Assembly: GCF_009735625.1 (NCBI RefSeq)
Contig: NZ_CP046244.1
Span: 2,232,001 to 2,296,000, forward strand
Source of the DNA: Moorella glycerini
Lineage (GTDB): Bacteria > Bacillota > DSM-521 > Neomoorellales > Neomoorellaceae
Length of the DNA: 64,000 nucleotides
Direction of reading: 5' to 3'
The notes below the pieces were generated by a model. The model did not search any database. It was not told the origin of the DNA and saw only the letters and a list, made by a program, of their open reading frames with translations. The position numbers and the translations under genes were made by a program. Numbering within the stretch: the stretch's first letter is position 1; each line of letters opens with the position of its first letter. Positions 1-64,000 of the stretch are shown here, piece after piece.

Positions 1-1
1 T

Positions 2-1306
2 GAAAAAAATGCCTGGCATGATGTTTACGTACGCATTTCATCCTTATGGAACACCTTAGGGGATCTCAAACTGGCATCTACTTTTAACAGTTTTAAAGCT
101 ACTTCTAGCAACGAGGCTGCTTTAACGGCGACGGCCGACAGCAATGCTGTTCCCGCTAGCTATGAAATAGATATTACGCAACTGGCTAAACCTGAAACAG
201 TAGCGAGTAGTTCTCAAGTCAGTACTGCTGATAATGTTTCTTTAGGCTTACCTGCTGGTAAGCTTTATATTAACTTTGATGATGGCACATCAAAACAAAG
301 ATATATTGATGTTGACTCAAACAGTACTTTGCAATCAATTGTTGAAGCGATAAATATTGTTCCTCCAACGACAAGCGATCCGGGTGCAGGTGATATAGTA
401 ACCGCCAGTATAGTAGATCACAAACTGGTCATTACCAGCAAAACGAGTGGTTCGGGTGTATCAATTAGCTTTTCTGATGACGCGAGTGGTGCTATAACAG
501 ATAAACTATACCTTACTTCTCCAACTGAAATACAAATAGGGCAAGACGCCCAATTTAGTGTAAATGGCTTAGCGGTTACCCGCTCAAAAAATACGGTTGA
601 TGATGTTATCCAGGGAGTTACTTTAAATCTAAAGGGTGTTACCAATAGTCCTGTAAACTTGCAAATAGCTAGCGATACTCAAAGAGCAATAGATGCCGTC
701 AATGCTTTTGTAGCCCAATATAACTCCGTGATGGACTTTATTGCCACTAAATTAGGCGATAAAGGTGACCTGCAGAGCGATCCCACCCTGATGGCAATCC
801 AAGAAAAACTCAGACAACTGGCTAGTGGTATAGTAAGTGGGGTAACAGGACCATATAAGAGCCTGCAGGATATAGGGATCAGCACGGGTGAAGTGGTGGG
901 TAGCGGCACATTAACTTTTGACCGCAGTGGAAAATTAACAATTAATACCGATAAATTGACGGCAGCGTTGGAAAAGGATGCCGATGCTGTTTACCAGTTA
1001 TTCTATAATAATTCGGGTACGGGCGGCGTGGCAGTCAGTTTTGATAATTATTTAACCTTCTTAATTAAAGGTACAGGAAATTCCACTTATACGAAAGGAA
1101 TTTTGGTTGCCCAGGAAGATGCGGCCCAGAATATTATTGACGATATCGACGACCAGATCGCCCGTATGGAAGATCGGCTGGCCATGAAGGAAGAACAGTT
1201 GCGGCGGCAGTTTACGGCCATGGAGCAGGCCCTGGCGGCTTTGCAGAGTCAGGGGACCTGGCTGGCCGGGCAGATTGCTGGCCTGGGGGCCTACCAGCGG
1301 AAATAG
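2..1306 (+). CDS. fliD: Flagellar hook-associated protein 2 (filament cap), 5' end outside window
   Basis: FliD caps the growing filament outside the cell and helps flagellin fold in. The reading frame is open from base 2 to the TAG at 1306, so 434 residues are visible and the N-terminus lies upstream. The first residues resemble the FliD_N region (Ser/Thr/Ala-rich, then a YEIDITQLA segment). The last 60 residues form a charged helical segment (IDDQIARMEDRL) typical of the C-terminal coiled coil of the cap. fliS and a chaperone-like gene follow, the usual Firmicute order. The first kilobase is visibly richer in A/T than the rest of this gene and its neighbours, which may reflect a variable surface domain or replacement by transfer. 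Confidence 0.93.
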   Translation, partial: EKNAWHDVYVRISSLWNTLGDLKLASTFNSFKATSSNEAALTATADSNAVPASYEIDITQLAKPETVASSSQVSTADNVSLGLPAGKLYINFDDGTSKQRYIDVDSNSTLQSIVEAINIVPPTTSDPGAGDIVTASIVDHKLVITSKTSGSGVSISFSDDASGAITDKLYLTSPTEIQIGQDAQFSVNGLAVTRSKNTVDDVIQGVTLNLKGVTNSPVNLQIASDTQRAIDAVNAFVAQYNSVMDFIATKLGDKGDLQSDPTLMAIQEKLRQLASGIVSGVTGPYKSLQDIGISTGEVVGSGTLTFDRSGKLTINTDKLTAALEKDADAVYQLFYNNSGTGGVAVSFDNYLTFLIKGTGNSTYTKGILVAQEDAAQNIIDDIDDQIARMEDRLAMKEEQLRRQFTAMEQALAALQSQGTWLAGQIAGLGAYQRK

Positions 1307-1504
1307 ATTAAGACGCCAATATAATTAAATCTTACTTTATGATACTATGTTCATAAATCGGAGTGGAAGCGGCGAGGATGTGGAGAGGGTTGAAGAGCCC
1401 CTTAAGTTAAGTTTAACTTCCTGACGTAGTTTGCCGGCAGGCGTTGTAGGCTTTAAACTAGCGACCCTTTAGGCACAAGGTGAATAAAATCGAGGTGTAA
1501 TAAA

Positions 1505-1921
1505 ATGGCTGTCAACAACCCCTATCAGGCCTACCAGCAAAACCAGGTCCAGACCCTGTCCCAGGAAAAGCTGGTGCTGATGCTTTATGATGGAGCCTTG
1601 CGCTTTTGTCGCCAGGGGCTGGCTGCTATGGAAAAAAAGGATTATGCCGGAGTAAGCAATAACCTGGGCCGGGTCCAGGATATCCTGAGTGAACTGATGG
1701 TGACCTTAAACAGAGATGTGGGAGAAATTGCGGAAAATCTTTATAAGCTATACGACTTCATGTACCGTCATCTGGTCCAGGCCAATGTAAAAAAGAGCGC
1801 AACTATGATTAATGAAGTAATTGACCTGTTACAGCAGCTACGCGACACCTGGGAAGAAGCAACAAGAATTTACCAGACCCACGATTATCGCACCAGAATA
1901 GGGATGAACTGGCAGGGCTAA
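1505..1921 (+). CDS. fliS: Flagellin export chaperone FliS
   Basis: FliS binds the C-terminus of flagellin in the cytoplasm and prevents premature polymerisation before export. The 138-residue protein has the family opening (NPYQAYQQNQVQTLSQEKL) and an all-helical body with VLMLYDGALRF near residue 25, as in classical FliS. A GAGGTG ribosome site lies about 8 bases before the ATG. It sits 198 bp after fliD and 2 bp before the next gene, so the two are probably cotranscribed. Length is normal for the family. Confidence 0.95.
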   Translation: MAVNNPYQAYQQNQVQTLSQEKLVLMLYDGALRFCRQGLAAMEKKDYAGVSNNLGRVQDILSELMVTLNRDVGEIAENLYKLYDFMYRHLVQANVKKSATMINEVIDLLQQLRDTWEEATRIYQTHDYRTRIGMNWQG

Positions 1922-1923
1922 AA

Positions 1924-2412
1924 ATGAGCGAAATAGAAACAGTGGCCAGGCAGCTTTTAGAGGCGTATGACCAGGAAGTAGAACTGATGCAGATGTGGCA
2001 GCAAAACTTAAAACACCAACAGCAGGTCATTCAAGCCAGTGCCTGGGATGAGTTAAATAATCTCATTGCAGAAGCCGCTACCTGGAGGGAAAGGTTGACC
2101 CGGGTGCGGCAGGCTACCCGGCAGCTTGAAAAGCTCCTGGTAATAGTTTCGGGGTGTGAAGGTCTGGAGTGGGAAAGGGTTGAGCTCCTGCCGCTGGCAA
2201 CCCGCCGGGAACTGGCCGGGGCCTCCCGGCAGGTGCGAGCTTTATGGGAGGAATGCCGGCATCTGCAAGAAGCTAATATAAAAAATATGCAACAAGCTAT
2301 AGCAACAACCAGGGCTGAGCTGGAGCAAGTACAAACAGCCCGGCAAATGGCCCGGGCCTACCGGCGGGAAAATAAAACCACGGTATCCCGGTGCCTGGAC
2401 CGGCGGCTATAA
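1924..2412 (+). CDS. FlgN/FliT-like flagellar chaperone (putative)
   Basis: A 162-residue protein predicted to be almost wholly helical, rich in Gln, Glu, Arg and Leu, with no membrane segment. Its start is 2 bp after fliS. Position (after fliD-fliS) and size fit the FliT/FlgN group of export chaperones that hold hook-associated or cap proteins. The sequence itself is too diverged for a firm assignment. FlgN for FlgK/FlgL or FliT for FliD are the main alternatives. Confidence 0.6.
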   Translation: MSEIETVARQLLEAYDQEVELMQMWQQNLKHQQQVIQASAWDELNNLIAEAATWRERLTRVRQATRQLEKLLVIVSGCEGLEWERVELLPLATRRELAGASRQVRALWEECRHLQEANIKNMQQAIATTRAELEQVQTARQMARAYRRENKTTVSRCLDRRL

Positions 2413-2453
2413 GTTAAGATGAGGTAGAGAGCAGGGGCAGGGGATGGAAGACA

Positions 2454-2657
2454 ATGAGTAAGCAGGTTGAAATAACAAAACTATCAAGCCGGGGGCAAGT
2501 AGTAATTCCTAAAGAAATCCGGCAACAACTGGGATGGGAAACGGGCGATCATGTAGCCGTGGAAGTGCAGGGGGATATGGTCATCCTGCGGCGCCTGCAG
2601 CTAGAAAGTTTCCGGGAGGCTAGGCACCAGCAGGTCAGGATGAGTTTAATCAAGTAG
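2454..2657 (+). CDS. AbrB/SpoVT-family DNA-binding protein
   Basis: A 67-residue protein with a complete swapped-hairpin AbrB domain: residues 8-50 contain LSSRGQVVIPKEIRQQLG and the following GDHVAVEV strand, the signature of SpoVT-AbrB proteins and of many type II antitoxins. It starts at an ATG 41 bp after the putative chaperone. No toxin gene of obvious type follows on the same strand; the next gene is a Uma2-family protein on the opposite strand. It could be a transition-state-like regulator or an orphan antitoxin. Confidence 0.85.
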   Translation: MSKQVEITKLSSRGQVVIPKEIRQQLGWETGDHVAVEVQGDMVILRRLQLESFREARHQQVRMSLIK

Positions 2658-2697
2658 ATGAAGAAACGGGTGCGGGGATGGCGGGAAAAGCCCGGGG

Positions 2698-3267
2698 CTA
2701 ATCTCCCGGTATTATATCCTGTACTGGAATGTTTAGTCCCGGGAAAGCCAGCAGCGAAATATGATCGCCGCGCCCGTATTCTTTAATCTCTCTATACCCG
2801 GACGGCGAAGGCAGGCGATAGGCAGTCACCTGCTGCGCCTGGAGGTTAACCAGCCATACTTCATTTACCCCGCCCTTCGCATACAGGTTTACCTTTACTT
2901 CGCGGTCATAGGCCACCGAAGTGTCAGCCACTTCGACTAACAATAGCACGTCCTCCGGCCGGGGGTGGAAAGAAGCATAATAATCATCGCGCGGCTTGAG
3001 CAACATCAAGTCAGGCTGGGGTTCCGAGTTTTGGTCCAAGCGTAAAGGGTTCTGGGTGTCTACCAGGGCATTATTGCCTATTTTGGTGCTAAAGATGCGA
3101 TCCATCCGTCTCACACACGCGGCGTGCCGGGTCCCTATTGGCACCATCTCTATAATCTCCCCATCAATCAGCTCTACCCGGTCATTTTCTCCTAATATGC
3201 CTGCCCGGGCCATCTGGTAAAACTCCTCAACGGTAAAACGCCGACGGGCAACCTCGACTGCCGCCAT
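2698..3267 (-). CDS. Uma2-family (DUF820) restriction-endonuclease-like protein
   Basis: The 189-residue protein matches the Uma2 family, a PD-(D/E)XK nuclease fold of unknown biological role that is abundant in cyanobacteria and thermophilic Firmicutes. Visible family features are the N-terminal FTVEEFYQMARAGIL, ELIDGEIIEM near residue 35, PDLMLL near residue 90 and the LLVEVADTS strand near residue 108, followed by a lysine and YAKGGVNEVWLVN. Its ATG is preceded by AAGGGGG on the minus strand, and a TATAAT hexamer lies at 3310-3315 (minus strand). It separates the fliD-fliS group from the main flagellar operon and points the other way. Confidence 0.88.
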   Translation of the reverse strand: MAAVEVARRRFTVEEFYQMARAGILGENDRVELIDGEIIEMVPIGTRHAACVRRMDRIFSTKIGNNALVDTQNPLRLDQNSEPQPDLMLLKPRDDYYASFHPRPEDVLLLVEVADTSVAYDREVKVNLYAKGGVNEVWLVNLQAQQVTAYRLPSPSGYREIKEYGRGDHISLLAFPGLNIPVQDIIPGD

Positions 3268-3550
3268 TCTTTAGAATCCCCCTTTCTTCTGTCCTTCCTT
3301 CTGTTATATATTATACCCTACATCCTTACCAGGATGATTGTCGTATCTATACGATCCCAGGCTGATTGTGATGGCTATATTATACCACAGTTGGAATCGA
3401 AATCTTTAGAGGGATAGAAAAAAAGGAGACTGTTCTTGAAGGGGTGAAACGGTTCTATTTTTTTTGGTTAATTTTCTCTCAACCTGCAGGAATTTGGCAA
3501 AACGTGTTGAATAAATATCGACAGAATCCAAGTAAAATTTTCTTACTCCG
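3268..3550. other. Intergenic region upstream of the flagellar leader
   Basis: AT-rich stretch between the divergent Uma2 gene and the c-di-GMP riboswitch. It must hold the start of the flagellar operon transcript, but I could not settle a -35/-10 pair with good spacing. A TAAAAT hexamer lies near 3531, with only a poorly spaced TTGAAT upstream. A small inverted repeat, CGTAT-ctATACG, lies near 3344. A 62-codon open frame starting at 3444 runs through the riboswitch and is not believed. Confidence 0.4.
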
Positions 3551-3646
3551 GGCGTCAAGGGCAAGCTCTCCGAAAGGGGATGCGCGCAAAGCTATGGGTC
3601 TAAGGTCCGGGCAGAGTGGGACCGGACTATGATTGCCAGGCTACCG
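3551..3646 (+). promoter_or_regulatory. c-di-GMP-I (GEMM-I) riboswitch
   Basis: The leader carries the landmarks of the GEMM-I aptamer in order: a GGCAAGCTC segment, a CCGAAAGG tetraloop hairpin, GCGCAAAGC followed by GGTCTAAGG, and a 3' element GATTGCCAGGCTACCG. Its end overlaps a terminator stem, so ligand binding can decide between aptamer folding and termination. It lies about 160 bp before flgB, the first gene of the large flagellar operon. GEMM-I riboswitches are known to control motility genes, so this fits well. Confidence 0.87.
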
Positions 3647-3688
3647 TTTCCGGTTCTTTAAGCTGCCCGGTAAACGGGTTTTTCTTTT
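3643..3688 (+). terminator. Intrinsic terminator of the c-di-GMP riboswitch
   Basis: CCGTTTCCGG (3644-3653) pairs with CCGGtAAACGG (3667-3677, one bulged T), followed by a GTTTTTCTTTT tract. The 5' arm overlaps the last bases of the aptamer, so the two structures exclude each other. This is the expected expression platform. Confidence 0.75.
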
Positions 3689-3808
3689 AGGACCAAAGTC
3701 CCAGACAAATTTAGGACTTAAGTCGGATACCCAAATTCCCATAGAAATGCTAAAGTGGTAACTGCTGGAGAAAAAAATCATTTTTCCGGGAAAAAGGGGG
3801 AAACATGG

Positions 3809-4207
3809 ATGTTTATGACGCCGGCTATCTATGTCCTGGAAAAGGCCCTGGATACGGCAACTTTGCGTCAGCGGGTTATTGCCCACAATATTGCCAATGT
3901 CAATACCCCCGGCTTCAAGCGCTACGAAGTTTCCTTTGAAGAGAAACTCAGCCAGGCTCTGGGATTAGAGCCTGGTCTGCCCCTGTATCGTACTAATCCC
4001 TATCACCTGCCGGCAGCAGGTTCAGATCTTACCCCGGAGGTTAACCAGGATAACAGTACTAGCATGCGCCAGGACGGCAATAACGTGGATATCGACCGGG
4101 AGATGGTCGACCTGGCCCAGAACAGCTTGAACTTTAATTTTGCCACCCAGCAGCTAAACGGCCGGCTGGCTATGCTGCGCTATGTGATCAATGAAGGCAG
4201 GCGCTAA
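3809..4207 (+). CDS. flgB: Flagellar basal-body rod protein FlgB
   Basis: Proximal rod subunit exported by the type III apparatus. The 132-residue product has the family's N-terminal heptad and HNIANVNTPGFKRYEVSFEE near residue 30, plus the C-terminal helix with DREMVDLAQNSLNFNFATQ. ATG at 3809 is chosen because AGGGGG lies 8 bp upstream; an in-frame ATG at 3755 would add a low-complexity extension without family support. It is the first gene of the main operon, downstream of the c-di-GMP riboswitch. Confidence 0.95.
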   Translation: MFMTPAIYVLEKALDTATLRQRVIAHNIANVNTPGFKRYEVSFEEKLSQALGLEPGLPLYRTNPYHLPAAGSDLTPEVNQDNSTSMRQDGNNVDIDREMVDLAQNSLNFNFATQQLNGRLAMLRYVINEGRR

Positions 4208-4327
4208 GCGGCCCTAACTCTGATAACAAGCGAGGGCGTTATATTTCAGGAAAACACTGCAATGACGCCTGCGGGGGTTTGTGTTGGCGGCTCCGGCGGA
4301 CGAGCCCGTGGATTGGAGGTAGGAGGA

Positions 4328-4753
4328 GTGGAACTGTTGCCAGCCCTGGCCATCAGCGCTTCTGGCCTTACGGCTGAGCGCCTGCGCCTGGATCTCATTG
4401 CCAACAATCTGGCTAATATCAATACCACCAGGACACCCCGGGGCGGCCCCTACCGGCGGCAGGTACCCGTTTTTGCGGAGAAGCTGCGGGAAGCCCTGGG
4501 ACAATCACCGGGACAGGCCCCTGGCAGGGGCGTGGAGGTGGCGGCCATTGTGGAGGATAATACGCCGCCCCGCCTGGTATATGACCCTTCTCACCCTGAT
4601 GCTGACCCTAACGGCTATGTGGCTTTACCAAATATTAATATCGTTACCGAAATGGTAGATATGATAACCGCCACCAGGGCCTATGAGGCCAACGTCACCG
4701 TCCTGAATGCGGCCAAGGCCATGACCCTGAAGGCCCTGGAGATCGGGCGTTAG
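4328..4753 (+). CDS. flgC: Flagellar basal-body rod protein FlgC
   Basis: Rod protein with the flagellar rod N-terminal signature (ISASGLTAERLRLDLIANNLAN) and the C-terminal EMVDMITATRAYEANVTVL helix. A GTG at 4328 is preceded by GGAGGTAGGAG and gives 141 residues, the normal size. An in-frame ATG at 4262 would add 22 Gly/Arg-rich residues not seen in the family. Confidence 0.94.
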   Translation: MELLPALAISASGLTAERLRLDLIANNLANINTTRTPRGGPYRRQVPVFAEKLREALGQSPGQAPGRGVEVAAIVEDNTPPRLVYDPSHPDADPNGYVALPNINIVTEMVDMITATRAYEANVTVLNAAKAMTLKALEIGR

Positions 4754-4817
4754 GAGCAGGGGGCTTGGCTGCCGCTAAAGTGAGAGGCGGAGATTTAGTT
4801 ATAAGGAAGTGATTCCC

Positions 4818-5129
4818 ATGCTTCTTACACCGGTTTCCCTGTTAATACCGGCTCCCCTCCAGGATAGCCAGCAATCCCGGCTCATCCCCCAGGGTACAGA
4901 AGCCGTAGCCAGGTCTTTTGGTGAAGTCCTGCGGGAAAAACTGGGGGAAATCAACACCCTGCAACAGCAAGCCGATGCCCTCACCCAGGAGTACCTGGCC
5001 GGTAAAATAGAGGACGTCCACCAGGTCATGCTGGCCCTGGAGCAGGCTAACCTTTCCCTCCAGCTGGCCATGCAGGTGCGCAATAAGGCCATTGAGGCTT
5101 ACCAGGAAATCTCCCGCATGCAGGTTTAG
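4818..5129 (+). CDS. fliE: Flagellar hook-basal body protein FliE
   Basis: FliE joins the MS ring to the rod. The 103-residue product has the conserved C-terminal half: SFGEVLREKLGEIN, DVHQVMLALEQANLSLQLAMQVRNKAIEAYQEISRMQV. ATG at 4818 with AAGGAAG 9-13 bp upstream is preferred over an in-frame GTG at 4809. A 209-bp gap to fliF follows, in which no gene is seen. Confidence 0.95.
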   Translation: MLLTPVSLLIPAPLQDSQQSRLIPQGTEAVARSFGEVLREKLGEINTLQQQADALTQEYLAGKIEDVHQVMLALEQANLSLQLAMQVRNKAIEAYQEISRMQV

Positions 5130-5338
5130 CAGCAAGCCGGTTGGAGGCCATATTCATGCGCCGCAGTTGAGCTGGACTAACTTCGTTACAGTACTTTCTG
5201 GGAAATCACTCGTTTTGGGGTGGCGCAGCGGCGGGGTGTCCCGGCCTGAGATTAAAGCTTTCTGGCAAGGGAGGCATTTTGTCCTGGTTTTGATATTAAT
5301 TATGGTTAGCAAGTAAATTTGCCTTCCGGGAGCTCAAA

Positions 5339-6916
5339 ATGAAGGTTAAAGATATACTGGACAGGATAAAAAATTTCTGGCAGGGTTTAACCCCCGGGCG
5401 GCGTTCGGCCCTCATGGCTATAAGTATAGCCGCCCTGCTGGGGGGCGCCTTCCTGGCGCAGTGGCTGCTAAAGCCCCAGTACGCACTCCTGTTTACCAAC
5501 CTGCAGCAGCGGGACGCGGCAGCGGTGGTAGAAAAGTTAAAGGAAATGAAGGTGCCCTACCAGCTGGCGGGCGAGGGGACGACCATCCTGGTACCCAAGG
5601 ACCAGCTCTACCAGCTGCGCCTGGACCTGGCCAGCGCCGGGGTTTTAAACAGCGGCCAGGGATTTGAACTCTTTGACCAGAACAAGCTGGGCATGACCGA
5701 TTTTGAACGCAACCTGGATTACCAGCGCGCCCTGCAGGGAGAGCTGCAGCGCACGATTGTGGCCATGAATGAAGTGGAAGACGCCCGGGTGCACCTGGTC
5801 ATCCCCCAGCCCAGTGTCTTTTTACAGGAACAGCAGCCGCCCTCTGCGGCGGTAATGCTGAAACTAAAACCCCTGGCGCGGCTGAAGCCGGAACAGGTCA
5901 AGGGCATCATGGAGCTGGTGGCTGCCAGTGTAGCGGGTCTCAAGCTCGAGAATATCCGCGTCATTGATATGTACGGCAACGTCTTGAGCGACGGCCTGGC
6001 CGGCAGCGAGACGGCGCCTTTAACCCAGAAGCAGCAAACCCAGATGGAATTAAAAAGGCAGTATGAAAGGGACCTGGAACAGAGGCTCCAGGCCATGTTG
6101 ACCCAGATCCTGGGTCCAGGGAAAGCCGTGGCCATGGTCACTGCCGACCTGAACTTCGACCAGCAGGAAATTAAGCAGACGGTCTGGGGCAAGGAAGGCG
6201 CCTTGAGGAGCGAGCAAATTAAAACTGAGCAGGGCACTACCGGTGGCACCGGTGGACCGGCAGGGACGCCGCCCAATACCCAACCTCCTGTATACCAGGC
6301 GATTAACCCTACCACTGGAAATTATAATAAATCCGATACAGTTCATAACTATGAGCTGGACCAGACCCAGACCCATACCATCGTGGCTCCCGGCCAGGTA
6401 AGACGGCTTTCTACGGCGGTGGCTGTTAACGGTCCGGTGAGCCCGGATATGAACAACCAGATCCAGCAGATTGTCAGTGCTGCCGTGGGTTACAACCCGG
6501 CCCGGGGCGACCAGATTACCGTTACCAGTATGGCTTTTGACAATTCCCTGCAGCAGCAGATGGCGGCCGAAATGGAGGCCCGGCAGCAGCGCCAGCAGGT
6601 GCTCCAGCAGTACCTCCTCTGGGGAGCAGCAGGGCTGGGGGCCTTGCTCTTAATGGGGGTGTTAATCATACTCCTGTTACGCCGCCGGCGGCAGAAAGCT
6701 TTACAAGCGCGGCTGCCCGGCGAGGCTTTACTGGCCGGTATGCAGGCTGGTGTCCTGGTAGAACCCTTGGTAGTTCAGCCGGTAGAACCGGTGGATGTGG
6801 AAAAAGAACGCCAGGAAGCTGAACGCAAGGCCAAACTGGAGCGCTTGAAGGAGATCATCCGCCAGCGGCCGGAGGATGCAGCCTTACTAATCAAGGCCTG
6901 GCTGGCTGAGGATTAG
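5339..6916 (+). CDS. fliF: Flagellar MS-ring protein FliF
   Basis: FliF forms the membrane ring on which the flagellum is built. The 525 residues include a first membrane helix at about 23-44 (MAISIAALLGGAFLAQWLL), periplasmic ring-building modules (QRALQGELQRTI, VHLVIPQPS), a Gly/Pro/Thr-rich insert near 300-320, a second membrane helix around 425-450 and a cytoplasmic C-terminus (LIKAWLAED) that binds FliG. GGGAG precedes the ATG. fliG begins 11 bp downstream. Confidence 0.96.
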   Translation: MKVKDILDRIKNFWQGLTPGRRSALMAISIAALLGGAFLAQWLLKPQYALLFTNLQQRDAAAVVEKLKEMKVPYQLAGEGTTILVPKDQLYQLRLDLASAGVLNSGQGFELFDQNKLGMTDFERNLDYQRALQGELQRTIVAMNEVEDARVHLVIPQPSVFLQEQQPPSAAVMLKLKPLARLKPEQVKGIMELVAASVAGLKLENIRVIDMYGNVLSDGLAGSETAPLTQKQQTQMELKRQYERDLEQRLQAMLTQILGPGKAVAMVTADLNFDQQEIKQTVWGKEGALRSEQIKTEQGTTGGTGGPAGTPPNTQPPVYQAINPTTGNYNKSDTVHNYELDQTQTHTIVAPGQVRRLSTAVAVNGPVSPDMNNQIQQIVSAAVGYNPARGDQITVTSMAFDNSLQQQMAAEMEARQQRQQVLQQYLLWGAAGLGALLLMGVLIILLLRRRRQKALQARLPGEALLAGMQAGVLVEPLVVQPVEPVDVEKERQEAERKAKLERLKEIIRQRPEDAALLIKAWLAED

Positions 6917-6927
6917 GGGTGGCTTGA

Positions 6928-7938
6928 TTGGCGAGGCAGAAGGCCCTTTCCGGCCTGGAAAAGGCAGCGATTTTTTTGATCAGCATTGGGCCGGAGTTAT
7001 CATCGTTAATTTTAAAACAAATGGCCCAGGAAGATATCGAGCGCATTACTTACCAGATTGCTAACACTACCTCCATTGACCCGGCAACCATGCAGCAGAT
7101 CGTCGATGAGTTCCTGCAGCTCAGCGATGCCCATATGTTCATCCTCCAGGGAGGCATGAAGTATGCCCGCGAGGTGCTGGAAAAAACCCTGGGGCCGGCA
7201 CGGGCGGCGGAAATTATTAAAAAACTCCTGGCCACTTCCAAAATCCGACCTTTTAATATGATCCGCAAGGCCGATCCCAAGCAGCTTGTGAACTTTATTT
7301 ATAACGAGCATCCCCAGACTATAGCCCTGATCCTGGCCTACCTGGAACCGGAGCAGGCAGCGGTAGTCCTGGGGGCGCTGCCAGACCAGTTACAGGCCGA
7401 TGTAGCCAAAAGGATTGCCCTCATGGAGCGGGCTTCCCCGGAGACATTGCGGGAACTGGAGAGCATCATGGAACAGCGTTTATCCTCCCTGGTGGAGCAG
7501 GATTTTGCCGTTGCCGGTGGTTTAAAAAGCCTGGTGGACATCTTGAACCGGGCCGACCGCAGCACCGAGCGGACCATCCTGGAATCCCTGGAACAGGATG
7601 ACCCGGAACTGGCCGACGAGATCCGCAAGCGCATGTTTGTCTTTGAAGACATCCTGACCCTGGATGATAACTCCATCCGCCGCGTCCTCAGGGAAGTCGA
7701 CCTCAAAGATCTGGCCCTGGCCCTCAAGGCGGCCAGCGAGGAGGTGGCCAACCGCATTTACCGCAACCTCTCCAAGCGGGCTGGCGAGATGCTCAAAGAG
7801 GATATCGAGTATATGGGCCCGGCGCGCCTCCGGGATGTGGAAGAAGCCCAGCAGCGCATTGTCCAGATTATCCGCCGCCTGGACGAAGCCGGTGAGATTA
7901 TCATCGCCCGGGGAGGCGAAGACGCCATTGTTGTCTAG
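6928..7938 (+). CDS. fliG: Flagellar motor switch protein FliG
   Basis: C-ring protein that contacts MotA and sets torque direction. It has 336 residues, beginning at a TTG with AGGGGTGG upstream; no in-frame ATG lies nearby. The three FliG domains are visible: the N-terminal FliF-binding part, the EHPQT motif at about residues 129-133, and the C-terminal charged torque helix (VDLKDLALALKAASEEVANRIYRNLSKR). The gene overlaps fliH by 8 bp. Confidence 0.96.
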   Translation: MARQKALSGLEKAAIFLISIGPELSSLILKQMAQEDIERITYQIANTTSIDPATMQQIVDEFLQLSDAHMFILQGGMKYAREVLEKTLGPARAAEIIKKLLATSKIRPFNMIRKADPKQLVNFIYNEHPQTIALILAYLEPEQAAVVLGALPDQLQADVAKRIALMERASPETLRELESIMEQRLSSLVEQDFAVAGGLKSLVDILNRADRSTERTILESLEQDDPELADEIRKRMFVFEDILTLDDNSIRRVLREVDLKDLALALKAASEEVANRIYRNLSKRAGEMLKEDIEYMGPARLRDVEEAQQRIVQIIRRLDEAGEIIIARGGEDAIVV

Positions 7939-8809
7939 GATACTAAAAAAAGCTGGATCAGGTTGGGGCGAAAGGGTGATCCCCCTGCGCCCCGTGCAGG
8001 TGGCAGCGGCTATAGAATATACCGGAGAGGAGGCCGGCAAGCCGGAAGCCCGGGACGAAATGGAAGCTAATGCCGCGCGGGAAGTGACTGCCGCCCGGGA
8101 AGAGGCTGCCGCCATCCTGGAGCAGGCCCGCCGGGAGGCGGCGGCTATCAAAGAGGCAGCCCTGGAGGAGAGGCAGAAAGCCCTGGAAGAGGGCCGTGCT
8201 TCCGGGGAGGCGCGGGGCTACCAGGAAGGCCTGGCCCGGGCCGAGGGGGAAGCTGAGCGTATTCGCCGGGAGGCTGAAGCCGCCCGGGAAGAAGCCCGGC
8301 AGGTCCTGGCCGAGGCGCAGAGGGCTTACCAGGAGACGATTAGCGCCGCTGAAGGTGAAATTATCGAACTGGCCCTGGCCATTGCCAGCAAAATAATAGG
8401 CCAGGAAATAGAACTGCGACCGGACCTGGTGTTAGAAATCGCCCGCCAGGCCATCCGCCAGGTGGCCGAGGGGCAAAATTACATAATTTACGCTTCCCCG
8501 GAGGCAGCCGGGACTATCCGCCAGCGCCGCGCCGAACTCCTGGCAGAAGCAGCGCCGGGAGCGCGGCTCCAGGTAATTGCTGACGCGGGTTTTAAGGCCG
8601 GGGACTGCCGGGTTGAGACGGAAAATGGCTTTGTTGACGCCAGCGTCGACAGCCAGCTGGAAGAACTGAAAAAGATCCTCAGGGTAGACGCCCGTGCTAC
8701 ACATACAGCGCCGGACTTTCTATCTGGAACTGGCGCAGCCAGTTCCCACAGTTTTCCGACCTCCGACTTCCAGCCTCCAACTTCTGTTTTGGCAGGTGGT
8801 CGGCCGTGA
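7931..8809 (+). CDS. fliH: Flagellar export ATPase regulator FliH
   Basis: FliH tethers and restrains the FliI ATPase. TTG at 7931 is preferred because it gives the family opening M-S-R-I-L-K and has GGAGGCG 11 bp upstream inside fliG; the open frame extends further into fliG but only as a shadow. The 292-residue product has a long Ala/Glu/Arg-rich coiled coil (about 45-140) with GxxxG-like spacing (EEGRASGEARGYQEGLARAEG), then the globular FliI-binding domain (IASKIIGQEIELRPDL). Its last 4 bases overlap fliI. Confidence 0.9.
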   Translation: MSRILKKAGSGWGERVIPLRPVQVAAAIEYTGEEAGKPEARDEMEANAAREVTAAREEAAAILEQARREAAAIKEAALEERQKALEEGRASGEARGYQEGLARAEGEAERIRREAEAAREEARQVLAEAQRAYQETISAAEGEIIELALAIASKIIGQEIELRPDLVLEIARQAIRQVAEGQNYIIYASPEAAGTIRQRRAELLAEAAPGARLQVIADAGFKAGDCRVETENGFVDASVDSQLEELKKILRVDARATHTAPDFLSGTGAASSHSFPTSDFQPPTSVLAGGRP

Positions 8810-10116
8810 GCCTGGCCCCCGACCTCACTACCTACCGGCAACGCCTGGCAACAGCCAGCCTCTGGCGCCGGGGGGGTAAAGTTACCAGGGTGACTGGCTT
8901 AACTATTGAAGCCCGGGGCCTCAAGGCTGCCGTAGGCGAACTTTGCCATATTTATAACAACGGTGCGGCGCCTGTTGTGGCCGAGGTGGTCGGTTTCCGG
9001 GAAGAAGTGACCCTCCTCATGCCCCTGGGAGAACTGGAGGGTATTGGACCCGGCTGCCGGGTGATGGCGGCCGGCCATGGGCACCGCATCCCGGTGGGAC
9101 GGGGGCTGATGGGCCGGGTCCTGGACGGTCTCGGGCGGCCGCTGGATGGAATGCCCCTCGTAGGAGGCGATCTCCAGCCGGTCAACAACCGTCCCCCTCA
9201 TCCCCTGGCACGGCGGCGGATTAAAGAAATCCTGGCCACCGGGATCAAGGCCATCGACGCCCTCCTCACCTGCGGCTGCGGCCAGCGGGTGGGCATCTTT
9301 GCCGGCAGCGGGGTGGGCAAGAGCACCCTCCTGGGGATGATTGCCCGCCACAGCACCGCCGATATCAATGTCATTGCCCTCATTGGCGAGCGGGGCCGGG
9401 AGGTGCGGGACTTTATCGAAGGCGACCTGGGGCCGGAAGGCCTGGCGCGCTCCGTGGTAGTGGTCGCTACTTCCGACCAGCCGGCCCTGGTACGCATTAA
9501 AGGAGCCTTTACAGCGACGGCCATTGCCGAGTATTTCCGCGACCAGGGGCAAAACGTCCTCTTGATGATGGACTCCCTCACCCGCTTTGCCATTGCCCAG
9601 CGGGAAATAGGCCTGGCCATTGGCGAGCCGCCGGCTACCAGGGGATATACCCCTTCCGTCTTTGCTTCCTTGCCCCGGCTGGTGGAAAGGGCTGGCAACG
9701 GTGCTAAAGGTTCCATTACCGGCCTGTACACGGTGCTGGTGGAGGGCGATGATATGAACGAGCCGGTGGCCGACACCGTGCGCGGTCTCCTGGACGGCCA
9801 CATCGTCCTCTCCCGGAAACTGGCGGCCCGCAATCATTACCCGGCCATTGACGTCCTGCAGAGCATCAGCCGCCTTATGCCGGAGATTACCTCCAGGGAC
9901 CAGCAGGATAAGGCGGGATACTTGCGGGATCTGCTGGCTGCGTACCAGGAGGCGGCTGATTTAATTGAGATTGGCGCCTACCAGCAGGGCTCAAACCCGC
10001 GGGTAGACGCGGCGTTGCAATATTATGTTGCCATCCAGGCCTTCCTGCGCCAGGGCGTAGATGAATACTATGATTTTAACGCCACCCTGGCCGGGTTATC
10101 ATCCATATTTACTTAA
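8806..10116 (+). CDS. fliI: Flagellum-specific ATPase FliI
   Basis: Hexameric ATPase of the flagellar type III export gate, related to the F1 beta subunit. The 436-residue product starts at GTG in a GTGA overlap with fliH. The Walker A motif GSGVGKSTLL lies near residue 166, the Walker B region is LLMMDSLTRFA near 262, and the ERGREVRDF segment near 199 is typical of FliI. Length is normal. Confidence 0.97.
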   Translation: MSLAPDLTTYRQRLATASLWRRGGKVTRVTGLTIEARGLKAAVGELCHIYNNGAAPVVAEVVGFREEVTLLMPLGELEGIGPGCRVMAAGHGHRIPVGRGLMGRVLDGLGRPLDGMPLVGGDLQPVNNRPPHPLARRRIKEILATGIKAIDALLTCGCGQRVGIFAGSGVGKSTLLGMIARHSTADINVIALIGERGREVRDFIEGDLGPEGLARSVVVVATSDQPALVRIKGAFTATAIAEYFRDQGQNVLLMMDSLTRFAIAQREIGLAIGEPPATRGYTPSVFASLPRLVERAGNGAKGSITGLYTVLVEGDDMNEPVADTVRGLLDGHIVLSRKLAARNHYPAIDVLQSISRLMPEITSRDQQDKAGYLRDLLAAYQEAADLIEIGAYQQGSNPRVDAALQYYVAIQAFLRQGVDEYYDFNATLAGLSSIFT

Positions 10117-10174
10117 ATAATATCCCGGCTCTAACTTCTCACTTCCTACATCTCATTTACGGAGGCGTTGCCCG

Positions 10175-10609
10175 GTGGCTGGTTTCCGCTTTTCCCTGGA
10201 AAAGGTACGCTCCTACAAGGCCTCCCAGGAGGAACAACTTAAACTGCAACTGGCCGCGGCCCGCCGCCACCAGGAAGAAGAAGAGAAGCGCCTGGAACAT
10301 TACCGGCAGCTACGGGCTGGCTGTACAGCCATCCAGGGGGCGTTAGCGGTAGACGATTTGCTCCGGGAAGTAGCCCTGCTGGAAGCCCTGGACAGCTGTA
10401 TTACCAGCCAGCAGGAAAAGGTGGCCCGGGCCCGGCTGGTAGTGAGGGAGAAATGCGACCAGGTGCAGGTGGCCATGCAGGAGCGGAAAGCCCTGGACCG
10501 CCTGCGCGACCGCCAGCTGGCCATCTACCAGTACAACCTGGCCCGGGAGGAACAAAAGCAAATAGATGAGGCAGCAGGCAGCCGTTGCCACCGCCGCTCA
10601 GGTGAATAA
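10175..10609 (+). CDS. fliJ: Flagellar export chaperone FliJ
   Basis: A 144-residue helical, coiled-coil protein beginning FRFSLEKVRSYKASQEEQ, the classical FliJ N-terminus. FliJ activates the FliI ring and interacts with FlhA. It starts at GTG with GGAGGCG upstream, 58 bp after fliI. The gene order fliI-fliJ-fliK supports the call. Confidence 0.92.
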   Translation: MAGFRFSLEKVRSYKASQEEQLKLQLAAARRHQEEEEKRLEHYRQLRAGCTAIQGALAVDDLLREVALLEALDSCITSQQEKVARARLVVREKCDQVQVAMQERKALDRLRDRQLAIYQYNLAREEQKQIDEAAGSRCHRRSGE

Positions 10610-10648
10610 CCTTAGCAATAATATACATCGCCGGAAGGGGGTGAAAAA

Positions 10649-12178
10649 ATGACCGTACAGGCTGTAACAAGGACTGCTGGCTGGGAAGCCCCGGTCCGGG
10701 AACGGGATTGGAGTTCAGGAGCAGGAAGCGATTTTACCCTTTACCTGGCCGGCCTGCTGCATCGGCCTGGCTTAACCCAATTTGCTGGCAGGCAGGAATT
10801 GTCCGGACCAGATGACCTGGCGGGTCAACAGGTTCGCGAAACAAGACCGGAGGCTGCTGGCGTAGACCGGACACCGCCTGCGGTGAAATCCCGCCGGCAA
10901 GGAGAAATCCAGGCTGCTGCCGTTAAGCAGGAGGAAGCCCGGGCGGGACAGCAGGGAGCCAAAGAGGCGGCAGGCGCTCCTTACGCGGCAGGCGAGCCTG
11001 GTGCCGCTACTGGTAAAGCGGCCGCTGCCGCCGCCAGGGCCGTTAACTCTCACCGGAACAACATGCCGGCGGGTGCCGGAGCACCGCCAGAGGCTGCTAA
11101 TCCCTTAGGCCAGGGGAAACCCCATACCCTTTTACCTGGCCAGAAAACAGCTGGCCTTGATGCTGTCACCGGCAGGTTAACTGCGACAGCTGGCACAGCT
11201 ACCCAGGGTAAAAAACTGGCTGCCGTGGTGGCCGGGGAAGGACCGATGGTTTTAACTACCGCTACTATCCCTGGGGCAGGAGGGGATGAGGTTATCCTTA
11301 CTCCGGAAGGTGTACTTATGGCCAGGGGAGTTGGCCTGCCGGGCTATGGCCTTAAACCAGGGACCCCGTCCAGCTTAAAGGTCGCTGGCAGCAAGGGGGG
11401 CTTTCAGCAAGGGGTACCCGAAGGGCAGGGCCAGGCTAAAAATGGCGGCAAGCTATTTCCCCAGGAAAGCGGAGAACAGGCCGGGATAAGGGGTGCCCGG
11501 GAGGACGTTTTTCCGGTGCGAGAAGGAGCGCTTACCCGAACTGCTGCCGGCAGCAGCCAGGCTGAATTAACTACCATCAATAATATTCATAGCTCTACCG
11601 GGCCCGGTCCGGGCAGGAACCATACCGGCGGGCAAAGGGGAAATGAGACTGCCGGTTGGCCAGGGATAACCGGTAACGACAGCCTCGTGGCCGGACAGGG
11701 AAGCTTTCCTGCCCTCTTCCCGGGGACAGGCCAGCAGTCCGGCGGGGTGGTATTACCTGTAAGTAACCTGCCGGAAGTTATGGCCACTATCATGGCTTCA
11801 GCCCGGATGAGCCGGTCCGGCAGCCAGCAGGAACTGGAAATCCAGCTCCAGCCGGAAAGCCTGGGAAATATGAAGCTCCGGGCTACCCTGGATGGAGGCC
11901 GGCTGGCCCTGCACCTGCTGGTAGAAAACAGCGAAGCCGCCCGGGCCCTGCAGGCGGCAGTGCCGGAAATGCGCCAGGCTGTAGCCGGGCAGGGTTTACG
12001 CCTGGACCAGGTCCAGGTCCAGGTTGCTGGCGGGGGCCATGGAAGCAATTACCAGACTGGCAGCCGTGGCGAACACCGCCAGGGACCGGGCTGGCAGCCC
12101 GGGGCGCCTGCCTGGACCGCCCATGATGAAGAAACAGTAACTTTCGGTACCTGGTACCGCCTTGATTACCTGGCTTAG
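10649..12178 (+). CDS. fliK: Flagellar hook-length control protein FliK
   Basis: A 509-residue secreted ruler. The first 380 residues are low-complexity, rich in Ala, Gly, Pro, Gln and Thr, as is usual for FliK. The conserved C-terminal domain runs from about 390: ELEIQLQPESLGNMKLRATL and ALQAAVPEMRQAVAGQGLRL. A GGAAGGGGG ribosome site precedes the ATG. It sits between fliJ and flgD as in other Clostridia. Confidence 0.92.
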   Translation: MTVQAVTRTAGWEAPVRERDWSSGAGSDFTLYLAGLLHRPGLTQFAGRQELSGPDDLAGQQVRETRPEAAGVDRTPPAVKSRRQGEIQAAAVKQEEARAGQQGAKEAAGAPYAAGEPGAATGKAAAAAARAVNSHRNNMPAGAGAPPEAANPLGQGKPHTLLPGQKTAGLDAVTGRLTATAGTATQGKKLAAVVAGEGPMVLTTATIPGAGGDEVILTPEGVLMARGVGLPGYGLKPGTPSSLKVAGSKGGFQQGVPEGQGQAKNGGKLFPQESGEQAGIRGAREDVFPVREGALTRTAAGSSQAELTTINNIHSSTGPGPGRNHTGGQRGNETAGWPGITGNDSLVAGQGSFPALFPGTGQQSGGVVLPVSNLPEVMATIMASARMSRSGSQQELEIQLQPESLGNMKLRATLDGGRLALHLLVENSEAARALQAAVPEMRQAVAGQGLRLDQVQVQVAGGGHGSNYQTGSRGEHRQGPGWQPGAPAWTAHDEETVTFGTWYRLDYLA

Positions 12179-12315
12179 ACCCAAGAAATAACCGCCAGAT
12201 AAACAATAACAAGTAGGAGATAGTATTTACTAAACCCATCCAGCTCGTTTGAAATACAAACCACGCTTTTGGTAAAAGGCATCCTAAAGCCTGTAAGCTA
12301 AAGGAGGGATTAAGC
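12179..12315 (+). other. Structured-looking leader before flgD
   Basis: A 137-bp gap, less GC-rich than its surroundings. Two small stems are visible: GTTTG-aaata-CAAAC (about 12247-12261) and AGGC-atcctaaa-GCCT (about 12282-12297), the latter just before AAAGGAGG. I cannot assign it to a known riboswitch class. It contains no credible gene. Confidence 0.4.
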
Positions 12316-12753
12316 GTGAACGCCAGCAGTGTGACGGCTACCGGGTCGGGGACAACTGCCACCGTAACTTCCAGGGGCCTGGGCAAGGATGATTTCCTGA
12401 AGCTCCTGGCAGCTCAACTGCGCAACCAGGATCCCTTGAACCCCATGAGTAACACCGAATTTATCGCCCAAATGGCCCAGTTCAGTGCCCTGGAGCAGAT
12501 GAATAATCTTAACGAGAGCTTCAACCTGGTCCGGCAAGAACTACAGGAGAGTATGATGCTCCAGGCGGTAAGCCTGATGGGCAAAGAAGTGGCGGCCGTG
12601 GTTGACGACCAGACCTTAACGGGAACGGTGAGTAAAGTCAGCTGGACAGCAGAGGGGGTCATGCTCCTGGTCGGTGGGCAGCAGGTGCCTTTGCAGGCCA
12701 TTGCGGAAGTAGCCCTGCCAGCGGCTCCGGCCCAGACAGCGCCCGCCGGTTAA
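12316..12753 (+). CDS. flgD: Flagellar hook assembly (cap) protein FlgD
   Basis: FlgD scaffolds hook polymerisation. The 145-residue form has the conserved N-terminal region: DDFLKLLAAQLRNQDPLNPM and TEFIAQMAQFSALEQMNNL, then a short beta part (LMGKEVAAVVDDQTLTGTV). Gram-positive FlgD proteins are often this short. GTG start with AAAGGAGG 7 bp upstream. Confidence 0.94.
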   Translation: MNASSVTATGSGTTATVTSRGLGKDDFLKLLAAQLRNQDPLNPMSNTEFIAQMAQFSALEQMNNLNESFNLVRQELQESMMLQAVSLMGKEVAAVVDDQTLTGTVSKVSWTAEGVMLLVGGQQVPLQAIAEVALPAAPAQTAPAG

Positions 12754-12830
12754 GTACCTGCCCCTGGCCGGTCAAAAGGGTTCCACGGGAGTTTGTTAAG
12801 ATAATTGGAACTGGTATAAAGGGCAGGTGA

Positions 12831-13205
12831 TTGCTTTTGAACCGCATCGAGTGGCAGGCCTTGACACCGCCGGTGGCCCCGGCAGCTAAACCGCCGGCAG
12901 CCGGGGTGAAGCCAGGTCAGGATTTCCAGGCAATCTTTAATGAAAAACTGGCGGGCCTGAGGTTTTCCCGCCACGCCAGCGAGCGCCTGGAAAGCCGGAA
13001 GATAAATCTCTCACCGGAGCAAATGGCCCGCTTGGAGCAGGGTGTTAACAAGGCCGCCGGTAAAGGTGCCCGGGAGTCCCTGGTCCTGCTGGACGACCTG
13101 GCCCTGGTGGTCAGCATTAAGAACCGTACGGTCATCACGGCGGCCAGCAGGCAGGAACTGCGGGAGAACGTGTTTACCAATATCGACAGCGCCGTGCTGC
13201 TATAA
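12831..13205 (+). CDS. Flagellar operon protein, TIGR02530 type
   Basis: A 124-residue protein with FSRHASERLESRKINLSPEQMARLEQGV near residues 43-72 and a beta-rich tail LVLLDDLALVVSIKNRTVITA. This is the small family found between flgD and flgE in many Firmicutes, of unknown biochemical role. It begins at TTG 12831 (or the in-frame TTG at 12837) after GGGCAGGTG; no ATG is available. Its conserved position suggests a part in hook assembly. Confidence 0.85.
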   Translation: MLLNRIEWQALTPPVAPAAKPPAAGVKPGQDFQAIFNEKLAGLRFSRHASERLESRKINLSPEQMARLEQGVNKAAGKGARESLVLLDDLALVVSIKNRTVITAASRQELRENVFTNIDSAVLL

Positions 13206-13309
13206 CTTTTTACCAGTAACCATAATTTTCATCACAGGGCCGGACCCTGGCAGGGAGGCCCGGGGCCGCCGACTGACAGACGCGGCCTGTAAAAAAGGGG
13301 GAATTTACC

Positions 13310-14137
13310 ATGATGCGTTCACTCTATTCCGGTGTTTCCGGATTACGTACCCATCAGCTGCGCATGGACGTCATCGGCGACAACATCGCCAATGTTAATA
13401 CGGTAGGTTTCAAGCGGAGCGCCGTGACTTTTAAAGATGTTTTCTACCAGACCCTGCGGGGCGGTTCAGCCAACACGATGAACCTTGGTGGTACTAACCT
13501 CCAGCAAGTAGGTCTGGGAGTAACCTTGGATGGCATCAGCGTGATTCATACTCAGGGTGCGGCTGCTTTAACAAGCAACGGCACTGACTTGATGATCCAG
13601 GGGGATGGTTTCTTCAGGGTTTCGCCTGATGGTGGAACGACTAAATATTATACCAGAGCGGGAGCTTTTCATTTTGATAACGCTGGTTATCTGGTGAATG
13701 CCGATGGGTTAAAAGTGTTAGATACCAGTGGGGCACCGGTCCAGATTAGTGCCATGGCCGACCCCGCTACCATGCCCCGGAGTTTTAGCATTGACAAACT
13801 GGGCTACGTCCATTATGTGGACAATACCGGAACGGCCCAAACCCTCACTAACCCAATCAGCGTCGCTAAGTTTTCCAATCCTGGAGGTCTGGAGAAGGTC
13901 GGCCAGAATCTTTATGCCGAAACGGCCAGCTCGGGTGCCCCTGGTAATGATCTGGCACCCGGCCAGGGTTCCCTGGCCAACACCACCATCATCCCTTCGG
14001 CCCTGGAGATGTCCAACGTCGACCTGGCCCAGGAGTTTACCGACATGATCATCACCGAGCGCGGCTTCCAGGCCAACGCCCGGACTATCACCACTTCCGA
14101 CCAGATGCTCCAGGAACTGGTGAACCTGAAGCGCTAG
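13310..14137 (+). CDS. flgE: Flagellar hook protein FlgE
   Basis: Main hook subunit. The 275 residues begin with the rod/hook signature (SLYSGVSGLRTHQLRMDVIGDNIANVNT) and end with NVDLAQEFTDMIITERGFQANARTITTSDQMLQEL. The short length makes it look like FlgG, but its place after flgD and the two real FlgF/FlgG genes at 27.7-29.2 kb favour FlgE. RBS GGGGGAA. A 302-bp gap holding a palindromic element follows. Confidence 0.9.
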   Translation: MMRSLYSGVSGLRTHQLRMDVIGDNIANVNTVGFKRSAVTFKDVFYQTLRGGSANTMNLGGTNLQQVGLGVTLDGISVIHTQGAAALTSNGTDLMIQGDGFFRVSPDGGTTKYYTRAGAFHFDNAGYLVNADGLKVLDTSGAPVQISAMADPATMPRSFSIDKLGYVHYVDNTGTAQTLTNPISVAKFSNPGGLEKVGQNLYAETASSGAPGNDLAPGQGSLANTTIIPSALEMSNVDLAQEFTDMIITERGFQANARTITTSDQMLQELVNLKR

Positions 14138-14223
14138 TCTTTGGGAAGCGTTATTATCGAAGGAGCCCCTCATGGGGGCTGGTACCCCCGCCAGCGAACG
14201 ATGAAGATTTGCCGGGAGGTTAG

Positions 14224-14387
14224 GGCGGGGATATGTCCCGGAGCCTATGAGGCGTGGAGCGAAGGTCAAAAGGACAGGCGAGGTGAGGCAACCGCTGCCG
14301 ACGCTTAAGGCACGCCTGAGCGTACCTTTGTGAGGGAACAACGTAATCTCATAGAAGGATTAAAGATGGCGGAACCATATCCCCGCC
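14224..14387 (+). repeat. Long palindromic intergenic element, copy B (right arm missing)
   Basis: Member of a dispersed family (see 20653, 27481, 46299). The closing stem is GGCGGGGATAT (14224-14234) with ATATCCCCGCC (14377-14387). Inside it keeps the left arm and centre: GGACAGGCGAGGTGAGG at 14272, then a GCCTGAGCGTACCTTTGTGA block and TAATCTCATAGAAGGA, nearly identical to copy A. The right arm present in copies A, C and D is absent. It fills the flgE-flbD gap and is preceded by a separate hairpin, AGCCCC-tcat-GGGGGCT, near 14164. Confidence 0.85.
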
Positions 14388-14439
14388 AGAAGGCACCATT
14401 TCTGGCAGAACGCTATTTCGAAGGAGGGCGGCAAGGCAT

Positions 14440-14649
14440 ATGATCAAGGTTACCACCCTGGATAGGCGAGAAATAGTCCTTAATGCCGAGCTTATCGAGC
14501 GCCTCGAGAGTGTTCCCGAAACCGTCATTACCCTTACCAGCGGTAAAAAGGTTTTAGTAACCCAGACGGTAGATGAAATAATAGCCCGGGTAATTGCCTA
14601 CCGGCGCCAGGTCCTCCAGCAGGCAAGTTCCCAGGATGAGGTGAAATAA
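14440..14649 (+). CDS. flbD: Flagellar protein FlbD
   Basis: A 69-residue protein of the FlbD family: MIKVTTLDRREIVLNAELIERLESVPETVITLTSGKK shows the family pattern, followed by VDEIIARVIAYRR. Small FlbD proteins of Firmicutes lie between flgE and motA/fliL; their function is unclear and they differ from the Caulobacter regulator of the same name. GAAGGAGGG precedes the ATG. It ends 3 bp before motA. Confidence 0.92.
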   Translation: MIKVTTLDRREIVLNAELIERLESVPETVITLTSGKKVLVTQTVDEIIARVIAYRRQVLQQASSQDEVK

Positions 14650-14652
14650 AGG

Positions 14653-15468
14653 TTGCGGCGCATTGACTACATGACGGTGGCCGGAATTATCGCCGGCATT
14701 GGCCTTATGGGCGGGGCCCTGGTCATGGGTGGTAACCCCAAACTCTTCTTGAATGTCCCTTCCCTGATGGTGACGGTGGGGGGGTCCTTTGCCGCTGTCC
14801 TGATTAATTTCAGCTTCCAGGACGTTAAAAACGTCTTTGGTACGGTAAAACAGGCCTTTACCACCGATCTTATGGACCCCGAAGAACTCATCGAACTCTT
14901 TGGCGAGCTGGCCCGCAAAGCCCGGCGGGAAGGCCTCCTGGCCCTGGAGGATGACGCCAACCGCCTGGATGATCCCTTTTTTAGCAAAGGCATCCAGATG
15001 ATGGTTGACGCCATGGAACCGGAGATGATCCGGGAGATCCTGGAGACGGACATGGCCTACATGGCCCGCCGCCATGAGATTGGCCAGGGCATCTTTAAAA
15101 CCTGGGGCAACCTGGCTCCTTCTTTTGGCTTGATCGGCACCCTCATTGGCCTGGTACAGATGCTGGCCAAGCTGGATAAACCAGAAACCCTGGGTTCCAG
15201 CATGGCCCTGGCCCTGATCACCACGTTTTACGGCGCTATCATGGCCTATATGATTTTCATCCCCCTGGCAGGGAAACTCGGCCTGCGCAGCGAGCAGGAG
15301 ATGATGCTGCACCAGATGATGCTGGAAGGCATCATCTCCATCCAGTCCGGCGTCAACCCGCGCATCCTGGAAGAACGCCTGCGTTCCTTCCTGGCACCCA
15401 AACCCCGGCGCCAGCCAGCCAGTGAAGCGGAAATAGCTCAGGAAGAAGTATTCCGGCAGCGAACTTAA
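14653..15468 (+). CDS. motA: Flagellar motor stator protein MotA
   Basis: The 271-residue ion-channel stator subunit has four predicted membrane helices: about 8-27, 34-50, 153-175 and 186-205. The cytoplasmic loop carries the charged torque-generating region (ELARKARREGLLALED) and the third helix the conserved proline context (WGNLAPSFGLIGTLIGLVQ). It begins at TTG with GGTGAAA upstream in the flbD end. Pairs with motB downstream. Confidence 0.95.
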   Translation: MRRIDYMTVAGIIAGIGLMGGALVMGGNPKLFLNVPSLMVTVGGSFAAVLINFSFQDVKNVFGTVKQAFTTDLMDPEELIELFGELARKARREGLLALEDDANRLDDPFFSKGIQMMVDAMEPEMIREILETDMAYMARRHEIGQGIFKTWGNLAPSFGLIGTLIGLVQMLAKLDKPETLGSSMALALITTFYGAIMAYMIFIPLAGKLGLRSEQEMMLHQMMLEGIISIQSGVNPRILEERLRSFLAPKPRRQPASEAEIAQEEVFRQRT

Positions 15469-15579
15469 GAGGTATTTCACCCGGAGGAGTAAAGGAAACA
15501 TTTAAGCAGGAGGAGAGATAATGCGGGGAAGGCAGGCTTTCGGGGATGGCAGAGATACCTGGAGGGGAAGGAGTTAGCC

Positions 15580-16308
15580 GTGGCCAGCAAAAAGGGGCAA
15601 AAGAAGCAGGAAGAAGGCGCGCCGACGTGGATGATCACCTACTCCGACCTCATGACCCAGCTGGTGGTCTTTTTCGTCCTCCTTTTTTCCTTTTCAGTGT
15701 TGAACCAGCAAAAATTCCAGCAGTTTATTGCTTCCTACCAGGGAATGGGGATTCTGGACGGGGGTGTGTCGCCTATCGTGGAAACAGAGCCGGCGCCGGC
15801 GGATTACCCCGAGAACCTGGAAACCCCGGAGGCAGCTGCCGCCCTGGCCAGGGCCCGGGAAATGATGGAGACCTACCAGACGGTCAAAAACTTCCTGACG
15901 GCCAACGGCCTGGAGTCCATGGTTGAGGTGCGCTACGAGGAACGGGGCATCGCCCTGGACATCAAAGAGCGTATCCTCTTTGATTCCGGGAGGGCGGATT
16001 TAAAACCCGAAGCCATCAAGTTGCTGGACAAACTATCAGGCCTTTTATCTCAGATACCCAATGAGGTCCGCGTTGAAGGCTATACGGACAACCGTCCCAT
16101 CCATACCCTCCAGTTTCCTACCAACTGGGAGTTATCCACGGCTCGGGCTGCCCGGGTGGTGCGCTATTTTATCGAGGAACACCACCTGAAACCGGAGCGT
16201 TTTGTGGCTATAGGTTACGGTGAATACCGTCCCCTTTACCCCAACGATACTCCGGAGCATATGGCGGAAAACCGGCGCGTAGTATTGCTAATAGGGACCA
16301 CCCGGTAG
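15580..16308 (+). CDS. motB: Flagellar motor stator protein MotB
   Basis: The 242-residue protein has one N-terminal membrane helix containing the ion-binding aspartate (TYSDLMTQLVVFFVLLFSF, Asp23) and a C-terminal OmpA-like peptidoglycan-binding domain (ILFDSGRADLKPEAIKLL, VEGYTDNRPI, NRRVVLLI). GTG start with AAGGAG upstream. Whether it uses protons or sodium cannot be decided by eye. Confidence 0.95.
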   Translation: MASKKGQKKQEEGAPTWMITYSDLMTQLVVFFVLLFSFSVLNQQKFQQFIASYQGMGILDGGVSPIVETEPAPADYPENLETPEAAAALARAREMMETYQTVKNFLTANGLESMVEVRYEERGIALDIKERILFDSGRADLKPEAIKLLDKLSGLLSQIPNEVRVEGYTDNRPIHTLQFPTNWELSTARAARVVRYFIEEHHLKPERFVAIGYGEYRPLYPNDTPEHMAENRRVVLLIGTTR

Positions 16309-16321
16309 CTCCGGCACGAAG

Positions 16322-16825
16322 ATGGACACAGCTGCAATAAAGAAAGAGGTGGAAGAAGTGCCCCCCAGAGACGAAGCAGAAAAAAAAGAGAAGAAAGGCC
16401 GGCCATGGTTAACCATTGCTTTGCTCCTGGTCATCCTCCTTTTAAGTGGGGGATACGTTTACTACTTTTTCTTTGGCGACAGCAGCAGGAGCATGACGGC
16501 AGCGGCACCGGCCGGCAATCAGGCATCAGTGAATATGCAGAAAATGAGCCTGGAGCCCATTGTTGTCAACCTGGCCGACCCGGGCCTGCGCCGCTACCTG
16601 CGGGCGAAGATTACCCTGGAGTACAGTGATGCCAGATTGACTACCGAACTCAATGACAAACTCTACCGCATCCGCGATACCATTATCTCGGTGCTGCGCA
16701 GCAAGAAGACCGATGACCTGCAAAATGAAGATGCCCTGAAGCGGGAACTCTTGACGGCCATTAATTCGCAGCTGATTGCTGGCCAGGTGCGGGGCCTTTA
16801 TTTTGAGGAATTTATCATCCAGTAG
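16322..16825 (+). CDS. fliL: Flagellar basal-body-associated protein FliL
   Basis: A single-pass membrane protein of 167 residues that surrounds the stator. A charged cytoplasmic N-terminus is followed by a helix at about 28-50 (WLTIALLLVILLLSGGYVYYFF) and the FliL domain (LEPIVVNLADPGLRRYLRAKITLEY; RDTIISVLRSKKTDDL). It lies between motB and fliN. Confidence 0.94.
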   Translation: MDTAAIKKEVEEVPPRDEAEKKEKKGRPWLTIALLLVILLLSGGYVYYFFFGDSSRSMTAAAPAGNQASVNMQKMSLEPIVVNLADPGLRRYLRAKITLEYSDARLTTELNDKLYRIRDTIISVLRSKKTDDLQNEDALKRELLTAINSQLIAGQVRGLYFEEFIIQ

Positions 16826-16837
16826 GAGAGTCATTTT

Positions 16838-17212
16838 ATGCCTTTGACGGACGAGGAGATCCAGAAGCTTTTAGAGGCCATGGCTGCCGGTGAGGACCAG
16901 CCGCGCGTTGAAAAGGCCCGCTTTGCGCCCCTGCAGCCGGCCCCAGTTGCCAGAGTGAAGGCCAGCTTTGACCGCATTGCTGATGTTCCTTTACGCCTGG
17001 TTACGGAACTGGGCCGGACACGCCTGAAGGTAAAGGAAATCCTTGAACTGAAGGAAGGGTCTCTGATCACCCTCAACAAGCTGGCCGGCGAGGCGGTGGA
17101 GGTCCGGGTCAATGGTATCCTGCTGGCCACGGGAGAGGTGGTGGTGATTAACGATGCTTTTGGCGTCAGGATCAACAACCTGGCAGACGTAAAGGAAGAA
17201 GGGCAGGACTAG
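16838..17212 (+). CDS. fliN: Flagellar motor switch protein FliN (short SpoA-domain form)
   Basis: The 124 residues begin LTDEEIQKLLEAM and end with a SpoA domain: VPLRLVTELGRTRLKVKEILELKEGSLITLNKL, then GEVVVINDAFGVRI. A longer FliY-type paralogue with a CheC domain is encoded at 33351, so this organism carries two FliN-domain proteins. The short form may form the C-ring base or act with the export gate. AGGAGAG precedes the ATG. Confidence 0.88.
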   Translation: MPLTDEEIQKLLEAMAAGEDQPRVEKARFAPLQPAPVARVKASFDRIADVPLRLVTELGRTRLKVKEILELKEGSLITLNKLAGEAVEVRVNGILLATGEVVVINDAFGVRINNLADVKEEGQD

Positions 17213-17214
17213 GT

Positions 17215-17625
17215 ATGGATCGCGATTTTGTCCTGGCTTTGCTGCGGCTGGTAATCTTTTTACCCCTGGTCCTGGGCCTGGCCTATGCTACGGTCCGCTT
17301 GGGCCTGGGCCGGGCTGCTGGAAGGGCCGTGGGGCCGGGACAGCTGGAACTGGTGGAAAGACTACCTTTAAGCAGTAAAAGTGGCCTGGCGGTTATTCGC
17401 TGCGGCGACAGGCATTTCCTGGTCGGCCTGGGGGAAGGCGCCCCCGTTTTACTGGCGGAACTGCCCGACTACCCGGCGGTGGCAGCGACGGCGGGGGAAG
17501 TGACGGTGTACCCCCTGCAGTCCCTGGTGGAAAAGGAAAAGGAAGCAGCCGGTTCCCCAGGCCCAACCGGGCTGTTAGCCGGGCGGTTCTCAACCCGGCA
17601 GGGGTTCAGGAACCATGGGGATTAA
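17215..17625 (+). CDS. fliO: Flagellar biosynthesis protein FliO
   Basis: A 136-residue protein with one N-terminal membrane helix ([24 protein letters not shown]) and a small cytoplasmic domain ([28 protein letters not shown]) typical of FliO/FliZ, the assembly factor for the FliP export ring. The position between fliN and fliP and the 11-bp overlap with fliP support the call despite low sequence conservation. Confidence 0.88.
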
Positions 17626-18448
17626 GAAGACCGGGCGGGGAAACGGCTCCTACCGGTCGCCTGCGGTGGCGACCGCCGGCAGGAGAAAACGGCGACTATG
17701 GGTGGGTGCGGGGGTAGTCATGGTTTTTCTGGCCTGCCTGACTGTCGTAATCAGACCCGCCCTAGCTCAGCCGCTTTCTCTCCCGCAAGTAAACTTGAAT
17801 TTAAGCCCGGCCAGCGATCCCCGGCAGGTGGTGGATACCGTTAGAATCCTGGTCCTGCTGACGGTACTGGCCCTGGTGCCGGCCATCCTGCTGCTCATGA
17901 CCTCCTTTACCCGGATTATCATTGTCCTGTCTTTCGTGCGCAGCGCCCTGGCCACCCAGCAAACACCGCCCAACCAGGTGCTGATCGGCCTGGCCCTGTT
18001 CTTGACCTTCTTTATCATGGCGCCGGTATATAACCAGGTCAAGACCCAGGCCATTGATCCTTACCTGGCCGGGCAGATCACCCAGGAGCAGGCCCTGGCA
18101 GCCGGGGCCAAACCGGTGCGGGAATTCATGTATCGCCAGACGCGGGAAAAAGACCTGGCCTTGTTTGTCCGCATGGCGGGCATGGCCCAGCCCCGCACCC
18201 GTGACGACGTGCCCATGCACGTCCTCATCCCGGCCTTTATCATCAGCGAGCTGAAGACGGCCTTCCAGATGGGCTTTTTGATCTACATTCCCTTCCTGAT
18301 TATCGACCTGGTAATTGCCAGCACCCTGATGGCCATGGGCATGTTTATGGTACCACCGGTGATGATCTCCCTGCCCTTTAAACTCATGCTTTTTGTCCTC
18401 GTCGACGGCTGGTACCTGGTAGTCAAGTCCCTGCTGGAGAGCTTTTAG
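17615..18448 (+). CDS. fliP: Flagellar export gate protein FliP
   Basis: The 277-residue protein has a basic N-terminus and signal-like helix (about 29-45), then the FliP core: [48 protein letters not shown] and the C-terminal [23 protein letters not shown]. Membrane pore component. It starts inside fliO; fliQ follows 61 bp later. Confidence 0.96.
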
Positions 18449-18509
18449 GCCGCTCCTGCCCGGCCGGCCTGCCGGGCGTGGATTGAAACAAGGGAACGGG
18501 GGAAAAAAC

Positions 18510-18779
18510 ATGACCCAGGAGTTTGTCCTTCACCTGGCCCGGGAGGCCCTGACCACCGCCCTGCTGCTGGCGGCACCGGCCCTGGGCTTGAGCCTGGTGG
18601 TAGGGGTGGGAATCAGCATCCTCCAGGCCACCACCCAGATCCAGGAGCAGACCCTGACCTTTGTACCCAAGATTGTCGCCGTCATCCTGGGGATGCTTCT
18701 CCTGGGCTCCTGGATGCTCAATACTCTAATCCAGTTTACAACCCGGATCTTCGGCAACCTGGGGAGCCTGGTGAAATAA
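18510..18779 (+). CDS. fliQ: Flagellar export gate protein FliQ
   Basis: The 89-residue protein has two membrane helices and the family motif GISILQATTQIQEQTLTFVPK. ATG at 18510 follows ACGGGGGAAA and gives normal length; an in-frame ATG at 18483 would add nine polar residues. fliR begins one base after its stop. Confidence 0.95.
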   Translation: MTQEFVLHLAREALTTALLLAAPALGLSLVVGVGISILQATTQIQEQTLTFVPKIVAVILGMLLLGSWMLNTLIQFTTRIFGNLGSLVK

Positions 18780-18780
18780 C

Positions 18781-19548
18781 ATGATCTATTTAGCCCAGGC
18801 AGAGCTTTTTTTCCTGGTCCTGGTTCGGACGACATCCTTTTTCGTGACGGCCCCTTTCTTCGGCATCCGTGGCGTCCCGGCCCTGGTGAAGGGTGGCCTG
18901 GGGTTGCTGGTAGCCATGCTCCTGTTCCCTGTTTTACCGGCCGGGGAGCCAAGCTTTACCAGTACCGGGACCTATGCCCTGGCCGTCTTGAACGAATCCC
19001 TGGCCGGCCTGGCCCTGGGCTACGTGGCCAGCCTGATCTTCAGCGCCGTCCAGGTAGCCGGGCAGCTCCTGGACCTCCATATGGGCCTGGGGATGGCCAG
19101 CCTCTTTGACCCCCAGAATGCGGCCACAACTACCATAATGGGCCAGTTCTTTGCCATCCTGGGTTTACTCCTGTTCTTCCAGCTGGACGGCCACCACACC
19201 CTGCTCCTGGCCCTGCAGGAGAGTTTTCGCCTCCTGCCCCTGGGAGGGGTGCATTTTGACGGTAATATCACCTGGGCCGTGGTCAAGCTCTTTAGCGGTA
19301 TGTTCAGCCTGGCGGTGCGCATCGCGGCGCCGGTAATTGTGGTGCTCCTCATTGCCGACCTAGCCTTAAGTTTAATTGCCCGGACGGTGCCCCAGCTGAA
19401 TGTCTTTATCCTGGGATTCCCTTTGAAAATAGGCCTGGGCCTCCTGGTCTTAATCGCCATTTTACCTTTACTGGCCACAGTATTTCATAATCTTTTCAGC
19501 CAGATGGAACATGACCTGGCCCTGTTACTGCGGGGCTGGCCCCGTTGA
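18781..19548 (+). CDS. fliR: Flagellar export gate protein FliR
   Basis: The 255-residue polytopic membrane protein has several hydrophobic helices and FliR landmarks (TAPFFGIRGVPALVKGGL, GQLLDLHMGLGMASLFDPQ, QLNVFILGFPLKIGLGL). Its stop overlaps the flhB start as TGATG. Confidence 0.95.
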   Translation: MIYLAQAELFFLVLVRTTSFFVTAPFFGIRGVPALVKGGLGLLVAMLLFPVLPAGEPSFTSTGTYALAVLNESLAGLALGYVASLIFSAVQVAGQLLDLHMGLGMASLFDPQNAATTTIMGQFFAILGLLLFFQLDGHHTLLLALQESFRLLPLGGVHFDGNITWAVVKLFSGMFSLAVRIAAPVIVVLLIADLALSLIARTVPQLNVFILGFPLKIGLGLLVLIAILPLLATVFHNLFSQMEHDLALLLRGWPR

Positions 19549-20639
19549 TGGACAGGCAAACTTCCCACTTCCTGATGGACCTGCAGCTCTTTGCCGAAGA
19601 AAAGACTGAGGAGGCTACGCCTCACCGCCTCCAGGAAGTACGCCGCAAAGGCCAGGTCGCGCGGAGCAATGACCTGAGCACCGCCCTGGTCCTGCTGGTA
19701 AGCATTATTTATCTCTACTGGCGCCGGGAAGCCTTTTACCTGGAGATGGCCGGCCTCATCAGCCGTGCTTTTCAGGAGGGTTGGAGGCAGGACCTGGATG
19801 GGAAAGTCCTGATGGCCATCTTCAGCCACCTGGCTTTTAAGGCCGGCCTGCTCCTGGCCCCCCTGCTCCTGCTGGCGGCAGCCGTGGGACTGGCGGCCAA
19901 TTTTGCCCAGACGGGTTTCATCTTTTCCCTGGACCCCATCAGGCCGCGCCTGGAAAACCTGGACCCGGTGAAAGGGCTGCAGCGGTTCTTTTCCCGCCGC
20001 GCCCTCATGGAGCTAGTTAAGAGCCTGGGCAAGGTAATAGTGGTAAGCCTGGTGGTCTGGACCCTGGTCAAGGGGCAGTTTAACCGGTTATTAATGACCG
20101 TCGATATGGGCCTCCCGGCAGCCCTGGACCTGGTGGGCCAGCTCCTCTACCGGGTGGGGCTGGGAGCCCTGGGCGTATTCCTGGGCCTGGCGGCAGCCGA
20201 CTACCTCTTCCAGCGGCACGAGTTTCAACGCCATTTAAGAATGACCAGGCAGGAAGTAAAGGAAGAAATGAAGCAGATGGAAGGCGACCCCCTGGTCCGC
20301 TCGCGCCTGCGGGAGCAACAGAGGCGGCTCGCCCGGCACCGCATGATGCATGCCGTGCCGCAAGCCACCGTGGTCATTACCAACCCTACCCATGTCGCCG
20401 TGGCCCTGCGTTACCGGGAAACAGAAGGGGCGCCGCGGGTGGTGGCCAAGGGGGCAGGCAGCATAGCCGAGCGGATCAAGGCCGTAGCCCGCCAGCATAA
20501 CGTCCCCATAGTCGCAAACCCGCCGCTAGCCCGGGCCCTGTATCGCCAGGTGGAACTGGGGCAGGAAATCCCGGTGGCCCTCTACCAGGCGGTGGCGGAG
20601 ATCCTGGCCCAGATCTACCGGCTACGGGGAAAGTTGTAA
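19548..20639 (+). CDS. flhB: Flagellar export switch protein FlhB
   Basis: FlhB switches export specificity from hook to filament by self-cleavage. The 363-residue product has EEKTEEATPHRLQEVRRKGQV at the N-terminus, four membrane helices, and the cytoplasmic autocleavage motif NPTH (VVITNPTHVAVALRY), so it should be cleavable. ATG 19548 overlaps the fliR stop. A palindromic element separates it from flhA. Confidence 0.96.
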   Translation: MDRQTSHFLMDLQLFAEEKTEEATPHRLQEVRRKGQVARSNDLSTALVLLVSIIYLYWRREAFYLEMAGLISRAFQEGWRQDLDGKVLMAIFSHLAFKAGLLLAPLLLLAAAVGLAANFAQTGFIFSLDPIRPRLENLDPVKGLQRFFSRRALMELVKSLGKVIVVSLVVWTLVKGQFNRLLMTVDMGLPAALDLVGQLLYRVGLGALGVFLGLAAADYLFQRHEFQRHLRMTRQEVKEEMKQMEGDPLVRSRLREQQRRLARHRMMHAVPQATVVITNPTHVAVALRYRETEGAPRVVAKGAGSIAERIKAVARQHNVPIVANPPLARALYRQVELGQEIPVALYQAVAEILAQIYRLRGKL

Positions 20640-20652
20640 AGGCAATTGAAGG

Positions 20653-20904
20653 AGGAGGATATGTCCCGGAGCCGCGAATAGTGGAGCGCCGGCAACAGGA
20701 CAGGCGAGGTGAGGTCACCGCTACCGCAGCCGAGGACGCCTGAGCGTACCTTTGTGAGGGAATAACGTAATCTCATAGAAGGAGTAAAGTTGGCGGAACC
20801 AGGAGCCTGTTCATGGGCAATCCGCAGGCGGCGTGTAGCGGTCCGAACCGAGCCGTCGTCCTGTCGGCGCGTAACTTTTGAGCGGCGGAGGGACATATCC
20901 TCCT
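20653..20904 (+). repeat. Long palindromic intergenic element, copy A (full length)
   Basis: A 252-bp element between flhB and flhA. A perfect 15-bp closing stem joins AGGAGGATATGTCCC (20653-20667) and its complement (20890-20904). The left arm contains GGAGCCGCGAATAGTGGAGC and AGGACAGGCGAGGTGAGG. The centre is GCCTGAGCGTACCTTTGTGA with TAATCTCATAGAAGGAG. The right arm contains CGGTCCGAACCGAGCCGT and CCTGTCGGCGCG. Copy D at 46299 is the same element in reverse orientation. The ribosome site and start of flhA lie just outside. Confidence 0.9.
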
Positions 20905-20934
20905 AATACAGGTATACGGAGGAAAAACTGCTCT

Positions 20935-23007
20935 ATGGCAGCAAATACCGGCCTGCTGGGCGCTTTACGGCGCCTCACCCCGTACAACGATATCCTGGTA
21001 GCGGCCCTGGTCCTGGGGGTAGTCATGCTCATCGTCATTCCCGTCAGTCCCCTGGTCATGGACATCCTGCTCATCGTCAGCATGGGTATCAGCATGGTTA
21101 TCCTCCTGACAACCATGTTTGTCGCCCGGAGCCTGGATTTTTCCGTCTTTCCATCCCTGTTGCTGGTGGTGACCCTGTTTCGCCTGTCCCTCAACATCTC
21201 CTCCACCAGGTTGATTTTAAGCCGGGCCGATGCCGGTCATGTTATCGAAACCTTTGGCAGCTTTGTCGTCCGGGGGAATTATATCGTCGGCTTTGTCATA
21301 TTTCTTATCATTACCATCATCCAGTTTATCGTCATTACCAACGGCGCCCAGCGGGTGGCCGAAGTGGCGGCCCGCTTTACCCTGGACGCCATGCCCGGCA
21401 AGCAGATGAGCATCGACGCCGACCTCAATGCCGGCCTGCTGACGGAGGACGAAGCCCGGGCCAGGCGGCGGGAACTGCAGCGGGAAGCTGACTTTTACGG
21501 TGCCATGGACGGCGCCAGCAAGTTTGTCCGGGGAGATGCCATTGCCGGCCTGATCATTACGGCCATTAACATCCTGGGAGGGCTGGCCATCGGTGTCTGG
21601 CAGCTGAAGATGCCCTTTATGGAAGCCCTGCAGACCTATACCCGCCTGACCATTGGCGACGGCCTGGTGAGCCAGCTGCCGGCCCTCATGGTTTCCACCG
21701 GCACCGGCATCCTGGTAACCCGCTCCGGGGCCCTGGACAATTTTGGCAGGGAGGTAATCGGCCAGCTAACGGGCTTTCCCCGTATTGCCGGCCTGGTGGC
21801 TGCCATCCTTTTCCTGATGGGCCTTTTGCCGGGGATGCCCCACCTGACCTTTTTTATTATGGCCGGCGGGGTGGGCTATGCCGCTTATGCCCTGGCCAGG
21901 GAGGAAAGGATGCAGGGCCAGCGCCGGCAGGAAGCGGCGGCGGCCCAAAAGGCTTCCCAGCGCCAGCCGGAGAATGTTTTGAGCTTATTCCAGGTGGACC
22001 CCCTGGAGGTGGAAATCGGCTACGGCCTGATTCCCCTGGCCGATGAAACGGAAGGGGGCGACCTGCTGGACCGCCTGGCGGCCGTGCGGCGCCAGTGTGC
22101 CACCGAGATGGGCATATACGTCAGGCCCATTCGCATCCGGGATAACCTGCAGTTACCGCCCCATGGCTATACCTTCAAGCTGCGGGGTGTGGAAGCAGCC
22201 CGGGGGGAAATCCAGCCCGGCCATCTTCTGGTCATGAACCCGGCCGGTAACGAGGGACCGCCGGGAGGTATAGCTACCCGGGAACCTACCTTTGGCCTGC
22301 CGGCCTGGTGGGTACCGGCGGCCAGGCGCCAGGAAGTGGAACTGGCCGGTTTCACCGTTGTCGATGCTACTACCGTCCTCATTACCCATTTGACGGAATT
22401 TATCAAGACCCATGCCGCTGAACTCATGGGCCGCCAGGAAACCAGGGAACTCCTGGATAAAATCAAGGAGAATAACCCGGCAGTGGTTGAGGAACTGGTG
22501 CCAGATCTCCTGACGGTCGGCGAGGTACAGAAGGTACTGGCCGGCCTCCTCCAGGAACAGGTACCCATCCGTGATCTGGTAAGTATCCTGGAAGCCCTGG
22601 CCGATGCCGCCCGCACCAGCCGGGAGCCGGATTACCTTCTCGGGGCGGCGCGCCAGGCCCTGAGCCGCACCATCAGCCGGCAGTATGCCCGGGAGGGGAA
22701 GCTCACGGCCATTACCCTCCACCCCCAGCTGGAGCAGAAGCTGGTGGAGGCCATCCAGCCCACCTCCCAGGGTAATTTCCCGGCCCTGGCCCCGGAGGTG
22801 GCCCGGGAACTCTTTAACAGGCTGGGCCAGGCCGTGGAGAAAGCTGCCACCGGCGGCGTCCAGCCGGTGATCTTATGCTCGGCCAGGGTCCGCCTGCCTT
22901 TGCGGCGGTTACTCCAGCGTTCTTTATCCTATGTCCCAGTCCTGGCCTATAGCGAACTGGAATCCGGCCTGGAAGTTGAGGCCGTAGAGGCGGTGAATGT
23001 GGCGTGA
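20935..23007 (+). CDS. flhA: Flagellar export gate protein FlhA
   Basis: The largest gate component, 690 residues. The N-terminal half has about eight membrane helices, with the conserved cytoplasmic loop (FVRGDAIAGLIITAINI preceded by RRRELQREADFYGAMDGASKF). The C-terminal half is the export-substrate docking domain (EIGYGLIPLADE, PVILCSARVRLPLRRLLQR). ATG 20935 follows ACGGAGG; an in-frame ATG at 20878 lies inside the palindromic element and is rejected. Confidence 0.97.
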   Translation: MAANTGLLGALRRLTPYNDILVAALVLGVVMLIVIPVSPLVMDILLIVSMGISMVILLTTMFVARSLDFSVFPSLLLVVTLFRLSLNISSTRLILSRADAGHVIETFGSFVVRGNYIVGFVIFLIITIIQFIVITNGAQRVAEVAARFTLDAMPGKQMSIDADLNAGLLTEDEARARRRELQREADFYGAMDGASKFVRGDAIAGLIITAINILGGLAIGVWQLKMPFMEALQTYTRLTIGDGLVSQLPALMVSTGTGILVTRSGALDNFGREVIGQLTGFPRIAGLVAAILFLMGLLPGMPHLTFFIMAGGVGYAAYALAREERMQGQRRQEAAAAQKASQRQPENVLSLFQVDPLEVEIGYGLIPLADETEGGDLLDRLAAVRRQCATEMGIYVRPIRIRDNLQLPPHGYTFKLRGVEAARGEIQPGHLLVMNPAGNEGPPGGIATREPTFGLPAWWVPAARRQEVELAGFTVVDATTVLITHLTEFIKTHAAELMGRQETRELLDKIKENNPAVVEELVPDLLTVGEVQKVLAGLLQEQVPIRDLVSILEALADAARTSREPDYLLGAARQALSRTISRQYAREGKLTAITLHPQLEQKLVEAIQPTSQGNFPALAPEVARELFNRLGQAVEKAATGGVQPVILCSARVRLPLRRLLQRSLSYVPVLAYSELESGLEVEAVEAVNVA

Positions 23008-24173
23008 AGATCAAACGCTATCTTGCCCGCGACATGCAGGAAGCCTACCTGGCCATCCGCCGTGACCTGGGGCCGGAGGCGGTTATTGTGGCCACCCGCC
23101 AGGTACGCCAGCCGGGGCTGAAAGGCTACCTTTTACCCCCACGCCTGGAAGTGACGGCGGCCGTGGAGGAGGCGCCGGCAAGGAAATTGCCGGAACCGGC
23201 GGCGCCGGCAGGTAAGGCGGCGTTACAGGCAGGGGCTGGCAAGACGGTGGTAGCACCGGCCGGAGCGATTAACCCTGCCGGCGGAGGAAATAACGGCCGG
23301 CACGGCCTGGAGGGGCTGCAACGGGAACTGGCCGAGATCAAAGCCGCTCTTAACCGCCTGGTCCGGCCCGGCAGCGCTGCGGTACCGGAACACCTGCTGG
23401 CCTTGCGGCAGCGCCTGCTGGCCCAGGAACTGCAAGAGGAGCTGGTGGCTTTACTTTTAGATGGCCTTGAGGCCACCGGCGGGACAGAGATTATCGGCGA
23501 TATCATCCGTACCCGCCTGGCCGACCACTTAAGCCGTCAGGTAGCGTCCCAGTCCCGGCAGCGGGTCCAGGCCTTTATCGGCCCCACCGGCGTGGGCAAG
23601 ACAACTACCCTGGCCAAGATAGCGGCCCGCTATAGCCTTTACCAGGAGCAAAAGGTTGGCCTGATTACCCTGGATACTTACCGCATAGGGGCCGTGGACC
23701 AGCTCAAGACCTATGCCGAAATTATGGGCCTGCCCCTGGAGGTGGCCATGACACCACGGGAATTGCGCGCCTCCCTGGAACGCCTGGAGCATTGCGATGT
23801 AGTTTTAGTTGATACTGCCGGCCGGGCTCCGGAAAATAAAGCTATGCTGGCGGAAACGCGGGGGTTCCTGGAGGTTATGCCTGAGCGGGAGGTATACCTG
23901 GTTTTGAGCTGTACCACCAGGCGCCAGGACCTGCTCCGGGCCGTGGAAAATTTCCGCAGCCTCAAATACAACCGGCTGATTTTCACCAAACTTGACGAGA
24001 CATGCTGCCCGGGGGTAATGCTCACCGTAGCCGCAGCGGCGGGAGTACCCCTGGCTTATATAACTACCGGCCAGGATGTGCCTGATGCCCTGGAAGCGGC
24101 CGATCCCCACCTCCTGGCCCGGCGCATCTGGGAAGCGGTGGCAGAAGATGGACCAGGCGGGCAGGTTGCGTAA
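23004..24173 (+). CDS. flhF: Flagellar biosynthesis GTPase FlhF
   Basis: SRP-type GTPase that sets number and place of flagella. The 389 residues comprise an N-terminal B domain (MKIKRYLARDMQEAYLAIR), a Pro/Ala-rich linker to about 95, and the NG domain with P-loop GPTGVGKTTTLAKIA near 193, DTYRIGAVDQLKTYAEIM, VLVDTAGR and FTKLDET. GTG start in a GTGA overlap with flhA. flhG begins inside its 3' end. Confidence 0.96.
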   Translation: MKIKRYLARDMQEAYLAIRRDLGPEAVIVATRQVRQPGLKGYLLPPRLEVTAAVEEAPARKLPEPAAPAGKAALQAGAGKTVVAPAGAINPAGGGNNGRHGLEGLQRELAEIKAALNRLVRPGSAAVPEHLLALRQRLLAQELQEELVALLLDGLEATGGTEIIGDIIRTRLADHLSRQVASQSRQRVQAFIGPTGVGKTTTLAKIAARYSLYQEQKVGLITLDTYRIGAVDQLKTYAEIMGLPLEVAMTPRELRASLERLEHCDVVLVDTAGRAPENKAMLAETRGFLEVMPEREVYLVLSCTTRRQDLLRAVENFRSLKYNRLIFTKLDETCCPGVMLTVAAAAGVPLAYITTGQDVPDALEAADPHLLARRIWEAVAEDGPGGQVA

Positions 24174-24990
24174 ACTGGTATACAGACGGCTGGAAGAGCG
24201 GTCCCGGGTCATTGCCATAGCCAGCGGTAAAGGCGGCGTGGGCAAGACCAATATTGCCGTAAACCTGGGCCTGATCCTGGCCCGCCAGGGCCGGCGGACC
24301 CTCCTCTTTGATGCCGACCTGGGCCTGGCCAATGTGGATATCCTCATGGGCCTGGTACCCCGTTACAGCCTGAAGGAAGTCATCGGCGGGCAGTGTAGTT
24401 TGGAGGAAGTGATTATCCGCGGCCCCCATGACCTGCTCCTGGTGCCGGGGGCCTCCGGTATCCAGGAACTGGCTGACCTGGAACCCCTGGCCCGCGACCG
24501 GCTTATTCATGACCTGGCGTTACTGGCGACTGAGGTGGATATAATGCTGGTCGATTCTGGTGCCGGCATTTCCCGGACGGTTTTCAGCTTTGCGGCTGCC
24601 GCCGGGGAAGCCATTGTGGTAGCAACGCCGGAACCTACTTCCATAACCGATGCCTATGGCTTAATCAAAGGGTTGCAGCGTTTAAAAGTAAGCATGCATC
24701 TTCTCATTAACAGGGCTACCAATAAGCTGGAGGGCCAGCAGGCCGCCGGGCGACTCCAGGGTGCCTGCCGCCGTTTTTTGCAGCTGGAACTGCCGCTGTT
24801 GGGGATTATTCCCGAGGACCCCCAGGTAGGCCAGGCGGTGCGCTGCCAGCAGCCATTTAGCGAATTGTATCCCCGCTGCCCGGCGGCCAGGGCCCTGGAA
24901 GAAGCCGCCGCCAGGCTCCAGGGCCAGGAACTGCCGGCAGGCCGGAGCCAGGGATTCTGGCAGCGCCTGGGCCGTTTGCTGGGAAGATAA
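24148..24990 (+). CDS. flhG: MinD-type ATPase FlhG
   Basis: Partner of FlhF in flagellar placement. ATG 24148 is chosen because it yields the N-terminal DQAGRLR, matching the DQAxxLR motif by which FlhG stimulates the FlhF GTPase; upstream in-frame starts are inside flhF. The 280 residues carry the deviant Walker A GKGGVGKTN near 27, LLFDADLGLANVDILMGL, and VDSGAGIS. It overlaps flhF by 26 bp. Confidence 0.94.
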   Translation: MDQAGRLRKLVYRRLEERSRVIAIASGKGGVGKTNIAVNLGLILARQGRRTLLFDADLGLANVDILMGLVPRYSLKEVIGGQCSLEEVIIRGPHDLLLVPGASGIQELADLEPLARDRLIHDLALLATEVDIMLVDSGAGISRTVFSFAAAAGEAIVVATPEPTSITDAYGLIKGLQRLKVSMHLLINRATNKLEGQQAAGRLQGACRRFLQLELPLLGIIPEDPQVGQAVRCQQPFSELYPRCPAARALEEAAARLQGQELPAGRSQGFWQRLGRLLGR

Positions 24991-25007
24991 GAAGGGGGGG
25001 GGGTATC

Positions 25008-25667
25008 ATGGCCAGGCCGAACTTTATTATGATCAATTTACCCATAATCATCAAAACTCCCGGCAGCAAAGATTTCCGCACTATTATTCAGGATACGGGG
25101 GAAGACGGCTTTGCCGTCCTTGCTCCGGCGAGTGATGAACTGGTCCTGGCACCGGGTAGAGTAGTCGAGGTTGCCTGCAACCGGCAGGATGCCCGTTATG
25201 AATTCACTACCACTATACAGCGCTACCTGCCGGGAGAGCCCCCCCTTTACTACCTGGCCTACCCGGATGATTACCGGCGCATCCAGGTGCGCTCCCACGT
25301 GCGGGTCAAGGCGGCCCTGGAATTGCGCTATGCCGTCTGGCCGCAAGAACACTGGCCCTACCGCCCACCCCGGCCCCATAAAAGGGGGGTAACGGTAGAT
25401 ATAAGCGGCGGCGGTGCGCAACTGGTCCTCCGGGACCCCGTGGAGGTCGGTGACCTCCTTTACCTGGAACTCCCCCTGCCCGGTCGCCGCCACCATTTGC
25501 CCATGCGCCTGGCGGGGCGGGTCAAGCGCGTGGCCCCGCGGGAAATAGATGGTGTGACGCGTTATGAGGTGGGAGTGGCTTTTGAGGGTATCAGCGAAAG
25601 GCAGGAAGACCAGATCATTGCCTTTGTTTTCCAGCGGTTGCTAGAAGAAAGGCGCCAGAGGAGCTAG
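25008..25667 (+). CDS. PilZ-domain c-di-GMP receptor, YcgR type
   Basis: The 219-residue protein has an N-terminal YcgR-like (PilZN) domain and a C-terminal PilZ domain. The c-di-GMP signature is intact: YRRIQVRSHVR near residues 89-99 and DISGGG near 131. YcgR proteins bind c-di-GMP and slow the motor by touching the stator or switch. Inside the flagellar operon, this gives a post-translational brake that parallels the c-di-GMP riboswitch ahead of flgB. It starts 17 bp after flhG. Confidence 0.9.
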   Translation: MARPNFIMINLPIIIKTPGSKDFRTIIQDTGEDGFAVLAPASDELVLAPGRVVEVACNRQDARYEFTTTIQRYLPGEPPLYYLAYPDDYRRIQVRSHVRVKAALELRYAVWPQEHWPYRPPRPHKRGVTVDISGGGAQLVLRDPVEVGDLLYLELPLPGRRHHLPMRLAGRVKRVAPREIDGVTRYEVGVAFEGISERQEDQIIAFVFQRLLEERRQRS

Positions 25668-25672
25668 GGAAA

Positions 25673-26431
25673 ATGGCTGTTAAGGATAGCGCCATGTGGG
25701 CAACGTACCTGGCCGGGAGCGGGGATGCCGGGCGCCGGGAACTGGTCCTCAAATACCTGCCCCTGGTGAAATACCATGTGGGCCGCCTGGCAGTTAAACC
25801 GCCGCGGCACCTGGATCAGGAAGACCTGGTTGGCTATGGCATAATCGGGCTGCTGGAGGCCATTGACCGCTATGATCCCTCCCGGGGCGTTAACTTTGAA
25901 AACTTTGCCTCCCAGCGCATTCGCGGGGCTATCCTCGATGCCCTGCGCCAGGCCCACTGGGCCCCCCGCACCCTGGTGGAAAAGCTGCGCCGGGTGAGCC
26001 AGGTGTACCGCCGTCTAGAGCAGGAACAGGGGAGCGAGGTTAGTGATGCGGCGGTGGCGGCGGCGGCAGGGATAACGGTGGAAGAACTCAAGGAACTTAT
26101 GGAACGGGGTTCCCAGATGGCCGTCCTTTCCCTGGAAGACTTTCTCTTTGACCGGGAAGGCGAAGAGGGTGCAACCCGGGGAGAACTGCTGGCCGATCCC
26201 CGGAGCCCGGATCCTGCCGGCCATTATGAGCAGGAGGAACTCCGCCGCGCCCTGAGCGACGGGCTGCAGCATTTAAACGAGAAAGACCGCCTGGTTCTCA
26301 CCCTGTATTATTACGAAGGTTTGACCTTAAAGGAGATCGGCAGAGTCCTGGGAGTGTCTGAATCCCGGGTCTGCCAGCTCCACGGCCGGGCCATTTTAAA
26401 CCTGCGCCGCTATTTAGCCGATTTTATGTAG
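25673..26431 (+). CDS. sigD: RNA polymerase sigma factor for flagellar operon (sigma-28)
   Basis: The 252 residues show sigma-70 regions 2-4: LDQEDLVGYGIIGLLEAIDRY and FENFASQRIRGAILDALR (region 2), then LVLTLYYYEGLTLKEIGRVLGVSESRVCQLH (region 4), in the pattern of FliA/SigD. Cotranscribed with the PilZ gene (5-bp gap). It would direct late genes such as flagellin, which lie outside the window. FlgM was not seen here. Confidence 0.95.
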   Translation: MAVKDSAMWATYLAGSGDAGRRELVLKYLPLVKYHVGRLAVKPPRHLDQEDLVGYGIIGLLEAIDRYDPSRGVNFENFASQRIRGAILDALRQAHWAPRTLVEKLRRVSQVYRRLEQEQGSEVSDAAVAAAAGITVEELKELMERGSQMAVLSLEDFLFDREGEEGATRGELLADPRSPDPAGHYEQEELRRALSDGLQHLNEKDRLVLTLYYYEGLTLKEIGRVLGVSESRVCQLHGRAILNLRRYLADFM

Positions 26432-26983
26432 GTGGTTAAAGTGGCTTATCTCTTTTTAGTTACCGGAGCGATATTGATTGGGATTACCTGCCTGCCTGCT
26501 TTTAAGATACTGCTGGCCGGGGAAGGGAACCGGGGGGCGCCGGCGGCACTGGGCTTTGACTCCCAGGATGGCCGGGGGCAAACAGGTGGTGACGGGGACC
26601 AGGAACAGCTGGCCGAACGCCTGGCAACCCTCCAGGAAGAAGTAACCGCCCTTACGGCCAGGCTGGAGGAGTTAGCTGCCGCCTCCGAAGCGGTGCCAGG
26701 AACTTTTCGTTCCTACCTGGCCACTGCCCTGGCCGGGGGGACGACAGGAGCGGCAGCCACCGATCTTCAAGGGACGCCCGCCGGGCCGGCGGGTGAAAAA
26801 GCTGTACCCGAAAAGACAACGGCGGCCGGGCCGGCAGGAGGGACAACCCCCGGGCCGGAGACGTTAAGCATCCAGGAGCAAATCCGCCTGGCCCATGCCG
26901 CCGGCGAGAGTATCGACAGCCTGGCGCGGCGGTTTAGCCGGGGAAAGGGTGAAATCGCATTAATTCTCAACCTGAAGCGTTAA
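26432..26983 (+). CDS. SwrB-like protein (DUF6115 type)
   Basis: A 183-residue protein with an N-terminal membrane helix (VAYLFLVTGAILIGITCLPAF), a short coiled coil (EQLAERLATLQEEVTALTARLEELAAA), a Gly/Pro/Ala-rich linker and a C-terminal helix pair IDSLARRFSRGKGEIALILNLKR. This layout and its place directly after sigD match SwrB of Bacillus, which promotes hook-basal body completion. GTG start one base after the sigD stop region. Confidence 0.72.
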   Translation: MVKVAYLFLVTGAILIGITCLPAFKILLAGEGNRGAPAALGFDSQDGRGQTGGDGDQEQLAERLATLQEEVTALTARLEELAAASEAVPGTFRSYLATALAGGTTGAAATDLQGTPAGPAGEKAVPEKTTAAGPAGGTTPGPETLSIQEQIRLAHAAGESIDSLARRFSRGKGEIALILNLKR

Positions 26984-27027
26984 AGAAAAAAGGTATCTTC
27001 CTGGCTCCCTTCGGCCTGGGCCTGGGT

Positions 27028-27435
27028 GTGGGGTTTTTCCTGGCGGGGCTGACGTTGCTTATTTTCCAGCACGGTCCCACCAGGGAGGAAATTATTGCCC
27101 GGGCCCGCGACTACGGCATGGTCTTCCGGGAGGAAGTCGTCCCTTTCGCACCTGCCTCCCGGGATAATGCCCCGCCGGCTCAAGAGATGAAACAGCAGAC
27201 CGCCGGGCCGCAGCAGGGCGCTCCCGCGGCTACGCATGGTGAAATCCTGGTTACCATCCCGGCGGGGGCCGGCCTGGAGGATATTGCCGCCCTCCTGGAA
27301 AAAAAAGGCGTAGCTGCGGCCGCGGCCTTTGAAGCCGAGGTTCACCGCCAGGGCGTAGAACAGAAACTCAAGGCCGGGTCCTATTATCTGCCCGCCGGGG
27401 ACATCAAGGAGATCATCAGGCGGTTAACCAGTTAG
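27028..27435 (+). CDS. Membrane-anchored MltG/YceG-like small protein, start uncertain
   Basis: The C-terminal part (VTIPAGAGLEDIAALLEKKGV, then LKAGSYYLPAGDIKEIIRRLTS) resembles the small substrate-side domain of MltG-type proteins; the catalytic transglycosylase domain is absent. GTG 27028 is the only standard start, but it cuts into the hydrophobic helix. The frame is open back to 26953 and encodes a better membrane helix (FLAPFGLGLGVGFFLAG), so a start at ATT 26959 or another rare codon, overlapping the previous gene, is possible. Located between the swrB-like gene and flgF. Confidence 0.65.
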   Translation: MGFFLAGLTLLIFQHGPTREEIIARARDYGMVFREEVVPFAPASRDNAPPAQEMKQQTAGPQQGAPAATHGEILVTIPAGAGLEDIAALLEKKGVAAAAAFEAEVHRQGVEQKLKAGSYYLPAGDIKEIIRRLTS

Positions 27436-27480
27436 CAAAAAGCAGGGCCGGTAGCCCATTGGGGCTTCTGCCCTTCACGC

Positions 27481-27611
27481 GGCGGTGATATGTCCTGGAG
27501 CCGCGATTAGCCCTCTTCATTGGCAATCCGCAGGCGGCGTGAAGCGGTCCGAACCGAGCCGTTGTCCTGTCGGCGCGTAGCTCCTGAGCGGCGCAGGGAC
27601 ATATCACCGCC
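27481..27611 (+). repeat. Long palindromic intergenic element, copy C (left arm missing)
   Basis: A 131-bp member of the family. Closing stem GGCGGTGATATGTCC (27481-27495) pairs perfectly with 27597-27611. It keeps the right arm, almost identical to copy A: GGCAATCCGCAGGCGGCGTG, CGGTCCGAACCGAGCCGT, CCTGTCGGCGCGTAG. The left arm and the conserved centre are gone. It lies between the MltG-like gene and flgF, with the flgF ribosome site outside. Confidence 0.88.
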
Positions 27612-27661
27612 AGGAAATGCCACTGATGGCAGAAACATTTTCGGAGGGAGGGAAAAAACAA

Positions 27662-28432
27662 TTGCTGAGGGGCTTATACCTTTCCGCCACCGGCATGGTA
27701 GTCCAGGAACTGCGCCAGGATGTCATAACCAATAACCTGGCCAACGCCAGTACCGGCGGCTTTAAGAGCGAGACAGCAACTATCCAGTCCTTTCCCGAGA
27801 TGCTCCTCCAGCGTCTTGAGAAGGGCCGGGCCACCCCGGTAGGTTGCTTTAGCCCCGGCGTCATGGTCGACCGCATTCATACCAACTATGCCCCGGGCCC
27901 CCTGGAAGAAACCGGGCGCCCCACGGACCTGGCCCTCCTGGATAATGCGGCGGGCACCCCGCCGGCTTTCTTCGCCGTCCAGGCAGGGGCTACCGAGGCC
28001 TATACCCGCAGTGGCTCCTTCCAGGTAGATGCCGGCGGCTTTTTAGTTACCCCGGCAGGCTACCCCGTCCAGGGACAGTACGGCGCCGTCTACGTAGGCA
28101 CGACTAACTTTAAGGTTGATAGCAGCGGCCAGGTGCTGGTGAACGGCCAGGTTGTCGATCAACTGCGGATTGTAACCTTTGATGGGCCAACCTTACCCCT
28201 GCTCCAGCGCCAGGGCGACAATCTTTTTACAGCCCCCCAGGGGGTACAGCCTTTACCGGCTGCCAATTTCCAGGTCAGGCAGGGCTGGCTGGAGAAGGCC
28301 AATGTCAACGTCGCCCGGGAAATGGTGGATATGCTGGCCGTCTTGAGGACCTATGAGGCCAACCAGAAGGCCATCCAGGCCGCTGACCAGACCCTGGGGA
28401 AGAGCGTCAACGAAGTAGGGAGTTTACGGTAG
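27662..28432 (+). CDS. flgF: Flagellar basal-body rod protein FlgF
   Basis: Rod protein of 256 residues starting at TTG 27662, preceded by GGAGGGAG. This start gives the usual opening M-L-R-G-L-Y-L-S-A-T-G-M; an in-frame ATG at 27617 would add 15 unrelated residues. Conserved parts are ITNNLANASTGGFKSE and the C-terminal NVNVAREMVDMLAVLRTYEANQKAIQAAD. flgG follows. Confidence 0.9.
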   Translation: MLRGLYLSATGMVVQELRQDVITNNLANASTGGFKSETATIQSFPEMLLQRLEKGRATPVGCFSPGVMVDRIHTNYAPGPLEETGRPTDLALLDNAAGTPPAFFAVQAGATEAYTRSGSFQVDAGGFLVTPAGYPVQGQYGAVYVGTTNFKVDSSGQVLVNGQVVDQLRIVTFDGPTLPLLQRQGDNLFTAPQGVQPLPAANFQVRQGWLEKANVNVAREMVDMLAVLRTYEANQKAIQAADQTLGKSVNEVGSLR

Positions 28433-28446
28433 AGGAGGGCTGACAG

Positions 28447-29229
28447 ATGATTGGCGCACTCTGGCGTGGGGCCAGCGGTATGCAGGCGCAGCAGCTCCAG
28501 GTAGACAGCCTGGCCAATGACCTGGCCAATGTTAACACCACTGGCTACAAGCAGGGCCGGGCTGAGTTTACCGACCTGGTCTACCGGCCGGTCCAGGAAG
28601 GCGGTATGCCCGTCGACCGGCCCCAGGCGCCGGCAGCAGCACCGGCTCTGGGGGCAGGAGTAAAAGTGGCTGCCATAGAAAAAGACTTTAGCCAGGGAGC
28701 CCTGGTGAGCACCGGCGACCCCTTGCACCTGGCCATCCAGGGGGAAGGCTTTTTTGCCGTTTATGGACCGGGCGGGGAATGGTTCCTTACCCGGGACGGC
28801 AACTTTCACCGTGACGGTGATGGCTATCTGGTCAACGCCGGCGGCTACTTCCTGGAGGTCCCCTTTACCCTGCCGGCCGAGGCCGAAAAGATCACTATTA
28901 CCGGCGAGGGTACGGTAACGGCGACAATTAACGGGGAAACGCAGGTTCTGGGAGAGATCAACCTCTATAACGTCCCCAATCCAGCCGGGTTGGAAGCCGT
29001 TGGTGATAACCTTTACCGGGAAACGGCCGCCAGCGGGACGGCTGTTGCCGGCAGGCCCGGGACGGCAGGCCTGGGTACTATCCGTTCCGGTTACCTGGAG
29101 GCGGCCAACGTCGACCTGGCAACAACCATGACCAGAATGATCCTGGCCCAGCGGGCCTATGAGTTGAATGCCCGTTCCGTACGGGTGGCCGATGAAATGT
29201 GGGGCCTGGCCAATAACCTGCGGCGCTAA
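28447..29229 (+). CDS. flgG: Flagellar basal-body rod protein FlgG
   Basis: Distal rod protein of 260 residues: ALWRGASGMQAQQLQVDSLANDLANVNTTGYK at the start and NVDLATTMTRMILAQRAYELNARSV at the end. GAGGAGGG precedes the ATG. Last gene of the main flagellar run; the convergent TPR gene overlaps its stop codon by four bases. Confidence 0.93.
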   Translation: MIGALWRGASGMQAQQLQVDSLANDLANVNTTGYKQGRAEFTDLVYRPVQEGGMPVDRPQAPAAAPALGAGVKVAAIEKDFSQGALVSTGDPLHLAIQGEGFFAVYGPGGEWFLTRDGNFHRDGDGYLVNAGGYFLEVPFTLPAEAEKITITGEGTVTATINGETQVLGEINLYNVPNPAGLEAVGDNLYRETAASGTAVAGRPGTAGLGTIRSGYLEAANVDLATTMTRMILAQRAYELNARSVRVADEMWGLANNLRR

Positions 29230-29834
29230 TCCTGGCGCACATGTAGCTGAGTACTGGACCGCCGCTTTGACGGCCGCCCGGCTGCTGCAACCTTGTTAAC
29301 CAGGGCCAGGCCGCGCCGGGCACCTTTATGTTCCGGGTCCCGCTCCAGGACAAAGGCATATTCCCGCCGGGAGGCTTCGCAAAGGCCCAGGAGCAGGTAA
29401 ACGGTAGCCAGGTTGATGCGGCCCGCCAGGTAGCCAGGTTTAAGCCGGCGTACCCGGGTCAGGTGGTAGCGGGCGGCACTTAAATTGCGGTTGTAAAGGA
29501 AATAGGTACCCAGGTTATAATGGGCCAGGTAATTGTCAGGGTTTAATTCCAGGCTCGCTTCCCAAAAGGCAAGGGCCCGGTGGACATCACCCTGTTGCCA
29601 GGCCTGGCACCCCAGGTTGAAACAGGCTTCCCAACTGGCCGGGTCTACCTCAAGGGCGGCGCGGTAAAAAAGGGCGGCCAGCTGGGGGCGCTGGTGCGCG
29701 AAAGAAAAATTGCCCAGGAGAAGATACAGGTGAGCCTCTCGCCGGGGACTCCCTGGAGCCGGATCAGGATGACACTCAGGACAGAACCGCCATCCCGGCG
29801 GCAGGGCTTGCCCGCACCGGGAACAGTAAAGCAT
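29226..29834 (-). CDS. Zinc-ribbon TPR protein
   Basis: A 202-residue soluble protein with an N-terminal zinc ribbon (CSRCGQALPPGWRFCPEC, two CxxC pairs at residues 4-21) followed by about four tetratricopeptide repeats (LAALFYRAALEVDPASWEACFNLG, ALAFWEASLELNPDNYLAHYNLG and so on). ATG 29834 is chosen for the GGAGGTCCTGCT ribosome site. It is the only minus-strand gene between the flagellar and chemotaxis units and probably acts as a protein-interaction adaptor of unknown partner. Confidence 0.85.
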   Translation of the reverse strand: MLYCSRCGQALPPGWRFCPECHPDPAPGSPRREAHLYLLLGNFSFAHQRPQLAALFYRAALEVDPASWEACFNLGCQAWQQGDVHRALAFWEASLELNPDNYLAHYNLGTYFLYNRNLSAARYHLTRVRRLKPGYLAGRINLATVYLLLGLCEASRREYAFVLERDPEHKGARRGLALVNKVAAAGRPSKRRSSTQLHVRQD

Positions 29835-29861
29835 AGCAGGACCTCCTGCCGTGAATATATA

Positions 29862-29890
29862 TTGTATTATGCCCACGCCGGTGCTAAAAT
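29862..29890 (+). promoter_or_regulatory. Predicted sigma-A promoter of the cheD unit
   Basis: TTGTAT (29862-29867), a 17-base spacer, and TAAAAT (29885-29890), 45 bp before the cheD ATG. Since the upstream TPR gene is divergent, the chemotaxis unit needs its own promoter. Confidence 0.55.
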
Positions 29891-29935
29891 ATGTAAGTCA
29901 AGCTCAAAAATAAAGAAAACGGAAGAGGAAAGCCC

Positions 29936-30439
29936 ATGGAGGCTGTAATCAAACCAGAAGAGGTTAAAGTCGGCATAGCCGAGTGGCAGGTGGCCCGTGG
30001 CCCATGGCACCTGGTCACCCTGGGGCTGGGCTCTTGCGTGGGTATTGCCCTTTATGACCCCACCAGCCAGATAGGGGGCCTGGCCCACATTATGCTACCC
30101 GACAGCAGCCAGTTCCAGGACCGGGGCAACCGGGCGAAATTTGCCGACCTGGCCCTGCCGGACATGCTGGCCGAGATGCTCCGCCGCGGCGCCCGGCGCA
30201 GCAGGCTGGCGGCCAAAATAGCCGGTGGCGCCCAGATGTTTACTTCCGGTGACCGGCACCTTTCCTTGTTAAATATAGGCCAGCGCAATACGGCCATGGT
30301 CCGGCAGACGTTAGAGGAGCTGGGTATTCCCATTATTGGCGCCGATACAGGCGGTAATTATGGCCGTACCATGATCTTTAACCTGGAAAACGGCGAGGTA
30401 CATATTCGCACCATCGGCCGGCCGGTAAAGAAAATATAA
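29936..30439 (+). CDS. cheD: Chemoreceptor glutamine deamidase CheD
   Basis: CheD deamidates receptor glutamines and works with CheC. The 167 residues contain the catalytic cysteine in LGLGSCVGIALYD (Cys34) and histidine in GGLAHIMLP (His51), with GADTGGNYGRT near the C-terminus. RBS GAGGAAAG. First gene of cheD-cheR-cheC-cheY-fliM-fliY. Confidence 0.95.
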   Translation: MEAVIKPEEVKVGIAEWQVARGPWHLVTLGLGSCVGIALYDPTSQIGGLAHIMLPDSSQFQDRGNRAKFADLALPDMLAEMLRRGARRSRLAAKIAGGAQMFTSGDRHLSLLNIGQRNTAMVRQTLEELGIPIIGADTGGNYGRTMIFNLENGEVHIRTIGRPVKKI

Positions 30440-30451
30440 GCGGAGGCACAT

Positions 30452-31225
30452 ATGGACTTTGCCGAATTCAAGCGCGAGGTGCACCGGCGCTTTGGCCTTT
30501 ACCTCGACGGCTACAAAGAGCCCCAGCTCAAAAGGCGCATTGACAGCCTGATGTCCCTGCTCCAGGTACCGGATTACGCCGCTTACCTGCGCCTCTTGAG
30601 CCAGGACAGCCAGCAATGGCAGCGCTTTATCGATAAGATTACCATCAACGTCTCGGAGTTTTTCCGCAATCCGGAGATTTTCGCCCGGCTGGAAAAAGAG
30701 ATCCTGCCGCCCCTGCTGGCCCGCCACCAGAGCCTAAAGGTCTGGAGCGCCGCCTGCGCCGACGGGCCGGAACCTTACTCAGTAGCCATTCTGCTTAACG
30801 AGCTGGCCCCCGCCGGCCGCCATCAAATCGACGCCACCGATATCGACACCAGCGCCCTGGCCGCCGCCCGCCGGGGGGTGTATCCCAGCCGGGCGATCCA
30901 GGCAGTTACCCCGGAGCGCCGGGAACGTTATTTTCGCCGGGAAGGCGATAATTTTTACCTCCAGGAAAAAATTAAGCATATGGTTAATTTCCGCCGGCAC
31001 GACCTCTTAAAAGATCCTTTTGGCAGCGGTTATCACCTGATCCTGTGCCGCAATGTTGTCATCTATTTTACCGCCGCTACCCAGAATGAACTTTACCGCC
31101 GTTTTTACCAGGCTTTGGCCCCGGGAGGCGTCCTGTTTATCGGGGCTACCGAGAGCCTGTTTCAATACCGGGAACTGGGATTTATAAAAGTGGCACCCTG
31201 GTTCTACCGCCGCCCCGAGGTATAA
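30452..31225 (+). CDS. cheR: Chemotaxis receptor methyltransferase CheR
   Basis: SAM-dependent methyltransferase that methylates receptor glutamates. The 257 residues include the helical N-terminal domain and the SAM domain with VWSAACADGPEPYSVAILLNE, DIDTSALAAARRGVY, ILCRNVVIYF and PGGVLFIGATES. Note ADGPEPYS where many family members read STGEEPYS. No receptor or cheA/cheW/cheB lies in the window. Confidence 0.94.
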   Translation: MDFAEFKREVHRRFGLYLDGYKEPQLKRRIDSLMSLLQVPDYAAYLRLLSQDSQQWQRFIDKITINVSEFFRNPEIFARLEKEILPPLLARHQSLKVWSAACADGPEPYSVAILLNELAPAGRHQIDATDIDTSALAAARRGVYPSRAIQAVTPERRERYFRREGDNFYLQEKIKHMVNFRRHDLLKDPFGSGYHLILCRNVVIYFTAATQNELYRRFYQALAPGGVLFIGATESLFQYRELGFIKVAPWFYRRPEV

Positions 31226-31278
31226 TCCTGTCGCGGGGAAAGATGATCACCGCCAGCGAAGAAAGGGAGAGAGGACAC

Positions 31279-31898
31279 ATGGAAACCTGGGATAAGCTCA
31301 ATGCTCTCCACCTGGATGCCCTGAGGGAAATAGGGAACATCGGCGCCGGCAACGCGGCCACGGCCCTGGCCAGCATGCTGGGCAGCCGCATCCAGATGAC
31401 TGTACCCCGGGCCGGGGTATTACCCTTGCAGGAAATAACGGCCCTGGTCGGTTATGAGGAAGACCCCGTCGCCTGCGTCGAATTTACCGTTAGCGGCCCG
31501 GCGCCCAGCAAGATTTTTTCCTCCTGAGTGAGCCCAGCGCTTACCTGTTAATCGATCTGTTACTGGATAAGCCCCAGGGTACCACCAGGGAACTGGATGA
31601 GATGGGGAGTTCCGTCCTGACTGAACTGGGTAATATCCTGACAGGCTCTTTTTTAAATGCCTTTGCCGAGTTTTGCCGGCTGGAGTTTAAGCCTACGGTA
31701 CCTGCTTTTGCCTTCGACATGCTGGGGGCCGTTTTAAGCTCGGCCTTCCTGGAGGGGGGTTATTTTTCCGACCGCGCCCTGGTCATCGAAACCAGGTTTT
31801 ATAGCGAGTCCGTTACCATCAGCGGCCATTTCTTCCTGATTCCTGAAAACGCGGCCCTGGAGAAGATCCTGCAGTCCTTGGGCCTGCAGCTGGACTGA
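31279..31898 (+). pseudogene. cheC: CheC phosphatase split by a one-base frameshift
   Basis: Two adjacent frames together make one CheC. The first (31279-31527) has EIGNIGAGNAATALA, the E-x2-N phosphatase motif, and runs into TGA. The second, from about 31515 in the other frame, continues FLLSEPSAYLLIDLLLDKPQG and carries the second motif TELGNILTGSFLNA. They meet at a run of six T at 31514-31519; one extra T would restore a single ORF of about 206 residues. It may be a real inactivating mutation, a sequencing error at the homopolymer, or slippage. RBS GGGAGAG before ATG 31279. Confidence 0.85.
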
Positions 31899-32000
31899 AC
31901 GCCTGGAGCAAACTGCTTTACTTTATGGGGGTACACCGCTGGCGGCTGGCCGCCGCCGGTGAGAGGGTAAAACCGTCTATTTATGGAGGGAGACTAGTTC

Positions 32001-32363
32001 ATGGGTAAGAGAGTGTTAGTCGTAGACGATGCCGCCTTCATGCGCATGATGATTAAGGACATCCTGGTAAAAAATGGCTACGAAATAGCCGGGGAAGCCG
32101 AAAACGGGCAAAAGGCCGTAGCCATGTACCAGGAACTCCGTCCCGATGTAGTCACCATGGATATTACCATGCCGGAAATGGACGGCATTGCTGCCGTGAA
32201 GGCCATCAAGCAGATCGACCCCAATGCCAGGATTATCATGTGCAGTGCCATGGGCCAGCAGTTAATGGTCATGGAAGCCATCCAGGCCGGAGCCAGGGAC
32301 TTTATCGTCAAACCCTTCCAGCAGGATCGCGTCCTCCAGGCCCTGGAAAAGGTCCTGGCGTAA
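32001..32363 (+). CDS. cheY: Chemotaxis response regulator CheY
   Basis: A 120-residue single receiver domain: acidic pair VVDDAAF near 10-11, phospho-acceptor Asp in TMDITMPEMDG (near 54), MCSAMGQQ, and the lysine in FIVKPF near 105. Phospho-CheY binds FliM and FliY, encoded next. GGAGGGAG ribosome site. Confidence 0.96.
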   Translation: MGKRVLVVDDAAFMRMMIKDILVKNGYEIAGEAENGQKAVAMYQELRPDVVTMDITMPEMDGIAAVKAIKQIDPNARIIMCSAMGQQLMVMEAIQAGARDFIVKPFQQDRVLQALEKVLA

Positions 32364-32378
32364 AAGCGGGTGGTACTA

Positions 32379-33350
32379 ATGGCCGACGTCCTGTCCCAGG
32401 CGGAGATTGATGCCCTGCTGCAGGCCCTGACCAGCGGGGAAGTCCAGGCGGAAAACATCAAGGATGATGCGACGCCTAAAGCTAAAAAATATGACTTCCG
32501 CCGGCCCAATAAATTTTCCAAAGAACAGCTGCGCACCCTGTACATGATTCACGAGAATTACGGCCGCATGGTGGCCAACTTCCTGTCGGCGTACCTGCGA
32601 GCCAATATCCAGGTAAAGATTGTTTCGGTGGAACAGATGACTTATGAAGATTTTATCCTGTCCCTGCCGACGCCGACCTTGATGAATGTCTTTACCCTGG
32701 AGCCACTGAAGGGATCAGCCGTCCTGCAGGCCAACATGAATTTTATCTTTCCTATTATCGACCTCCTCTTTGGCGGCCGGGGAGAAATGCTGGCGTCCAA
32801 GAGGGACCTGACGGAGATTGAACTCCATGTCCTGCGGCGGTTAAACAGTCGTATCCTGGAACAGTTGAGCTATTCCTGGTCGGATATCCAAAATTTTACA
32901 CCGAAACTAGAATCCATGGAAACCAATCCCCAGTTTACCCAGGCCATTTCCCCCAACGAGACGGTGGCCGTTATTACCTTAAGCACAACGGTTGGCCAGT
33001 ATGAAGGCCTGTTAAACCTGTGCCTGCCCTACATGCTCCTGGAACCGGTTATTTCCCGCCTGTCGGCCAGCCACTGGTTTGCTGCTCCCAGTGAAGGGGA
33101 AGCCAGGCCCGATTACCGGGCTGTGGTCGAACAAATCCTGGCCGGGGTACCGGTGGAGTTAATTGCCTACTGCGGCCGTACCCGGCTACCGGTGCGGGAT
33201 TTTATCCAGCTCCAGGTAGGAGATGTCATTACCCTGGAAAAAGTGGTGGGCGAAGACCTGGAACTTTACGTTGACGGTCACTTGAAGTTTAAGGTCCAGC
33301 CTGGAGTTGTGGGCCAGAAAATTGCCGTCCAGGTAACGGAGGTGGTATAA
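32379..33350 (+). CDS. fliM: Flagellar motor switch protein FliM
   Basis: C-ring protein of 323 residues. It starts with the CheY-binding peptide VLSQAEIDALLQAL, then the CheC-like middle domain (LYMIHENYGRMVANFLSAYLR) and a C-terminal SpoA domain (LPVRDFIQLQVGDVITLEK). ATG 32379 is preferred over an in-frame GTG three codons upstream. fliY starts on the next base after its stop. Confidence 0.96.
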   Translation: MADVLSQAEIDALLQALTSGEVQAENIKDDATPKAKKYDFRRPNKFSKEQLRTLYMIHENYGRMVANFLSAYLRANIQVKIVSVEQMTYEDFILSLPTPTLMNVFTLEPLKGSAVLQANMNFIFPIIDLLFGGRGEMLASKRDLTEIELHVLRRLNSRILEQLSYSWSDIQNFTPKLESMETNPQFTQAISPNETVAVITLSTTVGQYEGLLNLCLPYMLLEPVISRLSASHWFAAPSEGEARPDYRAVVEQILAGVPVELIAYCGRTRLPVRDFIQLQVGDVITLEKVVGEDLELYVDGHLKFKVQPGVVGQKIAVQVTEVV

Positions 33351-34475
33351 ATGGCCGATTTCTTGTCCCAGGAGGAAATTGACGCCCTGTTAAACGGCAG
33401 GCTGGAACCACCAGCAGGAGAAACAATTTTGACAGACCTGGAAAAGGATGCCCTGGGCGAAATTGGTAACATTTCCATGGGCAGCGCGGCTACGGCCCTG
33501 TCGCAGATCCTGAATAAACGCGTCCTGATCACGACACCGGTCACTACAATAATGACGCCGGCGGAACTTTTCGCCAACTTCCAGGTGCCCTATATCCTGG
33601 TAGAAGTTAACTTCATCGAAGGGGTTGAGGGGTCCAACCTGCTGATTATCAAAGTCAGCGACGCCGCCATTATTGCCGATTTGATGATGGGCGGCAGCGG
33701 CCGGGATGTCCAGCCGGAGCTGGATGAAATTAAGAGCAGCGCCGTGGCGGAAGCCATGAACCAGATGATCGGCAGCGCGGCGACTTCCATGGCCACCATC
33801 TTTCAACGCAGCGTCAAAATCAGCCCGCCCCGGCTGACGACCGTGCGCTTTGGGAGTGAAAGCTATACCTCTCCCTGGCCAATGGATCAGGCGATAGCAG
33901 TAGTGTCTTTTAAAATGGAAATCGAAGACCTGATTGACAGCCAGATTATGCAGGTTATGCCGGTGGAAATAGCTAAAGCTGAAGTGGCCATGCTCATGAA
34001 CCCCCAGGCACCGGCAGCAGATGCGGCCCGGCAGGATACTCCTCCCCGCCGGGAAACCATGCCTGGTGACCAGACAACGGACCTGCCCGCGGCATCCATC
34101 CCACCGGCAGCAGGGAAGCCTGGCACTGCAGCAGCCTCCGTCCCACCGGCAGCACCGGTACCGCCGGCCCAGGGTCCCAATGGGCGCCACGGGCAGGTAT
34201 ATGGTACGCCGGCGCGCAATATTGACTTGATCCTGGACGTCCCCCTGGATGTGGAGGTCATCCTGGGGACAGCCATGAAGCGTATCCGGGACATTTTAAA
34301 CCTGGCCCCGGGCGCCATAGTGGAACTGGACCGCCTGGTGGAAGAGCCGGTGCAAATTACCGTTAACGGCACACCCATTGCCCGGGGAGAAGTGGTTGTC
34401 GTCAACGAGAATTTTGGCGTCCGGATTACCCACATTATGGAGCCCTATGAACGTATTAACCATTTGCGGCAATAG
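33351..34475 (+). CDS. fliY: Flagellar motor switch phosphatase FliY
   Basis: A 374-residue protein combining an N-terminal CheY-binding peptide (FLSQEEIDALLNG), a CheC phosphatase domain with two E-x2-N sites (ALGEIGNISMGSAATAL and AVAEAMNQMIGSAATSM), a Pro/Ala-rich linker (about 210-275) and a C-terminal FliN-like SpoA domain (VEVILGTAMKRIRDILNLAPGAIVELD). It acts at the switch to dephosphorylate CheY. Because cheC is frameshifted, FliY may be the main CheY-P phosphatase here. Confidence 0.95.
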   Translation: MADFLSQEEIDALLNGRLEPPAGETILTDLEKDALGEIGNISMGSAATALSQILNKRVLITTPVTTIMTPAELFANFQVPYILVEVNFIEGVEGSNLLIIKVSDAAIIADLMMGGSGRDVQPELDEIKSSAVAEAMNQMIGSAATSMATIFQRSVKISPPRLTTVRFGSESYTSPWPMDQAIAVVSFKMEIEDLIDSQIMQVMPVEIAKAEVAMLMNPQAPAADAARQDTPPRRETMPGDQTTDLPAASIPPAAGKPGTAAASVPPAAPVPPAQGPNGRHGQVYGTPARNIDLILDVPLDVEVILGTAMKRIRDILNLAPGAIVELDRLVEEPVQITVNGTPIARGEVVVVNENFGVRITHIMEPYERINHLRQ

Positions 34476-34480
34476 GGAGA

Positions 34481-34517
34481 TAAGAAAATAAGCCGGAAGC
34501 CGGCTGGCTTTCCGGCT
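34481..34517 (-). terminator. Terminator of the spore-protein gene
   Basis: AGCCGGAA (34491-34498) pairs with TTCCGGCT (34510-34517). Read on the minus strand the hairpin is followed by TATTTTCTTA. It may also help end fliY transcription, although the plus-strand side lacks a T-run. Confidence 0.6.
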
Positions 34518-34525
34518 GGGGGCAG

Positions 34526-34705
34526 TTACAACTGGTTTTGCCTCACCATTTGTTCAGCTTTTTCAATGGCTAGCCGGACCAGGTTGCCGCACTGTCGGGA
34601 TGGCACGCCACCCCAGCCTTCCCTGGCCACGGTGTCGTAAACACCCAACTCCCGGGCCAGTTCATACTTCAGAGCATCGGACATAACCCCGCGCCTTCTG
34701 GCCAT
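34526..34705 (-). CDS. Small acid-soluble spore protein, alpha/beta type
   Basis: A 59-residue protein with the alpha/beta SASP pattern: MSDALKYELARELGV followed by GGVPSRQCGNLVRLAIEKAEQ. These proteins coat and protect DNA in dormant spores, so the organism can probably sporulate. ATG 34705 follows AAAGGAGG at 7 bp. The germination-protease site is not obvious by eye. Monocistronic, opposite to the flagellar genes. Confidence 0.85.
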   Translation of the reverse strand: MARRRGVMSDALKYELARELGVYDTVAREGWGGVPSRQCGNLVRLAIEKAEQMVRQNQL

Positions 34706-34816
34706 GATCAAGCCTCCTTTTTGTACTGCCCTCCTGTCAATTAGCTTCGCCAGATATCTACCTCACCATACAAGACATTGCTGGTGCTGGTGCCAAAATA
34801 GAGGTGGGTGCGCTAA

Positions 34817-34846
34817 AAGTAAAAGGCCGGGTTTCAGAGCCCGGCC
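34817..34846 (-). terminator. Terminator of the YflT-like gene
   Basis: GGCCGGG (34825-34831) pairs with CCCGGCC (34840-34846) around an 8-base loop. On the minus strand it is followed by TTTTAC. Confidence 0.75.
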
Positions 34847-34859
34847 CAATAATTTAGGC

Positions 34860-35354
34860 CTAGTGGATGCGCACCCGGTCGGCGCCATGATCCTTTAAGA
34901 TCCGGTTGGCCTGGTCGGCGCGCTGGTCGTCACAACGGACGGAAACCAGCATTTTCCCCTGGCGGATTTCATTTTCATATTCTCGGCCTTCGGCTTCCGG
35001 GATACCCCAGTCGATTAGCCCGCCGGCAACGCCGCCTGTGGCCGCTCCTGAAAGCAGGCCGGCAATGGGACCGGCGGCAATAAGGGGACCCAGCCCGGGA
35101 ACTACCAGGGCCCCGGCCCCGGCTGCCAGGCCGGCCAGGCCGCCCAGGACACCGCCGGTGGTAACGCCGTCGCTAATGCCGCCGGCGTCAACGTCCATGT
35201 TGAGGCCGCCTGCGCCTTCCCGGCCACCTGCCTTACCGCCCTTATCACGGGCCAGGATGGATATTTCCCTGTCGAAACCGGCCCGGCGCAGGTCTTCGAC
35301 TGCTTCCCTGGCTACCTGTTCATTGCTAAAGATGGCAACTACGGTCTTGGCCAT
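34860..35354 (-). CDS. General stress protein, YflT/GsiB-17M-type domain with glycine-zipper core
   Basis: A 164-residue protein: an N-terminal alpha/beta unit (TVVAIFSNEQVAREAVEDLRRAGF) typical of the heat-induced stress YflT domain, a long Gly/Ala-rich hydrophobic centre (about 55-115) that could form a glycine-zipper membrane hairpin, and a C-terminal strand set (VSVRCDDQRADQANRILKDHGA). ATG 35354 is chosen over 35360 because AAGGAGG lies 8 bp upstream of it. Exact role unknown. Confidence 0.75.
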   Translation of the reverse strand: MAKTVVAIFSNEQVAREAVEDLRRAGFDREISILARDKGGKAGGREGAGGLNMDVDAGGISDGVTTGGVLGGLAGLAAGAGALVVPGLGPLIAAGPIAGLLSGAATGGVAGGLIDWGIPEAEGREYENEIRQGKMLVSVRCDDQRADQANRILKDHGADRVRIH

Positions 35355-36321
35355 GTCCATATCCTCCTTATGGCAAATCCAAATTCAATCTTATTATGGC
35401 CTTTTCCCCGGGCTGTATACGGGTATAATAAAAAGAAAATGTTATTAAAAAAGTATTATTGCCAGAGGAGCAGGTTGGCGTGAAGTATGATGTCATCATC
35501 TGTGGCGCCGGGCCGGCAGGCAGTACCTGCGGCCGCTTGCTGGCCCGCCGGGGACTGAAGGTTTTAATTTTAGATAAGGCCCGGTTTCCCCGCTACAAAC
35601 CCTGTGGAGGCGGTTTAACGGGCAAAGCCCTGGGGGAACTGGAACCGGGCTGGGAAAAATTAAGCGAAGATAGCACCCGGGAAGTTATTTTTTACCATCG
35701 CCAGGAAAGGCCCATTAACCTGGTTTACCAGCAGCCGGTCATCCAGATGGTCGGCAGGGAAAAGCTGGATGCCTGGTTGCTGGAACAGGCGGTTGCCGCC
35801 GGGGCCACAATCCGTGACGGTTGCCGGGTAACGGCCGTGGCCGAAACGGCTACCGGGGTAACAATCTACGGGGAAGACGGTAGTATCTTCCAGGGTGATT
35901 TCCTGGTCGGGGCTGATGGAGCCAGGAGCCTGGTCCGCAAGAGCCTGCCCTTTAATACCGGGACGGCTGCCGGTGTGACCCTGGAATGTGAAATACCGCT
36001 TGACGAGGGGGTCCTGGCTGCCTACCGGGGCCGGGTGCATTTAAGCTACGGCGGCATCCCGGCCGGGTATGGCTGGATATTTCCCAAGGGGGATCACCTG
36101 TCGGTGGGGATTGGTTCCTTTACCCGGCAGGTGAAGGGCCTGCAACGTTACTTTTATGACTTCTGCCGGGGCCTGGGGCTGAAGATCCCGGAGGGCATAC
36201 GCTGCCGCGGCGCCGTTATTCCTGCCGCCAGCGGTAAGGCCGGTACTTTACATACGGCCAGGGCGGTGCTGGCCGGTGACGCCGCCGGGCTGGTTGATCC
36301 CTTTTCCGGGGAAGGCATCTA

Positions 36322-38258
36322 CCCGAGTTCGACAGTTGCTAGGCAAAAATGACTGCTTTTCAGATGAAGAACCCTTATAAATCAACGTTTCCCGATCTTG
36401 GGAGAGCTCAAAAATCAAAAATCACATAGGCACACGATTTCGGGATTAAAACTTGATGGTAATGTAGTACATGCGCTATAATATAGACATGTACATAAGA
36501 ACTATTTCCCGCAAAAACAAGGACGGCTCTGTTGTCCGTTATATCCAGCTTGCCCACAACGTCTGGGACCCCAAGGCCGGCTACCCGAAAGCCAAAGTAC
36601 TCTTCAACTTCGGCCGCGAAGAGGATGTAGACCGGGAAGCCCTGGTCCGCCTGGTAAAGAGTATTACGCGTTTTTTGGGACCGGAAGAGGCTTTACGCAC
36701 CCAGGCAGAGTTAAACGGCAGCGCTCCCCTAACTTTTGTCTCCAGCCGGCCTATAGGTGGCGCCTGGGTGTTAAACGAGCTCTGGAACCAGCTGGGTATC
36801 AACCGCGTTTTAGCCGGGCTGCTGGCCAAACGTAAGTTCCAGGCGCCGGTAGAACGAGCCATCTTCGCTATGGTAGCCAACCGGGCTTTGAACCCGGCCA
36901 GTAAACTTAAGACCGAGGATTGGGTCAGCCACGATGTTTTCATTCCCGGCCTCCCGGACGTGCCGGTGCAAAACCTTTACCGAGCCATGGACTTCTTACT
37001 GGAGGCTGCTGAAGAACTGCAAAAGGATATCTTCTTCTCCGTGGCCCACCTCTTCAACCTGGAAGTCGATCTCCTGTACTTCGATACCACCTCCACCTAC
37101 TTTGAAGTGGAAGAGGAGGATAATCCGGAGGACCATAAGCAGCACCTTCGGCGTAAAGGCAACTCCAAGGACCACCGGCCGGATTTACCCCAGGTGGTAA
37201 TCGGCCTGGCTGTCACCAGGGAGGGCCTGCCGGTACGCTGCTGGGTCTGGCCGGGTAACACCGCCGACATGGCGGTAATCGAGCAAGTCAAAAAGGACCT
37301 GGTGGGCTGGCAACTGGGCCGGGTCATTACTGTTGTCGACCGCGGTTTTGCTTCGGAAGACAACCTTCGTTACCTCCAGCGCGCCGGCGGCCACTACATT
37401 GCCGGCGAAAAGATGCGCAGCGGCAAGGATACGGTGGCAGAGGCCCTTGCCCGGCCGGGCCGTTACAAAACTGTCAAGGATAACCTTGAAGTTAAAGAAG
37501 TTATCGTCGGCGACGGCGAAAAAAGGGTACGATATATCCTGGTACGTAACCCTAAAGAAGCAGAAAAAGACAGACTGGAGCGGGAGAAAATCCTGGCCCG
37601 CCTCAAGGAAGAATTAGCGGCCATTGGGGACCTCAAAGGCGAACCCCATACTAAAGCCTGCTGCCAGCTCATTGCCCATCCCACTTATGGCCGCTATCTC
37701 AAGACCGACAAGAAGGGACAACCCTATATCGATGCGGCCAGGGTGAAAGCTGAAGAGAAGCTGGACGGCAAATACCTTTTAAGAACCTCGGACGATACCA
37801 TAAGTGCTGAAGACGTGGCCCTCGGCTACAAGCAACTGCTTGAGGTAGAGGATGCCTTCCGCACCATGAAGCAGTCCTTAGAGCTGCGGCCGGTCTATCA
37901 TCGCCTGAGCGACCGCATCCATGCTCACGTCCTCCTGTGCTGGCTGGGACTGCTCCTAATCCGGGTAGCTGAAACGAAAGTGCAGGATAGCTGGCGGAAC
38001 ATCCGCCAGACCCTGGAACGCATGCACCTGGGCGAATTTGTTGGTCCTGAGGGCAGGGTACTCCAAAGGACGGAAACAACCCCGCCACAGCAGCATATCT
38101 TCAAGACCCTTGGGATAAAGGAACCGCCGCAAATAATCGCGGTCGAAACAAAGGCCAGAAAGGGTCCCTAGTAACACGCGCCCAAAAAGCCGATCCCTGA
38201 AACCCTTGCGCAACAAGCTGTTGCGCTTATTATTCACCTAGCAACTGTCGAACTCGGG
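36322..38258 (+). mobile_element. IS1634-family insertion sequence (complete)
   Basis: A 1937-bp element with near-perfect terminal inverted repeats: CCCGAGTTCGACAGTTGC (from 36322) and its complement ending at 38258, about 22 bp each. It is flanked by a 5-bp target duplication ATCTA (36317-36321 and 38259-38263). It carries one transposase gene and lies within a geranylgeranyl-reductase-like gene. Both the fresh ends and the intact duplication suggest recent movement. Confidence 0.94.
36489..38171 (+). CDS. IS1634-family DDE transposase
   Basis: The 560-residue transposase of the surrounding element. Catalytic-core features are LLYFDTTSTYFE near residue 195, TVVDRGFASEDNLRYL near 280 and the C-terminal VEDAFRTMKQSLELRPVYHR with the acidic residue. 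ATG 36489 (M-Y-I-R-T-I-S) is favoured over one six codons upstream on similarity to family starts. It is intact. A related but diverged transposase is at 60748-62562. Confidence 0.9.
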   Translation: MYIRTISRKNKDGSVVRYIQLAHNVWDPKAGYPKAKVLFNFGREEDVDREALVRLVKSITRFLGPEEALRTQAELNGSAPLTFVSSRPIGGAWVLNELWNQLGINRVLAGLLAKRKFQAPVERAIFAMVANRALNPASKLKTEDWVSHDVFIPGLPDVPVQNLYRAMDFLLEAAEELQKDIFFSVAHLFNLEVDLLYFDTTSTYFEVEEEDNPEDHKQHLRRKGNSKDHRPDLPQVVIGLAVTREGLPVRCWVWPGNTADMAVIEQVKKDLVGWQLGRVITVVDRGFASEDNLRYLQRAGGHYIAGEKMRSGKDTVAEALARPGRYKTVKDNLEVKEVIVGDGEKRVRYILVRNPKEAEKDRLEREKILARLKEELAAIGDLKGEPHTKACCQLIAHPTYGRYLKTDKKGQPYIDAARVKAEEKLDGKYLLRTSDDTISAEDVALGYKQLLEVEDAFRTMKQSLELRPVYHRLSDRIHAHVLLCWLGLLLIRVAETKVQDSWRNIRQTLERMHLGEFVGPEGRVLQRTETTPPQQHIFKTLGIKEPPQIIAVETKARKGP

Positions 38259-38563
38259 ATCTACTATGCCCTGCGGAGCGGCCGCCTGGCGGCAGAGGCC
38301 ATTTCAGCCACCCTGGCCGGCCAGGGTGGGCTGGAAGATTATACCATGAAAATCCATCACGAGGTATTGCCACCTTTGCGTTATGCCGGGCGTATTGCCC
38401 GGGTAGTCTATGCCCTGACGCCGGTGGTGCACCGGCTGGTAACGGCCAACCCGGAGGTGGCCCGGCGCCTGGTGGATGTCCTTTTCGGCGGGGATACTTA
38501 TGAAGACCTCTGGCACTACCTTATAGGGCGCTACACCATCTTTCGCCTGGCCCGGTAAAAATG

Positions 38564-38586
38564 TGCCGGACGGAATTAGTCCGGCA
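38564..38586 (-). terminator. Hairpin between convergent genes
   Basis: TGCCGGAC (38564-38571) pairs with GTCCGGCA (38579-38586). On the minus strand it is followed by CATTTTTAC, so it ends the Na/Pi cotransporter transcript; it also overlaps that gene's last codons. Confidence 0.65.
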
Positions 38587-39490
38587 GCAATGTTTCCAAT
38601 AGCCAGGCCAGGAGGCCGGCAAAGGGCAGGGCAGCCAGGGAGGAGACAAGGTTAAACAGGGTGTGGAAATGGGCCACCTGGCGGGGCAGGTCCGGCGTGA
38701 GCCAGTTAAGGAAATGAAGCACCAGGGGCAGGAAGGGTAGCCAGAGGATGGCCCCGGCGGCATTGATCACGAAGTGGGCCAGGGCCGTCCTTTTGGCGGC
38801 CCGGGAGGAAAAGAGGGCGGCAATGATTGCCGTCAGGCAGGTGCCGATATTGGCCCCCAGGACAATATGCAGGGCGGCCAGGGGTGGCAGGACGCCGTGG
38901 CCGGCCAGGACCATGGCCATACCGGTAACGACGCTGCTGGAGTGGAGCAAGCCGGTAAGCAGGGTGCCCGCCAGGATCCCCTGCCAGGGGCTGGTGGCGG
39001 CGCTTAAGAGGCCGAGGAGGGTAGAACTGTCTTTAAAAGGCAGGAGGGCCGTAGCCATCAGGTCCAGGCTGAAGAAGATTAAACCTATACTTACGCAGGC
39101 CGTCCCGGCAGCCCGGGTGGAGGGGGCCAGGATTAAAGGGATGCTGGTGACCAGGGCCGGCAGGGCAATTTTACTTAACTTTAGCGCCAGGAGCTGGACA
39201 GTTACACAGGTACCAACATTGGCCCCCAGGATTACCCCCAGGCTTTGATAGAAGGAAATAACGCCGCCGTCTACCAGGCCCACGGTGAGGACAGTGACGG
39301 CCGTGCTGGACTGGACCAGGGCGGTGGCCACCGCACCCCAGAAGAAGCCCTGCCAGGGCGTAGCCGTAGCCCGGCGGATCATCATTTCCAGGTAAGAACG
39401 GCCCAGGGCCACCAGCCCCTGGCGCAACAACTGTACCCCCAGGAGGAGGAGACTTACGCCGGCGGCAAACTGCAGGAGCGGGAAGAGCAT
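38576..39490 (-). CDS. Na+/phosphate cotransporter family protein (short form)
   Basis: A 304-residue polytopic membrane protein of the NptA/PF02690 type. Two related halves are visible, each with a Gln-Ser-Ser-like motif (ALVQSSTAVTVLTVGLV near 55-71 and GLLHSSSVVTGMAMVLAG near 190) and a GANIGTC/GANVGTC segment. The C-terminal PhoU-like domain found in longer members is absent. The substrate could be phosphate or another anion. Divergent from the hdr-flx operon. Confidence 0.88.
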   Translation of the reverse strand: MLFPLLQFAAGVSLLLLGVQLLRQGLVALGRSYLEMMIRRATATPWQGFFWGAVATALVQSSTAVTVLTVGLVDGGVISFYQSLGVILGANVGTCVTVQLLALKLSKIALPALVTSIPLILAPSTRAAGTACVSIGLIFFSLDLMATALLPFKDSSTLLGLLSAATSPWQGILAGTLLTGLLHSSSVVTGMAMVLAGHGVLPPLAALHIVLGANIGTCLTAIIAALFSSRAAKRTALAHFVINAAGAILWLPFLPLVLHFLNWLTPDLPRQVAHFHTLFNLVSSLAALPFAGLLAWLLETLLPD

Positions 39491-39648
39491 TATTTCACCC
39501 CTTAGCTTTTATGTGGGGGGGCTTTTTTTTATGCCGGGCTTTTTTTCTATCCAAAAGAGGAATCTGGCCGGTCAGCAAGAATATTTAAAGAGAGTGTTTT
39601 TTTGTGGCCGTTTAAGTTCTGGCAGGAACAAGGGAGAGGGTGAGGAGA

Positions 39649-40221
39649 ATGGAACGGGTGGAATTAGCCGGTGCTTTACGCGAAAACCTGCCCCTGAAAA
39701 GCCAGGTAGAAGCCGCCAGCGGCGTTACTTTAAGCGACTGCTACCAGTGCGGCAAGTGCTCGGCCGGCTGTCCGGTGGCTTTTGCCATGGACTACACGCC
39801 ACGGCAGGTTATCCGCCTGCTGCAGCTGGGCCTGGGGGAAGAAGCCTTAAAGAGTCATACCCCCTGGCTCTGCGCCAGTTGCCAGGCCTGTTACACCCGC
39901 TGCCCCCGGGAAGTCAACCTGCCGCGGCTGATGGAAGCCGTGCGCCAGGAAGCTCGCCGCCGGGGGATGATTAACGAGAAAAAAGTGGTTATTTTTGACC
40001 AGGCTTTCTTAAGCAGCGTGGAACGCTACGGCCGCGCCCACGAGATGGGCCTCATGGTGCAGTACAACCTGCAATCAGGGCAGCCCTTTAAGGATGCCCT
40101 GCTGGCACCGCCTTTGCTTTTGAAGGGCAAAATCAGTCCTATCCCGGCAAAGATCAAGAACGTCGCCGAGGTGAAGAACATCTTCGCCCGGGCGCGGGCT
40201 AAAGGAGGTGGCCAGCATTGA
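39649..40221 (+). CDS. hdrC: Heterodisulfide reductase subunit C
   Basis: A 190-residue iron-sulfur protein with two [4Fe-4S] motifs: CYQCGKCSAGCP near residue 30 and CASCQACYTRCPREVNLP near 75, the layout of HdrC. It passes electrons between HdrA and HdrB. ATG 39649 follows GGGAGAGGG; an in-frame GTG lies three codons upstream. First gene of a seven-gene operon hdrC-hdrB-hdrA-flxD-flxC-flxB-flxA, with most genes overlapping by a few bases. Confidence 0.93.
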   Translation: MERVELAGALRENLPLKSQVEAASGVTLSDCYQCGKCSAGCPVAFAMDYTPRQVIRLLQLGLGEEALKSHTPWLCASCQACYTRCPREVNLPRLMEAVRQEARRRGMINEKKVVIFDQAFLSSVERYGRAHEMGLMVQYNLQSGQPFKDALLAPPLLLKGKISPIPAKIKNVAEVKNIFARARAKGGGQH

Positions 40222-41117
40222 AGTACGCCTATTACCCCGGCTGTTCCCTGGAGGCTACCGCCAAAGAATATAACCAGTCGGCTAAAATAGTGGCCAGGCA
40301 CCTGGGGGTGGAGCTGTGGGAGATCCCCGACTGGAGCTGCTGCGGCGCCACTGCCGCCCACAATAACGACCACCTCCTGTCCCTGGCCCTGCCGGCCCGC
40401 AATCTCGCCCTGGCCGAAGCCGAGGGCCTGGACGTTGCCGTGCCCTGCGCCGCCTGTTTTAACCGCCTGCGGGCTGCCGAGGCCGCCGTCCGGGAGTCGG
40501 AAAGCATGCGGGCTACCATCAGTGAAATCATCGGCCGGGATTACCGGGCCACCAATAGGACCCGCGCCTTCCTGGATGTCATGGTCAATGAGGTCGGCCT
40601 GGAGAAGATTAAGGAACAGGTGGTCAAGCCCCTGGCGGGATTGAAACTGGCGGCCTACTACGGCTGCCTCCTGGTGCGGCCGCCTGAACTCACGGCTTTT
40701 GACGACCCGGAAGACCCCATGACGATGGACCGTCTGGTTCTAGCCCTGGGCGGCGAGGCCGTCAGCTGGTCCTACAAGACCGAGTGCTGCGGCGGTAGTC
40801 TCGCCACCGCCCGGACGGATATTGGGGTGCGGATGATCTTCCAGATCCTGCGCCATGCCCGGGACGCCGGGGCGGAAGGCATCGTAACGGCCTGCCCCCT
40901 GTGTTTCTTAAATCTGGACATGCGGCAGGGCCAGGCCGCCGCCTCCCAGGGCGAGCAGTTCAACCTGCCCATCTTTTACTTCACCGAATTGATGGGTATA
41001 GCCCTGGGTTACGCGCCCAAAGCCCTGGGACTGACCAGCCATTTTGTTAACCCGATCCCGCTGCTTGAGGCCAGGGAGATCCTGCGCCATCCGGCCACGA
41101 GGAGGGAAACAGCATGA
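40218..41117 (+). CDS. hdrB: Heterodisulfide reductase subunit B
   Basis: A 299-residue protein with two CCG domains: DWSCCGATAAHNND...PCAACFNRL near 40-75 and KTECCGGSLA...CPLCFLNLDMRQ near 190-235. In HdrB these cysteines hold two unusual [4Fe-4S] clusters that act on a disulfide substrate. All the CCG cysteines are present, so it should be active. The physiological disulfide in a bacterium is unknown (DsrC-like protein or another thiol carrier are candidates). Confidence 0.93.
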   Translation: MKYAYYPGCSLEATAKEYNQSAKIVARHLGVELWEIPDWSCCGATAAHNNDHLLSLALPARNLALAEAEGLDVAVPCAACFNRLRAAEAAVRESESMRATISEIIGRDYRATNRTRAFLDVMVNEVGLEKIKEQVVKPLAGLKLAAYYGCLLVRPPELTAFDDPEDPMTMDRLVLALGGEAVSWSYKTECCGGSLATARTDIGVRMIFQILRHARDAGAEGIVTACPLCFLNLDMRQGQAAASQGEQFNLPIFYFTELMGIALGYAPKALGLTSHFVNPIPLLEAREILRHPATRRETA

Positions 41118-43096
41118 AGCGTGTCGGCGTCTTTGTCTGTCACTGCGGTACCAATATTGCCTCGGTAGTTGATGTTAAAAGGGTGGCCGAGGCCGCCAGG
41201 AGTTTGCCCGACGTGGTCTATGCCACCGATTACCAGTATATGTGCTCCGACCCGGGTCAGGAACTCATTCGCCGGGCCATTAAAGAACAGCGCCTGGACC
41301 GGGTGGTGGTTGCTTCCTGCTCGCCCCGGCTCCATGAGCCCACCTTCAGGAAGGCCTGTGAGAGCGCCGGGGTAAACCCTTACCTCTTTGAGATGGCCAA
41401 CATCCGCGAGCAGTGCGCCTGGGTCCATGCCAAAGACAAGGAAGGGGCAACATTAAAGGCCATTGACCTGGTGCGGACGGCGGTGGCCAAAGCCCGCCGC
41501 AATGTTCCCCTCGCGGCCGGCACTATTCCCATCACCAAGAGGGCGCTGGTCATTGGCGCCGGTATCGCCGGCATGCAGGCGGCCCTGGATATTGCTGATG
41601 CCGGCTATGAAGTCATACTATTGGACCGCGAGCCGACCATTGGCGGCAATATGGTCAAGCTGGACAAGACCTTCCCGACCCTGGACTGTTCCGCTTGAAT
41701 AAGCACGCCGAAAATGGTTGCTGCGGCGCAGCACCCTAACATCCAGCTCATGACCTATGCGGAAGTAGAGAGTGTGGCCGGTTATGTGGGCAACTTTGAA
41801 GTAACGATCCGCAAAAAGGCCCGGTCGGTAGACCCGGTGAAGTGCACCGGCTGCGGTACCTGCTGGGAAAAGTGCCCCACCAAGGTGGACAGCGAGTTTG
41901 ACCTGGGTTTGGGCAAGCGCAAGGCCATTTACCTGCCCTTCCCCCAGGCGGTGCCGGCGGTGCCGGTGATCGACCGCGTGCACTGCCGCCAGTTTACGAA
42001 GGGTAAGTGCGGTGTTTGCCAGAAGGTCTGCCCGGCCAAAGCTATTGACTATGAGCAGCAGGATGAAGTTATCACCGAAAAATTCGGGGCCATTGTTGTG
42101 GCCACCGGCTATGACCTCTTTAAATGGGAGGAGGTCTACGGGGAATACGGCTACGGCAAATACCCCGATGTCATTACCGGCATGCACTTTGAACGCCTGA
42201 ACAATGCCTCCGGGCCCACGGGCGGCAGGATCGTCCGGCCTTCGGACGGTAAGGAACCGAAGACGGTGGTGTTCATTAAATGTGTAGGTTCCCGGGACGA
42301 GGCCAAGGGTAAAAGTTACTGCTCCCGGGCCTGCTGCATGTACACGGCCAAGCACGCCCACCAGGTGCTGGAGAAGATCCCCGGCGGCCAGGCCATAGTT
42401 TTCTATATGGATATCCGTACCCCCGGCAAGGCTTATGAAGAGTTCCTCCAGCGTACTGTCCATGAAGGGGCCGTTTATGTCCGGGGCCGGGTGAGCCGTG
42501 TCTTCCAGGAGGGGGACAAGCTCATCGTCCGCGGCGAGGACACGTTGCTGGGCCGCCAGGTGGAGGTGGCGGCCGATATGGTCGTCCTGGCCACGGCCAT
42601 GGTACCCAGCGAGGGATGGGAGAGTGTGGCCAAGATGCTTGGCCTGCAGGCGGATAAGGACGGCTTCTTCCAGGAAGCCCACCCGAAACTCAGGCCGGTG
42701 GAAACCTTTACGGCCGGCGTCTTCCTGGCCGGGGCCTGCCAGGGACCCAAGGACATCCCTGATACTGTATCCCAGGCCAGCGCCGCGGCCGTCAAGGTCT
42801 GCCAGCTCTTCGCTAAAGACGAAATGGCTACCGACCCCCTGATCGCGGCGGTGGATGAAAGCATTTGTTCCGGCTGTGCCATGTGCGAGCAGATCTGCCC
42901 CTATAAGGCCATTTCCATAAAGATCGTTACCGAACGGGTCGCCGGCAGGCAGGTGAGCCGCCGGGTGGCAGCGGTCAACAGCGGCCTCTGCCAGGGCTGC
43001 GGCGCCTGCTCGGTGGCCTGCCCGTCGAGTGCCATGAACCTCAAGGGCTTTACCAATGAACAAATACTGGCGGAGGTGGATGCGGTATGTCTGTAG
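41114..43096 (+). CDS. hdrA: Heterodisulfide reductase subunit A, selenocysteine-containing
   Basis: One 660-residue HdrA read through a single in-frame TGA at 41696-41698 (residue 195). The context is TLDCSA-U-ISTPKMV; other HdrA proteins have cysteine there (CSxC), so the TGA is read as selenocysteine. Before it lie the N-terminal HdrA domain ([10 protein letters not shown]) and FAD site ([13 protein letters not shown], residues 143-155). After it come ferredoxin motifs [36 protein letters not shown] and [18 protein letters not shown]-like hairpin follows the TGA. HdrA is the flavin-bifurcating subunit. Read without recoding it would appear as two genes, 41114-41698 and 41714-43096. Confidence 0.93.
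41699..41736 (+). promoter_or_regulatory. Bacterial SECIS-like hairpin of hdrA
   Basis: Directly after the TGA, GGtTGCTGC (41716-41724, one bulged T) pairs with GCAGCACC (41728-41735), closing a GGC loop at 41725-41727. The apical loop begins with G and lies 26 bases past the TGA, within the range known for SelB-binding bacterial SECIS elements. Confidence 0.75.
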
Positions 43097-43524
43097 CAGC
43101 CGGAGACAAAGGCTGGGAGCCCAGGATTGTCGCCTTCTGCTGCCACTGGTGCGCCTATGCCGGTGCCGACCTGGCGGGTTTAAACCGCTTGCAGTACCCG
43201 GCCAATGCCCGGATTGTGCGGGTACCCTGTTCCGGCCGGGTCAATCCCCAGTTTGTCCTGCGGGCCTTCCAGCGCGGTGCCGACGGCGTGCTGGTAGCCG
43301 GCTGACACCCCGGCGACTGCCACTATGTTAGTGGCAATTACTTCACCCGCCGCCGTTTCCTCCTGATGCAGCGGGTCTTGCAGTTCATGGGCCTGGAACC
43401 GGAGCGTTTCCAGGCACGCTGGGTGTCGGGTTCCGAGGGACCGCGCTTTGCCGAGATAATCACCCAGATGACGGAGGACATCCGGGCCCTGGGGCCCAAC
43501 AGAAAGCTGAGGGATGGCGCATGA
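43087..43524 (+). CDS. flxD: FlxD/MvhD electron-transfer subunit, selenocysteine-containing
   Basis: A 145-residue MvhD-family [2Fe-2S] protein read through TGA at 43303-43305 (residue 73). The motif reads VLVAG-U-HPGDCHY; the family has CHPGDCHY. Upstream it carries [15 protein letters not shown] (the cysteine-rich N-terminus), and downstream [20 protein letters not shown] and a regular C-terminus ending at 43524. Without recoding it would stop after 72 residues. In HdrABC complexes this subunit hands electrons from the input module to HdrA. It overlaps hdrA by 10 bp and flxC by 4 bp. Confidence 0.93.
43306..43341 (+). promoter_or_regulatory. Bacterial SECIS-like hairpin of flxD
   Basis: TGCCACTA (43318-43325) pairs perfectly with TAGTGGCA (43329-43336) around a TGT loop. 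The loop has a G and lies 20 bases after the TGA, the classic bacterial SECIS geometry. An 8-bp perfect stem within a coding region is unlikely by chance. Confidence 0.82.
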
Positions 43525-44429
43525 GCAGTATCCAGGAACAAATGCGTGCCCGGGCCCGGGAGTTATTGACCAGGGGCGAGGTTAAAATGGTAATCGGCTG
43601 GGAAAAGGGTACCTTCTGGTACCTGTCACCGCCCGCCTTTATCACCGAGCCGCAGGATTGCGACCGCCTGGTGTGGGATGAGTTTTGCACCAATAATCTG
43701 GCCAAGTACCTCCTGGACTACAAGCTCGCGGAAGAGAAAATCGCCCTCTTTGTTAAGGGCTGCGACGCCCGGGGTATTGTGCGCCTCCTCCAGGACAACC
43801 AGATTGACCGGGAAAAGGTCTACCTTATCGGTATTAAATGCCCCGGCGTCAGGGATGGCCGCCAGGCGGCTGCCCTGGGGGAAGAAAGACGTAGCGAGGT
43901 ACCCCTGGCCGAGAAGTGCCGCTACTGCACCCATCCCGAACCGGTAATTTATGATGAGCTCCTCCAGGAGGATGGCGGGGCCGCTATCAGGGAAGCAGCG
44001 GGTGCCCAGGAGGGCCGGTTTGCTGAAGTCGCCAGGGTGGAAGCCATGTCCCCCGACGAGCGCTATGCCTTCTGGACAGGTGCGTACGACCGCTGCCTGC
44101 GCTGCTACGCCTGCCGCAACATATGCCCGGCCTGCAACTGCCGGGAGTGCATCTTTGACCGCAGCCAGTCCGGCTGGTGCGGCAAGCAGATGAGCCGCAG
44201 CGAAAATATGTTCTTTGCCATTACCCGGGCCATGCACGTGGCCGGCCGCTGCATCGAATGCGGCGAGTGCGAGCGGGTATGCCCGGAAGGGCTTCCCATC
44301 ATGGCCCTGAACAAAAAGATCATTAAAGACTTGAACGAGCTCTTCGGCGAATATGAAGCCGGAGTAGACCTGGAGGCCCGGCCACCCCTGGGCCAGTATA
44401 AACTTGATGATCCCGAAGAATTTCACTAG
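43521..44429 (+). CDS. flxC: Iron-sulfur electron-transfer protein, FlxC-like
   Basis: A 302-residue protein with a FrhB/FdhB-like N-terminal part (ALFVKGCDARGIVRLLQ, VYLIGIKCPGV) and a cysteine-rich C-terminal half: CRYCTHPEP, CLRCYACRNICPACNCREC and CIECGECERVCPEGLP, giving at least two [4Fe-4S] clusters. By position and type it matches FlxC of FlxABCD-HdrABC clusters described in Desulfovibrio. It should link FlxB to FlxD. The name is by synteny. Confidence 0.8.
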   Translation: MSSIQEQMRARARELLTRGEVKMVIGWEKGTFWYLSPPAFITEPQDCDRLVWDEFCTNNLAKYLLDYKLAEEKIALFVKGCDARGIVRLLQDNQIDREKVYLIGIKCPGVRDGRQAAALGEERRSEVPLAEKCRYCTHPEPVIYDELLQEDGGAAIREAAGAQEGRFAEVARVEAMSPDERYAFWTGAYDRCLRCYACRNICPACNCRECIFDRSQSGWCGKQMSRSENMFFAITRAMHVAGRCIECGECERVCPEGLPIMALNKKIIKDLNELFGEYEAGVDLEARPPLGQYKLDDPEEFH

Positions 44430-44444
44430 GAGGGAGGTGGGGAG

Positions 44445-45446
44445 ATGTTAAAGATTGCCAAGGACAAATTACCGGAACTCCTGCAGGTTTGGTCCGGGGG
44501 GGCAAAGGTTTTTGTTCCCCAGGATAAAGGGGGAGTAAGCGTCTTCCTGCCCTGGGAGGGCGGGGGCAAGCTCACCCTGGACGAGGGCAATACCCTGGAA
44601 CCGCCCAAGGACCTCTTCTTTCCCCGGACGGAAACCATGTACCATTACCAGGTGCAGGGTCAAGAGGCCAGCCTTACCGGGGTGCCCCCCGTTGATGATA
44701 AGAGGGTGCTGGTGGGGGTCCGCTCCTGTGACGCCCGCAGTTTTTTGCTCATGGACGACGTTTTCCTGACCAAAGGGTATGTCGATGAATTCTACCGCCA
44801 GCGGCGGGAAAACACCCGCGTGGTAGCCCTGGCCTGTACGGAAGCCGGCCCCACCTGCTTCTGCACGGCCTTTGGTCTTGATCCCGGCCGGGCCGAAGGG
44901 GTTGATGTCCAGATGTGGCCGGTGGCCGGCGGTTACCTTCTGGAAGGAATAACGGCGGCCGGCCGGGAGTTGCTGGACCAGGGTTCGGCCCTGCTCACAG
45001 AGGCCGGGGCCGAAAATATACCGGCAGCAGCCAAACCAAGCCTGGCCGTGGAGACAAGCGGGGTAACGGAAAAGCTGCAGAGAATGTTTGAGCATCCCTA
45101 CTGGACGGCCGTCAGCCGCAAGTGCCTGGGCTGCGGCGCCTGCACCTACCTCTGCCCCACCTGCCACTGTTTTGACATCCAGGGCGAAAACCGGGGTAAC
45201 AGCGGCTACAAGTTCCGCTGCTGGGATTCCTGCATGTTCTCGGAATATACCCGGATGGCCGGCGGCCATAACCCGCGGCCGTCGAAAAAGGAACGCCTGC
45301 GCAACCGCTTCCTGCACAAGCTCCAGTATTTCCCGGAGCGGTACGGCAAGTTTGCCTGCGTGGGGTGCGGCCGCTGTCTGGACCGCTGCCCGGTGAATGT
45401 CGACATTACCCGGGTAATCCGTGAGGTCAAGGAGGTGACCCTGTAA
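44445..45446 (+). CDS. flxB: 4Fe-4S dicluster protein, FlxB-like (HydB/AsrA family)
   Basis: The 333 residues match the beta subunit family of sulfhydrogenases and anaerobic sulfite reductase: RVLVGVRSCDARSFLLMDDVF near 90, CTEAGPTCFCTAFG near 128, and two C-terminal cluster motifs CLGCGACTYLCPTCHC (near 225) and CVGCGRCLDRCPVNVDI. GGAGGTGGGGAG precedes the ATG. It would carry electrons from the NADH-oxidising FlxA. The last base overlaps the flxA start. Confidence 0.85.
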   Translation: MLKIAKDKLPELLQVWSGGAKVFVPQDKGGVSVFLPWEGGGKLTLDEGNTLEPPKDLFFPRTETMYHYQVQGQEASLTGVPPVDDKRVLVGVRSCDARSFLLMDDVFLTKGYVDEFYRQRRENTRVVALACTEAGPTCFCTAFGLDPGRAEGVDVQMWPVAGGYLLEGITAAGRELLDQGSALLTEAGAENIPAAAKPSLAVETSGVTEKLQRMFEHPYWTAVSRKCLGCGACTYLCPTCHCFDIQGENRGNSGYKFRCWDSCMFSEYTRMAGGHNPRPSKKERLRNRFLHKLQYFPERYGKFACVGCGRCLDRCPVNVDITRVIREVKEVTL

Positions 45447-46276
45447 TGGCTGAAACAGCGCGGGTCAACCCCCTGGTGCCCAGGACGGGGCGCATTATCA
45501 AGATCGTGGACGAGACGCCCGATGTCAAGACCTTCCACATCACCACCGCCAGCGGCAAGCCCTTCACGCCCCTGCCGGGGCAGCTGGCCATGCTTTCCCT
45601 GCTGGACGTGGGGGAGGCCATGTTCTCCATCACTTCCCAGGGGCCGGAGCACCTGGAACTGGCCATTAAAAGGGTCGGCATGCTGACCGATGCCCTCCAT
45701 GAAGCCGAAGAAGGGCAGACGGTCGGTATCCGCGGCCCCTATGGCAACGGCTTTCCCGTGGAGGAGCTGAAAGGTAAGGACCTGCTTTTCATCGGTGGCG
45801 GTATCGGCCTGGCGCCGGTACGTTCCCTGATTAACTACTGTATTGAGCACCGCCAGGATTACGGCCACCTGTGGATTATCTACGGCGCCCGCTCGCCGGC
45901 CGACCTGTGCTTTAAAGACGACCTCTTTAACAACTGGCCCAGGGTGGAGAACTGCCGGGTCGACGTGACGGTGGACCGGGGCGATGCCGGCTGGCAGGGC
46001 CATGAAGGTTTTGTGCCGGCCTTTGTGGAAGAGTTGCACCCGGACCCGGCGGGTAAAGTAGCCATCACCTGCGGGCCACCCATTATGATCAAGTTTGTCC
46101 TCCAGTCCATGGAGAAGCTGGGATATAAAGACGACCAGATTATCACCACCCTGGAGATGCGCATGAAGTGCGGCATCGGCAAGTGCGGCCGCTGTAACCT
46201 GGGTAGCTGCTACGTCTGCCTGGACGGCCCCGTCTTCACCCTGGCCCAGCTGAAGCAGCTGCCGAACGAGTATTAG
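45446..46276 (+). CDS. flxA: FAD/NAD(P)H-binding oxidoreductase, FlxA-like
   Basis: A 276-residue ferredoxin-reductase-fold protein: FAD-binding barrel with LPGQLAMLSLL, NAD(P)-binding domain with LLFIGGGIGLAPVRSL near 112, and a C-terminal cysteine cluster KCGIGKCGRCNLGSCYVC for [2Fe-2S]. It resembles PyrK/AsrB and sulfhydrogenase gamma subunits. As FlxA it is the NADH entry of the complex, feeding electrons to HdrA for bifurcation between ferredoxin and a disulfide. Confidence 0.88.
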   Translation: MAETARVNPLVPRTGRIIKIVDETPDVKTFHITTASGKPFTPLPGQLAMLSLLDVGEAMFSITSQGPEHLELAIKRVGMLTDALHEAEEGQTVGIRGPYGNGFPVEELKGKDLLFIGGGIGLAPVRSLINYCIEHRQDYGHLWIIYGARSPADLCFKDDLFNNWPRVENCRVDVTVDRGDAGWQGHEGFVPAFVEELHPDPAGKVAITCGPPIMIKFVLQSMEKLGYKDDQIITTLEMRMKCGIGKCGRCNLGSCYVCLDGPVFTLAQLKQLPNEY

Positions 46277-46298
46277 CAAAATGGAATTCATGGCAAAA

Positions 46299-46552
46299 GG
46301 GTGGGGCATGTCCCTCGCCGCTCAAAAGCTACGCGCCGACAGAACGACGGCTCGGTTCGGACCGCTGCATGCCGCCTGTGGATTGCCAATGAAAAGGCTA
46401 CTGGTTCAACAAACTCCAGTTCTTCTATGAGTTACAGCTGCCTTTCTCTCAAAGGTGCGCTCAGGCGTCCTCGGCGGCAGCAGCGGTAACCTCACCTCGC
46501 CTGTTCTGTTACCGGCGCTCCGCTATTCGCGGCTCCGGGACATGCCCCACCC
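46299..46552 (-). repeat. Long palindromic intergenic element, copy D (full length, inverted)
   Basis: A 254-bp copy in reverse orientation to copy A. Closing stem GGGTGGGGCATGTCCC (46299-46314) pairs perfectly with 46537-46552. Reading the minus strand gives the same order: GGAGCCGCGAATAGCGGAGC, ACAGGCGAGGTGAGG, GACGCCTGAGCGCACCTTTG, CTCATAGAAG, CGGTCCGAACCGAGCCGT. The centre has diverged more than in copies A and B. Downstream of flxA, before the PHP gene. Confidence 0.9.
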
Positions 46553-46597
46553 GGGTTGATGCCAGGTACCAACTTTCTATAGCTAGGGAGTTATACC

Positions 46598-47353
46598 ATG
46601 CCAGCAGACTACCATATTCACGGGCTGGCCCATGAAGGGCCACCCCATACCGTCGAACGCCTTTTACCCTACGTCGAAGCAGCTAAAGCTGCCGGCCTGA
46701 CGGAAATAGGCTTTGCCGACCACGATCGTTACCTGGACGGCCTCGATTTCAGCGTCTTTCCCGAGCTGGAACGGGTAACGGGGATGCCCATCCGCGCCGG
46801 GCTGGAGGTGGACTTCCGGCCCGGCAAAGACCACCGCCGGGAACTGGCCGGCCGGCCCTGGGACTACCTCATTGGCTCGGTCCATGCCATCGGGGACTGG
46901 GATTTCGACCGCCCGGGCCAGGAAGCCGGCTTTAATGCCTGGGATATAGATGAACTCTATACCACCTACTTCAGCCTGGTGGCCCGGGCCGCGGCGACGG
47001 GCCTCTTCCAGATAATCGGCCACCTGGACTTGATTAAAATCAACGGTTACCGGCCCAGGAGGCCGGTGCTGGAGCTGGCCGGGCCAGCCCTGGAGATTAT
47101 TGCCGGGAGCGGTGCCGCCCTGGAAGTAAATACCGCCGGTTTATTTAAACCAGTGGGGGAGATCTACCCGGCCCGGGAACTCCTGGAACGGGCTTTCAGC
47201 CTCAATATCCCTGTCACCATCGGGTCGGATGCCCACGCTCCCGGGGAGATAGCCCGGGAACGGCAACAGGCGCGGGAGCTTTTACGCCACATCGGTTACA
47301 CCCGCCTGGCTACTTTCTATCGCGGCGAGATGGCGACGGAGCCTCTATTTTAA
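46598..47353 (+). CDS. PHP-domain phosphoesterase (HisJ-like)
   Basis: A 251-residue metal-dependent phosphoesterase. The PHP motifs are present: ADYHIHGLAHE at residues 3-13, GFADHDRYL near 39, GLEVDF near 68, IGSVHAIG near 91, IGHLD near 141 and the late GSDAHAPGEI near 209. The fold covers histidinol phosphatases and related enzymes; no his genes are nearby, so the substrate is undecided. Intact, between element D and an IS. Confidence 0.88.
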   Translation: MPADYHIHGLAHEGPPHTVERLLPYVEAAKAAGLTEIGFADHDRYLDGLDFSVFPELERVTGMPIRAGLEVDFRPGKDHRRELAGRPWDYLIGSVHAIGDWDFDRPGQEAGFNAWDIDELYTTYFSLVARAAATGLFQIIGHLDLIKINGYRPRRPVLELAGPALEIIAGSGAALEVNTAGLFKPVGEIYPARELLERAFSLNIPVTIGSDAHAPGEIARERQQARELLRHIGYTRLATFYRGEMATEPLF

Positions 47354-47456
47354 TGGCAAACTGTTAAATACTATTTAATTGTGAAAACAGGAACAAAAAC
47401 GGAGTGGAAGCGAAGATGATGGGGAGAGATCCCCGGGTAATCGCTGTTAAGTAATA

Positions 47457-49151
47457 CCTGAATCCGTGACAACCCAATAACAAAATATCTGGATATGGCT
47501 CAAAACCTCGCGAAAAATAAGGTATAATAGGCTGGATGGCAAACGAATCCATGTTCACCTGCGAGGTGCGGCCATGAAATTCATCATTGAACAGTCTGAT
47601 GAACACCTTACCCCCGTTGCCGGACTGGCTCTGGTGGGGGAAATCATTGATCATACTGCTCTGAAACTCAGGCTAAATAAGACCCGGATACCTGGTGTTT
47701 CTTCTCCGGATATTTCTCACGGGGATGTTATCACCTCTTACGTGGGCCTGCTTTGCCAGGGTCGCAGTGATTTTGACCATATTGAGCTTTTTCGGGATGA
47801 CCCCTTCTTCGCTGCGGCGCTGGGTATTCAGGATGTGCCTTCAAGCCCTACCCTGCGCCAGCGCCTGGATATGATAGCTCATAGTGTACCCTACCAGGAG
47901 ATTATCCTCGAGGAAACGGCCAGGTTCCTTAAGAAACTTAAGGCACCGGTAACTCCTGTTACCCTGGGTTCCAGGGAACTAAAGCGCCAATATGTCCCTT
48001 TGGATATTGATGTTACTCCCTTTGATAATTCAAATTCCAAGAAAGAGGGTGTTTCCAGGACCTATAAGGGCTACGACGGTTATGCGCCTATCTTCGCCTA
48101 CCTCGGTAGGGAAGGCTACTGCGTCCATACCGAACTGCGGGCCGGGAAACAGCATTGCCAAAAAGGGACGCCGGAGTTCCTGCGACAAGCTCTAACCTTT
48201 GCTCGCGCTATCACTTCGCTGCCACTTTTAGTACGGATGGATGGCGGTAATGACAGCCAGGATAATCTCCAGGTCTGTTTGGACCCGGAAATCAAAGCCG
48301 ATTTTATCATTAAGCGTAACCTGCGCAAGGAAACGCCGGAGGCCTGGCTGGCCATTGCCAAGGAAAATGGTACCGCCACCCTAGAACGGGAGGGAAAAAC
48401 CGTCTATCGGGGGCACCAGATGGTGAAAATCGAGGGTGCTGACACCCCTGTCCGTCTGGTGTATAAGGTCACCGAGCGGACGATATTACGAAACGGCCAG
48501 CTTCTCCTGGTCCCGGAAATTGAGGTCGAAACCTACTGGACCACTTTACCCGACCCGGTGGAGGATATCATTACCCTCTACCACGACCACGGCACCAGTG
48601 AGCAATTCCACAGTGAAATCAAAAACGATTTAGACCTGGAACGGCTGCCCAGCGGCAAGTTTGCCACCAATGACCTGGTGCTACACCTGGGTGTTTTCGC
48701 CTACAACATTCTAAGGCTTCTGGGGCAGTTTAGCCTCCCGCTAAAGGAGGTACCGCTGCGCAATAAGAAAGCTCAACGCCGGCGGCTGCGTACCGTTATA
48801 CAAAACCTGATTACCATAGCGTCCCGGCTGGTTCACCACGCCCGGCAGGTCAAATTACGATTTGGGCAGCACAGCCCGTGGTATCCAGCTTTCCGGTACC
48901 TATATAAAGCGTTGGCTTAATACAGAACTTCTAGCTCCAGTTAGCTGTATAAGCAGGCTCCAAGCCTCTTAGGACGAGAGGTCTACTTTGTTATTCCCTT
49001 ATCCAGGGGACCCAAGGTAAGAGTAAATAGCCTTCGTCCACATAATCAACTTTAGACCCAATTCAATGTATCAGCAGATGTTAAATATAACTGTTAATAC
49101 CATTTACTGTTAGTGCGAGTTCTACCCAGTTGTTATTATCACGGATTCAGG
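47457..49151 (+). mobile_element. IS1380-family insertion sequence (complete)
   Basis: A 1695-bp element. Left end CCTGAATCCGTGACAACC (from 47457) and right end, reverse-complemented, CCTGAATCCGTGATAATA (ending 49151) share 13 identical outer bases. It is flanked by TAATA direct repeats at 47452-47456 and 49152-49156. It contains one transposase gene (47574-48920) and about 230 bp of noncoding right end. It inserted between the PHP gene and the promoter of the riboswitch-controlled exchanger without hitting either. Confidence 0.93.
47574..48920 (+). CDS. IS1380-family transposase
   Basis: A 448-residue DDE transposase, apparently intact. Family features: N-terminal SDEHLTPVAGLALVGEIID, LDIDVTPFDNSNSKKEGVSRTYKGYDGYAPI near 140-170 (first Asp), LLVRMDGGNDSQDN near 222 (second Asp), and YHDHGTSEQFHSEIKNDLDLERLPSGKF near 340 (Glu). 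GCGAGGTG lies upstream of the ATG. Confidence 0.92.
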   Translation: MKFIIEQSDEHLTPVAGLALVGEIIDHTALKLRLNKTRIPGVSSPDISHGDVITSYVGLLCQGRSDFDHIELFRDDPFFAAALGIQDVPSSPTLRQRLDMIAHSVPYQEIILEETARFLKKLKAPVTPVTLGSRELKRQYVPLDIDVTPFDNSNSKKEGVSRTYKGYDGYAPIFAYLGREGYCVHTELRAGKQHCQKGTPEFLRQALTFARAITSLPLLVRMDGGNDSQDNLQVCLDPEIKADFIIKRNLRKETPEAWLAIAKENGTATLEREGKTVYRGHQMVKIEGADTPVRLVYKVTERTILRNGQLLLVPEIEVETYWTTLPDPVEDIITLYHDHGTSEQFHSEIKNDLDLERLPSGKFATNDLVLHLGVFAYNILRLLGQFSLPLKEVPLRNKKAQRRRLRTVIQNLITIASRLVHHARQVKLRFGQHSPWYPAFRYLYKALA

Positions 49152-49202
49152 TAATATTTAACCCGCCCCGCCGTGGTCCCGCGTTTTGTTTCCGGAAGGG
49201 GC

Positions 49203-49231
49203 TTGACTGGGGCCGCAGCGGGCTTTATGAT
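49203..49231 (+). promoter_or_regulatory. Sigma-A promoter of the exchanger gene
   Basis: TTGACT (49203-49208), a 17-base spacer, and TATGAT (49226-49231). It lies about 20 bp ahead of the riboswitch, as expected for the leader transcript. Confidence 0.75.
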
Positions 49232-49248
49232 AAAACTTAGAAAACGCG

Positions 49249-49343
49249 GTTCAAGGGGAGTAGCCCCGGAGTATTCTCCGGTACCAGGTCCGTCAACACG
49301 GCTGCCAAGCCCGGGCCTGGTAGGCAACGCGCGAGACCTTCAC
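49249..49343 (+). promoter_or_regulatory. yybP-ykoY (Mn2+) riboswitch
   Basis: Diagnostic elements in order: AAGGGGAGTAGCC at 49253, CCGTCAACACGGCTGCC near 49300, and GGTAGGCAACGCGCGAGACCTT at the 3' end. The AAGG at 49253 can pair with CCTT at 49337 to close P1. That CCTT is also the 5' arm of the terminator, so ligand-stabilised P1 would prevent termination (an ON switch). The class binds Mn2+ and controls metal transporters; here the next gene is a cation exchanger. Confidence 0.85.
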
Positions 49344-49370
49344 CGCCCTGCAGGGCGATGAAGGTTTTTT
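49337..49370 (+). terminator. Terminator of the yybP-ykoY riboswitch
   Basis: CCTTCACCGCCC (49337-49348) pairs with GGGCGATGAAGG (49353-49364; one C-A mismatch) around TGCA, followed by TTTTTT (49365-49370). Confidence 0.88.
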
Positions 49371-49425
49371 ATTACCCTTATGGAGCCGGACAATCAGGAG
49401 ATATGATAAGAGAAGGGGAGAAGCT

Positions 49426-50430
49426 ATGCTGGATGTAGCCTTGCTTTTAATCAGCCTGGGAGTTATCCTTTTGGGGGCCGAGGGGTTTACCAACGGTATC
49501 GAATGGCTGGGGAAGAAACTAAAACTAACTGAAGGCGCCGTGGGGAGCATCCTGGCAGCCGTAGGCACTGCCCTGCCGGAAACGATGATCCCGATTATTG
49601 CCATTCTCTTCGGCGGCGGCCATGCCGGGGAAGAGATAGGCATTGGCGCCATCCTGGGGGCGCCCTTTATGCTTAGTACCCTGGCCTTCTTCATTACAGG
49701 TATTGCCGTGATTGCTTATCGCAGTCGCCGGCCCAATTTCCCCAAAATGAACCTGGATACCAGGACCATGGGCCGCGATTTAACTTTCTTTCTCTGCGTT
49801 TATGCCGTGGCCGTCCTGGCCTCTTTCCTGGGGGCCCACATCTGGAAGCAAATAGTCGCTATTGGGCTGGTGATAGCCTATGCTACTTATGCTTACCTGA
49901 CGGTCACCAACGGCCATACCCTGGAAGAAGGGGAGGAGCTGAACCCCCTTTACCTGGCCCGGAAGGCAGCTGAGCCGGCTACGGTGGTTATTTTAGCCCA
50001 GGTGCTCCTGTCCCTGGGGATGATTGTCGGCGGTGCCCGCCTGTTTGTCAACGGGGTGGAAGACCTGGCGCGGATTATGGGTATCCCACCCTTTGTCCTG
50101 GCCCTCATTATTGCCCCCATAGCCACTGAACTGCCGGAGAAATTTAACAGCATCATCTGGGTAGGCCGCGGCAAGGATACCCTGGCCCTGGGCAATATTA
50201 CCGGTGCCATGGTCTTCCAGAGTTCGGTGATCCCGGCGCTGGGTATCACCATGACCAGCTGGGAGTTAACCCAGGGAGCGTTAATCAGTGCCATCCTGGC
50301 CATTATCTCCGCCGGCCTGGTCTTCCTCCAGATCAGCCGCAAGAAATACCTGACGCCCTACACCCTGGTGGGCGGCGGCGCTTTCTATGGCATCTTTGTC
50401 CTCCTGGTTTTTAGTGGTGTTATCCGTTAA
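49426..50430 (+). CDS. CaCA-family sodium/calcium exchanger
   Basis: A 334-residue membrane protein with two similar halves of about five helices each. The alpha-repeat signatures are GSILAAVGTALPETMIPIIA near 45-64 and PPFVLALIIAPIATELPEKFNS near 222-243. The riboswitch ahead of it suggests that manganese controls it, so Mn2+ (or Ca2+) may be exported. AGAAGGGGAG precedes the ATG. Confidence 0.9.
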   Translation: MLDVALLLISLGVILLGAEGFTNGIEWLGKKLKLTEGAVGSILAAVGTALPETMIPIIAILFGGGHAGEEIGIGAILGAPFMLSTLAFFITGIAVIAYRSRRPNFPKMNLDTRTMGRDLTFFLCVYAVAVLASFLGAHIWKQIVAIGLVIAYATYAYLTVTNGHTLEEGEELNPLYLARKAAEPATVVILAQVLLSLGMIVGGARLFVNGVEDLARIMGIPPFVLALIIAPIATELPEKFNSIIWVGRGKDTLALGNITGAMVFQSSVIPALGITMTSWELTQGALISAILAIISAGLVFLQISRKKYLTPYTLVGGGAFYGIFVLLVFSGVIR

Positions 50431-50460
50431 AAAGAGTTGCTTACCCTTCCGTGGCAGGAA

Positions 50461-50489
50461 AAACCCGGTGCGCAGGCGCCGGGTTTTTT
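50461..50489 (+). terminator. Terminator after the exchanger gene
   Basis: ACCCGGTGC and GCGCCGGGT pair around CGCAG-type loop bases, followed by TTTTTT. It isolates the exchanger from the next gene. Confidence 0.88.
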
Positions 50490-50523
50490 AGTATACTGGA
50501 GCAGGAAGGATGGTGGCTTTAAC

Positions 50524-51810
50524 ATGCCCCGGGTAGTAGTGGCAGGTGGTGGCTGGGCGGGCTGTGCGGCGGCCCTGGCCGCCCGCCAGGCAGGCGCGGA
50601 GGTAACCCTCCTGGAGCGAACGGATATGCTCCTGGGCACCGGCCTGGTGGGGGGAATTATGCGCAATAATGGCCGTTTTACGGCGGCGGAGGAAATGATT
50701 GCCCTGGGCGGGGGGAGGTTGTTCCAGCTTACCGACAGCGTTACCCGGCACCGTAATATCCATTTTGCCGGCCACCGTCATGCCTGGCTGTACGATGTGG
50801 CCCGCATTGAACCCCTGGTCCGGCAGGCTTTGCAGGAAGCCGGCGTGGAGGTACGCACTTTAAGCCGGGTGACTGCCGTCCAGGTGGCGGGCAACAGCCT
50901 TCAGGCCGTTCATACCGAAGGGGGCCGGGTTTACCAAGGTGAGGCTTTTATCGACGCTACCGGTACGGCGGGGCCGCCGGCCAACTGCCGCCGTTACGGC
51001 AATGGCTGTGCCATGTGCATCTACCGCTGCCCCGCCTTTGGCGGCCGCCTGGGCCTGGCTGCCCTGGCAGGGGTGAAGGAATATGCGGCCTTGAGGCGAG
51101 GTGGCGGCCGCGGGGCCTTAAGCGGTTCCTGCAAGCTCCATAAAGGTTCCCTGGCACCCTGGCTGGTGTCCGAGCTGGAGGAAAAGGGAGTGGCCGTCCT
51201 GCCCGTGCCGCCCGGCCTGCCGGGTAAAGGCGAACTGCTCCAGCGCAAGGCCTGCCAGCAGTATGCCCTGCCCGAGTATGCGGCCAACGTTATCCTCCTG
51301 GATACCGGTCACGCCAAACTCATGGCTCCCTTTTTCCCCCTGGAAGCCCTGCGCCGGGTAGCCGGCCTGGAAAACGCCCGCTTTGAAGACCCTTATGCCG
51401 GCGGCACCGGCAATTCGGTCCGCTTCCTGGCCATGGTACCCCGGGATGATACTTTACAGGTACGGGGCCTAGCCAATGTTTTCTGTGCCGGGGAAAAGGC
51501 CGGTCCCTTTGTCGGCCATACCGAGGCCATTGTCACCGGGACCCTGGCCGGTCATAACGCTGTGCGCCTCCTGGCAGGGAGGGAACTCCTGGTTTTGCCT
51601 TCTACCCTGGCTGTAGGTGATCTAATTGTCTTTACCAGCCGCCAGGTGGATAAGGGTGACGGGCTCTACCAGCGTTTTACCTTTTCCGGGTCCGTCTATT
51701 TTGAGCGCATGCAAAACCTGCAGCTCTACACTACCGACCGGGAGGTTATCAGGAAGAGGGTGGCTGACCTGGCCGGTATTTTTTCCGTACCGTTGTTAGG
51801 AAGGAAATAG
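50524..51810 (+). CDS. FAD-dependent oxidoreductase (FAD_oxidored family)
   Basis: A 428-residue flavoprotein beginning with the dinucleotide-binding motif VVVAGGGWAGCAAALAARQAGAEVTLLER. A cysteine cluster (CRRYGNGCAMCIYRCPAFGG, near 160-178) suggests an iron-sulfur or metal site in the substrate domain, and a late FCAGEKAGPFVGHTEAIVTG (near 320) completes the FAD site. ATG 50524 follows GGAAGGATGG; upstream in-frame starts cross the terminator. Substrate unknown. Confidence 0.8.
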   Translation: MPRVVVAGGGWAGCAAALAARQAGAEVTLLERTDMLLGTGLVGGIMRNNGRFTAAEEMIALGGGRLFQLTDSVTRHRNIHFAGHRHAWLYDVARIEPLVRQALQEAGVEVRTLSRVTAVQVAGNSLQAVHTEGGRVYQGEAFIDATGTAGPPANCRRYGNGCAMCIYRCPAFGGRLGLAALAGVKEYAALRRGGGRGALSGSCKLHKGSLAPWLVSELEEKGVAVLPVPPGLPGKGELLQRKACQQYALPEYAANVILLDTGHAKLMAPFFPLEALRRVAGLENARFEDPYAGGTGNSVRFLAMVPRDDTLQVRGLANVFCAGEKAGPFVGHTEAIVTGTLAGHNAVRLLAGRELLVLPSTLAVGDLIVFTSRQVDKGDGLYQRFTFSGSVYFERMQNLQLYTTDREVIRKRVADLAGIFSVPLLGRK

Positions 51811-51870
51811 GCGCCAAGTGCCGAATAATAACTGGTGGCGAGCCACCATTATTGAGAGTATAAAAATGAC

Positions 51871-52084
51871 AGGCTGGCATTTGTCGGAAGCGAGCGAGCT
51901 TCTACCGAGTGGCGAAGCGGCCCAGGCGAAACCGAGGGATGATAAGCGGGGCCGAGGACAGCGAGGCCTTCGGCCGGATTCAAAAGGCAAGGATGCCTAA
52001 TAGGCCGGGAACCACGCCTTAAGCCCTGGCTGAGCTGCAGGCCGCTCCGCGAGGGCCATGGAGTGAGCGCGACAATGCCAGCCT
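51871..52084 (+). repeat. Palindromic intergenic element E (possible distant family member)
   Basis: This 214-bp segment fills most of the 308-bp gap before the LysE gene. Its closing stem, AGGCTGGCATTTGTCG (51871-51886), pairs with CGACAATGCCAGCCT (52070-52084) with one bulged T. Inside are GGAAGCGAGCGAGC, GAGTGGCGAAGCGG, CCCAGGCGAAACCGAGG and the hairpin GAGGCCTTCGGCC. The first arm echoes the layout of copies A-D (GGAGC, GTGGAGCG, CAGGCGAGG), but direct similarity is weak. A separate hairpin, GGTGGCgaGCCACC, lies at 51836-51849. Confidence 0.65.
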
Positions 52085-52118
52085 GCGATAGAGTTATTTT
52101 GGTGAGGAGAGAAACCTT

Positions 52119-52790
52119 TTGCCTGCAGAATTGCTGGCCCTGTTCACGACCGCCTTTATGGTAGGGCTTTCCGGCGCCCTGATGCCGGGACCGCTATTAA
52201 CCCTGGCCATTGAAGAAAGTACCCGGCGGGGAGCCGGCGCCGGCCCCCTCCTGGTCCTGGGCCACGGCCTCCTGGAATTACTTATGCTGTTCCTGCTCCT
52301 CCTCGGCCTGGGCAGCTTCCTGGCCCAGCCCACTGTGAGCCGGGTGGTAGCCGTCCTGGGAGGGGCGGTATTGCTCTGGTTAGGAACAGACATGATCCGC
52401 AGCGCCATGGCCGGCCAGCTCCAGTTAACACTGCCGGGAGATAAAGATAATCTCCCGGCCCTGCCGCCGCGACCGGCTTTACGTACAGTAACTGCCGGCG
52501 GTTTAATCAGCCTGGCCAACCCTTACTGGTTGCTCTGGTGGGCAACCATCGGCGCCGCTTTTGTCGCCCAGGCGGCCCGCCTGGGTGCCGGCGGGGTGGC
52601 TTTCTTTTTTAGCGGCCATATTTTATCAGACCTTGGCTGGTACTCTCTAGTTACTGCCGGAGTGGCGGCCGGCCGCCGCGTTATCAGCCAGCGGGCCTAC
52701 CGGTATTTAATCGTGGCCTGCGGTTTGTTCCTGCTGGTTTTAGGTGTCCTCTTTATTGCGGCCGGTTACCGCGGCCAGATTAGCCTGTAA
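52119..52790 (+). CDS. LysE-family exporter
   Basis: A 223-residue membrane protein with about six helices and the family opening [23 protein letters not shown], followed by [22 protein letters not shown] and [19 protein letters not shown] near 130-148. LysE/RhtB proteins export amino acids or related metabolites. TTG 52119 follows GAGGAGA at 8 bp. The linker at 108-122 carries charged residues ([15 protein letters not shown]). Confidence 0.88.
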
Positions 52791-52812
52791 ATTAGCGAGA
52801 GGTGATCCCCTT

Positions 52813-53175
52813 ATGGAAGTCTACGACCGCGCCCATGAACTGGCCCGTGCTTTGAGCAGGAGTAATGAATATAGCGATTTTCGTCTCGCCCGGGCCAAAC
52901 TGGAAAGCAATCCTGCCAGCCTTAACATGCTGCGGGATTTCCGCCGGCGCCAGCTGGAGCTGGAGATGGCCGTTTTAAACGGTAAGGAACCGGAAACAGC
53001 TTTAAAGCAGGCCCTGGAGGAAAGCTACCGCATTATCAGCCTCAATCCCTCCATAACAGCCTATCTAGCTGCCGAAGAAAGGGTAGCCCGGCTGCTGGCC
53101 GATATCCAAAAAATACTACTTGATGCCATACCTGAATGGGGAAAAGATATAGGTGGTGAGATTGACAAAAAGTAA
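52813..53175 (+). CDS. YlbF/YmcA-family protein
   Basis: A 120-residue helical protein of the YlbF (DUF964) family: [27 protein letters not shown] at the start, [16 protein letters not shown] in the middle. In Bacillus, related proteins form a complex that aids RNase Y and competence or biofilm development. ATG 52813 follows GAGAGGTGAT. The Fur-family gene lies 53 bp downstream with its own promoter. Confidence 0.86.
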
Positions 53176-53211
53176 AATATTAGCTTAAAATAAAAGTGAT
53201 AATTGTTACCA
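53162..53211 (+). promoter_or_regulatory. Promoter and possible Fur/PerR box of the Fur-family gene
   Basis: TTGACA (53162-53167), an 18-base spacer, and TAAAAT (53186-53191). Just downstream, TGATAAT-T-GTTACCA (53197-53211) resembles the 7-1-7 Fur/PerR box with five of seven bases matching in the second half. This could give autoregulation. Confidence 0.55.
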
Positions 53212-53228
53212 ACAAGCTGGTGAGGATT

Positions 53229-53642
53229 ATGGAGCCTACAGGCAAGCGCATGACCAAACAGAAGAAGGTCATCCTGGACATCCTGCGCAATACCGATACT
53301 CACCCTACGGCCGACTGGATTTATGCCCAGGCCCGCAAAATTTTACCCGATATCAGCCTGGGAACCGTTTACCGTAACCTGGGGGTTTTAAAAGAAGCCG
53401 GCGAGATTATGGAATTAAATTACGGCAGCACCTACAGCCGCTATGACGGTAACCCGGAAAATCATTACCACTGTGTCTGCCTGGAGTGTGGCCGCGTTAC
53501 CGATCTGGATATGCCGGTACACCAGGAACTGGAAAAAGAAGCCGCAGCCAGCGGTTGCGGTAAAATTCTTTATCACCGCCTGGAGTTTTACAGTATCTGC
53601 CCGGAATGCCAGCAAAAGATGCAGCAGCCAAAGAATCACTAA
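53229..53642 (+). CDS. Fur-family transcriptional regulator (PerR/Fur type)
   Basis: A 137-residue regulator: winged helix with MTKQKKVILDILRNTDTHPTADWIYAQARK and LGTVYRNLGVLKEAGEI, then the metal-binding domain with HYHCVCLECGRVTDLD and the C-terminal CPEC motif for structural zinc. Whether it senses peroxide (PerR), iron or zinc cannot be settled by eye. ATG 53229 with GGTGAGG 5 bp upstream is taken; a GTG at 53196 overlaps the predicted operator. Confidence 0.9.
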   Translation: MEPTGKRMTKQKKVILDILRNTDTHPTADWIYAQARKILPDISLGTVYRNLGVLKEAGEIMELNYGSTYSRYDGNPENHYHCVCLECGRVTDLDMPVHQELEKEAAASGCGKILYHRLEFYSICPECQQKMQQPKNH

Positions 53643-53735
53643 AGCCAGGTAGATAGACCTGGTTATTTTTTTAAAGGATTCCTCCATTTAACCGAGAATT
53701 AAAATAAAGGCTTAAATTGGGTAGGGGTGGGGGTT

Positions 53736-55814
53736 GTGGCGGCCGGAGGTATAAGGGTCGAAGGCAAGACGGTAGAAGAGGCCATCCGCAGGGCTGCAGG
53801 TCTCCTGGAAGTTTTGCCTGAGGAATTAATGGTGGAAGTAATCGATGCCGGGAGCCAGGGTTTTTTAGGTATAGGCCGCCGGCCGGCGGTAATTGTGGCC
53901 CGGCCTGCCAGGGAAGCAACAGCAGCAGAAACAGGAGACGACCCCGGGGTACCAGGAGCCGGGCAGGAGGATGAGCCGGAACCTGATTTAGAGGCCGTCG
54001 TGGCAACGAAGCCGGTTTTAGAGACAGGTACAGTAATGGAGCTGGCAGGAGAGGAACGTCCCGCTTATGCCTGGGTTGAGGCGGGTCAGGTGCATATCGG
54101 AGGGGGGGAACCGCCGGCCACCATTATTCCCGGCAACCATTTCGAACTGTATGTTAACGACCGGCTTATAGCCGGCGAGGTTGCCGTCCGGGCCGGCGAT
54201 ACCATTACCGTCAAGCCCAGGGTGGAGCAAAAAGATGGCCAGTGGAAATTGACGGTAGCCAGCGATGGCCTGACGGCAAAGTTAACAATTAAACCTGGTT
54301 ATGAACGGACCTGGAAGCTAAAAGACCAGTTCCCGGCCAGCCGCCTGGAATTAAAGGGCGAACCGGTAGATGTAGTCCTGCCGGCCGTTACCCGGGAGGA
54401 GCTCCTGGCCGAGTTAAACCGCCAGCAGGTTGTTTATGGTGTTGATGAAGAAGCCCTCCGGCAGGCCTGTACGGCGACCAGGGAGATGGAAATAGTCGTT
54501 GCCCGGGGCCAGGCGCCCCAGCCCCCTGAGGATGGCCGGGTGGAATGTCTTTTTTGTACCAGTGAAATGGCGAAAAAAGAAGTGAGCGAGGAGGAACGGG
54601 TGGACTACCGGGAGATGGTGGTCCGGGCCTCGGCGGCAGTGGGGGACCTCCTGGCCGTCAAGATACCGCCGCGACCCGGCAAGCCGGGGATGACGGTTAC
54701 CGGCAAAGCCATTCCTCCACCTGAACCGAAGGATGTCGAACTGGTGGCCGGCAAAGGGACGGAGGTTATCGATGGCCAGCGCTGTGTGGCCACGGCCGAG
54801 GGTCGTCCCCAGTTAAGCCAGCGGAAGGGGAAGGTAATAATTGATATTATCCCGGTCCTGGTACACCGGGGAGATGTGGACCTCGCTTCCGGTAACCTCA
54901 AGTTTAAAGGCTGTATCAATATTACCGGCAATGTTACCGAAACCATGCAGGTGGTTGCCAGCCAGGATGTAGAAATCGGTGGTGATGTTACCCAGGCCAC
55001 AGTTCGCACGGGGGGATCCATTTTTATTCGCCATAACTGCATCGGCTCGCTCCTGGTTGCCGGGGGTATAAAGAGCATCTACCAGAGCGCGGAACCTGTC
55101 TTAACCGACCTGGCCCAGCAATTATCCCTCCTCCAGGTAGCTGCCGGGCAGCTGGAGCAGGGCGCCAGGAGGCAGGGGGGAGCGGCCTACTCCCTGAACA
55201 CCGGTTACCTGATTGGTGCCCTGGTGGAAAATAAGTTTAAAAAGTTGCCCTCCCTGGCAGCCAGGTTGGAGCAGCTCACCCGGGGCGCGGAAGGAGGACC
55301 GGAGGAACAGAAATTAATCCAGCTGGGGCGTGAACTGGCCCGGGCCTTCGGGACGCCGGCTGCCATCCAGGGCCTCGATACGGTAAAACTGGCCCAAATG
55401 GCAGCTGCTGTCGAGGAGATGGCCGCCTACTGCCGGGAAATACCCCCCGAGGGAGGGAATATTACTTTAAGCTATGCCCTCAACAGCAAAATCCAGGCCA
55501 GTGGGTGGGTTAAAGTTACCGGCCGCGGCTGTTTTAATACCGAGATTGTAACCGGGGGCAAGGTGGAGATCCAGGGCGTTTTCCGGGGCGGCAGCATCTA
55601 TGCCGGTGATGATGTGTATATCAAAGAAACAGGCTCCAGCGGCGGGGCTAAAACCCTGGTACGGGTTGCCGAAGGCAGGGTAATCAAAGCCAGCAAAATC
55701 TGGCCGAACTGCACCCTGCAAATAGGCAAGCGTATCCGCCAGATTGATAATGAAGAAAATCAAGTTATGGCCTATTTAAATAGTGAGGGTGATATGATCC
55801 TGGGAATCTTTTGA
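53736..55814 (+). CDS. FapA-like (DUF342) polymer-shell protein with N-terminal Jag domain
   Basis: A 692-residue protein. The N-terminus is a Jag_N domain (GIRVEGKTVEEAIRRAAGLLEVLPEELMVEVIDAGSQGFLGIGRR), followed by an acidic linker, then the DUF342/FapA region from about 200 with the beta-helix part GDVDLASGNLKFKGCINITGNV and GGDVTQATVRTGGSIFIRHNC. FapA-type proteins are linked to flagellar assembly or cell-surface polymer in some bacteria; the role here is unknown. GTG 53736 is taken for its GGGGTGG site; GTG 53727 is possible. Confidence 0.82.
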   Translation: MAAGGIRVEGKTVEEAIRRAAGLLEVLPEELMVEVIDAGSQGFLGIGRRPAVIVARPAREATAAETGDDPGVPGAGQEDEPEPDLEAVVATKPVLETGTVMELAGEERPAYAWVEAGQVHIGGGEPPATIIPGNHFELYVNDRLIAGEVAVRAGDTITVKPRVEQKDGQWKLTVASDGLTAKLTIKPGYERTWKLKDQFPASRLELKGEPVDVVLPAVTREELLAELNRQQVVYGVDEEALRQACTATREMEIVVARGQAPQPPEDGRVECLFCTSEMAKKEVSEEERVDYREMVVRASAAVGDLLAVKIPPRPGKPGMTVTGKAIPPPEPKDVELVAGKGTEVIDGQRCVATAEGRPQLSQRKGKVIIDIIPVLVHRGDVDLASGNLKFKGCINITGNVTETMQVVASQDVEIGGDVTQATVRTGGSIFIRHNCIGSLLVAGGIKSIYQSAEPVLTDLAQQLSLLQVAAGQLEQGARRQGGAAYSLNTGYLIGALVENKFKKLPSLAARLEQLTRGAEGGPEEQKLIQLGRELARAFGTPAAIQGLDTVKLAQMAAAVEEMAAYCREIPPEGGNITLSYALNSKIQASGWVKVTGRGCFNTEIVTGGKVEIQGVFRGGSIYAGDDVYIKETGSSGGAKTLVRVAEGRVIKASKIWPNCTLQIGKRIRQIDNEENQVMAYLNSEGDMILGIF

Positions 55815-55835
55815 TGTAAAAGAAGGTGCGGGTAA

Positions 55836-56516
55836 ATGGCCGAGAACTGGGAGTTTTTACGCCAGGTACCGGTATTTGCGGATCTAAGCCCGGAAGAGTT
55901 ACAGCATATTGCTTCCCTGGCCATTTTCCGCCGTTACCGTAAAAATATGTATATTTTTATGGAGGGCGAACCCGGGGACGCTATCTATTTTGTCAAAAAA
56001 GGGGCCATCAAACTATTCCAGGTGCTGGAGGACGGCCGCGAAAAGATCCTGCACTTCGTCCGGGAAGGGGAAATCTTTGCCGAAGTCCTTTTATTCGAAG
56101 GCGGCCCTTACCCGGCCACGGCCGAGACCCTGGAAGATACCGAGGTAGGTATTATTCGCAACGCCGATATGGAAAGGTTACTCAGCCGGCACGGGGAAAT
56201 GGCCGTGAAAATCATTAAAGTCATGAGCCGGCGCCTGCGCCAGGCCCAGGAACATATCCGGGACCTGGCCCTTAAAGGGGCCTACGGTCGCCTGGCCAGC
56301 ACCTTGCTCCAGCTGGCCAGGGATTACGGGACGCCCCGGGAAGATGGTGTTACCATCGACCTCAATTTGAGCCAGCAGGAACTGGCCAGCCTGATTGGTA
56401 CTTCCCGGGAGACGGTAGCCCGGATTTTAAGCGACTTCAAACGCCTGGGGGCCGTGGGAGTAGAACGCCAGCGAATTACCATCCTGTCGCCCCAAAAGCT
56501 GGCCGGCTGGGATTAA
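55836..56516 (+). CDS. Crp/Fnr-family transcriptional regulator
   Basis: A 226-residue regulator: cyclic-nucleotide-binding-type barrel (YIFMEGEPGDAIYFVKKGAIKLF...GEIFAEVLLFEGGPYPATAET) and C-terminal winged helix (LNLSQQELASLIGTSRETVARILSDFKRLGAV). It contains no cysteine, so it is not an FNR-type iron-sulfur sensor; a small-molecule effector is more likely. It starts 21 bp after the FapA-like gene. Confidence 0.92.
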   Translation: MAENWEFLRQVPVFADLSPEELQHIASLAIFRRYRKNMYIFMEGEPGDAIYFVKKGAIKLFQVLEDGREKILHFVREGEIFAEVLLFEGGPYPATAETLEDTEVGIIRNADMERLLSRHGEMAVKIIKVMSRRLRQAQEHIRDLALKGAYGRLASTLLQLARDYGTPREDGVTIDLNLSQQELASLIGTSRETVARILSDFKRLGAVGVERQRITILSPQKLAGWD

Positions 56517-56643
56517 GCCGCTAATCCGGGATTTTATACTTTCCACCAGGTAAATAATACTGTTTACTCCTTAGCCCTTGCGAAAAGAAATAAAGGTATT
56601 ATAAAATAAAACAAAAGCTAAAGGTTAAGGAGGGTTAAACACA
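56517..56643 (+). promoter_or_regulatory. Promoter region of the 42-codon gene
   Basis: Contains TTGCGA (near 56578), a 16-17 base spacer, and TATAAA/ATAAAA, followed by AAGGAGG at 56627-56633. No other gene is seen here. Confidence 0.5.
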
Positions 56644-56772
56644 ATGGATGGCCGGCAGTCAGCACCCGGCAGGCCGGAATCCAACCAGGACTGGCTAGAC
56701 CGCCTGCAGTGGCTGGGTATTAAAGTGGAAGAACCACGGGAAAAGGGCGAGGATCACTCTGCTACCGTGTAA
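56644..56772 (+). CDS. Small protein of 42 residues, unknown
   Basis: A short frame with a strong ribosome site: AAGGAGG lies about 10 bases before the ATG, and a transcription terminator follows. The product is polar and charged, with a possible amphipathic helix (NQDWLDRLQWLGIKVEE) and an acidic tail. No known family was recognised. The promoter, ribosome site and terminator together favour a real transcript, although the leader could instead serve a regulatory RNA. Confidence 0.6.
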   Translation: MDGRQSAPGRPESNQDWLDRLQWLGIKVEEPREKGEDHSATV

Positions 56773-56791
56773 GGGATAATACATTGGCTTT

Positions 56792-56839
56792 AACCCTGCG
56801 GCGACCCCCAAACAAGGGCTTAAAACTCGCAGGGTTTTT
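56792..56839 (+). terminator. Terminator after the 42-codon gene
   Basis: AACCCTGCG (56792-56800) pairs with CGCAGGGTT (56828-56836), then further T residues. The 27-base loop is unusually long and contains a weaker inner CCC/GGG pairing. Confidence 0.8.
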
Positions 56840-56909
56840 CGTGTCTACCCCTTTCACTGCCGGTATGTTATCATGATATCCGGGAGGAGAGGGGTATTTT
56901 AATTGCCGG

Positions 56910-56939
56910 TTGACAGGGTAGGGAGACAGGCTTTATCCT
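56910..56939 (+). promoter_or_regulatory. Predicted promoter of the two-component system
   Basis: TTGACA (56910-56915), an 18-base spacer, and TATCCT (56934-56939), 30 bp before the response-regulator ATG. Confidence 0.6.
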
Positions 56940-56968
56940 TAATGTATACACCAAGGGGGTATATAAAA

Positions 56969-57652
56969 ATGGAGGAGTTGCGCATCCTGGTAGTTGATGA
57001 CGAAGCGGGCCTCCGCCAGCTGGTGCGCTTGTATTTAGAAAAGGAAGGTATGGTTGTTGCCGAGGCGGCTACCGGTCGCCAGGCCCTGGAGAAACTCCAG
57101 CAGGACAAATACGATCTCCTCATCCTGGACTTGATGATGCCTGACGGCGATGGGTGGAGTGTCTGCCGGGCAGTACGCCAGCAGATGGACCTGCCCATTA
57201 TCATGCTGACGGCCCGGGGAGAAGAAATGGATCGTTTACTGGGTTTTGAGCTGGGGGCAGACGACTATGTGATCAAGCCCTTCAGTCCCCGGGAATTGGT
57301 GGCCCGGGTGAAGGCCCTGCTGCGCCGGGCCGGGGCCGGTCTGCAGCGGGGAGAGCAGTTGCAATTTCCCGGCCTCAGCATTGATATTGCCGGCCGGGAG
57401 GTTAAGGTCGACGGGCGGACGGTAAACAACCTGACGCCCAAGGAATTTGACCTCCTCCTTTTCCTGGCCCGGCACCCGGGCCAGGTCATGAGCCGGGAAA
57501 AGATCCTGGAAAAGGTCTGGGGTTATGATTTTTACGGCGACCTGCGGACGGTAGATACCCATATCAAGAATCTGAGGGAAAAACTAGGCCGGGAGCGCGG
57601 GTTTATCACCACGGTCTGGGGTGTCGGTTACAAGTTTGAGGTGGGGCCATGA
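56969..57652 (+). CDS. OmpR-family response regulator
   Basis: A 227-residue regulator: receiver domain with [13 protein letters not shown], phospho-acceptor aspartate in [14 protein letters not shown] near residue 53 and the lysine in [12 protein letters not shown] near 103; then a winged-helix DNA-binding domain ([39 protein letters not shown]). ATG 56969 follows AAGGGGGT. It overlaps the sensor kinase gene by 4 bp. Confidence 0.95.
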
Positions 57653-59466
57653 TCAGCAAAAGTATTACTACCAAGCTGTGGTTGCTCCTGGTTTCCCTGG
57701 TGGTGGTCAGCCTGCTGGCCATTGGCCTTTCCCTGCACCAGTTGCTGGGTAATTACTATTACCGGCAGCAGGTGGAAGATATGCTGGCCACAGGGGAGAT
57801 GCTGGCCCAGAGCCTGGCCGGGGCTGATGCCGGCAACCTGGCCGGCCAGGCGGAGATCCTCAGTAAAGCAGCCGGCACCGGGGTGATGATCATTGACCGC
57901 CGGGGCCTGATAATTTCCTGCAGCAGTGATGCCGGGACAGGCATGGGTATGGGCATGGGTATGAGGATGGGCCCTGGCTGGAGTCATGGCCTGCACCAGC
58001 ATGGCGACTGGCCGGCAGCCGGCATGCACCTGGACGGCGACGAAATCCGGCAGGTGCTGGCCGGGAATACGGTTATCAAGCGGGGTTACCAGGACATCTT
58101 TAATACCAGGATGTTGATCGTGGCCGTGCCTGTCAAGGCCGCCGGGGGTGTTGACGGGGCGGTTATCCTGTTTGCCCCTGAGGCTTCTTTGAGTGCAGCC
58201 ATAGCGGCAGTAGACCGCCTGATCCTTTCTTCCGGCGTGGGGGCGGTACTGCTGGCCACCTTGCTGGCCTTTTTTGCTGCCCGCCGGGTAACCAGGTCCT
58301 TGAAGCAGATGAGCCTGGCGGCCCGGCAGATGGCCCGGGGCGATTTCAGCGGCCGGGTGCCGGTAACTTCCGAGGATGAACTGGGCCAGCTGGCCGGCAG
58401 CTTTAATTTTCTGGCCGAGGAACTGGCCCGGACCGTAGCCGCCCTGTCCCGGGAAAAGGAAAAGCTCGACCGGGTGGTCAGGGGGATGACTGACGGCGTC
58501 CTGGCCTTTGCACCTGACGGGCGGGTTCTTTTTGCCAATCCCCAGGCGGAAAAGCTCCTGGGGCTATCCCTGCCACCGGGGTCGGTGTTGCCGGCAGAGT
58601 TGCTGGCACCCTTCCGGGCAGCCGCAGAAGGCGAAGGTGCTGCGGGAGAAATCAGGTGGCGGCAGCAAATCTTTGCCGTCCGGGCCGCGCCCCTGCAGGG
58701 GGAGGAGCCTGGCAGACAGGCGGCCGTGGCTATTATCCAGGATATAACCGCCCAAAAACAACTGGAGCAACTGCGCCGGGAATTCCTGGCCAGCGTATCC
58801 CACGACCTGCGGACGCCCTTAAGCTTTATCCAGGGTTATGCCGAGGCCCTGGCGGACGGCCTGGCCGCCGGGGAAAAGGAGCGCCAGGAGTATACCAATA
58901 TTATCCTGGCCGAAGCCGGCCGCTTGCGGCGCCTGGTGGATGACCTTTTTGATTTGAATAAAATGGCGGCCGGCCAATTATCCCTGGAAATGGCCGATGT
59001 TGATGCCGGGGAATTGCTGGCCGGGGTGGCCCGGAAATACCGGCCCCTGCTGGCGGAGCACAAGCTGGAACTGGCAGTAGAAATACCGCCTTCTTTACCG
59101 GGGATCCGGGCCGACGCCGGGCGCCTGGAACAAATCATGGCCAATCTCCTGGACAACGCCCGGCACCATACGCCGCCGGGGGGCAGGATCAGGATAACAG
59201 CCGGCCGGGCGGGCAATGAAATTAAGGTCAGCGTGGCTGACACAGGCAGCGGCATTCCTCCGGAAGATCTACCTTATATCTGGGAACGTTTTTATAAGGT
59301 GGACAAGTCCCGTTCCCGCCGGGACGGGGGCAGCGGCCTGGGCCTGGCCATAGTCAAGAGCCTGGTGGAAGCCCACGGCGGCCGGGTGGAGGTAGAAAGC
59401 CAGCTGGGTGAGGGGAGTACCTTCAGTTTCTATCTGCCCCTGCATATTGACAGCGAAAACTGCTGA
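57649..59466 (+). CDS. Sensor histidine kinase with Met/His-rich extracytoplasmic loop
   Basis: A 605-residue membrane kinase. Membrane helices at about 10-30 and 185-208 enclose an extracytoplasmic domain. HAMP follows, then PAS ([30 protein letters not shown]), HisKA with the phospho-histidine in [15 protein letters not shown] near 385, and HATPase with [21 protein letters not shown] and [10 protein letters not shown]. The loop near residues 100-130 carries [14 protein letters not shown] and HGLHQHGDW, a Met- and His-rich stretch that suggests a metal signal such as copper. Pairs with the upstream regulator. Confidence 0.94.
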
Positions 59467-59506
59467 TAGTAAAATAGTTACGGTAAAAATAGTGGGGGTG
59501 AACGGC

Positions 59507-59704
59507 GTGCCAACCTACGATTTCCGCTGCCAGGAGTGCGGTGAACGTTTTACCGTGAAGATGTCCTGGAAGGATAAAGATAAAGCCACCTGCCCCGCCT
59601 GCGGCAGCCAGAAGCTGCAGCAGCTCTTTACCGGGATTACCATCCTGGGCGGCAGCAGCGGTGGCGGCAGCTGCACGGCGCCGGCCGGCAGCCGCTTCAG
59701 CTGA
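59507..59704 (+). CDS. FmdB-type zinc-ribbon protein
   Basis: A 65-residue protein starting at GTG with M-P-T-Y-D-F-R-C-Q-E-C-G and a second CPAC pair, the FmdB zinc ribbon, followed by a Gly/Ser-rich tail. The family is widespread and of uncertain function. GTGGGGGTG precedes the start; the longer in-frame version from 59408 would overlap the kinase. Confidence 0.88.
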   Translation: MPTYDFRCQECGERFTVKMSWKDKDKATCPACGSQKLQQLFTGITILGGSSGGGSCTAPAGSRFS

Positions 59705-59753
59705 GGGGGTTAAAGTAAAGGGCCGGCGGCCCTTAATTGAAAAAGGTGAGAAC

Positions 59754-59781
59754 GCCCTGGTAATCCAGGGCTTATATTTTT
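59754..59781 (+). terminator. Terminator after the FmdB gene
   Basis: GCCCTGG (59754-59760) pairs with CCAGGGC (59765-59771) around TAAT, followed by TTATATTTTT. A second hairpin, AAGGGCC-ggc-GGCCCTT (59718-59734), lies just upstream without a T-run. Confidence 0.75.
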
Positions 59782-59783
59782 GA

Positions 59784-59813
59784 TTGACACTCACCCGGTA
59801 GTTAAGTTATGAT
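59784..59813 (+). promoter_or_regulatory. Predicted promoter of the TPR gene
   Basis: TTGACA (59784-59789), an 18-base spacer, and TATGAT (59808-59813), 24 bp before the ATG of the next gene. Confidence 0.7.
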
Positions 59814-59836
59814 GGGGCAGAGAGGGGTGGACAGGA

Positions 59837-60577
59837 ATGGGCATGATGACTTCCCTGCGCCGGCTGAGCAAAAAGCGGCCGGTCCTGGGAATTTTATTTG
59901 TGGTGGTCTTGAGTATCGGGTTAATCGGCAGCTATGCCATATTTGCTTCGCCGAAGGCGCCGGTGGTCCCCCAGGAGACCCGGGAGCCGGCAGCGGATGC
60001 CGCCCAGCAGGCTGAGGCCCTGCAAAAGGCGGCCCAGGAGCAAATCAGCCAGCTGGAAACGGAAATCAGTAACTTGCAAAAAGAGCTACAGGCCAAACCC
60101 AACGATGTGGCCACAATACTGAAACTAGGTGACAACCAGTACCACCTGGGAACCATATATCTCTTTGTTAACAGCGACCAGGCCAAAGCAACCGCAAGTT
60201 TCAAGGCGGCAGTAAACAGCTACCAGCAGGTGCTTAAACTTAATCCCCAGGAGAAGGGTATCAATTTGCGCCTGGCCGGAGCGGCCCTGTACGCTGGTGA
60301 TGAGAAGCTGGCCGAAGATAACTTCCAGGCGGCCATTAAGGCCGACCCAGGGGATAATAATGCCCGTATAACCTACGGTATGTACCTGGCATCCATGAAA
60401 GGCGACTTGCAGGGCGCTATTGACCAGTGGCAGGAAATTTTAAAGCATAATCCGGATAAAGAACTGGCCGACCAGGTCCAGGAAATGATCAAGCAGGCGG
60501 AAGCAGCCAAACAAAAGGCAAGCGAGCCTGGAGGCGGCCAATCCCGAAAAACTGAAGAGCAGCAGGCAGGGAAGTAG
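59837..60577 (+). CDS. Membrane-anchored TPR protein
   Basis: A 246-residue protein with an N-terminal membrane helix (VLGILFVVVLSIGLIGSYAIF, about 16-36), a short coiled coil (AQEQISQLETEISNLQKELQ) and three or four tetratricopeptide repeats (ATILKLGDNQYHLGTIYLF, ATASFKAAVNSYQQVLKLNP, LAEDNFQAAIKADPGDNNARITYG). It probably scaffolds proteins at the outer face of the membrane. Partner unknown. Confidence 0.85.
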   Translation: MGMMTSLRRLSKKRPVLGILFVVVLSIGLIGSYAIFASPKAPVVPQETREPAADAAQQAEALQKAAQEQISQLETEISNLQKELQAKPNDVATILKLGDNQYHLGTIYLFVNSDQAKATASFKAAVNSYQQVLKLNPQEKGINLRLAGAALYAGDEKLAEDNFQAAIKADPGDNNARITYGMYLASMKGDLQGAIDQWQEILKHNPDKELADQVQEMIKQAEAAKQKASEPGGGQSRKTEEQQAGK

Positions 60578-60598
60578 AAAACCTCAGAGTATAGTTAG

Positions 60599-60628
60599 AA
60601 ACCAGCCTTTAGGGGCTGGTTTTTATTT
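60599..60628 (+). terminator. Terminator after the TPR gene
   Basis: AACCAGCC pairs with GGCTGGTT around TTTAGG, followed by TTTATTTT. Confidence 0.85.
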
Positions 60629-60662
60629 TGGGAAGAAAAAGGTCAGCTTATAGAAAATTTCT

Positions 60663-62744
60663 AACCCAACTTTGACACCGCCCCTTAAAAATCAAGGGGT
60701 CCATAGGGACAATTGTCACTACAACCCCTTTCTGGGGCTCTTAGTGGCTACCTGAAGGTTAAAATTTTAGGTGGAAGTGGAAGGCCCAAAATTTTTAACA
60801 ATTCACTCTGGCTTTGTCCGGGCTGGGTGATACTATAAATCCGCTTATCAAGAAACTGCTGGTCAACAGCCTTTATCTCTTCTAATAATTCCAGGATACG
60901 GCGGCCGCTTTTATGGGCAACCTTCCAGCGGCGTAACTCTCTTTCTTGACTTTCAGGATCAGGGATTTGTTTCGCCTTAAAAATCTCATCTTCAATATAT
61001 CGGCGATGTATCACCTCCAGCCATTTTTCAAAGAGATAAGCCAGCACACATATAAAGATGTGTCCCTTAACCCGACTTTCGTTGTAGTGGTAGATAGGCC
61101 TCAAGCGAATGAAGTCCTTGATATGGCGAAAGGCGGTTTCTACCTGGAGCAGGTTTTTATAGGCGGCAATTACCTCCTCAGCTGGCAGGTCAGCATTAGT
61201 CTGGATTAAAAATTTGCCGTCCCGCAAAGCCTCTTTAGCCAGAGCCGGCTCATTAATTTCAAAGTTGAAAGACTTGCCGTCATAAGTAATATCAAAAATT
61301 GGAGCAAGGCCCTTCTTGTTAAGGATAGCAGCTGCTTTAAGCATGACTCCTTTTGTGGTAGGCTTGCGCCCCCGCCGCGGGGTTTCCCGGGCCAGCCTGT
61401 CTTTCAGCTCTTGCAATTTTATCCTGGCTTCTTCTATCGCTTTGACCCGAAATTCATAATCCTCTTGGGCTTTGAGAGGATTGTGGCAAAGGATATAGCG
61501 AACCGGAGGCTCGAAGTTTTCCTTTTCTTCCTCTTCTCCCTCTACCAAGTTTTCTTTAGGGGGAGCCTGTACCTGCTCTGGTGGTACTTCCACATAAAAG
61601 AGGGGGTTATCGCCGTCTATTAGCTGGTATTCTTCGAGGTTTTGGTACCTGGCCAGTAGTTCATCGCTCACTTCCCGGCCGCGTTTATGAAAGCCCAGGA
61701 TATAACGGAAGTTAGCCTCCTTGAGTTCTTCTAAATTATGACTGGTCAGCATACCCCGGTCGCCCACGAAAATACAGCTCTTGATGGCAAACTTTTGCTT
61801 AAGTTGTTCGATGGCGCCAGCCACGGTTACTTTATCAGGTATATTACCTTCAAATACCTGGTGGGCAATAGGCATGCCTTCCGGAGTCACCAGGAGGCCA
61901 ATATTAATTTGCCGGCAGTCCGGCCGGTGGTCGCGGGAATAACCGAACCTGGCCAGGGGGCAATGGGTACCTTCAAAGTAGCTGCTGGTCAAGTCGTAAA
62001 ACACCAGGTTAAGCTGATAACTCAAGAGATCCGTAAGCCGGTTGTACAAGTGGCGTTCCAGATAATCCTTCATTTCTTCCAGGACGTCAAGAGTACGGTA
62101 AAAATGATGCAACTCAGGCTGTTTCTCTTCCAGTTCCGGCAGGTAAATTTGCCTTAACCATTGGGATACTCCAAGCTTGCTTTTAGGAGCGATGAGGCGG
62201 TTTAAAATCATAATCTTGGTGCATAAGGCCACATCCATCTCTACTTGACGATTTTGGAGATAGTTTTTAAAGAAGGCGTCCAGGTCCAGTCGCTCCCAGA
62301 AAAAATTCACCACATAGGGGATACCATAATGCTTGGTGCCGAAGGTCTGGAGGTCCTTAACAGTGCCCAGCTCATCTTCCTTAAGGAATTCCCGCAGTTT
62401 ATTAATAAGCCGCTGTATCTCTTCCTGGGAATACTGGTCGATGTTGCCTAAATGCCCAACCTGGCGCTGTTTTACCTTGCCTTTTTCCCGGTAGGATTCT
62501 ACCAGGACCAGATAATGGTAGGTATGGCCGCCGCGCCTGGTAGTGATAATACGGGGGAACAAAGGGGCATCACCTCGGTTATCGTCATTACTATTATACC
62601 AAGAGATGCCCGGCGTGAAAATACTCTAAGGCAGATTTGTTTTCACTACGTTTTGCCGACTTCGGTAGAGAAAGATCGTTGATATTACTAGTCTTGGTGG
62701 TCTTTAAGCCCTTGAAATAGAAGTTTTAGTGTCAAAGTTGGGTT
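60663..62744 (-). mobile_element. IS1634-type insertion sequence, second copy type
   Basis: A 2082-bp element bounded by 16-bp perfect inverted repeats AACCCAACTTTGACAC (60663-60678) and its complement (62729-62744). It carries one long transposase gene on the minus strand. No clear 5-6 bp target duplication is visible; only CT flanks both ends. Its ends differ from those of the element at 36322, so the two are separate lineages. It lies between the TPR gene and the methyltransferase gene. Confidence 0.87.
60748..62562 (-). CDS. IS1634-type DDE transposase
   Basis: A 604-residue intact transposase. Catalytic-core landmarks are LVFYDLTSSYFEGTHCP near 190, CIFVGDRGMLTSHNLEEL near 265, and VETAFRHIKDFIRLRPIYHY near 495. 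It begins at TTG on the minus strand with GAGGTG 8 bp upstream. Related in layout to the transposase at 36489, but clearly diverged. Confidence 0.88.
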   Translation of the reverse strand: MFPRIITTRRGGHTYHYLVLVESYREKGKVKQRQVGHLGNIDQYSQEEIQRLINKLREFLKEDELGTVKDLQTFGTKHYGIPYVVNFFWERLDLDAFFKNYLQNRQVEMDVALCTKIMILNRLIAPKSKLGVSQWLRQIYLPELEEKQPELHHFYRTLDVLEEMKDYLERHLYNRLTDLLSYQLNLVFYDLTSSYFEGTHCPLARFGYSRDHRPDCRQINIGLLVTPEGMPIAHQVFEGNIPDKVTVAGAIEQLKQKFAIKSCIFVGDRGMLTSHNLEELKEANFRYILGFHKRGREVSDELLARYQNLEEYQLIDGDNPLFYVEVPPEQVQAPPKENLVEGEEEEKENFEPPVRYILCHNPLKAQEDYEFRVKAIEEARIKLQELKDRLARETPRRGRKPTTKGVMLKAAAILNKKGLAPIFDITYDGKSFNFEINEPALAKEALRDGKFLIQTNADLPAEEVIAAYKNLLQVETAFRHIKDFIRLRPIYHYNESRVKGHIFICVLAYLFEKWLEVIHRRYIEDEIFKAKQIPDPESQERELRRWKVAHKSGRRILELLEEIKAVDQQFLDKRIYSITQPGQSQSELLKILGLPLPPKILTFR

Positions 62745-62804
62745 CTAAAAACCTTTTAGATAAAGAAGGAATTCAAATAAAAATGTCGAATAGATATATA
62801 TCAC

Positions 62805-62816
62805 TAAAACGTTTTA
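62805..62816. promoter_or_regulatory. Perfect palindrome before the methyltransferase gene
   Basis: TAAAACGTTTTA is a 12-bp perfect palindrome 22 bp before the ATG at 62839, in an AT-rich stretch. It could be an operator for a dimeric regulator, or it could overlap the transcription start. Confidence 0.4.
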
Positions 62817-62838
62817 AAACTGGAGTTGGAGGGAGACG

Positions 62839-63900
62839 ATGAATTCCTTAACGCGTGCCTTAAAGACCATCAATTTAGAAATGCCTGACCGGGTGCCGGT
62901 AGACCTCCATTCCTTTGCTGTCGCTGCTTATAGTACTGGCAAGCCTTTCGGCGAAGTGTTTAAAAATGGCAAGTTGATGGCTGAAGCCCAGTTAAAGCTA
63001 TGGGAGCGCTTTGGGCATGATGTAATCCTCCTGGAAAACGGGACAACAGCCATGGCCGAAGCCATGGGTTGCATGGTTGCTTACCCTGACGATATACCGC
63101 CCAAGGTAGTGGAACCGGCTTTAAAACGTTTAGAAGATGTGGAAAAATTAACCTTACCTGATCCCGGCAGTACAGCCACCCTGCCGCAGCTTTTAATAGC
63201 TACCCGGCGGGTAGTAGAAGAACTCGGCCAGGAAGTATTTATTATGGGCCGGGCTGACCAGGGACCCTTTTCCCTGGCAGCCCTGGTGCGGGGTATTGAC
63301 AACTTCCTGCTGGATTTAGCCCTGGGTACCCAGAAGGAACTGATTCACCAGTTGTTGGAAGTCTGCACCCAGGCTGTTATCCGTCTGGCCCTGGCTCAGC
63401 TGGAAGCTGGCGCCCATGGCACCTCCATTGGTGACAGCCTGGCCGGACCCAGCTTAATTTCCCCGGCCATGTATATGGAGTATGCTTTCCCCTATGAGAA
63501 AAAGGTGGTGGAGGCTGTAAAGACCGCTGGCGGGATTGTTGCCTTGCATATCTGTGGTGATACCACAGCGATTGTTGACAAAATGGTAGAAACTGGTGCC
63601 CAAATTTTAGAGATTGACGAAAAAACCGATTTACTGAAAGCCAGGAGCGCCAGCCAGGGAAAGTGCTGCCTCCTGGGGCAAGTATCGCCGACGGCCCTGC
63701 GTAATGAACCCCCGGCTGAGATTGAGCGCCTGGCCAGGCGGGCCATTGAAATCGCCGGCCTTAACGGCGGCTTAATCCTTGGTCCCGGCTGCGCCATGGC
63801 TGCCGATACCCCGGCAGCCAACATTGAAGCCCTGGTCAAGACGGCGAGAATTTACGGGCAATATGAGAACACGTTGGGAGGAAGAGCCAATGCTGTCTAA
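62839..63900 (+). CDS. MtaA/MtbA-like corrinoid methyltransferase (uroporphyrinogen decarboxylase family)
   Basis: A 353-residue protein of the URO-D superfamily in its methyltransferase branch. The zinc ligands expected of MtaA-type enzymes are present: His and Cys in ALHICGD near 235 and Cys in LGPGCAM near 317. In acetogens such proteins move methyl groups from a corrinoid protein, often to tetrahydrofolate. TTGGAGGGAG precedes the ATG. The next gene starts inside its end, so a methyl-transfer operon may continue past the window. Confidence 0.85.
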   Translation: MNSLTRALKTINLEMPDRVPVDLHSFAVAAYSTGKPFGEVFKNGKLMAEAQLKLWERFGHDVILLENGTTAMAEAMGCMVAYPDDIPPKVVEPALKRLEDVEKLTLPDPGSTATLPQLLIATRRVVEELGQEVFIMGRADQGPFSLAALVRGIDNFLLDLALGTQKELIHQLLEVCTQAVIRLALAQLEAGAHGTSIGDSLAGPSLISPAMYMEYAFPYEKKVVEAVKTAGGIVALHICGDTTAIVDKMVETGAQILEIDEKTDLLKARSASQGKCCLLGQVSPTALRNEPPAEIERLARRAIEIAGLNGGLILGPGCAMAADTPAANIEALVKTARIYGQYENTLGGRANAV

Positions 63901-64000
63901 AATTGCGGCCGGAGAAGGCCGGCATGGGGAAACGAATAAAGGGAGAACGGCTTTTAACTGGCTTAAAGCCCAGGAAACAGGGCTTGTAATCCCTCTGGTC
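63890..64000 (+). CDS. Partial gene running off the window, unidentified
   Basis: Open frame from ATG 63890 to the last base, 37 codons, overlapping the methyltransferase gene by 11 bp, with GGGAGGAAG as ribosome site. The visible residues (MLSKIAAGEG... AFNWLKAQETGLVIPLV) are too few to identify. By context it may be another methyltransferase-system subunit. Confidence 0.7.
   Translation, partial: MLSKIAAGEGRHGETNKGRTAFNWLKAQETGLVIPLV

Follow-up and report, generated by a model that had tools for sequence, protein, structure and literature searches.

A covarying, ORF-free intergenic repeat of Moorella and other Bacillota, and its probable spread as a mobile element

Four long palindromic elements lie in the stretch of Moorella glycerini DNA analysed here (the window, 64,000 nucleotides in full), and their closing stems differ in sequence while each stays perfectly complementary to its own other end. 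A preliminary description of the window saw in this the mark of selection on RNA, or on cruciform DNA, structure. What kind of genetic element these repeats are, and in which form their pairing matters, is the question that our study addresses.

Copies in the window and their common fold

All four copies are present with the closing stems first described (Table 1), and only two of them are full length. Aligned by BLAST with the copy at 20653, the copy at 14224 covers query positions 13-157 and has lost most of its 3' half, while the copy at 27481 covers positions 162-255 and lacks most of the 5' and middle parts. The internal blocks that had been thought common to the four are shared less widely: the copy at 27481 has neither of them, and the one at 46299 carries one-base variants on the minus strand. 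Three of the four copies lie within one flagellar gene cluster, and two of those three are broken. Folded as RNA, the full-length copies at 20653 and 46299 fall 8.7 and 9.5 SD, respectively, below dinucleotide shuffles.

Table 1. Features in the window, with positions counted from its first nucleotide.
Feature	Positions	Strand	Remarks
c-di-GMP-I riboswitch aptamer	3550-3648	+	Rfam 59 bits, cut-off 35; only Rfam match in the window
Cassette 5' module	14161-14222	+	SD-like sequence, GGGGGC..CCCCC-type hairpin, GCCAGCGAACGATGAAGAT
Internally deleted copy	14224-14387	+	Stem GGCGGGGATAT/ATATCCCCGCC; between flagellar hook/rod gene and FlbD gene
Cassette 3' module	14388-14427	+	AGAAGGCACCATTTCTGGCAGAACGCTATTTCGAAGGAGG; ends in Shine-Dalgarno sequence of next gene
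Full-length rod element	20653-20904	+	Closing stem AGGAGGATATGTCCC/GGGACATATCCTCCT; between flhB-like (PF01312) and flhA-like (PF00771) genes
Middle tandem-GA module, 5' strand	20699-20716 (approximate)	+	Around GGCGAGGTGAGG (GGC-GA-GGU-GA-GG)
Middle tandem-GA module, 3' strand	20840-20858 (approximate)	+	Around CCGAACCGAGCC (CC-GA-ACC-GA-GCC)
Internally deleted copy	27481-27611	+	Stem GGCGGTGATATGTCC/GGACATATCACCGCC; upstream of flagellar rod/hook gene
Full-length rod element	46299-46552	-	Closing stem GGGTGGGGCATGTCCC/GGGACATGCCCCACCC; antisense to flanking genes PF00175/PF10418 and PF02811
IS-like element	47450-48920		DDE transposase PF13701, ORF 47574-48920

The covariation of the closing stem extends well beyond the window. 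In the outermost 12 bp of 34 Moorella copies, which have 25 different 5' arms among them, the pairing of each arm with its own partner is 0.83, compared with 0.61 when the arms are swapped, and none of 5000 permutations reached the former value. The match between own arms thus exceeds chance; the outer stem is inherited within subfamilies rather than being unique to each copy. Among 35 aligned Moorella copies, 97% of the paired cells hold standard pairs, and changes on both sides are found in 12 pairs (6.5 in shuffles) and 81 cells (22 in shuffles). The inner helices covary as well, as in columns 72/198, with C-G in 18 copies and U-A in 16. In the cross-genus alignment, 45 of the 50 pairs have changed on both sides, and the covariation score is 0.398 against 0.119 after shuffling and at most 0.07 when the pairing is slid. 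Because that alignment was fitted to a covariance model and is biased by it, we made an independent alignment of 34 non-Moorella copies by sequence alone. Their consensus folds into the same rod at -111 kcal/mol, versus -19.8 (SD 4.2) for column-shuffled alignments, and 39 of its 62 pairs use at least two Watson-Crick types.

The rod contains a module of two tandem GA/GA loops three positions apart, GGC-GA-NNN-GA-GG facing CC-GA-NNN-GA-GCC. With at most two mismatches allowed, it occurs in all 73 copies from Moorella (35/35) and from the genomes G453 (18/18) and G089 (20/20), and it is less complete in copies from elsewhere. The apical part of the fold carries conserved single-stranded blocks. 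Several internal segments occur as alternative, exchangeable forms, so that the copies look mosaic.

It is important to consider whether the closing stem could be copied from the target site. We rejected this as its main source, since the same stem is found at no fewer than eight different loci and since two copies at one site in G001 and G010 (L049 and L051) have closing stems that differ by compensated base pairs. These two form a useful natural pair for the study of compensatory evolution in place; a copy in G004 (L053) lies near a flank similar to that of their site. Some other copies have lost pairing in place without compensation (e.g., L069 versus L019).

If one RNA strand were under selection, G-U pairs should clearly exceed A-C mismatches. 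The counts are 40 G-U to 23 A-C in Moorella, with one column carrying 9, and 47 to 39 across genera; with hand-corrected pairing, the G-U excess is somewhat larger. Since the two exchanges are nearly balanced, single-stranded DNA is a possible working form. The initial reading that bases differ and pairing is kept thus holds through the whole rod and across genera, but the counts do not single out RNA as the target of selection. Tandem sheared G-A pairs form stably in hairpins of either nucleic acid.

Distribution and relation to catalogued families

The element, about 245 nt in length and non-coding, is highly repeated. A BLAST search with the copy at 20653 identified 27 separate loci in the source genome (3.56 Mb), 15 of them full length, and DNA-level searches found the element in 10 of the 11 Moorella genomes, with no match in genomes of other genera. 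A covariance model built from 35 Moorella copies (R1) reached full-length homologues far beyond Moorella, in other Bacillota. A phylum-wide sample yielded them in 26 of 398 genomes, and the class to which one match belongs in 45 of 113 genomes and 29 of 55 genera; both genome counts are to be read against a background in which the reverse strands of true copies reach about 50 bits. As any rod of this kind pairs with itself, such scores are expected of reverse strands, and for matches under about 50 bits we therefore required that the conserved motifs be visible in the sequence. Copy numbers reach 32 and 30 in two genomes (R1, E ≤ 1e-5).

In 84,980 species genomes, matches to a core pattern were limited to Moorella (including two close relatives of the source genome, M. 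stamsii and M. mulderi), Desulfoscipio, Desulfotruncus, Desulfallas, Desulfofundulus, Pelotomaculum, Ammonifex, Desulfovirgula, and Peptococcaceae/Clostridia bins. The element is thus scattered through Moorella and many of its sulfate-reducing relatives and occurs in at least two classes of Bacillota.

The statement that no described RNA class is recognizable here was borne out. Rfam release 15 has no family that reaches its gathering score at any element of Moorella or of the other genera (best chance match 12.1 bits, cut-off 40), so we rejected membership of an Rfam class. Our literature search, which did not extend to supplements and subscription papers, found no description of the repeat, and a phage or plasmid origin was rejected because no match was found. 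A covarying structure of about 250 nt with many copies in dozens of genera belongs in RNA and repeat catalogues, from which it is apparently missing.

One reading of so complex a conserved fold, with its apical blocks and wide distribution, is an independently transcribed structured RNA that acts in trans and whose gene has been duplicated many times. We consider this very improbable, given that 15-30 copies per genome, degraded copies and decay in situ would be unusual for such a gene, and that positions vary between species.

Junctions, ends and orientation

Comparison of orthologous junctions across the other Moorella genomes shows the same sites occupied in some species and empty in others. 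At the 46.3-kb junction, G003, G007, and G008 hold only a stop codon, a Shine-Dalgarno sequence and ATG; an antisense copy occupies the site in the source genome (G000) and G002; the copy of G010 is sense and differs in its flanks and stem; and G001, G004, G005, G006, and G009 carry unrelated rod-like elements. Turnover is similar at three further junctions (14.2, 20.6, and 27.5 kb). The 27.5-kb copy is absent in G003, with only remnants in G001 and G004, and at the 20.6-kb junction G001 holds just GGGTGGGGATATGTCCCCACC, which resembles what a deletion would leave of a copy like that of G002. Presence and absence do not by themselves tell gain from loss at each of these sites, and a copy may have been lost from some that are now empty. 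In these thermophiles, different structured inserts have repeatedly filled operon junctions anew, a finding relevant to the way in which long operons tolerate and exploit large RNA structures between their genes.

At least three further families of rod-like, GC-rich intergenic elements (190-280 nt) occupy the same Moorella operon junctions, namely F2 (L098, L116, and L176), F3 (L082, L084, L102, and L111), and F4 (L112), and some of their members share 5' and 3' modules with the studied element. F3 and F4 score 22-24 bits with the F1 model; as F1 sequence read on its reverse strand already reaches 31, we do not claim common descent. Inside the rods of two unrelated genera (L082 and L084 of F3; L167 and L184 of the G288 element) lies a further small insert, bounded by CCCAGCACTCA...TGAGTGCTGGG.

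The ends change between lineages, and the core is constant. Many Moorella copies have the 5' module in common, together with the 3' one and its terminal Shine-Dalgarno sequence; the 5' module also stands upstream of F2 elements and at other loci, and in L178 and L180 it supplies the stop codon of the upstream gene. In G089 the direct repeat TATTTTCAGGGCAG is often found at both ends, and copies in G288 and G265 are flanked by GTAAATATTCAGT...ACTGAATATTTAC inverted repeats. The sequence of the outer arms varies from one Moorella subfamily to another and from genus to genus, the GTAAATATTCAGT end being shared by G288 and G265 alone. The empty G003 sites show clean presence and absence with no clear duplication.

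These ends bear on the possibility that the repeats are classical MITEs, that is, non-autonomous derivatives of a DNA transposon recognized at its terminal inverted repeats, with the internal pairing as a by-product of palindrome-templated repair. The dispersed, ORF-free copies and the G288/G265 flanks would agree with this. However, the G288 terminal repeats differ from those of Moorella and G089 while the core is common, no transposase with G288-type ends was found, and palindrome correction would remove internal loops such as the tandem-GA loops, which all 73 copies retain. We regard this explanation as improbable. Inverted repeats of transposon ends do not account for the pairing, because it is the core and not the ends that is conserved between genera.

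No ORF was found in the element, and the copies are intergenic. In an all-against-all comparison of 295 neighbouring ORFs around the non-Moorella copies, no family recurred across unrelated genomes. A partner gene adjoining the copies, including one for a transposase or reverse transcriptase, was rejected on this basis.

In the source genome, about 17 of 20 substantial copies are sense to the flanking genes (about 17:3; ORF calls were mechanical and two were judged by hand), and in G089 the downstream gene is on the same strand in 18 of 20 copies. This agreement is seen in only 10 of 18 copies in G453. The difference between lineages likely stems from the site of insertion, which would be beside a Shine-Dalgarno sequence in Moorella and G089 and within a palindromic site in G453. 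The source genome consists of two GC-skew arms, and its antisense copies oppose both the replication strand and transcription, so that either of the two could underlie the orientation.

A sense bias would be expected of a cis-acting operon RNA, in which the sense-transcribed rod affects mRNA stability, processing, or polymerase elongation (e.g., antitermination in the long flagellar operon), and this function is the reason why its spread is retained; the three copies in one flagellar gene cluster, the strong covariation, and the conserved loops point the same way. Against this, there are clear antisense copies, including the one at 46299, and G453 lacks the bias; the same junctions are empty or otherwise occupied in sister species, two of the three flagellar copies are broken, and G-U and A-C changes are nearly balanced. 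We therefore consider a cis-acting function of this kind unlikely as the general explanation, and an RNA role may nevertheless exist in the Moorella and G089 lineages.

A probable mobile repeat and its known counterparts

Our study favours the reading that these repeats are probably a family of non-autonomous, ORF-free mobile elements of about 245 nt that are kept foldable as a single strand, either ssDNA or RNA. The conserved part would be the single-strand fold, a long helical rod that conserved tandem-GA internal loops interrupt and whose closing stem could vary freely in sequence provided that pairing holds. The recognized form would be the rod as single-stranded DNA (for instance, during replication) or as an RNA intermediate, and an enzyme supplied in trans would recognize it and insert copies at intergenic positions, which in Moorella are mainly operon junctions beside a Shine-Dalgarno sequence. 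What we observed is the repetition, the fold and its covariation, the broad distribution, the variable occupancy of given junctions among species, and the lack of an ORF; the enzyme, its recognition of a single strand, and whether the intermediate is DNA or RNA belong to the inferred part. Copies may persist because the rod folds independently and because, in the commonest Moorella subfamily, the 3' end would give the next gene its ribosome-binding site. If recognition of a single strand is true, this would be a mobile element of reversed logic, with its core conserved and its ends free.

Several observations count against this mobile-repeat reading. First, our searches found no clear target-site duplication, no cross-genus terminal inverted repeat, no transposase, and no autonomous relative. 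Second, the sense bias in Moorella and G089 could reflect a role at the RNA level. Third, an internal core kept across two classes would not be expected of an element moved by its ends.

A wider proposal, which we put forward tentatively and hold to be rather doubtful, is that mobile elements addressed through their structure form a broad class in Clostridia-like Bacillota. In these, the internal rod with its paired tandem-GA modules, and not the ends, would be what an enzyme acting in trans recognizes on single-stranded DNA or RNA; several distinct rod families (F1-F4 in Moorella) would have cassette ends in common, with turnover at shared operon junctions.

Among known repeats, the bcr1-bcr3 elements are often found in UTRs and operon intergenic regions, and bcr10 and bcr18 have conserved secondary structures (PMC3446304); bcr1 is specific to the Bacillus cereus group and measures about 150 bp (PMC2267715). 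Our element resembles bcr1 and the related bcr repeats in being intergenic, MITE-like, and ORF-free, and it shares with MITEs and bcr1-like repeats that it is short, non-coding, dispersed, present in many copies, and variably present between relatives. It differs from bcr1, as judged by description, in its length of about 245 nt, in its occurrence in at least two Bacillota classes, and in keeping its core rather than its ends.

Among the mobile/repeat sequence candidates (MRSC), MRSC-65-2 forms one long, strongly covarying stem and reaches dozens of copies in a genome; its authors regard it as a selfish element whose structure may matter at the DNA level (PMC11109978). Our element has the traits of the MRSC class, that is, many copies per genome, inconsistent orientation to genes, and covarying structure. 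MRSC-65-2 itself is found in diverse phyla and has a UYCCGG repeat (PMC11109978), whereas the core pattern described here, compared by description only, was detected only in Moorella and Desulfotomaculum-like genera, and the element is marked by tandem-GA loops.

REP/BIME sequences mobilized by RAYT transposases are likewise palindromic, extragenic, and non-autonomous, and they are handled as single-stranded DNA (PMC3733652). REPs measure 20-40 bp and carry a GTAG or CGTC tag; a length of about 245 nt alone excludes our element from the REP/RAYT group, and its copies have no recurring neighbouring protein family. The element is thus apparently an uncatalogued member of repeat kinds already described (bcr repeats and MRSC, the comparison with MRSC-65-2 being by description) and not a new RNA class.

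Two other features of the window were observed in the course of this study. The part of the IS-like element that was searched, up to position 48500, recurs at some 15 further genomic sites with about 100% identity, and the c-di-GMP-I riboswitch lies some kilobases upstream of flagellar genes.
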